From the IMG/VR virus record IMGVR_UViG_3300042542_000618, positions 1-32,095 of that record: a stretch of 32,095 bases of DNA, one strand, 5' to 3'. Made by a program: the position numbers and the translations under genes. The notes below the pieces were generated by a model. The model saw only the letters and a list, made by a program, of their open reading frames with translations, had not been told where the DNA came from and made no database searches. This document shows, one piece after another, positions 1 to 32,095 of the stretch. Each line of letters opens with the position of its first letter. Position 1 is the first letter of the stretch. The DNA is from a virus.

Positions 1-47
1 CCAAGGTCATCCAGTACAAGGCGCAAAAACGAACAGCATCCAAATAA
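1..47 (+). CDS. Scaffold protein, 3' fragment
   Basis: The first 47 bases encode the last codons of the scaffold protein found whole at 31129-31962, ending in residues QKRTASK and a TAA at 45-47. It is partial only because the circular genome was opened here. The coat start codon follows 17 bases after the stop. Confidence 0.85.
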   Translation, partial: KVIQYKAQKRTASK

Positions 48-180
48 TTTACCAGGAGCTTTTTATGAGCAATTCATTCAGCAAGGAAGAGCGCGTAGCG
101 TTTGAGGACATCCTCGAAGGCTTTAACGATGCTTTAGTTTTATCCCGCAACGTGTCCATCTACAACACAGATGGCTCGAT
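1..180. repeat. Terminal overlap, left copy (circular closure)
   Basis: This stretch is the same as 31916-32095 except at position 53 (C here, T at 31968). It holds the end of the scaffold gene, the coat ribosome binding site and the first 116 bases of the coat gene. A repeat that cuts through two genes, with whole copies of each present when the ends are joined, is what assembly of a circular or circularly permuted genome gives. It is not a biological terminal repeat that can be proven from sequence alone. Confidence 0.93.
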
Positions 181-1351
181 GATGGAACGTACCAACAACG
201 TTATTTACCGTCCCCAGCCCTACATCGCACAATCGTATGATGGTATGGACCAGACCAATAACTTTACCGCTTACACACAGCTTTCCGTCCCTGCAACGCT
301 CGGCTTTCAAAAGTCCGTGCCGTTTATCTTGGATGCGCTTGAGTTGCGTGACGCTTTGCAAGAAGGTCGTTTGGGTGAAGCCGCCAAGCAGAAGCTGGCA
401 TCTGATATCAACATCGCAATCATGAATGTGGCAGCAGCTCAAGGCTCGCTAGTCGTTACCGTGAACACTGCGGCTGGTGACTATGACGATGTGGCCTTGT
501 GCGACAGCATCATGAACGAGCAGGGCGTACAAGCCTTTGACCGTTACTTGGCTTTGTCAAGCCGTGACTACAACGGCATCGCTGGCAACATTGCTGGTGG
601 AGCTACTGGTGGTGGTGCATCGCGCAGTTTCGCTGGCACTAAGTCAAATACCGCTTTTGAGCGTTCGTTTGTTGGTCAAGTTGCAGGTTTTGAGACCTAC
701 AAACTGGATTATGCAAATCGTTTGGCTGGCGCAACTGGTGCTGACCCAACGATGAGCACTTTGGCTGCGGCTAACAACTACTACGTGCCTGTGGCAACTG
801 CTACCGCAGCAACTGGTGAGACTCAGAACGTGGACAATCGTTTCCAAACGATTACCGTGTCTAGCACCACCGATCTGCCTGCTGGAACTGCCATTGAAAT
901 CCAAGGCGTTGAGGCTGTTCATCACATCACTAAGCAAGGCACTGGATTCTCCAAAACCTTCCGTGTGGTGCAAGTGATTAATGCAACAACCTGCGTGATT
1001 ACACCTCCCATTATTTCCGCACAAGGTGGAACTGATGCCGAGTTGCAATACCAGAACTGTATCGTTACCGCTGCCGCTGGCCGCACAATGAACCGCTTGA
1101 ATACCACCACAGCACCTATCAACTGCTTCTGGCAGAAAGATGCGTTGGAGATTCTGCCTGGTCGTTACGCTGTCCCCTCTGATGCTGGTGTCGCAGTGAT
1201 GCGTGCCTCAACAGATCAAGGCATCGAGCTGGTCATGCAAAAGCAGTACGATGTAAACACCATGAAGACCAAGTACCGTTTGGATACTTTGTTTGGCGTG
1301 GTCAATAAGCAGCCAGAAATGTCTGGCATCTTGCTATTCGGTCAAGTCTAA
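65..1351 (+). CDS. Major capsid (coat) protein, P22 gp5-like
   Basis: This 428-residue protein matches the P22 coat protein (430 residues) along its length. Recognisable shared segments are the N-arm and HK97-fold stretch around residues 115-150 (AAAQGSLVV, then the spine helix), the NVDNRF segment near residue 257 that opens the last part of the inserted I-domain, and NCFWQKDALEI near residue 355. It builds the icosahedral shell around the scaffold. The start is set by an AGGAGC site at 54-59. It follows the scaffold gene across the circle junction, as in P22, and a hairpin terminator lies one gene downstream, which would keep coat expression high. Family assignment is from remembered P22 sequence similarity and gene order. 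Confidence 0.93.
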   Translation: MSNSFSKEERVAFEDILEGFNDALVLSRNVSIYNTDGSMMERTNNVIYRPQPYIAQSYDGMDQTNNFTAYTQLSVPATLGFQKSVPFILDALELRDALQEGRLGEAAKQKLASDINIAIMNVAAAQGSLVVTVNTAAGDYDDVALCDSIMNEQGVQAFDRYLALSSRDYNGIAGNIAGGATGGGASRSFAGTKSNTAFERSFVGQVAGFETYKLDYANRLAGATGADPTMSTLAAANNYYVPVATATAATGETQNVDNRFQTITVSSTTDLPAGTAIEIQGVEAVHHITKQGTGFSKTFRVVQVINATTCVITPPIISAQGGTDAELQYQNCIVTAAAGRTMNRLNTTTAPINCFWQKDALEILPGRYAVPSDAGVAVMRASTDQGIELVMQKQYDVNTMKTKYRLDTLFGVVNKQPEMSGILLFGQV

Positions 1352-1360
1352 GGAGCTATC

Positions 1361-1975
1361 ATGAGTTATCAAGTAATTTTTGCACAAGGTACAGCTACTG
1401 TTGCCGTACCCGCAGGCGAGAAAATCGCTGTTCAAGCCTTTTCAACAGCAAGTGTGTTTCAAGAAGTTGGTTTCCCCAACTTTCCTGAAGCAAATGATCT
1501 GTTGACTACGGTCGACAACACCACCTATGTTTCAGGCGCATTTACCAATGCCACCAACGTGATTATTCAAGCTGGTGCATCGGGTGCGTACTACTCTGTT
1601 GGCGTTTCACCTGATATCAGCAACAATGGCAACTGGCAACCTCAGGGTGCGCCAGCTAACATTGCTGATGGCGGAGCGATGGCGGCAACTGCTGCCAACG
1701 TGTTGACAGGCATCATCACTGCAACCCCAACTGCTGGTCGTGATATCCAATTGCCAACAGGTGCAAACCTTGATTTGGCAACTGAGTGGGCTGTTGGCGA
1801 TTCATTTGACTTCAGCGTCATCACTTTGGCTGCATTTGCTTTGACCCTCACGGTCAATACCGATGTGACCATCGTGGGTGCTGCCGCAACTGCTGCTACG
1901 GCTGGTGCATCTGCACGTTTCCGTTGCCGTAAGACTGCGGCTGGTACTTTTGTTGTCTATCGTATCGGTGGTTAA
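1361..1975 (+). CDS. Beta-rich virion-associated protein, unknown
   Basis: This 204-residue Ala/Thr/Gly-rich protein is predicted to be mostly beta strand, with no catalytic motif. Its last 90 or so residues (a hydrophobic FALTLTVN strand, an Ala-rich loop, then RFRCRK and a final VVYRIGG) resemble the end of the 151-residue protein at 2977-3432, which ends FRMRF...WYRIA. The two may share a small beta domain. It sits nine bases behind the coat gene with its own AAGGAGC site and in front of a terminator, so it is probably made in large amounts with coat. A decoration or head-surface protein would fit, but nothing proves it. Confidence 0.7.
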   Translation: MSYQVIFAQGTATVAVPAGEKIAVQAFSTASVFQEVGFPNFPEANDLLTTVDNTTYVSGAFTNATNVIIQAGASGAYYSVGVSPDISNNGNWQPQGAPANIADGGAMAATAANVLTGIITATPTAGRDIQLPTGANLDLATEWAVGDSFDFSVITLAAFALTLTVNTDVTIVGAAATAATAGASARFRCRKTAAGTFVVYRIGG

Positions 1976-1980
1976 ACCCA

Positions 1981-2010
1981 GACAGGCCAGCAGAGATGTT
2001 GGCCTGTTTT
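1981..2010 (+). terminator. Hairpin terminator after coat region
   Basis: ACAGGCCA (1982-1989) pairs perfectly with TGGCCTGT (2000-2007) over a 10-base loop and is followed by TTTTA. The short U-run suggests partial termination, lowering transcription of the downstream minor head and tail genes relative to coat. Confidence 0.7.
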
Positions 2011-2025
2011 ACTTAGGAGCACATC

Positions 2026-2193
2026 ATGCCAATGGGAAAAGGTTATTCTGACAAGACAATTTCCAAGAATATCAAAATGGAAATGAAATCTGGTAAGCCA
2101 CAAAAACAAGCCGTAGCAATGGCACTTGGGATGGCAAGCAAGTCGGCAAAAGCCGCTGGCAAGCCTAGCAAAGCACCAATGAAAAAGAAATGA
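2026..2193 (+). CDS. Small basic protein, unknown
   Basis: This 55-residue reading frame starts MPMGKGYSDKTISKNI and is preceded by TTAGGAGC at 2013-2020 with good spacing. It is very rich in Lys, Ala and Met and ends PMKKK. The ISKNIKMEMKSGKPQKQAVA pattern is one I associate with small phage proteins found near head genes, though I cannot name a family. Its TGA overlaps the next ATG (ATGA at 2190-2193), so the two are probably translated together. DNA binding inside the head is possible from its charge, but is inference. Confidence 0.75.
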   Translation: MPMGKGYSDKTISKNIKMEMKSGKPQKQAVAMALGMASKSAKAAGKPSKAPMKKK

Positions 2194-2513
2194 TTAAGTC
2201 AGCAGCAATCGTTAAGACCAAAACTCTTGCCCCGTGGAAAGAGTTGCGGTTACAAAAGCGCAAACTAAAAAAGGCGCAAGCCGTTGAGCGCAAACAAATG
2301 AAACAGATCAGGCCATCACCGATTGGTGCTGTACAGGTTATTGATGTTGTTGAAATTGTTGAAATTGATAAGCCAACACGTGATGAAATGTTGGAGCAAG
2401 CTGATAAAATCAGCCTTAAAGTGGACAAGCGTTGGTCAGATGAAACTCTGCTCAATCGCATCAATCAGGCTATGGAGGCCGAATCATGGGATACAGCAAG
2501 CGCCAGTTCGTGA
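2190..2513 (+). CDS. Hypothetical protein with LEM/HeH-like C-terminus
   Basis: The 107-residue product has a strongly basic first 45 residues, a short Val/Ile/Glu stretch, and a helical end (about residues 62-94) reading TRDEML, then KVDKRWSDETLLNRI. That pattern (two short helices with a central acidic Leu-rich helix) resembles the HeH/LEM-type domains attached to small phage head-completion proteins. The start overlaps the preceding stop by ATGA, and its end overlaps the gp4-like gene by 28 bases. Its place between coat and the gp4 adaptor suggests a head-completion or head-associated role. The exact function is unknown. Confidence 0.7.
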   Translation: MIKSAAIVKTKTLAPWKELRLQKRKLKKAQAVERKQMKQIRPSPIGAVQVIDVVEIVEIDKPTRDEMLEQADKISLKVDKRWSDETLLNRINQAMEAESWDTASASS

Positions 2514-2968
2514 CCGCTGCCTTTGAGGAGATCGGTCTTGCCTCGTATGTATTTGACCTAAGTCCAGAGCAGATTCAATCTGCTTTGCGTAGACTTGATG
2601 CGATGATGGCGGATTGGAACGCAAAGGGCATCCGCTTGGGTTATCCATTGCCCTCAAGCCCACAGGACAGCATACTTGACCAGCAGACGGAAGTTCCCGA
2701 TTCTGCTTATGAGGCTATTATTTGCAGTCTAGGAATTAGACTTGCCCCAAGTTACGGCAAGCAAGTAATGGTTGAGACAAAGACCACTGCCAAGCAGGGT
2801 TACGACATTTTGCTTCAGCGTGCGACATTCCCGCTAGAGAAGCAACTCCCAGCAACCACACCTGCTGGCGCTGGCAACAAGCCTTGGCGTGTGTACGATA
2901 ATCCGTTTGTACGCCCACCATATAGCCCTGTTGATGCTGGCCCTGATGGGCCTATCCAATATTACTGA
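2486..2968 (+). CDS. Head-tail adaptor, P22 gp4-like
   Basis: This 160-residue protein resembles P22 gp4 (166 residues), the tail accessory factor that binds under the portal ring and keeps packaged DNA in. Shared features are the N-terminal helix pattern (YSKRQFVTAAFEEIGLAS), the SALRRLDAMMADWNAKGI segment at about residues 32-50, and the LGIRLAPSYGKQV stretch near residue 90 that parallels ACRIAPDYALE in P22. In P22 gp4 also has peptidoglycan-cleaving activity; that is not shown here. The start ATG lies inside the end of the preceding gene and has a GGAGG site at 2475-2479. Order coat-gp4-gp10 matches P22. Confidence 0.85.
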   Translation: MGYSKRQFVTAAFEEIGLASYVFDLSPEQIQSALRRLDAMMADWNAKGIRLGYPLPSSPQDSILDQQTEVPDSAYEAIICSLGIRLAPSYGKQVMVETKTTAKQGYDILLQRATFPLEKQLPATTPAGAGNKPWRVYDNPFVRPPYSPVDAGPDGPIQYY

Positions 2969-2976
2969 GGACAATC

Positions 2977-3432
2977 ATGCCAACGATCAATCAACTCCCG
3001 CTGCTTAGTCCCATATCAAGTGGTGACCAACTGCCTGTTTATTCACCCAACAATGGGGATGCTCGAAGAACCTCGATTGGCTCTTTGCTGACGTTTTTCC
3101 AGCAAAGTTTTGCATCGCCAACATTAGCGACAAATCTTTTCACGCCTGGAACTGGCTTCAATATTGCAGTTCCAACTCCTGTTGCACAACAGCAATGGAT
3201 GTTAATTCAACCTGCTGCGACACTGGCAACAGGCACAGTTACTTTGCCATTGAATACGCAAACGCCTGATGGCACTGAAGTTTTGATTACGACAACTCAG
3301 CAGATCACAGCCTTTACGCTGGCGCTCAATGGAGCAACAGCCGCATATGGTGACCCTGCAACATTGGCGGCTGAAGATTTTTTTCGTATGCGTTTTTATC
3401 AAGCCACAAATTCTTGGTATCGGATTGCGTAA
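2977..3432 (+). CDS. Small structural-type protein, unknown
   Basis: The 151-residue product begins MPTINQLPLLSPISSGDQLP followed by a VYSPNNGDARR segment, a signature I know from the N-termini of small proteins in environmental podoviruses. The rest is beta-rich, with an ITAFTLALNG strand and an FRMRFYQ...WYRI end like that of the protein at 1361-1975. It lies eight bases after the gp4-like gene and its stop overlaps the next start (TAATG). No enzyme motif is visible. A tail-hub or head-decoration role fits the position, but is not proven. Confidence 0.7.
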   Translation: MPTINQLPLLSPISSGDQLPVYSPNNGDARRTSIGSLLTFFQQSFASPTLATNLFTPGTGFNIAVPTPVAQQQWMLIQPAATLATGTVTLPLNTQTPDGTEVLITTTQQITAFTLALNGATAAYGDPATLAAEDFFRMRFYQATNSWYRIA

Positions 3433-3617
3433 TGGCAAGCAAACTTAAGTCATCAGTCAATGAAGCTGGCAACTACACAAAGCCAACTATGCGTAAGCGT
3501 CTCTTTGAGGAAATCAAAGGCTCGTCTGTGCAAGGGACTGCGGCTGGTGAATGGTCGGCTCGAAAAGCCCAACTGTTGGCAAAGAAGTACAAAGAAAAAG
3601 GTGGCGGTTATAAATGA
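3432..3617 (+). CDS. Small basic phage protein
   Basis: This 61-residue protein begins at the ATG that overlaps the previous stop (TAATG at 3430-3434); an upstream in-frame start at 3414 is less likely because it lies inside the preceding gene. Visible pattern: KLKSSVNEAGNYTKPTMRKR, then EWSARKAQLLAKKYKEKGGGYK at the C-terminus. This WSARKAQLLA..YK..GGGYK ending is common in small proteins of environmental phages and algal viruses. It is first of three tiny, Lys/Arg-rich genes joined by ATGA overlaps. Function unknown; nucleic acid binding is plausible from charge. Confidence 0.75.
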   Translation: MASKLKSSVNEAGNYTKPTMRKRLFEEIKGSSVQGTAAGEWSARKAQLLAKKYKEKGGGYK

Positions 3618-3847
3618 AAGCCCCACAAAAAAGCCTAAAAGATTGGGGTGAGCAGGATTGGCGCACCAAGTCAGGAAAGCCATCGTCTGAGACAGGCGAA
3701 AGGTATCTGCCTGCAAAGGCCATCAAAGCATTGACCCCAGCAGAGTATGCCGCAACCACACGGGCAAAGCGTGAGGCTACGAAAGCAGGCAAGCAGTTTG
3801 CAAAGCAACCGAAAAAGGTTGCCGAAAAGATTAAGAGTTACCGATGA
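3614..3847 (+). CDS. DUF5872-like basic protein
   Basis: The 77-residue product shows the arrangement I associate with DUF5872: SLKDWGEQDWRTKSGKPS, then ERYLPAKAIKALTPAEYAAT, then a Lys-rich tail ending KKVAEKIKSYR. The family is spread through environmental phages and large DNA viruses with no known activity. It overlaps both neighbours by four bases (ATGA), so it is probably translated at a fixed ratio with them. Its very basic make-up suggests contact with DNA or with acidic virion proteins; this is inference. Confidence 0.75.
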   Translation: MKAPQKSLKDWGEQDWRTKSGKPSSETGERYLPAKAIKALTPAEYAATTRAKREATKAGKQFAKQPKKVAEKIKSYR

Positions 3848-4137
3848 AAACCCCAGCCTACGCACGCAAAGAAGGCCAGAACCCTAAAGGCGGTCTGAAC
3901 GCCAAGGGTCGTGCTGCCGCCCGTGCTGAAGGTATGAATCTAAAGCCTCCAGTTAAGTCAGGCGACAATCCTCGCAGAGCATCGTTTTTGGCTCGGATGG
4001 GGGGTAACGCTGGCCCTGAATACAAAGATGGTGAACCCACTCGATTGTTGTTGAGTTTGAGGGCATGGGGTGCTTCTTCAAAGGCAGATGCTCAAGCCAA
4101 AGCAAAGAAAATATCAGCCCGAAACAAGGCCAAGTAA
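3844..4137 (+). CDS. DUF6321-like basic protein
   Basis: The 97-residue product contains GGLNAKGRAAARAEGMNLKPP (about residues 15-35), RRASFLARMGGNAGP (about 44-58) and a PTRLLLSLRAWGAS segment. This matches the pattern I recall for DUF6321, a family found in cyanophages, pelagiphages and algal viruses. The order of a WSARKAQLLA protein, a DUF5872-like protein and a DUF6321-like protein makes a compact cassette between the gp4-like and gp10-like tail genes. The next ATG follows its TAA directly. Function unknown. Confidence 0.75.
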   Translation: MKTPAYARKEGQNPKGGLNAKGRAAARAEGMNLKPPVKSGDNPRRASFLARMGGNAGPEYKDGEPTRLLLSLRAWGASSKADAQAKAKKISARNKAK

Positions 4138-5544
4138 ATGCAAATACCAATCCTAAACGGTATTTACACCGATAACACCCCAGAGTTGCGTACATCGTAC
4201 CCAGTGAACCTTGTTCCTGTTCCTAAAACATCTGGTATCAGCAATGGATTTTTACGACCAGGCGATGGGATTGTTGCAAACGGCACAGGCCCAGGCGTTG
4301 ATCGTGGTGGCATCAACTGGCAAGGGGGTTTGTATCGCGTGATGGGTACTAAGCTGGTGGAGATTAATAGCGTAGGAGTTGTGACCATTCTGGGTGATGT
4401 TGGTGGGCCAACAGACCAATTGGTGACCTTTGATTACAGTTTTGACGAACTGGCGATTGCTTCTGGTGGGCGACTTTATTATTGGGATGGCTCAACCCTG
4501 ACCCAAGTGACCGACCCTGACCTTGGCGTAGTGCTGGATGTGGTTTGGGTGGATGGTTACTTTATGACCACAGATGGCGAGTTTTTGATCGTCACTGAGT
4601 TAAGCAACCCTTTAGATGTGAACCCGCTTAAATACGGTTCTAGTGAAGTTGACCCTGACCCCGTGGTAGCTCTTTTGAAACTGCGTAATGAGGTTTATGC
4701 GCTGAACCGTAACACGATTGAAGTATTCGACAACACAGGCGGAACGCTGTTTCCATTTGCGAGAATAGATGGAGCACAAATTCAAAAGGGATGTGTCGGC
4801 ACACAAGCTTGTTGCGTTTATATAGATCGCATTGCTTTTTTAGGTAGTGGTCGCAATGAAGCTCCAGCCATTTACGTTGGCGCATCTGCTGTAACTCAAA
4901 AGATAAGCACGCAGGAAGTTGACAATATCTTGCTTGAATACACCGAGGCGCAATTATCGCTGGTCAAGTTGGAAGCCAGAAACGATAAGAACCATCAGCA
5001 TTTGTATGTGCATCTGCCAGACCAGACCCTTGTGTATGACGCATCTGCATCTGAAGCACTGCAAACCCCTGTTTGGTTTGTTTTGGTAAGCACTTTGTCA
5101 GGATTATCCCAGTACCGAGCCAGAAACATGGTTTGGGTTTATGACAAGTGGCTGGTGGGTGACCCGCAATCTAATAATATCGGCTATCTGGTGCAAGATA
5201 CAGGCCACCATTGGGGTCAGCAGGTTTATTGGGAGTTTGGTACGCTGATTGTCTATAACGAAAGTAATGGGGCAATTTTCAATGAATTAGAACTGGTCAG
5301 CCTTACGGGTAGCATTGCCCTTGGCAAGAATCCGCAGATAAGTACCAGTTATTCATTAGATGGCAAGTCATACAGTCAAGAAAAGTTTATCACGGTGGGT
5401 ACGATTGGCAATACCAAGAAGCGCCTTTCATGGTTTCAGCAGGGACATATGAGGAACTGGCGCATTCAGCGTTTTCGTGGCGACAGTGATGCCCATGTGT
5501 CTTATGTGAGACTTGAAGCGCAGATTGAAGCATTGGCATACTGA
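4138..5544 (+). CDS. Tail hub protein, P22 gp10-like
   Basis: At 468 residues this is close to P22 gp10 (472), the packaged DNA stabilisation protein that forms the hub to which tailspikes attach. Matching landmarks are the YPVNLVPVPKTSG opening (P22 has YLPVNMLATPKE), the NEVYALNRNTIEVFDNTGG segment near residue 185, IQKGCVGT near residue 220, and LYVHLPDQTLVYDASAS near residue 290 (P22: LIIHLPRHVLVYDASSS). The product is beta-rich throughout. It starts right after the preceding TAA without a clear ribosome site, so it depends on coupling. Its stop overlaps the next ATG. Confidence 0.88.
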   Translation: MQIPILNGIYTDNTPELRTSYPVNLVPVPKTSGISNGFLRPGDGIVANGTGPGVDRGGINWQGGLYRVMGTKLVEINSVGVVTILGDVGGPTDQLVTFDYSFDELAIASGGRLYYWDGSTLTQVTDPDLGVVLDVVWVDGYFMTTDGEFLIVTELSNPLDVNPLKYGSSEVDPDPVVALLKLRNEVYALNRNTIEVFDNTGGTLFPFARIDGAQIQKGCVGTQACCVYIDRIAFLGSGRNEAPAIYVGASAVTQKISTQEVDNILLEYTEAQLSLVKLEARNDKNHQHLYVHLPDQTLVYDASASEALQTPVWFVLVSTLSGLSQYRARNMVWVYDKWLVGDPQSNNIGYLVQDTGHHWGQQVYWEFGTLIVYNESNGAIFNELELVSLTGSIALGKNPQISTSYSLDGKSYSQEKFITVGTIGNTKKRLSWFQQGHMRNWRIQRFRGDSDAHVSYVRLEAQIEALAY

Positions 5545-5966
5545 TGGCAACCGCACCTATTTCCAGCAGACTGAATCTGACTCGTGATCAGTTGGCGGCA
5601 TTTCTGACTGACCAGCAGCAGATCAGGCAGTTTGAGTTATTATTTTCTACTGTTGACCAACTCCAAGTAATTGTTGGCACAGATTTTGAATATCAAGCAG
5701 ATACGGCAGCAGCAACAGCAAATGAAGCCTTGTCGCAGATTGCTGGCTTGGCACAAAGCACGTCTGTAGATGATGCTGTGCTGAATGCCAAGGTACAGCA
5801 AGCATTGGATGCTTTGGCTCGATTGACGCAATCATTAGAGTTGCTTGCACTAGCCCCTGTACGTAATAATATCGAACTAGGGCACGATGTAAATGGCATC
5901 TTGCCGTATGCAAACCAAACCGCAAGAGTGCGATCTAATCAGGTGCTGACATGGCTTTCGATGTAA
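5544..5966 (+). CDS. Hypothetical virion protein (gp26 position)
   Basis: The 140-residue protein has a helical N-terminus (LNLTRDQLAAFLTDQQQIRQFE), an Ala-rich helical middle (about residues 52-103) that could form a coiled coil, and an extended end. Similar N-termini occur in phage proteins placed just before tail proteins. It occupies the position of the P22 tail needle gene 26, between gp10 and gp7 genes. No direct needle similarity is visible, so a plug or needle role is speculation. It overlaps gp10 by one base and the next gene by 16 bases. Confidence 0.7.
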   Translation: MATAPISSRLNLTRDQLAAFLTDQQQIRQFELLFSTVDQLQVIVGTDFEYQADTAAATANEALSQIAGLAQSTSVDDAVLNAKVQQALDALARLTQSLELLALAPVRNNIELGHDVNGILPYANQTARVRSNQVLTWLSM

Positions 5967-6286
5967 TTACCCCTGTTAAATTAGGCCAAGCAGCCATCAC
6001 AACTGGCGTGACTACGCTTTATACAGTGCCAGCCTCAACTAGAACGCTGCTCAAAGAATTTAGTATTGCCAATACCACAGGCGCTGACATTGATGTGCGA
6101 GTATTTTTAGTTCCATCAGCAGGTGCGGCTGGAACAGCAAATGCTTTTCTTTACGATGTGCCTGTGCCAACTGCTAATGCCTTGCAATATAACGGCATTG
6201 AGGTGCTTAATGCTGGCGACACCATTCAAATTCAGGCAGCATCGACTGGCCTCACAATAATCGCAAGCGGTGGCGAAGCCACATAA
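5951..6286 (+). CDS. Beta-sandwich-type small protein, copy 1
   Basis: This 111-residue, beta-rich protein has the pattern TTLYTVPASTRTLLKEFSI, NTTGADIDVRVFLV and an IEVLNAGDTIQIQA segment. The downstream 111-residue protein shares length, strand order and key positions (YT....TL/I..F..TNTT...V...V..V...G.AG....D...V), so the two are tandem paralogues. Such proteins often decorate phage heads or tails; no direct evidence decides between these. It overlaps the preceding gene by 16 bases. Confidence 0.72.
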   Translation: MAFDVITPVKLGQAAITTGVTTLYTVPASTRTLLKEFSIANTTGADIDVRVFLVPSAGAAGTANAFLYDVPVPTANALQYNGIEVLNAGDTIQIQAASTGLTIIASGGEAT

Positions 6287-6295
6287 GGAGTAGAT

Positions 6296-6631
6296 ATGAC
6301 CGTAATCATTAAAGTGCTGATTCCAGCCAAACAAGCAGAAAACGCACAGACCACTCAATATACAGCCACTAACGTCAAGACCATTATTGACAAGTTCACC
6401 GCTACCAATACCACGGCAGGCAACGTGACTATCAGCGTGAACTTGGTCACCAGTGGAGGCACGGCAGGGGTATCTAACCTAATTGTGGATAACCGAAGTC
6501 TTGTGCCTGATGAAACATATACATTCCCTGAGTTGGTTGGGCAGGGTTTAGAGCCTGGTGGTTTCATTTCCACTATTGCAAGCGCAGCCACATCTTTGAC
6601 CATCCGTGCCACAGGCCGAGAAATTACGTAA
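6296..6631 (+). CDS. Beta-sandwich-type small protein, copy 2
   Basis: The second of two tandem 111-residue paralogues. It reads TTQYTATNVKTIIDKFTATN, then TAGNVTISVNLVTSGGTAG, and ends SLTIRATGREIT, against GLTIIASGGEAT in copy 1. A TAAGGAG site at 6285-6291 shared with the stop region of copy 1 sets the start. The divergence is high, so the duplication is old. The pair may form a hetero-oligomer or serve two positions in the virion; this is inference. Confidence 0.72.
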   Translation: MTVIIKVLIPAKQAENAQTTQYTATNVKTIIDKFTATNTTAGNVTISVNLVTSGGTAGVSNLIVDNRSLVPDETYTFPELVGQGLEPGGFISTIASAATSLTIRATGREIT

Positions 6632-6640
6632 GGAGTCGAT

Positions 6641-7039
6641 ATGAAAGAATTTATGGTTATCCCCAAGGGCTTCATGGGTTTGCCCAGTGAAGAGGAGTTT
6701 TTGACCGTTGCTGAGAATAAGGCTAATTTTCTGATTGCGGTGAAAGATTGGCATTACGGGCCAGAAGAACCAAGTAACGACCCAAAGGCAAATCCTGAGT
6801 TTTATGACTCGCTGGCAGAGGCCATGCAATGCGATGCCAAAGACGCAAGACGCAAGCATTGCTCAAACTGCGAGTATTACGATAATAGCCTTATGACTCA
6901 AGTGCGTATTGAACGCATCCCAATGGCGGGTTATGACACTGGTTATGGGTATCGTGGTCACTGTGAAAAACTGAACTTCATCTGTAACGACATGCGGGTT
7001 TGCCAAGCATGGGAAGATGAAGATTATGAAGATTCTTAA
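6641..7039 (+). CDS. Cysteine-rich, probable metal-binding protein
   Basis: The 132-residue product has six cysteines, all in its second half: Cys64, the pair Cys74 and Cys77 (HCSNCEYY), Cys108 (RGHCEKL), Cys115 (FICND) and Cys121 (RVCQAW). The spacing suggests a bound zinc or iron-sulfur cluster. A CxxC pair followed by G-x-C and a final C-x-x-W is seen in several small phage proteins of unknown role. It is preceded by AAGGAG at 6630-6635 and ends in an acidic tail. It lies among virion genes and may be structural. The exact metal and function cannot be read from the sequence. Confidence 0.7.
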   Translation: MKEFMVIPKGFMGLPSEEEFLTVAENKANFLIAVKDWHYGPEEPSNDPKANPEFYDSLAEAMQCDAKDARRKHCSNCEYYDNSLMTQVRIERIPMAGYDTGYGYRGHCEKLNFICNDMRVCQAWEDEDYEDS

Positions 7040-7106
7040 AATTGTGCGAAAATAGAGCCGCTGAGTCTATCGGGCCACCAGCAGCTCACCCTGAACAGGA
7101 GATGCG
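7040..7106 (+). promoter_or_regulatory. Structured intergenic leader with SD-side hairpin
   Basis: This 67-base gap is one of the few long gaps between rightward genes. GAGCCGCTG (7055-7063) pairs with CAGCAGCTC (7079-7087) at eight of nine positions around a 15-base loop. Right after it CCTG and CAGG (in CCTGAACAGGAG) can pair, covering part of the AGGAG ribosome site of the next gene. The pairing could control translation of the 147-residue protein. This is read from base pairing only. Confidence 0.45.
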
Positions 7107-7550
7107 ATGACCGATGGGCTAAGAGAAAACCTAACAAAGGTTTTTATGCTACCTACGCCAGCCGTAGAGTGGCTGCTCATGGTTTTTGACGCAATTCAAG
7201 TTTTTGACGATGTTGCTGATGGCGACCAAGTGGCAAGAAAAGACCTCAATGCGACCATCTGGAACACCTTGGTGGGTATGCACCAGAACTCATTTTTTAT
7301 CGCCAATAGCCACCATTTAGTGCCTTTACTGGCTACTGGTGTGCTCAAGTGGCAAGCATCAGATACGGCAGAGCGCAATAAACAAGCAGATGCCAAATCA
7401 TTTATGTGGCGTGCTGGGTATTACGATCTTGTATTGATGGCGGTCTCGCTTGTGCATGGTGCTGGTTTTGCCACAGTGAATGGTCATCATGTGATGGCCT
7501 TGTATGACGAGAAATTTGAAGATTACATGAAGGAGTTTGGCGATGCCTGA
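7107..7550 (+). CDS. All-helical conserved phage protein, DDxxD-like motif
   Basis: The 147-residue protein appears wholly helical. Residues 25-40 read LMVFDAIQVFDDVADG, which carries an aspartate-rich DDVAD motif preceded by a hydrophobic helix, like the first metal-binding motif of class I isoprenoid synthases. A later segment (SDTAERNKQADAKSFMWRAG) and RAGYYDLVLMAVSLVHG complete the helical body. At 147 residues it is about half the length of a true synthase, and the second metal motif is not clear, so a catalytic role is doubtful. The family looks like one kept in environmental podoviruses just before the gp7-type ejection protein. The start follows an AGGAG site. Confidence 0.7.
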   Translation: MTDGLRENLTKVFMLPTPAVEWLLMVFDAIQVFDDVADGDQVARKDLNATIWNTLVGMHQNSFFIANSHHLVPLLATGVLKWQASDTAERNKQADAKSFMWRAGYYDLVLMAVSLVHGAGFATVNGHHVMALYDEKFEDYMKEFGDA

Positions 7551-8193
7551 TCCAGTCACAGCCCTAGTAGTTGGTGGAAGCCAACTTGTCGGAAGTTCAA
7601 TGCAGGCCAGCGCAGCAGAAGACGCAGCCAATATCCAAGCTGGTGCGGCTGGTGAGGGAATTGCAGAACAGCGTAGGCAGTTTGATGCCATGCGTGAATT
7701 GCTCAAGCCTTACACAGAGGCTGGTGTTCCAGCACTTGAAGCACAACAAGCATTTCTTGGTCTTAGAGGGCCAGAGGCAGAACGTGCAGCCATTGAACGC
7801 ATAAGTGGTGGTGAACGTTTCCAAGAACTAACTAGACAGGGCGAAGAGGCCTTACTTCAAAGAGCATCAGCCACTGGCGGTCTTCGTGGTGGCAATATTC
7901 AAGCAGCATTAGGCCAGTTCCGCCCTCAAGTTCTTAATCAACTGATTGAAGAACAGTATGGTCGTTTAGGTGGAATGACTACCTTAGGCCAACGCTCTGC
8001 GGCTGGTGTGGGTGCTGCTGGAATGGAGACAGGGGTTAATGTAGCCAATCTACTATCACAACAAGGTGCAGCTCGAGCTGGTGGCGAACTTGGTGAAGCG
8101 AAGGCTTATGGTCAATTATTTAATCTGCCTGCTCAGTTCATTGGTATGCAAATGGGCGCAGGCGGTAAGGCTGGCATGGGCTTTGGGTTCTAA
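7543..8193 (+). CDS. DNA ejection protein, P22 gp7-like
   Basis: The ATG at 7543 is preferred to a TTG at 7537 because AGGAG at 7531-7535 is seven bases before it; the product is then 216 residues (P22 gp7 is 229). It is rich in Gly, Ala and Gln with a hydrophobic glycine-rich start (VGGSQLVGSSMQ), a long helix (AEDAANIQ to QRRQFDAMRELLKPYTE) and a Gly-rich end. This is the pattern of the podoviral proteins that leave the virion first and help DNA cross the cell envelope. It opens a block of three ejection genes in P22 order (7-20-16). Assignment rests on composition, size and synteny. Confidence 0.78.
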   Translation: MPDPVTALVVGGSQLVGSSMQASAAEDAANIQAGAAGEGIAEQRRQFDAMRELLKPYTEAGVPALEAQQAFLGLRGPEAERAAIERISGGERFQELTRQGEEALLQRASATGGLRGGNIQAALGQFRPQVLNQLIEEQYGRLGGMTTLGQRSAAGVGAAGMETGVNVANLLSQQGAARAGGELGEAKAYGQLFNLPAQFIGMQMGAGGKAGMGFGF

Positions 8194-8204
8194 AGGATAA
8201 CAAC

Positions 8205-9629
8205 ATGGCAACCATTAACCCATTCCAAGCACCAATCAATTACGCAGTTGATGTGCAAAGTCCATTTGAGGCCGCACTTAGTGGTTTGAAACTTGGTGCG
8301 GCAAGTGCAGAAGCACAGACACTAGCAGCAGCACGTGAAAAAGCAAAAACAACGCAAACAGGAATTGATGATTTTTTCAAGAAACCAGCCACAGAACGTA
8401 ATTACGCTGACATAGAACCTCTTTTGCTAGGGGCTAATAAACAGCAATTTGACGCATTGCAAGCTGTTGCCAAAAATATGGGTGAAGAAAAGTTAAAGTC
8501 ATCTCAGCGTTTTACTGGTCAATTACTTGTTGCTTTAGAGCAAAATCCAGATACTGCAAAAAAATTGTTAGAAGATCGCATAGCAGCGGAAACAGACCCA
8601 CAGCAAAGTCTTGCATGGAAAGATACTTTAAAAACAATAGATATATCGCCTAAAAAAGCCGCTGACACTGTTGAATTACTTGGTGCTGGAACTTTTGGAA
8701 AAGATTGGTACGAGGGCATTACCGCTGTTCGTAGATCGCGTGAAACAAGCGAACAAGCACCATCTAAATTGTCTGAAGCAGTTGCAAAAGCAGAGAAGGC
8801 TGTGTCTGATGCAAGCATAGCAAAATCGACAGCAACAAATGCACCAGCAGTAGCAAAGGCTGATGCAGATTTGAAAGTAGCACAAGCTGCAAAAGCTGCT
8901 ATTGATGCCAAATTTGCAGAGCGTGAAGCGGTTGATAAAATCATTAAAAATGCAGCAGACTTAGGCTTGACTAAAGCCCAAACTGGCTCGGCATTGGCGC
9001 AAACCAACAAACTTGGTTTGGAAAGTAAAAAAGCCGCAATCGAATTAGAAGCACTCAAGGCCTCTGGTGGAGTCGACCCAACAAAAACATTTGAGCAAGA
9101 AGAAAAATTGCGTAAAGAGTACCAAGGCCGCACTAAAGTATATGGTGAACTTGGAACGACATTTAGTAATATCAAGTCTTCGGCAGATGCAAAAACAGGC
9201 CCAGGCGATATTGCTCTGATTACTGGATTTATGAAAATGCTTGACCCAGGCTCAGTGGTGCGTGAGACAGAATTTGCAACTGCAAGGGATACTGCTGGTC
9301 TTTACGATAGATTGCTTAATACATCACAAAAATTGCAAAGTGGTCAACTTTTTACATTAGATTCAAAACAACGCACTGAATACGTCAATTTAGCAAAGCA
9401 ATATCTGGACTCAGCACAGAAAAAAGCAGGCGAGGATAAGAAGGCGCTTGGAGTGGTGGTTAAGAATTACAAACTTAACCCTGATAACGTGTTCGGGCCT
9501 GAGACAGCAGCACCTCCACCAAGTCCATCACCAAATAGTGTGATAGTTAACGGTCAGACTTTTAATCGCCCTGCAAACTTCACTGATGCTCAGTGGAGCG
9601 CATACAAGCAATCTATGGGGGTGCAATGA
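8205..9629 (+). CDS. DNA ejection protein, P22 gp20-like
   Basis: The 474-residue product is nearly the length of P22 gp20 (471). It is mostly helical and rich in Ala, Lys, Gln and Thr, with a coiled-coil-like middle (about residues 185-300) full of AKA and AEKA repeats. The N-terminal pattern SPFEAALSGLKLGAASAEAQ is typical of ejection proteins. The C-terminus is Pro-rich and ends with NFTDAQWSAYKQSMGVQ, echoing the SPEEW-type motifs at the start of the next protein. It follows the gp7-like gene by 11 bases and its TGA overlaps the next ATG. Confidence 0.75.
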   Translation: MATINPFQAPINYAVDVQSPFEAALSGLKLGAASAEAQTLAAAREKAKTTQTGIDDFFKKPATERNYADIEPLLLGANKQQFDALQAVAKNMGEEKLKSSQRFTGQLLVALEQNPDTAKKLLEDRIAAETDPQQSLAWKDTLKTIDISPKKAADTVELLGAGTFGKDWYEGITAVRRSRETSEQAPSKLSEAVAKAEKAVSDASIAKSTATNAPAVAKADADLKVAQAAKAAIDAKFAEREAVDKIIKNAADLGLTKAQTGSALAQTNKLGLESKKAAIELEALKASGGVDPTKTFEQEEKLRKEYQGRTKVYGELGTTFSNIKSSADAKTGPGDIALITGFMKMLDPGSVVRETEFATARDTAGLYDRLLNTSQKLQSGQLFTLDSKQRTEYVNLAKQYLDSAQKKAGEDKKALGVVVKNYKLNPDNVFGPETAAPPPSPSPNSVIVNGQTFNRPANFTDAQWSAYKQSMGVQ

Positions 9630-12013
9630 GTCCAGAAGAATGGTTGGCATCCCAGACTAGTCAAGCTGCGCCAGCAGTTCCTGCGCCTGCGCCTGCGCCT
9701 ACGGTTACAGCACCTACTGCGGCCCCAATGTCGCCCGAGCAATGGGCAGCATCACAGCCAAAAATGGGCTTCTTGGAAAGCATTGCTGAATCAATCACTG
9801 GTCGCGCTCGTGCAACACCTGAGACTCAAGCATTGCCTGAGTGGACAAGTATGCCTGAACTCAATCAAATGAGTGTTGCATCGTTTAAAACAGCACTTGG
9901 TTCATTACTTAGTAACCCAAAAGAAACAGTGCAGATTCTTCAATCTAATTTTCCAGGTGTTCAGGTTCGTCAAGATGCCAAAGGAAATTATTTGTTGCGT
10001 TCTTCGGTTGACTCAAAAGAATACGCAATACCGCCAGGCTTTACTATGGGTGACATCCCAAGAGCCGTTGGTGGTGTTGCCGCATTTACACCCGCAGGCC
10101 GAGCATTGACAATCCCTGGCGCTATTTTGGGTGGTGCTGCAACCCAAGCTATCATTGAAACAACCCAAGCGGCAACTGGTGGACAGTTCGATAAAGGCGA
10201 AGTTGCTGTGGCTGGTGCTACTGGCCCAGTTGGACAGATTTTGCAAAGAGCCGCACCCCCAGTTATCCAAGCTGTTAAGAAGGGCGTTCAGCGTGTTACA
10301 GGCAAAGCACCAGCAACAGGTGCAGCGGGCGCTCCAATGGGTACAGCAATGGCCCCAGAAGTACCTCCAGCAGCCGCAGTAATGCCAGAAATTGCACCAG
10401 TAGTTCCAGAGATTCCAGTCGTGCCAGTAGCACCAGTTGCGCCAATCGTGGCTGAAGTGACTGAAGAAGAAGTTGGTAACTTGGTTAAAAAAGCCGCAGG
10501 CACAGGTTTTGGTTCATCTGGCGCACGCGACCGATTGGCTGATCTTGCACAAGTTAATTTGGCGGCAAAGGAAGCGGCTGATCGACTTGGTATCCAATTG
10601 CCTGCCGATGTGTTCAGTGACAACCCACAAGTCCGAGCAGCGGCTGGTTTGACACGTTCTGTTGCTGGTGGTGAACCTGAAGCAGCATGGCGCAATACAG
10701 TAACCCAAGCTGTAGACAAAGCCGATGATGTAATAAAACAATTCGATGCTTCTTTTGTTGAAGGTGCTGTCGCGCCTGCTGTGGTATCGCAAAAAATTAA
10801 AGATTCACTCATTCAGCAACAAAAAACAACGGCTCAACAAGCAAAAGATTTATATACTGAGGTTGACTTAAAAGTACCAGAACAAACACTGGTAACTTTT
10901 CCAGAATTAAAAGCAAAGTTGGCAGAAATAACATCAAGACTAGGTGCAGAAGGTGTTGAAAAAAATGCAACCCTTAAAATGCTTAACAAAATGGTCAGCG
11001 ATGCCGATGCTGGCAAAGTACCTTATGGTAGATTAAGAGAAGAAAAAACCCTCATTGGTGATTCAATTAAGGGCGTGCAAAATGATTATTCAAAAAGCAC
11101 ATCGCAAGGCAGATTAAAAGAAATATATGGCGCATTGGCAAAAGACCAACTTGATAATGTTGAAAAATTAGCAGATGCAGAAGTCCGCCAAAAATTAAGA
11201 AGCGCAAATCTTTTAACCGCAAAAGAAAAAGCAATAGGTCAGCGCATTATTAATGCTTTTGGTCAAGATATTGAGGGAAGTTTAGGGTCAAAATTAAGAT
11301 CAGCCATCATCAGTGGTGGCAAAGGTGACACAGGCGACTTCAATCGTTTGCTCAAAATAGTACCAGAGGAGTTTCGTAAAGAAACACTGGCAACAGCATT
11401 GGCTGCGGCTACTAGATCGGCAAGAGGCGCAGAAAAAGGTGGCTTTGGGTTTTCTGAATTTGCAGAACTTTACCCAAAGCTGAGAGCCAATCCACCAGTT
11501 TACAAAACCATCGTAGATACGCTTGGAAAAGACTCATCAGACGTTTTGCGTGATCTATACGAAGTTTCCAAAAGAGTTACTGAAGCCAGAGCCAATGTTT
11601 TGACAACAGGAAAAGCAAACCAAGCATTGTTGCAAGGGATGCAAGCCGAAAGTCTGATTGGCAAGATCATGGAAAGCACACTTTCAAAAGGTGCATTAAC
11701 GGGTGCTGCGGCAATGGGTGGGCCTGTTGCGGCTGCTGCGACTTCAATAATTACTGGAGCAATGACTCAAGGTAATAAAGACTCGCTCAAAGCGGCAGGA
11801 AAATTATTTGCTGATGAGAGTTTTCAGAAACTTGCCATCGAAGCCGCAACTAAGGGAACACCAAGTGCAGCTAGCATTCGTCGCACAGCTATGTCACAAT
11901 CGTTCCAGAAATTCGCAGATGCAGCTAAACTGCCAAAAGAACTGGATGCAAGAATTCAATGGTTGCAGACAGCAACCCAAGCAGAACGCCAATTTGATCA
12001 GGAGAACCAATAA
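9626..12013 (+). CDS. Large ejection protein, P22 gp16-position
   Basis: The ATG at 9626 overlaps the previous TGA (ATGA) and follows a GGGGG run; an upstream in-frame GTG at 9593 is less likely. The 795-residue product starts MSPEEWLASQ, has an Ala-Pro linker, and repeats MSPEQWAASQ at residues 35-44. Next come a hydrophobic Gly/Ala stretch (about 155-190), a long Pro/Val/Ala linker (about 235-285), a helical body, and a second glycine-alanine hydrophobic segment (about 690-715). Such segments fit a protein that inserts into the host membrane during DNA entry. It sits where P22 has gene 16 (609 residues). I see no lysozyme or transglycosylase motif. Confidence 0.75.
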   Translation: MSPEEWLASQTSQAAPAVPAPAPAPTVTAPTAAPMSPEQWAASQPKMGFLESIAESITGRARATPETQALPEWTSMPELNQMSVASFKTALGSLLSNPKETVQILQSNFPGVQVRQDAKGNYLLRSSVDSKEYAIPPGFTMGDIPRAVGGVAAFTPAGRALTIPGAILGGAATQAIIETTQAATGGQFDKGEVAVAGATGPVGQILQRAAPPVIQAVKKGVQRVTGKAPATGAAGAPMGTAMAPEVPPAAAVMPEIAPVVPEIPVVPVAPVAPIVAEVTEEEVGNLVKKAAGTGFGSSGARDRLADLAQVNLAAKEAADRLGIQLPADVFSDNPQVRAAAGLTRSVAGGEPEAAWRNTVTQAVDKADDVIKQFDASFVEGAVAPAVVSQKIKDSLIQQQKTTAQQAKDLYTEVDLKVPEQTLVTFPELKAKLAEITSRLGAEGVEKNATLKMLNKMVSDADAGKVPYGRLREEKTLIGDSIKGVQNDYSKSTSQGRLKEIYGALAKDQLDNVEKLADAEVRQKLRSANLLTAKEKAIGQRIINAFGQDIEGSLGSKLRSAIISGGKGDTGDFNRLLKIVPEEFRKETLATALAAATRSARGAEKGGFGFSEFAELYPKLRANPPVYKTIVDTLGKDSSDVLRDLYEVSKRVTEARANVLTTGKANQALLQGMQAESLIGKIMESTLSKGALTGAAAMGGPVAAAATSIITGAMTQGNKDSLKAAGKLFADESFQKLAIEAATKGTPSAASIRRTAMSQSFQKFADAAKLPKELDARIQWLQTATQAERQFDQENQ

Positions 12014-12499
12014 ATGTCCGCAATACAAATTGAAACACCATTCCCAATATTCAATGACATTGATGGTCAGCCGCTTGAAAATGGCTACATCTTTGTTGGT
12101 GTTGTGAACCTCAATCCAATCACAAACCCAGTTGCTACATTTTTTAATGCTGCTCTGACTATCCCTGCTGTACAACCCATTCGCACTCTTGGCGGCTATC
12201 CCATAAATAGTGGGACACCAGCAAGATTTTTTGTTGGTTCAGATTACAGCATTCAGGTACAAAACAGGAATGGCAGTGTCATTTACACTTCACTTAATGG
12301 CAATGCCATTGGTGATGGTGGTATAGCAGCCAATGCAACAGGGAATGGCACGCAAACCATATTCTCTGTAACTTATGCGCCAAATTCAATTTACATCAAT
12401 GGCGTTTACCAAAACCAAAATACCTATACAGTATCTGGCGGTAATGTAACATTTAGTCAAGCGCCACCGCTTAATGCTATTATTGAATTTGTGTTCTGA
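12014..12499 (+). CDS. Tailspike head-binding (adaptor) protein
   Basis: The first 100 or so residues match the head-binding domain of P22 tailspike: TPFPIFNDIDGQPLENGYIF near the start (P22: NPRPIF...ANGKIYIG), then VATFFNAALTIPAVQPI, GGYPINSGTPARFFV and YSIQVQNRNGSVIY. The last 50 residues (QTIFSVTYAPNSIYINGVYQ, then VTFSQAPPLNAIIEFVF) form a small beta hairpin domain common in phage fibres. No receptor-binding beta helix follows, so at 161 residues it is an anchor on its own, likely joining the gp10-like hub to the fibres encoded next. It begins right after the preceding TAA. Confidence 0.83.
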   Translation: MSAIQIETPFPIFNDIDGQPLENGYIFVGVVNLNPITNPVATFFNAALTIPAVQPIRTLGGYPINSGTPARFFVGSDYSIQVQNRNGSVIYTSLNGNAIGDGGIAANATGNGTQTIFSVTYAPNSIYINGVYQNQNTYTVSGGNVTFSQAPPLNAIIEFVF

Positions 12500-12509
12500 G
12501 GAATAAATC

Positions 12510-13625
12510 ATGTTAAAAGCAATTTCAACTATTACGAACGCACTTGGTGCTTTGAATTACAAAGGCACATGGAATGCCTCGACAAACAATCCAACTTTGG
12601 CAGATGGTACTGGTGCAAAGGGTGATTATTATGTGACTAGTACAGCTGGAACACAGACTTTTGGTGGTTTGCAATTATTCTTTGGTGTCGGTGATTGGAT
12701 AGCATATAACGGTGCAGTATGGCAACGAGTTGAAGGTGGTTCAGATGGCAACTTTTCCAATGTAACGCTGACATCAACTGATGCAGGTGCTAACGAAGCC
12801 CCAACACTTGATTTATATAGAGACTCAGCAAGTCCAACAGCAGCCGATACATTAGCTGAAATTCAATTTAATGGTGAAGATTCAGCAGGAAATAAACAGA
12901 AATATGCTTGTATTCATGGATCGATTTTAAGTCCAACCTCAACTGCTGAAGCAGGGCAGATTCACTTCGAGACACAAACAGCTGGAGCATCTACTGAAAA
13001 GATGATTATCGGCACTACCAATCTTGTGATTAACGATATTGGTGCTGTGTATAACGTGCGGATTGAAGGCGATACAGATGCTAATTTATTCTATACCGAT
13101 GCAACAAATAGTCGTGTAGGTGTTGGCTTAATAAATCCTACTGAAAAATTTGAAGTTGTTGGCAATATTAAACTGTCAGGGAATGTCATTCCAGCAAGTG
13201 GTTTTGGCATTGACTTTGCCGCCACATCAGGCACAGGCACAAGTGAATTGTTGGCCGACTATGAAGAAGGTACTTGGACACCTTCAATTGGTGGAAATGC
13301 AACGTACACCGCACGAACAGGAACATATACAAAAATTGGCCGTCTTGTATCAATTCAATGTGACATAACAATCAATGTAATTGGTACTGGAAGTATTTAC
13401 ACAATATCAGGTTTACCATTTACTGCTGGTGCACAGCAGTGGGGTTCTGTTGGCGGTTTTGTTGGATTGAACACTGGCAACATTGTGTTTATTTCTTGTT
13501 ATGTTGATTCAGGGGCTACCACTATTTCTTTTAATGGATTAAGTGCTGCTGGCGTAACAAGTGGTTTGTTAGCCCCATTTCAAAATTCGGCACAAATAGC
13601 ATTTTCAATTTCCTACTACGTTTAA
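12510..13625 (+). CDS. Tail fibre protein
   Basis: The 371-residue product has an N-terminal domain with NYKGTWNAST...KGDYYV and GDWIAYNGAVWQRVEGG (residues about 16-76), a pattern frequent at the start of podoviral fibres. The middle has APTLDLYRDSASPTAADTLA and NPTEKFEVVGNIKLSG, a motif seen in phage fibre repeats. The C-terminal domain begins YEEGTWTPSIGG and runs YTARTGTYTKIGRLV, a beta-rich tip module found in fibres of many aquatic phages. It follows the head-binding protein by ten bases with a TGAGGAATAAA ribosome site. It probably binds a host surface sugar or protein. Confidence 0.8.
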   Translation: MLKAISTITNALGALNYKGTWNASTNNPTLADGTGAKGDYYVTSTAGTQTFGGLQLFFGVGDWIAYNGAVWQRVEGGSDGNFSNVTLTSTDAGANEAPTLDLYRDSASPTAADTLAEIQFNGEDSAGNKQKYACIHGSILSPTSTAEAGQIHFETQTAGASTEKMIIGTTNLVINDIGAVYNVRIEGDTDANLFYTDATNSRVGVGLINPTEKFEVVGNIKLSGNVIPASGFGIDFAATSGTGTSELLADYEEGTWTPSIGGNATYTARTGTYTKIGRLVSIQCDITINVIGTGSIYTISGLPFTAGAQQWGSVGGFVGLNTGNIVFISCYVDSGATTISFNGLSAAGVTSGLLAPFQNSAQIAFSISYYV

Positions 13626-13637
13626 AAGGTAGCACAT

Positions 13638-15221
13638 ATGTCTTTGACTAAAGTAACAAATTCCATGATTGATGAGGCATCAATCAGTGTATTGGATTAT
13701 GGTGCGGTTGGTGATTTTAATTATTCCACTTTAACGGGGACGAATAATTATGCGGCTTTTGTAAGCGCATTGGCCGCATCAGCAAGTTCTGGGTTACCTT
13801 TAGATTTGGGTGGGTCAGACAATAGTTATTATTTAGCCACAGGCATCAATTTAAATTTGCTTACTACCCCAATTATCGGTAGAGGAGCAACAATGGTGTT
13901 TGGAACTGGCGTTCCAATTGGCATACGAATTATTACAACAGCTGTTGCTAATACTTGGCCTACTGATAATGCCAGCCGAAACACTGGTGGCTTTAAAATG
14001 ATTTGCTTGGCTACTTCGGGCATTGGAATGGTTTATGGTAACGCCACTTTTACTGCCAACAATGTTTCAGTTGCATCCATCCGAAACGTAACCATTGAAA
14101 TGCGTGGCAATTCTTCAGAGGCAATCAGAATTGCAGAAGATGCTTGGGGCATTGAAACTTACACTCTTGGCATTAAATTGCTTGGCACAAACAGCATTGG
14201 TATTAACTATCCTACCCCTGTTGTTAACTCAGGCGAACGTTTGTTTTTTAGAAACGTGGATATTGCCGCTGATTCGGATACATCAACGGGCGTTCTGTCC
14301 GATGAAGATCAATTAGAAATGGTTTTTGATAACGTATCTTTTACTGTGTCTAGAGCAATTTTGGCTAGAAAAGGCGCAAAGATTTACGTTTCTAATTCGC
14401 ATTTTGAAACACCCAATGCAAATTTACACCACGTTGAATTAGATGGTTCTTCTCTTGGTTTAGTGGGGACTCATGTAGTTATTCGAAATTCTAGTTTTAA
14501 CTTAAACAATACTGTTGTAAATAATCCCGCATTGGTAGCACCTTTTAGCGTAGGAACAAACTTTCCAGTTGGGCCGCACACTGGCTTGGTATTAGATAAC
14601 TGCACCGTTTCATGGCTTCCAACAGATACCGTCAAAGGCATGATCGTAAATAATGCATCGCCAGGCATCGTAAGCATGTATGTCATGCCTTCATTGTTAT
14701 TTAATAGGATGTTTACTGGCCCTCAATTTTATTGCGAAAGCCGAAACTCTTGCAGCGACCCATACTTTTCAGGTGCAAGCATTCTTGATTGGGCGGTTCT
14801 TGAGAATACAGGCGCTACTGTGCCAGCTCTCTTCCCTGATGCCACATCACCAGGCGGGGTAAATGTATGGCGTTGGCAGGCTGCTGTTGGGAATACTCAT
14901 TCGTATTATCAAAATAGGCCAGCCAAGCCAGGCGATCAAGCACTGTTTACTTTCCAAGTTCGTAGAAACTCTTTGCAAGCAAGTGCCGTGGCGGTTACTG
15001 CAAGTTTCTTAAACTCGCAAGGAAATGTAATTACTACGTTTATAGAATTTTTAGCAGCTGGATCGTCAGTTGGTTTTGAATGGAAAAGTCAAGATTGGCT
15101 TAATACTCAAATTGCACCACAAGGAACAGCTCAAATTCAAATAAAAATTCGAATTGCTGCAACAACAGCAGGAAGTGCTGATTTTGGTTATGTTCACTTT
15201 GACACAATTTCTGCAAACTAA
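13638..15221 (+). CDS. Tailspike with pectate-lyase-like beta helix
   Basis: This 527-residue protein starts with ASISVLDYGAVGD (residues about 14-26), the usual entry to a right-handed pectate-lyase-type beta helix of phage tailspikes. Repeating short beta rungs follow through about residue 350. The last 155 or so residues (from GASILDWAVLEN) look like a jelly-roll sugar-binding module, with VWRWQAAVGNTHSYYQ and LFTFQVRR segments. It may cut or bind surface polysaccharide. Catalytic acids cannot be picked out by eye. It lacks a head-binding domain, so the small protein at 12014-12499 may attach it. An AAGGTAGC site precedes the start. Confidence 0.82.
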   Translation: MSLTKVTNSMIDEASISVLDYGAVGDFNYSTLTGTNNYAAFVSALAASASSGLPLDLGGSDNSYYLATGINLNLLTTPIIGRGATMVFGTGVPIGIRIITTAVANTWPTDNASRNTGGFKMICLATSGIGMVYGNATFTANNVSVASIRNVTIEMRGNSSEAIRIAEDAWGIETYTLGIKLLGTNSIGINYPTPVVNSGERLFFRNVDIAADSDTSTGVLSDEDQLEMVFDNVSFTVSRAILARKGAKIYVSNSHFETPNANLHHVELDGSSLGLVGTHVVIRNSSFNLNNTVVNNPALVAPFSVGTNFPVGPHTGLVLDNCTVSWLPTDTVKGMIVNNASPGIVSMYVMPSLLFNRMFTGPQFYCESRNSCSDPYFSGASILDWAVLENTGATVPALFPDATSPGGVNVWRWQAAVGNTHSYYQNRPAKPGDQALFTFQVRRNSLQASAVAVTASFLNSQGNVITTFIEFLAAGSSVGFEWKSQDWLNTQIAPQGTAQIQIKIRIAATTAGSADFGYVHFDTISAN

Positions 15222-15237
15222 ATACTAAGGAAATATC

Positions 15238-15486
15238 ATGACTCTTGAAAAAGTTATCTCTGTTGATTTGATTGAAGTTATTGAAAACGGCTGCATTCAA
15301 GTTCGCACCAAAACCGCAGTTAAAGAAGATGGCGTAGAAATCAGTAGCAATTTTCACCGCCATGTGGTCGCGCCTGGTGCTGACTACAGTGCTGAAGATG
15401 CAAAAGTGCAATCCATCGCTGCATCTATGCATACGCCTGAAGTGATTGCGGCCTATCAAGCAGCTACTGCTGCACAAGGAGTCTGA
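15238..15486 (+). CDS. Conserved phage protein near tail fibres
   Basis: The 82-residue product reads LEKVISVDLIEVIENGCIQV, then RTKTAVKEDG, FHRHVVAPG and DYSAEDAKVQSIA, ending in an Ala-rich helix with VIAAYQAATAAQ. The same pattern (short beta hairpins, an HRHVV...PG turn and a terminal Ala-rich helix) recurs in small proteins after tail genes of other phages. It may help fibre assembly or be a minor structural part; neither is shown. AAGGAAAT before the start gives good translation, and its end carries the AAGGAG site for the next gene. Confidence 0.72.
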   Translation: MTLEKVISVDLIEVIENGCIQVRTKTAVKEDGVEISSNFHRHVVAPGADYSAEDAKVQSIAASMHTPEVIAAYQAATAAQGV

Positions 15487-15487
15487 C

Positions 15488-15841
15488 ATGGCACAGAATA
15501 GTCAAATTGCATTTGCACCCCTTGGCAATACAGTTGTCATTCCTGCGGCTGCTATTGCCCCTACTGGCGTTCAAGCTCTGGTCGAAGCACGCTTTGACGG
15601 TCAAGGCACAGGCCAGTATCGCATCATTAACTCTAGCGCAAATATTGTGTTTCTTGGCATAGGTCAGACTGCAGCGATTGCTACGGCTAATGCTGTTGCT
15701 CCTGTTGCTGGTACGCCATCGGCTGCGATTGTGCTAGTGCCTGGTGCTGTGGAGATACTGCGCTTTGGGCGTGAGGTGTTCTTTAGTGGTTTGGCCTCGG
15801 TTGCGTCTACTGTCTACATCGTCCAAGGCGAAGGCATGTAA
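15488..15841 (+). CDS. Beta-rich small protein, unknown
   Basis: The chosen ATG (15488) is six bases after AAGGAG; an upstream TTG at 15446 would overlap the previous gene needlessly. The 117-residue product is rich in Ala, Val and Gly with alternating strands, for example YRIINSSANIVFLGIGQTAA and VPGAVEILRFGREVFFSG. It resembles small beta-sandwich decoration proteins of phages, like the pair at 5951-6631, though the sequences are not clearly related. The following ATG overlaps its TAA. Confidence 0.7.
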   Translation: MAQNSQIAFAPLGNTVVIPAAAIAPTGVQALVEARFDGQGTGQYRIINSSANIVFLGIGQTAAIATANAVAPVAGTPSAAIVLVPGAVEILRFGREVFFSGLASVASTVYIVQGEGM

Positions 15842-15858
15842 TGTTGGAGACTGATGTT

Positions 15859-16071
15859 ATGGCAGATAGTAACGAGATCGACCTTGTGAAATATGGCGTG
15901 CTCTGGCAAAAAGTTCAGGACATGGACAAGAAAATGGACAAGGTTGAGCGCCAACTAGAAGAACTGGTGGCTTTAGCCAACAAAGGTCGTGGCGGTCTCT
16001 GGTTTGGAATGAGCATTATCTCTGGTACTTCTGTCATTGTTGGTTATCTGCTGAACTATTGGAAGTCTTGA
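15859..16071 (+). CDS. Small membrane protein, XhlA-like holin partner
   Basis: Two in-frame ATGs exist, at 15841 (overlapping the previous stop) and 15859 (nine bases after GGAG at 15846-15849); the second is favoured, giving 70 residues. A charged amphipathic helix (LWQKVQDMDKKMDKVERQLEEL) leads to a single membrane helix (about residues 46-66, GMSIISGTSVIVGYLL) and a short tail. This coiled-coil-then-membrane layout resembles XhlA-type haemolysin/holin accessory proteins. It opens the lysis cluster that ends with a holin and endolysin. Sequence identity to XhlA is not verified. Confidence 0.68.
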   Translation: MADSNEIDLVKYGVLWQKVQDMDKKMDKVERQLEELVALANKGRGGLWFGMSIISGTSVIVGYLLNYWKS

Positions 16072-16076
16072 AATGA

Positions 16077-16361
16077 ATGCGCCTATTTTTATTTCTACTG
16101 CTATTGCTACTGTCAGGGGCTACGGCCAAAGAGTCATGTCTCGTCTCCGACTTCTATGGGCTAAGTTGGCTCGGAAACCCGACTGAGCGCCACCAGAGGC
16201 TGTCTGAATGGTTGAGCATAAACGGTAATTCATGTTCCACTATCCAACTGCTTGCGATTTGGAACAACCTTGCATTGTGGGCTGGGACTGCTGATAGCGG
16301 TGAATTAAGAAGCAAAGTGCTGCTCTACTACGCTAGAGCAATAGAGAGGGAAAAGAAATGA
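16077..16361 (+). CDS. Exported small protein, unknown
   Basis: The 94-residue product has a clear signal peptide: MR, a run of Leu and Phe, then SGATA with likely cleavage before KES. The mature part has two cysteines (residue 21 and about 53) that could form a disulfide in the periplasm, and a helical C-terminus ending REKK. It lies in the lysis cluster, where spanin-like proteins are expected, but there is no lipobox and no second hydrophobic span, so it does not look like a known spanin. Start ATG 16077 is in a dense stop/start zone after TGA at 16069-16071. Confidence 0.68.
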   Translation: MRLFLFLLLLLLSGATAKESCLVSDFYGLSWLGNPTERHQRLSEWLSINGNSCSTIQLLAIWNNLALWAGTADSGELRSKVLLYYARAIEREKK

Positions 16362-16594
16362 TTGAAACCATTAGACTATTTCCGACAGTGCAAGCGTCAG
16401 GGTATCCAGACAAGCACGACCTTGCCCAAGCAAAGTTAGAAAAAACCCAAGACGTTAACAAAACGCTTGAGGTTACCAAGCAAAAGCAGACTGAACTGCA
16501 GGACATTGGGTTTGAAATTTACTGCAAGAAGGTAGTTCAAGAACGCCTACGCATGGAAATATTTACAAATCGCACTTTGGACATATACGCTTAA
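16358..16594 (+). CDS. Hypothetical coiled-coil-like protein
   Basis: The 78-residue product starts at ATGA overlapping the previous stop. Visible pattern: MIETIRLFPTVQASGYPDKH, then a Lys/Thr/Gln-rich helix (about residues 24-48) and FEIYCKKVVQERLRMEIFTNRTLDIYA. It has no signal peptide or membrane span. Its tight packing between two membrane or export genes suggests a link with lysis or a late membrane role. I cannot name its family. Confidence 0.62.
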   Translation: MIETIRLFPTVQASGYPDKHDLAQAKLEKTQDVNKTLEVTKQKQTELQDIGFEIYCKKVVQERLRMEIFTNRTLDIYA

Positions 16595-16596
16595 TC

Positions 16597-17331
16597 ATGG
16601 TTACAGCAAAAAAAACACCAGTAAAAACTGTCTCGAAAGCGCCAGCTAAGGTGGCAGCTGTTAAACGCAGAACGCCAAAACCACAGGCAGAGGTATCAAC
16701 TCCTGCGGCAAAACCAGTTGAGTCTTCAAAAACTGATGCAATTGGACGTGTCACAGACCTCATAAAATGGGTGGATAGCCCATTCAAGCTCTTGACAGTA
16801 ATTCTTTTAAGTTTCTTGGCATTTGCTGGCTATTTTGCGTGGGATTCTCGCCAAGTTATCTTGCAAGCAATCCAAAACCAAGACCACATGCCTCAACTGG
16901 TGAAGCAGGACGACTTGATTGAGCCTGCAAAAAATCTACTTAAAGACGTGGATGGCTTGATTGTGCTAGTACATAAAGCCAATCTTGCAACCAACTCACG
17001 CACCACGGTGCTGGCCTTGAACGCTGATGGTTCACGTGAAAAGAAAGTCGAGGGCACAATCACTTCTCTTTTCAATGCCAGCTCAGACCGCAATGCAGCA
17101 ATGGTGGCTATGCTGAACAATGAAGTGCTTTGCGAAGAATTCAATCCATCATCAAAGGTTGGTGAGTGGGGAACTAAGCAGGGCGTGAAGTTTATGTGCC
17201 GTGGTTCAATACCACCAGACCCTGGCAAGTTTGCAGGATATATTGCTGTTGGTTTTACATCCAAACCAGAAGATGTTAGTGCCTTAAAGACTCGCATTAA
17301 TTTGGCGGCAACAGATATGTCGGACGAATAA
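16597..17331 (+). CDS. Single-pass membrane protein with possible GAF-like domain
   Basis: The 244-residue product has a Lys/Ala/Pro-rich tail (residues 1-45, like histone H1 tails), one membrane helix (about 62-81, FKLLTVILLSFLAFAGYF), and a soluble domain (about 105-225). Features of the latter include LIVLVHKANLATNSRTTVLA, a central VLCEEFNPSS and a CRGSIPPDPGKFAGYIAVGF ending. The positive tail would lie inside the cell and the domain in the periplasm, where the two cysteines could bond. The sensor-like look (short strands, a GYIAVGF core) is suggestive of GAF domains, but this is weak. It sits just before the holin and may tune lysis. Confidence 0.65.
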   Translation: MVTAKKTPVKTVSKAPAKVAAVKRRTPKPQAEVSTPAAKPVESSKTDAIGRVTDLIKWVDSPFKLLTVILLSFLAFAGYFAWDSRQVILQAIQNQDHMPQLVKQDDLIEPAKNLLKDVDGLIVLVHKANLATNSRTTVLALNADGSREKKVEGTITSLFNASSDRNAAMVAMLNNEVLCEEFNPSSKVGEWGTKQGVKFMCRGSIPPDPGKFAGYIAVGFTSKPEDVSALKTRINLAATDMSDE

Positions 17332-17340
17332 GGAGCAAAA

Positions 17341-17748
17341 ATGATCGGACTCGATGCACTTTTAAACGTGGGCGGAAAGCTCATTGATAAGTTAATACCT
17401 GACCCAGAGGCTAAAGCCAAAGCTCAATTTGAGTTGGCTAAGATGGCCCAAGATGGTGAACTAACAAAATTAGCTAACGAAACCAAGTTGTATGAGACTG
17501 AGCAAAATAACCTCACGCAACGTATGCAAGCCGACATGGGGTCTGACTCTTGGTTATCTAAAAATATACGCCCTATGACTCTGATATTTCTTTTGGCGGC
17601 GTATTCTGGTTTTGCGATCGCATCAATCTTTGAATACGAAACTCGTGCCGCTTACGTAGAGTTGCTAGGCCAGTGGGGAATGTTGGTAATGTCGTTTTAT
17701 TTTGGCGGTAGAACAATGGAAAAAATTGCCGACAGGATTAAAAAATGA
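17341..17748 (+). CDS. Holin, 3-TM (GTA_holin_3TM-like)
   Basis: The 135-residue product fits the 3-TM holin family also found in gene transfer agents. It has an N-terminal amphipathic segment (LLNVGGKLIDKLIPDPEAKA), a charged helix, a short SWLSKNIRP motif leading to a hydrophobic helix (about residues 80-100), a second one (about 107-125), and an FYFGGRTMEKIADRI end. Such proteins make holes in the inner membrane at the end of infection so that endolysin can reach the wall. It has an AAGGAGC site and overlaps the endolysin start by four bases, which supports the pairing. Confidence 0.85.
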   Translation: MIGLDALLNVGGKLIDKLIPDPEAKAKAQFELAKMAQDGELTKLANETKLYETEQNNLTQRMQADMGSDSWLSKNIRPMTLIFLLAAYSGFAIASIFEYETRAAYVELLGQWGMLVMSFYFGGRTMEKIADRIKK

Positions 17749-18182
17749 ATTTAACACCACACTTCACGCTTGAAGAACTTACAGCCTCAGAGACCGCGGA
17801 GCGCAATGGTTGGGATAATAGTCCAAACGATCAGGAACTTGCCAATCTGACACGTTTGGCTGATTTTCTTGAGCAAGTGAAAGTCATATTGGGCGGCAAA
17901 CCAATAATGATTAGTTCAGGTCTACGAACCAAAAAAGTAAATGATGCAGTTGGTAGCAAAGACTCGTCACAGCATCGAACAGGTTGCGCTTGTGACTTTC
18001 GAGTGCCTAGTATGACACCAGATGAAGTGGTCAAGTCCGTCATTGCTAGTGGCATTGCTTACGACCAAATAATTCGTGAGTTTGATCGCTGGACACACAT
18101 CAGCATCCCAAATAACGAAGATACAAGCCCACGCAAACAAGCTCTAATTATCGACAAGACAGGGACACGTGTTTATTCTTGA
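17745..18182 (+). CDS. Endolysin, M15 family peptidase
   Basis: The 145-residue product is a single-domain M15 peptidase (Peptidase_M15_3-like, D-Ala-D-Ala or related peptide cleavage in peptidoglycan). The zinc site is visible: SQHRTGCACDF at 75-85 supplies His77 and Asp84, and EFDRWTHIS at 112-120 supplies the catalytic-type Glu112 and His118. LTPHFTLEELTASE near the start is the usual opening of the family, and ISSGLR (57-61 region) is also standard. No signal peptide is seen, so it relies on the holin encoded upstream. It is the last rightward gene, and its end meets the leftward arm. Confidence 0.9.
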   Translation: MNLTPHFTLEELTASETAERNGWDNSPNDQELANLTRLADFLEQVKVILGGKPIMISSGLRTKKVNDAVGSKDSSQHRTGCACDFRVPSMTPDEVVKSVIASGIAYDQIIREFDRWTHISIPNNEDTSPRKQALIIDKTGTRVYS

Positions 18183-18268
18183 ATCCAGAGCAAAATTTTA
18201 ATAAATAACCAAACTACCACAATGGTGATAGCAGCACCCAAGCATAAGATTAAAAACAAACCAATCAT
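18173..18268 (-). CDS. Possible 31-residue membrane peptide
   Basis: On the minus strand an ATG at 18268 opens a 31-codon frame: a hydrophobic stretch MIGLFLILCLGAAITIVVV followed by WLFIKILLWIQE and TAA. It is a single membrane helix with a charged end. The ribosome site is weak (AAGAACAC), and there is no overlap with its upstream neighbour, so it may be chance. Its end overlaps the end of the endolysin gene by ten bases. Confidence 0.35.
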   Translation of the reverse strand: MIGLFLILCLGAAITIVVVWLFIKILLWIQE

Positions 18269-18301
18269 GTGTTCTTGTTTATGCCTTGTGTAGTTTATTC
18301 A

Positions 18302-18529
18302 TTACTTTAAGTCCCTGATTAGTCGGGCGATACAAGCACCGTAGTTGCTAAGTGTACTTTTCTTGTCCCAGTCATCTGCTATTTTTGCAGCTTCTTCTAA
18401 TGCTTGATTGCGTACTGGGCAAGTTCTCCCTTGGATACAGTCGTGGTTGCAACAATCCATGCCACTGCTTTTGAGTTTATTTTCACGCTCAATGCGTTTA
18501 AACTCATCGTCTTCATCAGTGTAAATCAT
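18302..18529 (-). CDS. Small Cys-containing protein, unknown
   Basis: The start is placed at 18529 (75 residues) because this ATG overlaps the preceding stop (ATGA), whereas a longer frame reaches back through the upstream gene. The product is acidic at first (YTDEDDEFKRIERENKLK), then has CCNHDCIQGRTCPVRNQALEEA, holding four of its cysteines, and ends with a helix and NYGACIARLIRDLK. The Cys/His cluster may bind zinc. CI-Q-G-x-x-CPVR patterns are common in short phage early proteins of unknown role. Last clear gene of the leftward operon. Confidence 0.6.
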   Translation of the reverse strand: MIYTDEDDEFKRIERENKLKSSGMDCCNHDCIQGRTCPVRNQALEEAAKIADDWDKKSTLSNYGACIARLIRDLK

Positions 18530-18690
18530 GCTGACCACCAAGTTACCAGAAGCAGAGCCAAACCAGCACCAATGGCAAAAGCCAGTACATAGCCAGCCAC
18601 ACGCTCCCAAAGTGGTTCTGGTCTACCATAACCTTGCACCCAAGTACAGTCTGCAAAGTTACGTGGGGTTTCAAAATTTGAATGCTTCAT
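18526..18690 (-). CDS. Small single-pass membrane protein
   Basis: The ATG at 18690 overlaps the stop of the upstream gene and has GGAG five bases before it; a longer frame to 18714 is less likely. The 54-residue product has a soluble start (MKHSNFETPRNFADC) and a C-terminal membrane helix (YVLAFAIGAGLALLLVTWW). Tail-anchored small proteins in early operons often act on the host membrane or block superinfection, but there is no direct evidence for either here. Confidence 0.62.
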   Translation of the reverse strand: MKHSNFETPRNFADCTWVQGYGRPEPLWERVAGYVLAFAIGAGLALLLVTWWSA

Positions 18691-18896
18691 GTTTTCTCCA
18701 ATCTGTAAAACCATTTTTCACCCCTGCGCTGGCAATTAATGTCAAAACCGTTCTGTCTGAGTTCTGAAATGATGCTATTCACTGCACAAACATTTGCGCT
18801 TTTTATGATGTCTAAGGTGGTGAACTCCCCACCCCGAGACAGCAGATTAAGCACACGATTCAAGCGTTCGCTACTTTCAATGCTGGCTGCGTTCAT
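18687..18896 (-). CDS. Winged helix-turn-helix protein
   Basis: The 69-residue product is a compact DNA-binding-type domain: RLNRVLNLLSRGGEFTTLDI gives helix 1 and helix 2, KSANVCAVNSIISELRQNG gives the recognition helix, and FDINCQRRGEKWFYRL forms the wing. Such small winged helices are common in phage early operons as regulators. It has a strong AAGGAG site six bases before the ATG, and overlaps the next gene by four bases. Target sites are unknown; it may act on the duplicated promoters of this arm. Confidence 0.72.
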   Translation of the reverse strand: MNAASIESSERLNRVLNLLSRGGEFTTLDIIKSANVCAVNSIISELRQNGFDINCQRRGEKWFYRLEKT

Positions 18897-18905
18897 ATTG
18901 ACTCC

Positions 18906-19148
18906 TTAAAATGGAATATCGGATTCGTCATCAAACTGGGACTTGCGGCTTTCTTGAGGTTTTGGGTCATTGAGATAAGCCCAGCCATCCCAACCGCCTT
19001 CACGCAATGGAATACTGTCGAGTTTGAGCATCGGACCATTCTTGGTCTCAATGATTGAGCCAATTCTTTGGTAACGCTTTTTTGTTTGACCCTCGCTGTT
19101 GCGGTATTCACCAACGATGCAGGAAATTTCTTTGCTTACTTTTGACAT
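18906..19148 (-). CDS. Small SSB-like protein with acidic DIPF tail
   Basis: Two starts are possible; 19148 has GGAG seven bases upstream and is preferred to 19154, where GGAG is one base away. The 80-residue product has short strands (ISCIVGEYRN, YQRIGSIIETKNGPMLKLDSIPL), suggesting an OB-like barrel, then GWDGWAYLNDP, and ends DDESDIPF. That acidic end with a final Pro-Phe copies the tail of bacterial SSB that recruits partner proteins. It sits directly after the exonuclease gene and near Erf, so binding of single-stranded DNA in recombination is likely. Confidence 0.72.
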   Translation of the reverse strand: MSKVSKEISCIVGEYRNSEGQTKKRYQRIGSIIETKNGPMLKLDSIPLREGGWDGWAYLNDPKPQESRKSQFDDESDIPF

Positions 19149-19150
19149 TT

Positions 19151-19786
19151 TCATTCTCCAATGATTGATTTAAGGGAAATAACTTTGGCATCTACTTCTG
19201 CCAAAAACGTGAGGACTTCATCTTCTGCTATCTTGAGCCAATCGGCATTACGCTCGACTCGATAAACAAAGAGTTGGGCTTTGGCTGGCATCCGTGGGTC
19301 AAATACTACGTAATCGCACCAAGACCTATCAGCGCAACGCATTTGCCACTGCATCTGTGCGTAGTACTTTGCATCCACTGGATTACCATCCTGTGCATGG
19401 GTTAACCAACATTCCAGAGCAGTGCTGGATGATGGGCATTTGATCTCGACCATGCCATCATCACCCACCAAGCCATCAGGCGAGGCTCCAGCCGCTTCAA
19501 TGTCGGGGTGAGGTATAAACCCCACCTCTTCAACCATTTGGCCCGTGTGCGTCTCATACGCAGCCCGAGCGAAAGGTTCTTGTTCCGTACCCCACTGCAT
19601 TGCGGCATTGGAATATGACTCAGCTCTGGTTTGGGTGATGCGTTCAAGCACAAGTTGCGTCATGTAATTGGTGCGGCTGGCGCTATAACCAGTCTTTGTC
19701 TTGGCAAGCACATCAGCCAATCGGCTGGCGGTAACTTTGCCCAAGCGATTTGCAAACCAGTTCTCTGTTCCTTGTTCTTCGTTCAT
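19151..19786 (-). CDS. YqaJ/lambda-exonuclease-type recombination nuclease
   Basis: The 211-residue product is a YqaJ-like viral recombinase nuclease of the PD-(D/E)xK class. Visible motifs: VTASRLADVL (15-30 region), MQWGTEQEPFARAAYE (63-78), ASPDGLVG with Asp104, VEIKCP with Glu114 and Lys116, and YYAQMQWQM (141-149), the usual Q-x-Q motif. It would degrade one strand of double-stranded ends so that Erf can anneal homologous strands. The start overlaps its neighbour by ATGA and has a strong GAGGTGA site. It is one of the surest calls in the leftward arm. Confidence 0.88.
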   Translation of the reverse strand: MNEEQGTENWFANRLGKVTASRLADVLAKTKTGYSASRTNYMTQLVLERITQTRAESYSNAAMQWGTEQEPFARAAYETHTGQMVEEVGFIPHPDIEAAGASPDGLVGDDGMVEIKCPSSSTALECWLTHAQDGNPVDAKYYAQMQWQMRCADRSWCDYVVFDPRMPAKAQLFVYRVERNADWLKIAEDEVLTFLAEVDAKVISLKSIIGE

Positions 19787-19983
19787 GCTGTCACCTCTTC
19801 ATAGTGTCTTGCTTCCCACCAAATACCCCATGCATCCACAATACTTTCCCACCGATATAAGGCCATGGGAATTTCAGGGTTGTCCTGCATGTAGAGATCA
19901 AAGAATACAGCCACATCGTCCTTAGATGCGACGGCAACATTGCGCTGATAGGCTCTGGAAAATGCCTTTTGCTCTTCGTTCAT
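19783..19983 (-). CDS. Small hypothetical protein in recombination operon
   Basis: The 66-residue product lies between the Erf and exonuclease genes and overlaps both by four bases. It is acidic and aromatic (VAVFFDLYMQDNPEIP, RWESIVDAWGIWWEARHY). It starts MNEEQ, as does the exonuclease, and 16 bases around the two start codons are the same, a small local duplication. No domain recognised. A recombination accessory role is inferred from position alone. Confidence 0.6.
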   Translation of the reverse strand: MNEEQKAFSRAYQRNVAVASKDDVAVFFDLYMQDNPEIPMALYRWESIVDAWGIWWEARHYEEVTA

Positions 19984-20540
19984 GCTGTTTTCTCCTGCTT
20001 GGCACGCTCAACCCGTGCCTTTTTTGCTTGGATTACTTTGGCTTGAAGTGCTTGATTGCCCTCGCAAGCTGTCAATGCATCTTTGTAGACCTTTGCCAGC
20101 TCATCGCTATTGATACTAGCTTCAATCGCTGCCAGATGGTCAGTAATATCAGGAGTAGGAATGGGTTTTCGTGTGGCTGCATTTCCGTCATCGTCTTCTG
20201 GTGCGATGCCACAAGCCGCCATGAGACTATATCTCCGAGCATAAGTCAAAGCGCTACCGTAACCCTGCGGGTCTTGTTTGCTTGCTGGCACATGCAGTTT
20301 GCCGCATTCCAGCATCTCGCCCGACTCGTGAATGAATACAGTCTCTACTGTTACACCATTCAAGTCTTCACTTGTTCTTTGAATCAGGGCAATGCCAGCC
20401 TCGTTTAAACCCTCAATGACAGCTTCTACACAAGCACTGAGGTCGGCATATCTGCTTTTGAAGTGCGGGTTGGTGGATGATTTAAGGGCTGGACCAAAAG
20501 CTTTTTGAGCCTTGACCAATGCAGTGGCAATGTTTTTCAT
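19980..20540 (-). CDS. erf: Erf-family single-strand annealing protein
   Basis: The 186-residue protein shows the ERF family signature: AQKAFGPALKSSTNPHFKSR then YADLSACVEAV near the start, and DPQGYGSALTYARRYSLMAA with GIAPEDDDGN in the centre (about residues 89-122). Erf was first found in P22, where it drives recombination and genome circularisation, forming rings on single-stranded DNA. The C-terminal third is helical and Lys/Ala-rich. It has an AAGGAA site before the ATG. With the nuclease and SSB-like gene it makes a complete recombination set. Confidence 0.88.
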   Translation of the reverse strand: MKNIATALVKAQKAFGPALKSSTNPHFKSRYADLSACVEAVIEGLNEAGIALIQRTSEDLNGVTVETVFIHESGEMLECGKLHVPASKQDPQGYGSALTYARRYSLMAACGIAPEDDDGNAATRKPIPTPDITDHLAAIEASINSDELAKVYKDALTACEGNQALQAKVIQAKKARVERAKQEKTA

Positions 20541-20549
20541 GTTTGTTCC

Positions 20550-20816
20550 TTAGTATTTATATTTAGGGCCGCAAGTAACTTCAATGACTGTCTCGACTGA
20601 GTAGCCACCGACTTTGCGTTTTGCGTACAGTGGGATGGCACGAAGTCCAGATGACTCGCATTGGCGCACAGCATCTATAACCTCATTGCGACCCATTGGC
20701 TGAACTTGTTTGTCAACAATCAAGTCTTGGTTGGGTGGGGTTAGCGTAGCGCCTGGCATCATTGAGCATCCAGTGATGCCGAGAGTGCATAAAAGGGTGA
20801 GTGATAACATTTTCAT
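20550..20816 (-). CDS. Probable lipoprotein, unknown
   Basis: The 88-residue product has a lipoprotein signal: MKML, a hydrophobic stretch, then LGITGC, in which Cys17 would carry the lipid. The mature part reads QPMGRNEVIDAVRQCESSGLR, AIPLYAKRKVGGYSVETVIEV and TCGPKYKY, with two further cysteines that could bond. An early phage lipoprotein could block entry of other phages, but this role is inferred. It overlaps its upstream neighbour by four bases with an AGGAA site. Confidence 0.72.
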   Translation of the reverse strand: MKMLSLTLLCTLGITGCSMMPGATLTPPNQDLIVDKQVQPMGRNEVIDAVRQCESSGLRAIPLYAKRKVGGYSVETVIEVTCGPKYKY

Positions 20817-21007
20817 GATTGTTCCTGATTAAGTTCGACTTGAAGTTGTTTAAGTTCTTCAGCTGTGATGTTGATCAAGTGGCAAAGACTGCGGATTTTT
20901 CCCTGAAGCATCCCGACTTGATAAGCCAAGCGATCTCGTGGGTCTTGGTTTACATAAATGGAAGCAGCATTTTGTGCCACTTCATTGATGATGTAATCAG
21001 CGTTCAT
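20813..21007 (-). CDS. Small helical protein, unknown
   Basis: The start at 21007 follows a strong GGAGGGG site; an upstream frame to 21070 would ignore it. The 64-residue product is helical: NADYIINEVAQNAASIYV, PRDRLAYQVGMLQGKIRSL and an acidic heptad-like end (TAEELKQLQVELNQEQ) suggest a coiled coil. It starts two bases after the stop of the tiny membrane gene upstream. No family recognised. Confidence 0.65.
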   Translation of the reverse strand: MNADYIINEVAQNAASIYVNQDPRDRLAYQVGMLQGKIRSLCHLINITAEELKQLQVELNQEQS

Positions 21008-21009
21008 GG

Positions 21010-21102
21010 TTAGCCCCTCCAAGCCAAAAGAATGCCCCAACCACCAAAAATGATGATTGCCAAAAAACACTCAATAAGAGTTTGAATAATCTTAGATTTC
21101 AT
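21010..21102 (-). CDS. Possible 30-residue membrane protein
   Basis: An ATG at 21102, overlapping the end of the preceding gene (ATGAAATCTAA), opens a 30-codon frame: MKSKIIQTLIE then a hydrophobic CFLAIIIFGGWGILLAW and RG. It fills the otherwise empty gap exactly, ending two bases before the next ATG. A clear ribosome site is lacking, so translation would depend on coupling. Size and single helix suit tiny early phage membrane proteins. Confidence 0.5.
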   Translation of the reverse strand: MKSKIIQTLIECFLAIIIFGGWGILLAWRG

Positions 21103-21364
21103 TGCGGTCTTTCTGAATTTGAGCAAAATTGGATTTGGTTTCACCCATCAGGCGTTTGTATTCGTCATTAGGGATGTCGTAAGTAATGTGCTTGCCTTGG
21201 GCATCAAAGACAAATACATCAAACATTTCCGCATAGTCATAATCGTGGGGTTGATTGATTTCTGCGGGTAAGTAGTCATAGCCAACCTTGATGTTTTCAA
21301 CTGTTTCACCGTTGTCGTAGGAGACAACATCATCAAAGTAATATTGAAGTTTGGTTTCAATCAT
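21092..21364 (-). CDS. Acidic hypothetical protein
   Basis: The start at 21364 follows AAGGAGC by six bases; a longer open frame up to 21469 runs into the upstream gene and is rejected. The 90-residue product is acidic and Tyr-rich: TKLQYYFDDVVSYDNGETVE, then VGYDYLPAEINQPHDYDYAE, MFDVFVFDAQGKH and a helical end. No motif or family recognised. Acidic early proteins can mimic DNA and inhibit host enzymes, but there is no evidence beyond charge. Confidence 0.65.
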   Translation of the reverse strand: MIETKLQYYFDDVVSYDNGETVENIKVGYDYLPAEINQPHDYDYAEMFDVFVFDAQGKHITYDIPNDEYKRLMGETKSNFAQIQKDRNEI

Positions 21365-21374
21365 TTTGTGCTCC

Positions 21375-21572
21375 TTATGCGTATTCAACATGGTGCATTT
21401 CGTAATAGGCCTGAGCATCTTCCGAAGTTGATGCCTCCCATTCGCGGCAAATGGCAACTTCATGACCATTGTTGAAAACAGCCATCCAAGCAGCAGGGAT
21501 TGTGCAATTAAGGCGGTGATTGAAAGATTCGGCCTGAAGATAAATTTCAGTGATTTTGATTTGTTTTCGCAT
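21375..21572 (-). CDS. Small hypothetical protein, first gene of operon
   Basis: The start at 21572 is chosen because AGGA lies about nine bases upstream; ATG 21578 would be too close. The 65-residue product reads MRKQIKITEIYLQAESFNHR, then AAWMAVFNNGHEVAICREWE and EDAQAYYEMHHVEYA. It is the first gene after the promoter at 21619-21646. The WMAVFNNGHEVAI segment looks like a beta hairpin; function unknown. Confidence 0.62.
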   Translation of the reverse strand: MRKQIKITEIYLQAESFNHRLNCTIPAAWMAVFNNGHEVAICREWEASTSEDAQAYYEMHHVEYA

Positions 21573-21617
21573 TTTCATTTTTCCTAAAGAGACCCCGAGA
21601 AGTTCAGGGCATATGTG

Positions 21618-21646
21618 CATTGTATAGGGTTCTTAACAGTTATCAA
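21618..21646 (-). promoter_or_regulatory. Leftward promoter P1 (recombination operon)
   Basis: Read on the minus strand, TTGATA (21646-21641) and TACAAT (21624-21619) are 16 bases apart, a good sigma-70-type promoter. The block CATTGTATAGGGTTCT (21618-21633) is the same as in P2 at 22725-22740. Transcription would start near 21612 and give a leader of about 40 bases before the gene at 21572. Confidence 0.68.
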
Positions 21647-21658
21647 GAGTTTTTTATC

Positions 21659-21684
21659 AGTTTTTATTAGGACTTTCCCTAATA
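21659..21684. promoter_or_regulatory. Operator-like palindrome O1 (26-bp repeat copy)
   Basis: ATTAGG (21666-21671) and CCTAAT (21678-21683) form a perfect 6-bp inverted repeat around ACTTTC. The surrounding 26 bases are the same as those at 22766-22791, and in both copies the palindrome lies 48 bases from the start of the CATTG promoter block. It is a likely binding site for a phage regulator. Confidence 0.62.
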
Positions 21685-21685
21685 C

Positions 21686-21705
21686 GATGAGGCCGAAGCC
21701 CCATC
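21686..21705 (-). terminator. Hairpin after DUF932 gene
   Basis: On the minus strand GATG-G-GGC, a TTCG loop and GCC-T-CATC form a stem with one mismatch, five bases after the DUF932 stop. The loop is a very stable tetraloop. No T-run follows, so it may be a weak terminator or protect the 3' end of the message. Confidence 0.42.
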
Positions 21706-21709
21706 TGTA

Positions 21710-22678
21710 TCAAGCCAATAAAAGTGATTCTGCTTCTGACTTCAGTCGGTTGCCATTGCCAAACCAAGCATTGTTCATGCGGGTATCTACGTTATGACCA
21801 CGTTCATGGTCAATGTATTGAGTGACCGCATTTAGCAAGCCCCATCGTGTGCCGTAAACCCCTTGCTCTGATGCACCAATCCCTGCGCCATCAAAGAGTT
21901 CGAGAACCCTCTTGTAACCCCTAGACTCTTTGTACTTTTCAGTCTGAGAGTCAAAGATCGCAGGGAATAATTCACTTACAAAACCTTTTGCATATCCACT
22001 TGAAACATCGATTCTGGCAAGTGATCTGTATTTGTCCATCATTCCATCAAAACCGCCAACAATGATGCCGAGGCGTTCACGCATCAGGCTGGCATCAAAG
22101 TCTGTGCCATGGGTCAACATCACCCGACTTGGTGCAGCTTCAGTATCAGCCGCAGAGAGGGTGTTATTGCACACCACTCGGATACTGGTAAATTGACCAA
22201 TCGTTGCTGCCGAACCATCAAAAGATGTGCTTAGAAGCAAATAACCTTTTACAGCATCATCATTCAGAACCACCGATTCTTTATTGACATTTGCCAATGC
22301 CCAGATACGCTTGCCGCCTTTGATCGCCCCAGCAACTTCAAGAGTAAAACCAGCCGATTGAACAAGGGTGTTAAAGAAGTCCAAAACATCTGCTGGTTGA
22401 TGAACTTTGTATCGGTCTGAAACAACACCAAGGGGCATTTTGTTGTCATTGCGAAAGATTACATTTTTATTTTCTACTGCCTGTGGTGCGGCAAGACCCT
22501 CAGGCCAAAACATGACAGGAGAGACCTGTGCCTCCCAATCAAGTCCAGCCTCTTTGCGCCAGACATCAATGGGTGCATCTTGGGTAAGCTGTTGACCAAG
22601 ACCATGCCAAGGTGTGCTGTTGGCATATGCAATTTCTGCTTTGCCTGTCTGTGTGTTGTTTTCGATTAAATGTGCCAT
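21710..22678 (-). CDS. DUF932 phage/plasmid-like protein
   Basis: The 322-residue product belongs to DUF932 (phage/plasmid-like protein, TIGR03299 type). Landmarks: TPWHGLGQQL at about residues 22-31, FRNDNKMPLGVVSDRYKVHQ near 75-94, GGKRIWALANV near 122, SIRVVCNNTLSAA near 165, and GLLNAVTQYIDHERG near 281. The family is common in phages and plasmids, often highly expressed early, and its function is unknown. It has its own promoter (P2), a GGAG site and a hairpin after its stop, so it forms a one-gene unit. Its length is normal for the family. Confidence 0.85.
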   Translation of the reverse strand: MAHLIENNTQTGKAEIAYANSTPWHGLGQQLTQDAPIDVWRKEAGLDWEAQVSPVMFWPEGLAAPQAVENKNVIFRNDNKMPLGVVSDRYKVHQPADVLDFFNTLVQSAGFTLEVAGAIKGGKRIWALANVNKESVVLNDDAVKGYLLLSTSFDGSAATIGQFTSIRVVCNNTLSAADTEAAPSRVMLTHGTDFDASLMRERLGIIVGGFDGMMDKYRSLARIDVSSGYAKGFVSELFPAIFDSQTEKYKESRGYKRVLELFDGAGIGASEQGVYGTRWGLLNAVTQYIDHERGHNVDTRMNNAWFGNGNRLKSEAESLLLA

Positions 22679-22724
22679 GATTTCTCCAATTAGACCCTTA
22701 TGCGAAATTGCTAGGGCATGGTCA

Positions 22725-22753
22725 CATTGTATAGGGTTCTATACATTCGTCAA
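22725..22753 (-). promoter_or_regulatory. Leftward promoter P2 with operator palindrome
   Basis: On the minus strand TTGACG (22753-22748) and TACAAT (22731-22726) are 16 bases apart, as in P1. GTATAG-GGTT-CTATAC (22729-22744) is a perfect 6-bp-arm palindrome overlapping the -10 and spacer, so a bound protein would block P2. P1 keeps one arm (GTATAG) and has a degenerate second arm (CTTAAC). The start would be near 22719, 41 bases before the DUF932 ATG. Confidence 0.7.
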
Positions 22754-22765
22754 TAATTAATGTAA

Positions 22766-22791
22766 AGTTTTTATTAGGACTTTCCCTAATA
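22766..22791. promoter_or_regulatory. Operator-like palindrome O2 (26-bp repeat copy)
   Basis: The second copy of the 26-bp repeat, holding ATTAGG-ACTTTC-CCTAAT at 22773-22790. Its right arm lies where the -35 box of the rightward Cro-like promoter should be, and its left arm faces P2. A bound protein could activate one direction and repress the other. Confidence 0.62.
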
Positions 22792-22803
22792 TAGATTCAA
22801 ACT

Positions 22804-22823
22804 TTGTATAGTAAAATGCACTG
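22804..22823 (+). promoter_or_regulatory. Rightward promoter of Cro-like gene
   Basis: TATAGT (22807-22812) is a good -10 box placed so that transcription would start about 4-5 bases before the ATG at 22824. No TTGACA-like -35 is seen; the region is taken by palindrome O2. TTGTATAG here is shared with P1 and P2, giving a third GTATAG half-site. Confidence 0.5.
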
Positions 22824-22982
22824 ATGTCAAAAGATGATGCGATTTCAAAAGCTGGTTCACAAGCTGCCCTTGCAAGGTTGCTTGGGGTGACTCGAGGTGC
22901 TGTTTCCCAATGGAAAAATATGCCAAAGGGTCGGCTGTATCAGCTCATGGTCATAAGACCAGAATGGTTTGCAAAGAGATAA
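22824..22982 (+). CDS. Cro-like helix-turn-helix repressor
   Basis: This 52-residue product is a complete Cro-type DNA-binding domain: DAISKAGSQAALARLLGVTR, then GAVSQWKNMPKGRLYQL and a short VIRPEWFAKR end. SQAALARLLGVTRGAVSQW is the classic helix-turn-helix, and the IPxGRxxQL-type follow-up (here MPKGRLYQL) marks the Cro/YdaS group. No ribosome site lies before the ATG, and the -10 box is only 11 bases upstream, so the message may be leaderless. It faces the DUF932 gene across the operator region and probably binds the GTATAG or ATTAGG palindromes. No CI-type partner is visible. Confidence 0.85.
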   Translation: MSKDDAISKAGSQAALARLLGVTRGAVSQWKNMPKGRLYQLMVIRPEWFAKR

Positions 22983-23088
22983 TTTTTTTGAAACGCGGCT
23001 AGGTTGGGCCTGATCTCCCAGCCGAAAAGGGTTACACCTTCCCCTGCCGAGGTTTCTTCACAAAGGTGCTTAAAAAAGGTAAAACTTA
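22983..23088 (+). promoter_or_regulatory. Structured leader before replication gene
   Basis: After a T7 run (22983-22989) GGTTGGG (23002-23008) pairs with CCCAGCC (23017-23023) in seven base pairs with one G-T and an 8-base loop. A second set of shorter pairings follows: AAGG/CCTT (23027-23030 with 23037-23040), or AGGG/CCCT (23028-23031 with 23042-23045). CACCTT (23035-23040) can also pair with a later AAGGTG. The ribosome site AAAGGT lies near 23075. It could be an RNA switch or part of the replication start; no open frame of note lies in it. Confidence 0.45.
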
Positions 23089-23859
23089 ATGCATTACTTC
23101 ACATTCAATATCGGTGACTATCGAGGTGCTACTGCACATCTTTCGAACGAGGAAGACCTTGCGTATAGAAGGCTCCTGGATATGTATTACGACACAGAAA
23201 AAAAAATCCCAATAGATACCCACTGGGTTGCCAGACGTTTGCGCTTGGATACCAAAGTGATTGAGGATGTTTTAACTGATATGTTTGAAAAACAAGAGGA
23301 TGGTTGGTTTCATGCTCGTTGTCATGAGGTCATTGGTCAATATCATGCCATGGCAGAAAAGAACAGACTAAATGGTAAGTTGGGTGGTAGGAAAAAGAAC
23401 CCAGTGGGTAACCCAGTGGATACCGACTCGCAACCCAACGCTAAGGCAACTATAAACCAAGAACTAATAACCAATAACCAATTGAATACCAATATATGTC
23501 CACCTGAAGGTGAACTTGAAGAGAAGTTACCAGATTGTGAGCACAAAGCAGTTATCAGTCTTTATCACCAGCACTTGCCAACACTCAGGAAAGTAGAAGT
23601 CTGGAATACAACCAGACATGGCTATTTAAGGCAAAGATGGCGAGAAGTAGCAATCGAACTATCGCAAGGCAAAACAATTCAGACTGATGATGTGCTGAAT
23701 TGGTGGGAAGACTTTTTCAAGCATGTTGGGCATTCAAAGTTCCTAACTGGAAAAGTCAATAGCAAAGATGGTCGGGCATTTACTGCCGACTTGGAGTGGA
23801 TTCTTAAACCTAGCAATTTTGCAAAAATCGTAGAGGGTAAATATCATGGCGCTCACTAA
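23089..23859 (+). CDS. DUF1376 (YdaU-like) replication protein
   Basis: The 256-residue product opens with the DUF1376 pattern: YFTFNIGDYRGATAHLSNEE, then DLAYRRLLDMYYDTEKKIP, VARRLRLDTKVIEDVLTDMF and a GWFHARCHEVI segment (residues 1-85), a winged-helix-like domain. A polar linker with GGRKKN and NQELITNN repeats follows. The C-terminal part holds LNWWEDFFKHVGHSKFLTGK and LEWILKPSNFAKIVEGKYHG, the usual end of phage replication initiators that load helicase. It would bind the phage origin and recruit host replication proteins. The start codon follows AAGGT. Its end overlaps the next gene by 14 bases. Confidence 0.83.
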   Translation: MHYFTFNIGDYRGATAHLSNEEDLAYRRLLDMYYDTEKKIPIDTHWVARRLRLDTKVIEDVLTDMFEKQEDGWFHARCHEVIGQYHAMAEKNRLNGKLGGRKKNPVGNPVDTDSQPNAKATINQELITNNQLNTNICPPEGELEEKLPDCEHKAVISLYHQHLPTLRKVEVWNTTRHGYLRQRWREVAIELSQGKTIQTDDVLNWWEDFFKHVGHSKFLTGKVNSKDGRAFTADLEWILKPSNFAKIVEGKYHGAH

Positions 23860-24076
23860 TTTCAAACAACAAACTCACCAGATTGACGAAACAAATCACA
23901 CTTTATGTAGCGTTGCTGGCTGTGGAAAACGTTGGTCGGTTCAAATGGAAGGCCAGAAACCGATGTGCTCAGAACATCAATGGTCCGATAAAAAACCAGC
24001 TACAAAGCGGGATATTGCAGTAACAGAATTCACGCAACCACCAGTACAACACTGGCAAGATGATGAAGTTTTTTGA
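23846..24076 (+). CDS. Small probable zinc-binding protein
   Basis: The 76-residue product has a Cys/His set: LCSVAGCGKRWSVQ then KPMCSEHQW, that is C-x4-C-x13-C-x2-H. This could bind one zinc. The rest is polar, with a Trp near the end (VQHWQDDEVF). It overlaps the replication gene by 14 bases and ends TTTTTGATG, overlapping the next possible start. Many phages have a short Cys-rich protein next to the replication gene; a role in loading or primer processing is unproven. Confidence 0.68.
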   Translation: MALTNFKQQTHQIDETNHTLCSVAGCGKRWSVQMEGQKPMCSEHQWSDKKPATKRDIAVTEFTQPPVQHWQDDEVF

Positions 24077-24339
24077 TGTATGACCATAAATCCTTACTTG
24101 ATAAAAGACGGGAAGGTCAAGAATTTAGCCTTGCTGACATTAACCGAGCGTTGCGAGATGCTGGAGACCTTACACCAAACCGAAGCAAAAGAATGGATAA
24201 AACGTTATCGCAAGAAACGATTGGAGCTGGGCAAGCAAGAAGCCCAAGCATGGTGGGAAAATACCAAGATGGACATCAAAAAACGGCGTGGGCAGGATGG
24301 TCACGATACCTTGATTGCAAACATGAGGCGGCAAAATGA
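24076..24339 (+). CDS. Possible overlapping gene, frame A
   Basis: An 87-codon frame starts MYDHKSLLDKRREG at an ATG overlapping the previous stop (TGATG) and ends TGA at 24337-24339, overlapping the RusA start by ATGA. These junctions are the usual ones in this genome. The early part (FSLADINRALRDAGDL) reads as a natural protein and shows T-rich third positions as in neighbouring genes; the later part (after about residue 33) looks like chance sequence. It lies in another frame over the gene at 24080-24349, so either both are used or a frameshift joins them. Confidence 0.42.
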   Translation: MYDHKSLLDKRREGQEFSLADINRALRDAGDLTPNRSKRMDKTLSQETIGAGQARSPSMVGKYQDGHQKTAWAGWSRYLDCKHEAAK

Positions 24340-24349
24340 TGCAAATTAA
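24080..24349 (+). CDS. Hypothetical protein, frame B
   Basis: An 89-residue frame, four bases out from frame A. Its second half looks real: ETLHQTEAKEWIKRYRKKRL, then GKQEAQAWWENTKMDIKKRR and GQDGHDTLIANMRRQN, a helical, basic pattern that I associate with phage early proteins (W-W...I-x-K-R-R-G...L...M). The first 30 residues are less convincing. It has a weak ribosome site and its stop lies 14 bases inside RusA. Function unknown. Confidence 0.55.
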   Translation: MTINPYLIKDGKVKNLALLTLTERCEMLETLHQTEAKEWIKRYRKKRLELGKQEAQAWWENTKMDIKKRRGQDGHDTLIANMRRQNDAN

Positions 24350-24761
24350 CTTTGCAGTGTATGGCGAACCTGTACCAAAAGGCAGACCAAGATTTTCTAC
24401 AAGGGGTAAGTTTCCAGTTGCTTACACTCCCGAAAAGACAAAAGCCTACGAATTTGAAGTTGGCATGATGGCTTTAGCTGCAATGGGTGGTTCAAAACCC
24501 TTGGAAGGGGCTTTAGAGGCATTTATTTACGTTACTTTTGCAGTTCCCGACTCATACTCAAAAAAACGCACTGAAGCTTGTTTAAACAATTCTGAGAAGC
24601 ACACAAAACGCCCTGATTTAGATAACGTCATCAAGTGCGTGATCGATGGAATGGACAAAATTGTATTTTTGAACGATTCGCAAATTACATCTATCCACAG
24701 CACCAAGGTTTATGGTGAGATGGCAAAAGTGGAAGTTTTAGTAAGGGAAGCATTTAAATGA
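24336..24761 (+). CDS. rusA: RusA-family Holliday junction resolvase
   Basis: The 141-residue product fits RusA: YGEPVPKGRPRF (9-20), YTPEKTKAYEFEV (30-42), and KRPDLDNVIKCVIDGMDKIVF (91-111). RPDLDN gives the paired catalytic aspartates (94 and 96), followed by Asp104. The usual DDxQ motif reads N-D-S-Q at 113-116, so one acid is replaced by Asn while the second is kept. It would cut four-way junctions formed in recombination or replication before packaging. The GAGG at 24324-24327 favours the first ATG. Confidence 0.88.
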   Translation: MMQINFAVYGEPVPKGRPRFSTRGKFPVAYTPEKTKAYEFEVGMMALAAMGGSKPLEGALEAFIYVTFAVPDSYSKKRTEACLNNSEKHTKRPDLDNVIKCVIDGMDKIVFLNDSQITSIHSTKVYGEMAKVEVLVREAFK

Positions 24762-25087
24762 AACCAGAACAAGCAGCCCAAACGATTAGAGATAAAGCCC
24801 CATCCTACGGAGAGGCCAAAGCACAAAGGGTATATCTTGAAGAATTCCGCAAATCCAAAAAAGCCCTGTTGATGAAAGATGCACTGAAATTAGGTGTAGA
24901 AGCAGCAAATGCACAGGAACGGGAAGCATATGCAGACCCTGCCTATCACCAGTTGCTTAAAGGGCTGGCGCTGGCAATCGAGCAAGAAGAGACGCTAAAG
25001 TGGGAACTGGAGGCGGCAAGGTTGGACATAGAAATTTGGCGTACACGGGAAGCAACAAACAGGATGCAAGACAGGTCGCACCAATGA
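24758..25087 (+). CDS. Helical phage protein, unknown
   Basis: The 109-residue product overlaps RusA by ATGA. Reads EQAAQTIRDKAPSYGEAKAQ, then RVYLEEFRKSKKALLMKDA and an Ala/Glu-rich coiled-coil-like middle (EREAYADPAYHQLLKGLALA) and an ending helix (WELEAARLDIEIWRTREA). I know this layout (charged N-terminal helix, YADPAY...HLxGL, then a Trp-bounded helix) from phage proteins next to RusA genes, without a known role. Its TGA overlaps the next ATG. Confidence 0.72.
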   Translation: MKPEQAAQTIRDKAPSYGEAKAQRVYLEEFRKSKKALLMKDALKLGVEAANAQEREAYADPAYHQLLKGLALAIEQEETLKWELEAARLDIEIWRTREATNRMQDRSHQ

Positions 25088-25269
25088 AATGCCCAGAATG
25101 TGGAACATGGACAATCGTAAAAGAGACCAGAATAAGCACAGGAAATACACGCAGACGCAAGCTGGAATGTGCGAATGAGCACAGATTTACAACTTTGGAG
25201 ACCATCATTGTTTCAAAAACACCCATACGTAAGAAGCAAAAAACTTTTAAAACTGGTAGCAAGTCTTGA
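25084..25269 (+). CDS. Small zinc-ribbon protein
   Basis: The ATG at 25084 overlaps the preceding stop (ATGA). The 61-residue product reads MKCPECGTWTIVKETR, then NTRRRKLECANEHRFTTLET. Cys3, Cys6, Cys29 and His33 make a zinc ribbon like the start of NrdR (CPxCG...RRRxxC...RFTT.E), but with His in place of the last Cys and no ATP-cone domain. It may be a small transcription or DNA-contacting factor. Its last 95 bases also encode, in another frame, the start of the nuclease gene. Confidence 0.75.
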   Translation: MKCPECGTWTIVKETRISTGNTRRRKLECANEHRFTTLETIIVSKTPIRKKQKTFKTGSKS

Positions 25270-25531
25270 TTGTCAACTTTGCGGGTCAGGTCACTTTGTA
25301 CAAGCAGCACATACAAACTGGGGTGGGGGTAAGGGCAGAAGCATAAAAGCTGACGATAATTTGACTGCCGCACTGTGTATGACTTGCCATTACGACATTG
25401 ATGCTGGCGCGAAATGGTCTAAAGCTGAAAGACAGCAAGCATGGCAACTAGCGCACTTTAAAACAGTTCAGTTATTGGTCGATACTGGTCAATGGCCTGT
25501 TGACATTCCTATACCTGATATAGCAAAATGA
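25175..25531 (+). CDS. YbcO/DUF1364-like HNH nuclease
   Basis: The start at 25175 is seven bases after GGAA; GTG at 25169 is a less likely alternative. The 118-residue product has a zinc-stabilised HNH-like core: DCQLCGSGHFVQAAHTNWGG (32-51), with Cys33, Cys36 and His46, then LTAALCMTCHYDID (63-76), with Cys68, Cys71 and His72. KGRSIKADD between them is typical of the YbcO/DUF1364 group of prophage nucleases. It could nick or cut DNA in replication, recombination or packaging. The first 95 bases overlap the zinc-ribbon gene in a different frame. Confidence 0.75.
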   Translation: MSTDLQLWRPSLFQKHPYVRSKKLLKLVASLDCQLCGSGHFVQAAHTNWGGGKGRSIKADDNLTAALCMTCHYDIDAGAKWSKAERQQAWQLAHFKTVQLLVDTGQWPVDIPIPDIAK

Positions 25532-25560
25532 ACACGCTGACAAATGCAGTTGCCAGCCTT

Positions 25561-25582
25561 GGGGCTTCGGCCCCTTTTTTTT
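25561..25582 (+). terminator. Strong intrinsic terminator after early operon
   Basis: GGGGC-TTCG-GCCCC (25561-25574) directly followed by eight Ts is a classic intrinsic terminator with a stable tetraloop. It splits the replication genes from the ParB-terminase-head genes. No promoter is obvious between it and 25592, so the late genes need readthrough or antitermination. Confidence 0.88.
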
Positions 25583-25591
25583 AAGGACACC

Positions 25592-26389
25592 ATGAATCCA
25601 GCAGATAAAGTCGAAAAATGGGCGATTGATAAACTCATACCCTACGCACGAAACTCACGCACACACTCTGATGAGCAAATAGCACAACTTGCGGCAAGCA
25701 TTAAGGAGTGGGGCTGGACAACACCAGTATTGGTGGATGAGCAGGGTGGCATCATTGCAGGACATGGTCGTACACTGGCGGCTCAAAAGCTGAAAATGGC
25801 AGAAGTGCCTGTGATGGTAGCAAAAGGTTGGTCAGATGCAAAAAAACGGGCTTATATCATTGCTGACAATAAGTTAGCCCAAAATGCTGGCTGGGACAAC
25901 GCAATGTTATCTCTTGAACTTGAAGAGCTTGATGGTTTAGGTTTTGACATTGATTTAACTGGATTTACACCAGAAGAAATTACAGAATTAACATTTTTTG
26001 ATGACGATGATGAGCAAATTGACAACAGTAAGTACACAAAAAAGATAGATGCCCCAGTTTACTCACCATCTGGTGACTGTCCTGCCGTGAATGAACTTTA
26101 CGATAAAGTTAAATACGAGCAACTTACGGCAAAAATATACCAAGACCCTGAGATAAAGTCAGAAATTAAAGACTTTTTGTTGGCAGCGGCAGCACGACAT
26201 ATACGATTTGACTTTGAACAAATTGCAGAGTTCTATGCTCATGCTGACCCAGACACACAGCAGCTCATGGAAGACAGCGCATTGGTCATTATTGACTTTG
26301 ATAAGGCTATTGCTAACGGATATGTAAAGCTTTCACAAGCCATCAGTGATGTTTACGCCAGCGAAAAGGGTGAAGAACATGACGCCTAA
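25592..26389 (+). CDS. ParB-like nuclease-domain protein
   Basis: The start at 25592 follows AAGGAC; a longer frame would run through the terminator. The 265-residue product has a ParB/Srx-like N-terminal domain: IDKLIPYARNSRTHSDEQIA (12-31), SIKEWGWTTPVLVDEQG and IIAGHGRTLAAQKL (54-67, the GHGR box). After an acidic linker (DDDDEQ) a second domain (about 150-255) has YSPSGDCPAVNELYDKVK, AAARHIRFDFEQIAEFYAHA and SALVIIDFDKAI, a pattern common in phages next to DNA-modification genes. It may bind DNA and guide the glycosyltransferase encoded next, with which it overlaps by 11 bases. Confidence 0.78.
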   Translation: MNPADKVEKWAIDKLIPYARNSRTHSDEQIAQLAASIKEWGWTTPVLVDEQGGIIAGHGRTLAAQKLKMAEVPVMVAKGWSDAKKRAYIIADNKLAQNAGWDNAMLSLELEELDGLGFDIDLTGFTPEEITELTFFDDDDEQIDNSKYTKKIDAPVYSPSGDCPAVNELYDKVKYEQLTAKIYQDPEIKSEIKDFLLAAAARHIRFDFEQIAEFYAHADPDTQQLMEDSALVIIDFDKAIANGYVKLSQAISDVYASEKGEEHDA

Positions 26390-27284
26390 GAGCTTTGCCG
26401 TATTTATTCTGACGCATGGTCGGGCAAATAATGTTTACACTTACCAAAGTTTGCGTAAACAAGGCTATACAGGCAAAATTTACCTAATATGCGATGACGA
26501 GGATAAACAGCTCGATAAATACAAAGAAGTTTATGGCAAAGAATCTGTAATCGTTTTCAACAAACAAGAAGCGATTGATGCCACTGATAGCGGAGATAAC
26601 TTTAAAAAACGCAATAGCGTGGTCTACGCAAGAAATATCAGCTTCAAAATTGCAGCCGATCTTGGTCTAACGCATTTCTGGCAACTGGATGACGATTACA
26701 CAAGGTTTGATTACTCGACCAATGAAGAATTGCAGTACATCACATCTGAAAATAAGATCGGCAAGCTGGATGATGTCTTGGTGGCACTGATTGAGTTTTT
26801 AGACACAACACCGTTTCATTCGGTAGCATTTGCACAGGGTGGCGACTTTATTGGTGGTGAAGGTTGCGTATTACTCAGTAAGATGCGAAAAGATGAAATT
26901 TATCGTAAAGTAATGAATTCGTTTATGTTTCGTGTAGATCGCCCTGTTGAGTTCATGGGTCGAATTAACGAAGATGTGAATATGTATGCCGAATGGGGCA
27001 GGCGTGGCAAGTTGTTCATGACTACACCTCAGTTGCGCTTACAGCAAATCGTTACACAACAGAATGCCGGCGGCTTGACTGAAATCTACCTAGACCTTGG
27101 CACTTATACCAAATCGTTCTATTCAGTCATGTACGCACCATCGTGTGTGAAAATCTCAGAAGTAGGCACAAATGATAAACGGATACATCATCAAGTATCA
27201 TGGAAGCATACTGCGCCAAAGATACTGAGTGAGGAGCACCGTAAGCCAAGGGTGCTTTCACGTATTACAAGCACAGTTAAATAA
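26379..27284 (+). CDS. TET-associated-type glycosyltransferase (TAGT-like)
   Basis: The 301-residue product looks like a GT-A-fold transferase of the TAGT group, first described with phage TET/JBP oxygenases and thought to put sugars on modified DNA bases. Landmarks: FAVFILTHGRANNVYTYQS (6-24), IYLICDDEDK (34-43), FWQLDDDYTRF (100-110, the DxD metal site), FMGRINEDVNMYAEWGRRGK (192-211), QQNAGGLTEIYLDLGTYTKS (227-246) and RIHHQVSW near the end. The start ATG lies inside the end of the ParB gene. No TET or methylase is seen in the genome, so its substrate base and source are unclear. Confidence 0.75.
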   Translation: MTPKSFAVFILTHGRANNVYTYQSLRKQGYTGKIYLICDDEDKQLDKYKEVYGKESVIVFNKQEAIDATDSGDNFKKRNSVVYARNISFKIAADLGLTHFWQLDDDYTRFDYSTNEELQYITSENKIGKLDDVLVALIEFLDTTPFHSVAFAQGGDFIGGEGCVLLSKMRKDEIYRKVMNSFMFRVDRPVEFMGRINEDVNMYAEWGRRGKLFMTTPQLRLQQIVTQQNAGGLTEIYLDLGTYTKSFYSVMYAPSCVKISEVGTNDKRIHHQVSWKHTAPKILSEEHRKPRVLSRITSTVK

Positions 27285-27317
27285 ACGCAGCAATCCAACC
27301 TTTCGCGGAGGTTATAA

Positions 27318-27752
27318 ATGAAAAAAACAACTGAAATTTCCACCCAACTGCCTAAAAAAGAGGCAGATAAGCCAAAACAGAACGGTGGGGCACGAGAAGG
27401 TGCTGGCAGAAAACCATTTTTGCCTACTGATGCAGAGCGCAAACAAGTCGAGGCAATGTCTGGTTATGGTGTGCCTTTCGAGCAAATAGCCGCATTGGTG
27501 CGTGATGGCATTGATATTGACACACTGCGAAAATACTTCAGCCCTGAACTTATCAATGGCAAAGCCAAAGCAAATGCACAAGTTGGCCAGGGTATTTTCC
27601 AAAAAGCAATGGCTGGTGATACGACAGCACAAATTTGGTGGTCAAAGTGCCAGATGGGTTGGAAAGAAACCCAACGCCATGAACTTACAGGTGCTGATGG
27701 TCAGCCATTAGAATTTGCCAAGATTGAACGTATTGTTGTAAAACATGGGTAA
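27318..27752 (+). CDS. Terminase small subunit
   Basis: The 144-residue product has a basic N-terminal patch with NGGAREGAGRKP (22-33), then a small helix-turn-helix region (about 40-75: MSGYGVPFEQIAALVRDGID, then TLRKYFSPEL), the DNA-recognition part typical of small terminases. The C-terminal part has MAGDTTAQIWWSKCQMGWKE. It would select phage DNA and stimulate the large subunit. It has a strong CGGAGG site and overlaps the large terminase by eight bases. Confidence 0.83.
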   Translation: MKKTTEISTQLPKKEADKPKQNGGAREGAGRKPFLPTDAERKQVEAMSGYGVPFEQIAALVRDGIDIDTLRKYFSPELINGKAKANAQVGQGIFQKAMAGDTTAQIWWSKCQMGWKETQRHELTGADGQPLEFAKIERIVVKHG

Positions 27753-28971
27753 AACCCTAAAAATTCAGACCCCAGAGTGGGCTCTACCCTTGCTGGAGGG
27801 AAGGCGTTACAAAGGTGCATGGGGTGGCCGAGGTTCTGGCAAATCACATATGTTTGCAGAGCTGATGATTGAGATGCACATCATGAACCAGAAGCGCAGA
27901 AGCGTTTGTGTGCGTGAAATACAGAAATCTTTGAACCAATCGGTCAAGCGGCTGCTGGAAACCAAGATCGAGGCCATGAACGCTGGCGCTTACTTTGAAG
28001 TCCAAGATGCAGTCATAAAGTCCAAAAAGGGCGATGGTGCGATTATCTTTCAGGGTATGCAGAACCACACCGCAGACTCGATTAAGTCGCTAGAAGGTTA
28101 TGACTGCGCTTGGGTTGAGGAAGCCCAAAGCCTGAGTCAGACCAGTCTTGATTTACTGAGGCCAACAATCCGCAAGCCAAACAGCGAATTGTGGTTTACA
28201 TGGAATCCAAGGCAGCAGTCCGACCCTGTGGATTTTCTACTGCGTGGGCCAGAGCCGCCAACCGATGCGGCAGTCATCAAGGTCAACTTTGGTGATAACC
28301 CGTGGTTTCCGCAAGTCTTAAAAGACGAAATGGAGTACGACAAGCGCAGAGACCCTGACAAATATCAGCACGTTTGGATGGGTCAATATTTACGGAACAG
28401 CAATGCAAGAGTATTCCGCAACTGGAAAATTGACGACTTTGAAGCACCGCATGATGCCATCCACCGCCTTGGAGCTGATTGGGGCTTTTCAGTTGATCCG
28501 ACAGTTTTGGTACGCTGCCACATAATCGGGCGAACGCTCTACATCGACCACGAAGCCTATATGGTGGGATGCGAGATTGTTAATACTCCAGAACTGTTCA
28601 TGCAAGTGCCAGAGGCTGAGAAGTGGCCTATCGTGGCAGATTCAGCCCGACCAGAGACCATCAGTCACATGAAACGCAATGGGTTTCCAAAGATAATGAC
28701 AGCGGTCAAAGGGCCAAAGTCGGTCGAGGAAGGCATTGAGTTCCTGAAGAACTATGACATCGTGGTTCACCCCAGATGCATTCACACGATTGACGAGTTA
28801 AGCCTTTACAGTTATAAGTCAGACCCATTGACGGGTAGAATCCTGCCTGTGCTAGAAGACAAAAAGAACCATGTAATTGACGCACTACGCTATGCTTGCG
28901 AGGGTGTTAGGCGTGCAACAGTAACCAAAACGATTAACTTCACGCCATTGCCCACCATCAATAAATGGTAG
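27745..28971 (+). CDS. terL: Terminase large subunit (PBSX/Terminase_3-like)
   Basis: The 408-residue packaging motor has both domains. ATPase: Walker A GGRGSGKS at 27-34, Walker B-type CAWVEEA at 121-127 with the catalytic Glu pair, and coupling motif WFTWNP at 150-155. RNase H-like nuclease: Asp245 in GADWGFSVD, Asp299 in VADSARPE and Asp379 in HVIDALRYA. The arrangement resembles the PBSX/Terminase_3 group, not P22 gp2, although the head genes are P22-like. It pumps DNA through the portal encoded next. The short C-terminal tail past 390 is normal. Confidence 0.93.
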   Translation: MGKTLKIQTPEWALPLLEGRRYKGAWGGRGSGKSHMFAELMIEMHIMNQKRRSVCVREIQKSLNQSVKRLLETKIEAMNAGAYFEVQDAVIKSKKGDGAIIFQGMQNHTADSIKSLEGYDCAWVEEAQSLSQTSLDLLRPTIRKPNSELWFTWNPRQQSDPVDFLLRGPEPPTDAAVIKVNFGDNPWFPQVLKDEMEYDKRRDPDKYQHVWMGQYLRNSNARVFRNWKIDDFEAPHDAIHRLGADWGFSVDPTVLVRCHIIGRTLYIDHEAYMVGCEIVNTPELFMQVPEAEKWPIVADSARPETISHMKRNGFPKIMTAVKGPKSVEEGIEFLKNYDIVVHPRCIHTIDELSLYSYKSDPLTGRILPVLEDKKNHVIDALRYACEGVRRATVTKTINFTPLPTINKW

Positions 28972-28995
28972 ACAATCGCAAAAGCGAGGACAATT

Positions 28996-31059
28996 ATGGC
29001 AAGAATCTCAAACGATCAACGGCTTTCAAATCTACACACTGAAGCCCTGCGCCAGTTTAATGATATCCAGACTGCGCTACGGGATGAGCGCCTTCAATGT
29101 CTACAAGACAGGCGTTTCTATTCCCTATGTGGCGCTCAGTGGGAAGGCCCATTGTGGGATCAGTACGAGAATAAGCCTAAGTTTGAAGTAAACAAGATCA
29201 TGCTGGCGGTCATTCGCATCGTCAACGAATATCGCAATAACCGCATCACTGTGGACTACGTGTCCAAAGATGGCACAGATAACCAAAAACTGGCTGAGGT
29301 CTGTGATGGCCTTTATCGTTCTGACGAACAAGCATCGGTAGCTGATGAGGCTTACGACAACGCTTTTGAGGAAGCTGTGGGCGGTGGCATTGGCGCATGG
29401 CGGTTGCGGACAGTTTACGAAGACGAAGAGAATGACGAAGATGACCGCCAGCGCATCCGCTTCGAGCCAATTTTTGATGCCGACAGTTCTGTGTTCTTTG
29501 ATCTGAACGCCAAGCGGCAGGACAAGTCAGACGCTAAGTATGCTTTTGTGGTCACAAGCATGACCCGTGAGAGTTACAAAGAAATCTACAACGATGACCC
29601 AACGGATTGGCCTAAGATCATTCACCAATACGAGTTTGATTGGGCAACGCCTGATGTCGTGTTTGTGGCGGAGTATTACAAAGTCGAGGAAAAGACCGAG
29701 ACCATCCGCATCTTTCAAGCCATTGACGGGACAGAAGAACGCTACACAGCGATTGACTTTGAGAACGATGAGACACTTGAAGAGACCCTAATTGCTATCG
29801 GCACACGGGAAGTCAGGCAGAAGCGGGTTAAGCGTATGCGTGTCCGCAAATACATTATGTCGGGCGGCAGGGTACTGGAAGATGCTGGTTATATCGCTGG
29901 CAAGTGCATCCCCATTGTGGTGGTGTACGGCAAACGCTGGTTTGTGGATAACATCGAACGCTGCATGGGTGCTGTCAGATTGGCGAAAGATGCCCAACGC
30001 CTGAAGAATATGCAACTGAGCAAGCTTGGTGAAATCTCAGCATTGTCAAGCATCGAAAAGCCCATCATGACCCCTGAGCAAGTAGCAGGGCATCAGCTTA
30101 TGTGGGCAGAGGACAATCTACGTGATTACCCTTACCTTCTAATTAATCCTGTTACTGGGGCTGATGGCAGCACACAAATCACTGGCCCTGTTGCCTACAC
30201 CAAGTCGGCTGCAATTCCACCCGCAATGGCGGCACTTCTGCAAATCACCGAACAAGATATGCAAGACATCTTAGGCAACCCGCAAGGTGCTGACAAGATC
30301 GTTTCAGGCGTGTCTGGTAAGGCTGTGGAGATGATTCAAACCCGTGTAGATATGCAAACGTTCATCTACATGAGCAACTTTGCCAAGGGTATGAAACGCA
30401 GTGGCGAAATCTGGTTGAGCATGGCACGGGACATCTACACTGAAGACAAGCGCAAGATGAAGACCATTGCGCCAACTGGTAACTCCAGCGTAGTCGAACT
30501 AATGAAACCAATGATTGACCCTGAAACGGGTGCGATGGTCATGGAGAACGACCTCAGTAATGCCACCTTTGATGTGGTTTCCGAGGTTGGCCCATCCAGT
30601 AGCAGCAAACGAGCCGCAACGGTCAGGGCTTTGACAGGAATGCTTCAGATCACTACCGACCCAGAGACAGCCCAAGTGCTTACTGCAATGGCGATGATGA
30701 ATATGGAAGGCGAGGGCGTAGGTGATGCCAATGCTTACTTCCGCAAGAAGTTGCTCCGAATGGGTGTGGTACAGCCAACCGATGCCGAGGCCGAGGAACT
30801 CATGGCGGAAATGCAAGGCAAGCCGCAAGACCCCAACGCTATGTATTTACAAGCAGCAGCCGAGGAAGCTACTGCCAAGGCAGCCAAAGCCCGAGCCGAT
30901 ACTGTTGAGACTGTGGCAAGTGCCGAGTTGAAACGTGCTCAGACATTGCAGACTTTAGGCAAGGTTGATGAAACCGCACAGAATATGGCGATGACCAATG
31001 CCCAAGCAGTGCAAGAAATTTTGCAAGGTCAGATAGTCCAACCTGTTGCGAATCAGTAA
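28996..31059 (+). CDS. Portal protein, P22 gp1-like
   Basis: The 687-residue product resembles the P22 portal (725 residues). It begins with a helical part (LSNLHTEALRQFNDIQTA), WEGPLWDQYENKPKFEVNKI (51-70), RIVNEYRNNRITVDYV (74-89), then the wing with ADSSVFFDLNAKRQD (162-176), the stem region and a long C-terminal helix with EEATAKAAKARADTVETVAS (about 635-655), the barrel-like tail of P22-type portals. It forms the ring through which DNA enters and leaves. A GAGG site precedes the ATG. The Ala/Gln-rich end suggests a true barrel. Confidence 0.9.
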   Translation: MARISNDQRLSNLHTEALRQFNDIQTALRDERLQCLQDRRFYSLCGAQWEGPLWDQYENKPKFEVNKIMLAVIRIVNEYRNNRITVDYVSKDGTDNQKLAEVCDGLYRSDEQASVADEAYDNAFEEAVGGGIGAWRLRTVYEDEENDEDDRQRIRFEPIFDADSSVFFDLNAKRQDKSDAKYAFVVTSMTRESYKEIYNDDPTDWPKIIHQYEFDWATPDVVFVAEYYKVEEKTETIRIFQAIDGTEERYTAIDFENDETLEETLIAIGTREVRQKRVKRMRVRKYIMSGGRVLEDAGYIAGKCIPIVVVYGKRWFVDNIERCMGAVRLAKDAQRLKNMQLSKLGEISALSSIEKPIMTPEQVAGHQLMWAEDNLRDYPYLLINPVTGADGSTQITGPVAYTKSAAIPPAMAALLQITEQDMQDILGNPQGADKIVSGVSGKAVEMIQTRVDMQTFIYMSNFAKGMKRSGEIWLSMARDIYTEDKRKMKTIAPTGNSSVVELMKPMIDPETGAMVMENDLSNATFDVVSEVGPSSSSKRAATVRALTGMLQITTDPETAQVLTAMAMMNMEGEGVGDANAYFRKKLLRMGVVQPTDAEAEELMAEMQGKPQDPNAMYLQAAAEEATAKAAKARADTVETVASAELKRAQTLQTLGKVDETAQNMAMTNAQAVQEILQGQIVQPVANQ

Positions 31060-31088
31060 AAAACAAGCGAGAATGTATTAACGGATGC

Positions 31089-31109
31089 CACCCACCGTTT
31101 CAATGGGTG
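31089..31109 (+). promoter_or_regulatory. Hairpin in scaffold leader
   Basis: CACCCA (31089-31094) pairs with TGGGTG (31104-31109) over nine bases, in the 69-base gap before the scaffold gene, whose ribosome site (GGGGTCG near 31117) is weak. No U-run follows, so it is not a terminator. It could control scaffold translation. Confidence 0.42.
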
Positions 31110-31128
31110 AGTTTAATGGGGTCGAAAG

Positions 31129-31962
31129 ATGAATCAAAAGGCAGTAATTGAAGATGAGGAAACCTTTGTTGAGGATGAAGTCGAGGAAATCACGGAAATC
31201 GTTGAAGACCAAGAAGAACCCGATACTGAGGAAGTAGTTGTCAGCATTGGTGAGGAAGCGCCACCTCCCGAAGAGCACACTCCTGCGCCTGAATGGGTCA
31301 AAGAGTTGCGGAAAACAAACAGAGAGTTGCAACGACAGAATCGTGAACTTCAAAGCAAGCTGCAAGTCCAGCCAACTGAGAACAAGCCAGTTGCCATTGG
31401 AGCAAAGCCCAAGCTAGAAGACCACGACTATGACGCTGACAGATACGAAGAAGCACTGACATCTTGGTTTGAGCGCAAGCGACAAGCCGATGAGTCAAAT
31501 GCCAAGCAAGAGGCTGAAGTTATGAATCAGCAAAAAGCATGGCAAGCCAAGCTGGATGGCTACGGCAAAGCGAAAGCTGAGTTGCGAGTCAGGGATTACG
31601 AAGATGCCGAAGCTATTGCTCAGGAAGTCTTTTCAATCACCCAGCAGGGAGTTATTCTTCAAGGGGCTGAAAACCCCGCACTGGTTGTTTACGCACTTGG
31701 TAAGAACACAAAGAAGGCTAAAGAGTTGGCAGAAATCACAGACCCCGTAAAGTTTGCCTTTGCGGTAGCAAAACTGGAGAAAGAATTGAAAGTTACAAAC
31801 CGCAGAGCAGCACCCGCACCCGAGCGTATCGTTTCAGGAACTGGACGATCTTCAGGTGCGGTGGACTCAACACTTGAACGGCTGCGAGAAGATGCGGCTC
31901 GTACTGGAAACATGACCAAGGTCATCCAGTACAAGGCGCAAAAACGAACAGCATCCAAATAA
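31129..31962 (+). CDS. Scaffolding protein, P22 gp8-like
   Basis: The 277-residue product has the usual scaffold build: a very acidic start (residues 8-50, Glu/Asp/Val-rich), a heptad-like helix (WVKELRKTNRELQRQNRELQ, about 56-75), a central charged helical part with YDADRYEEALTSWFERKRQA, and a basic C-terminus (MTKVIQYKAQKR) like the coat-binding helix-turn-helix of P22 gp8 (303 residues). It shapes the procapsid and leaves before or during packaging. It lies between portal and coat, as in P22. Sequence identity to P22 is low. Confidence 0.83.
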   Translation: MNQKAVIEDEETFVEDEVEEITEIVEDQEEPDTEEVVVSIGEEAPPPEEHTPAPEWVKELRKTNRELQRQNRELQSKLQVQPTENKPVAIGAKPKLEDHDYDADRYEEALTSWFERKRQADESNAKQEAEVMNQQKAWQAKLDGYGKAKAELRVRDYEDAEAIAQEVFSITQQGVILQGAENPALVVYALGKNTKKAKELAEITDPVKFAFAVAKLEKELKVTNRRAAPAPERIVSGTGRSSGAVDSTLERLREDAARTGNMTKVIQYKAQKRTASK

Positions 31963-32095
31963 TTTACTAGGAGCTTTTTATGAGCAATTCATTCAGCAAG
32001 GAAGAGCGCGTAGCGTTTGAGGACATCCTCGAAGGCTTTAACGATGCTTTAGTTTTATCCCGCAACGTGTCCATCTACAACACAGATGGCTCGAT
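31916..32095. repeat. Terminal overlap, right copy (circular closure)
   Basis: It repeats 1-180 with a single difference, T at 31968 against C at 53, two bases before the AGGAGC ribosome site of the coat gene. Dropping one copy leaves a circle of 31,915 bp. The difference may be a natural variant in the sampled phage population or a read error. Confidence 0.93.
31980..32095 (+). CDS. Coat protein, 5' fragment
   Basis: The first 116 bases of the coat gene, given whole at 65-1351, are present again because the contig overlaps itself. The sequence of this part does not differ from the left copy. The fragment stops at the contig end, not through mutation. Confidence 0.88.
   Translation, partial: MSNSFSKEERVAFEDILEGFNDALVLSRNVSIYNTDGS

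Follow-up and report, generated by a model that had tools for sequence, protein, structure and literature searches.

In phage T6, TAGT puts a second glucose on glucosyl-hydroxymethylcytosine without any TET enzyme (PMC13390438, PMC13216743), and a GT-A fold is predicted for the T6 protein too. By analogy, T6 TAGT offers a precedent for action of the family on DNA (PMC13390438). The preliminary description of the locus considered here took TAGT to be known from phages in which TET acts first; the same family does occur in TET systems, but that premise is too narrow, since the T6 enzyme works without TET. A 2026 survey found TAGT without either of the T-even glucosyltransferases in 288 of 753 phage genomes, leaving its role there open (PMC13216743).

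The window, by which we mean the whole 32,095-nucleotide stretch of viral DNA that was analysed, otherwise encodes an ordinary tailed phage, with YqaJ and ERF recombination genes, DUF932, replication genes, RusA, and portal, scaffold, major head and tail genes. As first described, a ParB-like gene and a TAGT gene overlap by 11 bp (26379-26389) and lie directly 5' of the terminase genes. The features of the locus are as follows.

25592..26389, + strand: ParB-like protein of 265 aa with two domains (ORF; PF02195, E 4.1e-7; phrog_620, E 1.6e-66, residues 4-249)
25592..26002, + strand: ParB/Srx-fold N-terminal domain, residues 1-137, putative exchangeable adaptor (AF2 model matches Noc/ParB N-domains; 74% identity to the ct3Oc712 methylase fusion)
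26033..26365, + strand: CT domain, approximately residues 148-258, probable TAGT partner (separate gene in other phages; co-occurrence)
26204..26218, + strand: CT residues 205-209, predicted contact with TAGT residues 208 and 276-279 (co-variation z up to 8.0; charge swap 209/276)
26379..27284, + strand: TAGT glycosyltransferase, 301 aa from ATG, GT-A fold (PF20691, E 2.8e-35; AF2 pLDDT 92; PDB GT-A matches); alternative start GTG at 26346
26688..26696, + strand: TAGT D104-D105-D106, presumed metal/nucleotide-sugar motif (99-100% conservation, 76 sequences)
27204..27242, + strand: TAGT C-terminal segment 276-288, predicted CT contact (co-variation)
27318..27752, + strand: small terminase, context (phrog_309)
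27745..28971, + strand: large terminase, context (PF04466, E 1.8e-32)

Directly 5' of the pair is an HNH-endonuclease/DUF968-like gene (25169-25528), and HNH-like genes recur near CT-TAGT elsewhere.

The TAGT protein scores 122.6 bits against PF20691 (cut-off 27.5) and covers positions 1-205 of the profile. Structure prediction of the proteins singly, which had been proposed as a check, yields a GT-A fold for TAGT, a Noc/ParB-like model for the ParB N-domain (7nfu, E 3e-6), which also keeps its GHxR motif, and a helical CT domain. Residues 139-165 and 231-260 of the ParB-like protein are modelled at low confidence despite conserved positions, as would be expected of segments that become ordered upon binding. 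Invariant residues of CT include Y148, P155, Y157, R202, Y215, Q223, E227 and D235. A fold search had been put forward as a guide to substrate class; it places TAGT with the GT-A enzymes, but the PDB matches include the protein glycosyltransferases GalNAc-T2, LH3 and SunS and so do not tell the acceptor class. Pfam searches of the ParB-like protein found no HTH_ParB match at a threshold of E 0.1 or, for its C-terminal half, of E 5. Repeated weak matches (E 0.006-0.2) of the middle of CT, at 26180-26290, to PF23887/phrog_690 (phage L5 gene 47-like) were below cut-off.

The search for gene pairs in the same order, also proposed earlier, found them in phages of E. coli, Lactobacillus, Nocardia and Haloarcula and at hundreds of metagenomic loci, a recurrence far beyond chance. 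TAGT relatives about 40-50% identical lie 3' of a ParB-like gene in Escherichia phages, Lactobacillus phages jlb1 and c5, Nocardia phage NTR1, Haloarcula virus HHTV-2 and a faecal phage, and these pairs are mostly directly 5' of terminase. The E. coli pair consists of 'ynaK' and a protein that RefSeq names 'GREB1-related' or hypothetical. Near-full-length copies (80% or more of the pair at a single site) are present in Rac-like prophages of 885 of the 5426 complete E. coli genomes (~16%); in K-12-type strains the match is confined to the initial 15% of the pair, a remnant. This short remnant may have misled the annotation of E. coli L73, where ynaK is recorded as an incomplete pseudogene, yet an intact 263-aa ORF (L216:8001-8792) overlaps the start of the TAGT ORF (8785-9717). 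Two further annotations are explained otherwise than recorded. The apparent ParB-TAGT 'fusion' family represented by phrog_18056 and phage Ld25A is a remnant: in Ld25A (L010:90-515, annotated as a ParB nuclease) an in-frame deletion links the start of ParB with the last 45 TAGT residues. The 'adenine-specific methyltransferase' of phage PMBT4 (L009:2238-3011) is a mis-annotated ParB+CT protein. A DNA-level search of plasmids gave no match, and a limited literature search found no report of DNA modification in HHTV-2. A literature search, likewise limited, turned up nothing on CT or the ParB-TAGT pair; earlier mention is possible, for example in Iyer et al. 2013 or Pyle et al. 2024.

Separate profiles for the ParB N-part, CT and TAGT were run across all loci, and collections were also scanned with CT only, to avoid circularity. 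Loci found by CT alone carried TAGT in 108 of 108 cases (32/32 bacterial genome loci and 76/76 viral loci), nearly always adjacent, with the caveat that the CT seed sequences came from TAGT neighbourhoods and that some contigs were shared between scans. With all scans pooled, both are present at 397 of 405 loci; the eight exceptions comprise six contig edges, one stretch without a full TAGT, and L236. The last had looked like TAGT without CT, a reading we rejected on finding its CT upstream of five TAGTs. Where there is enough sequence CT is directly 5' of TAGT at essentially all loci, and at one (L187) CofD-like and NTP-transferase genes stand between them. CT also exists apart from ParB, as a gene in its own right some 135-150 codons long, in Vibrio phage pv27 and on many contigs, and these stand-alone copies adjoin DNA polymerase and sliding clamp genes. 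Four other loci first taken to lack ParB (L044, L045, L047 and L051) proved on reading of the sequence to have a divergent ParB N-domain. In Porphyromonas phage 005a, CT and TAGT are both divergent together. Across the whole records of T6, Aeromonas phage 65 and Vibrio phage 1.124.O, which bear TAGT, CT was sought and none was found. Taken together, CT is very probably an obligate partner of this branch of TAGT.

The two proteins also appear to have evolved in step. Pairwise distances correlate at 0.52 for CT-TAGT and 0.22 for ParB-TAGT over 67 loci (bootstrap difference 0.22-0.39), the latter value being lowered by the faster evolution of ParB; the TerL-TAGT correlation is 0.23 (25 loci). Mean-field coupling analysis of 292 CT-TAGT pairs, at a modest depth of about 160-208 effective sequences and with shared ancestry controlled only in part, gave CT 208-TAGT 208 as the top coupling (z 8.0) and grouped CT 205, 208 and 209 with TAGT 276, 277 and 279. 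Twelve shuffles of the pairing reached z at most 3.1, although shuffling breaks shared ancestry too; a better control, from the same 225 genomes, gave top z values of 4.9 for ParB-TAGT and 4.4 for ParB-CT. The charges at CT 209 and TAGT 276 swap in step (E-K, E-R, K-D, R-E). CT and TAGT thus co-vary as if touching beside the active site, and because the coupled TAGT positions come after invariant D199 and the H270-H271-W275 stretch, CT probably sits on the acceptor side.

In contrast to this tight pairing, the ParB part appears from sequence comparison to be an exchangeable adaptor. The domain occurs in proteins annotated as DNA methylases in many phage records, and a Streptococcus phage encodes a ParB-DUF4417 protein. 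In phage ct3Oc712 a ParB domain 74% identical to ours (residues 2-133) is fused to N6_N4_Mtase in place of CT+TAGT, in a genome whose TerS, TerL and portal proteins are 71%, 80% and 72% identical to those of the window. It is mainly because the ParB domain and packaging genes are common to the two phages while the effector differs, methylase versus CT+TAGT, that we take DNA as the target; phage DNA is, in our judgement, rather probably the acceptor.

A census of neighbours at 298 unique pairs, with packaging genes and nucleases set aside, returned radical SAM (23), a second TAGT (15), cytidylyltransferase (13), NAD epimerase (12), sliding clamp (12), class I methyltransferase (5, mostly between CT and TAGT) and UDP-galactopyranose mutase (GLF; 3, or 5 loci in a first count). 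NTP transferase and, once, sulfotransferase are further sugar-side neighbours, and among the recurrent neighbours we recognised none that would produce an oxidised base. The neighbouring genes in relatives would on this evidence supply sugars, not oxidised bases. At the locus with a TAGT 77% identical to that of the window (L017), a radical SAM gene lies between TAGT and terminase. At L057, L058, L060 and L118 the class I methyltransferase (~255-280 aa) separates CT from TAGT. Operons with two or three TAGTs are seen at L107 (8224-11213) and at L096, L109, L112 and L116, the divergent copy usually lying between CT and the typical copy. On the 115-kb contig L236 (16077-21276) a stand-alone CT is followed by five tandem TAGTs with a cytidylyltransferase gene among them, an array that suggests a long sugar chain.

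Because of the co-occurrence, the direct-contact signal, the exchange of methylase for CT+TAGT and the sugar-supply genes in the operon, we lean, by a little, towards reading CT and TAGT as a two-subunit glycosyltransferase that acts on phage DNA before packaging. CT would be the obligate accessory subunit, docking on TAGT beside its active site; TAGT, nucleotide-sugar dependent, would transfer the sugar, with several copies working in series in relatives; and the optional ParB-family N-domain would serve as a DNA-side adaptor of the kind fused to DNA methylases in many phages. The modification, made ahead of packaging, would most likely shield the DNA from host nucleases.

An alternative that we regard as unlikely, although it survives best, is that TAGT glycosylates protein, either CT or the ParB-like protein itself, with CT as substrate, or another DNA-bound protein. 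Y148 and Y157, which with P155 are invariant within a low-confidence flexible segment of CT, could be acceptors; the protein glycosyltransferases among the fold matches fit this reading, and GREB1 is reported to O-GlcNAcylate protein (as cited in PMC12645433). The predicted contact between CT 205-209 and TAGT 276-279, however, is away from these tyrosines, the exchange with a DNA methylase in ct3Oc712 points to DNA, and the characterised T6 TAGT acts on DNA.

The two-subunit DNA glycosyltransferase that we favour raises the question of its acceptor base. The preliminary description had noted neither TET nor methyltransferase beside TAGT, and six-frame searches together with Pfam and PHROG scans of the window bear this out. 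Tet_JBP (PF12851) was found neither in the six-frame search of the window nor in the records scanned (0/25 and 0/25), a weak absence in that no positive control gave a match. C5-methylase (PF00145) was likewise absent from the six frames of the window and from CT-bearing records, and here control genomes did match. Thymidylate synthase/dCMP hydroxymethylase (PF00303) gave no six-frame match in the window, and Vibrio phage pv27 (191 kb) is the single CT-bearing record that has it. No methylase was detected when the early and packaging genes of the window were scanned, the search for N6/N4 methylases covering the scanned ORFs. No acceptor-making enzyme having been found, DNA glycosylation would require some further, first step. 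A base made by host enzymes, as had been proposed, is unlikely as a general answer because the module has archaeal, actinobacterial, firmicute, Bacteroidetes and proteobacterial hosts. Whether the module adds sugar to DNA never previously oxidised or hydroxymethylated, directly on a normal base or through a wholly new first step, is a prospect we consider improbable on present evidence.

CT itself might be that first step, activating or hydroxylating a base to which TAGT then adds sugar. The preliminary description had asked whether the second domain of the ParB-like protein was the missing partner; partnership is upheld by co-occurrence, stand-alone copies and co-variation, but the making of an acceptor base is quite doubtful. 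In its favour, CT phages are without detectable TET and, pv27 excepted, without genes of the thymidylate-synthase family. T6 and Aeromonas phage 65, by contrast, bear TAGT but no CT, and a gene of that family is present in phage 65; many of the invariant CT residues, moreover, are polar (R202, Y215, Q223, E227, D235). Against it, CT is a small all-helical domain in which we saw no dioxygenase-like Pfam or PDB match and no iron-ligand signature. Finally, modification of cell-surface glycan (serotype conversion), with the ParB part incidental, is very unlikely: sugar-supply genes are typical of phage surface-modifying operons as well, but the recurrent neighbours include no recognised membrane glycosyltransferase or flippase gene, the module is placed with replication or packaging genes, and its ParB adaptor is common to DNA methylases.

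CT marks one large branch of TAGT and offers a testable two-subunit mechanism, and the previously unnoticed E. coli prophage copies bring the module within E. coli genetics. Should the acceptor be DNA without prior oxidation, DNA would here be modified in a novel way, one likely to affect defence by restriction, CRISPR and DNA glycosylases; should neither oxidation nor hydroxymethylation come first, it would be a widespread DNA-modification route apart from the TET and hydroxymethylase pathways.

Among known systems, GREB1 is linked to the TAGT of E. coli prophages by the name 'GREB1-related' that RefSeq uses in some genomes, and differs in being eukaryotic and, as cited in PMC12645433, a reported protein O-GlcNAc transferase. 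Noc/ParB CTPase proteins share the predicted fold of the N-domain, but our protein has CT in place of a recognisable ParB HTH domain. The viral TET-TAGT hypermodification systems (Pyle et al. 2024, as cited in PMC13216743) use the same glycosyltransferase family; as far as that citation describes them, the module here differs in its CT partner domain and in having no detected C5-methylase or, by a weak search, TET. T-even TAGT (beta-glucosyl-HMC-alpha-glucosyltransferase of T2/T6, PF20691) is alike in Pfam family, GT-A fold and independence of TET, but the glucose that it extends is carried by hydroxymethylcytosine already formed as a nucleotide, and it lacks CT, whereas the phage studied here has CT and showed no hydroxymethylase in our searches. 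The ParB-DNA methylase fusions ct3Oc712 and AcaML1 gp25 have the same ParB domain (74% and 55% identical), and that of ct3Oc712 stands directly before the packaging genes, as here; their effector is an N6/N4 DNA methylase, in contrast to the CT domain and separate TAGT of this phage.
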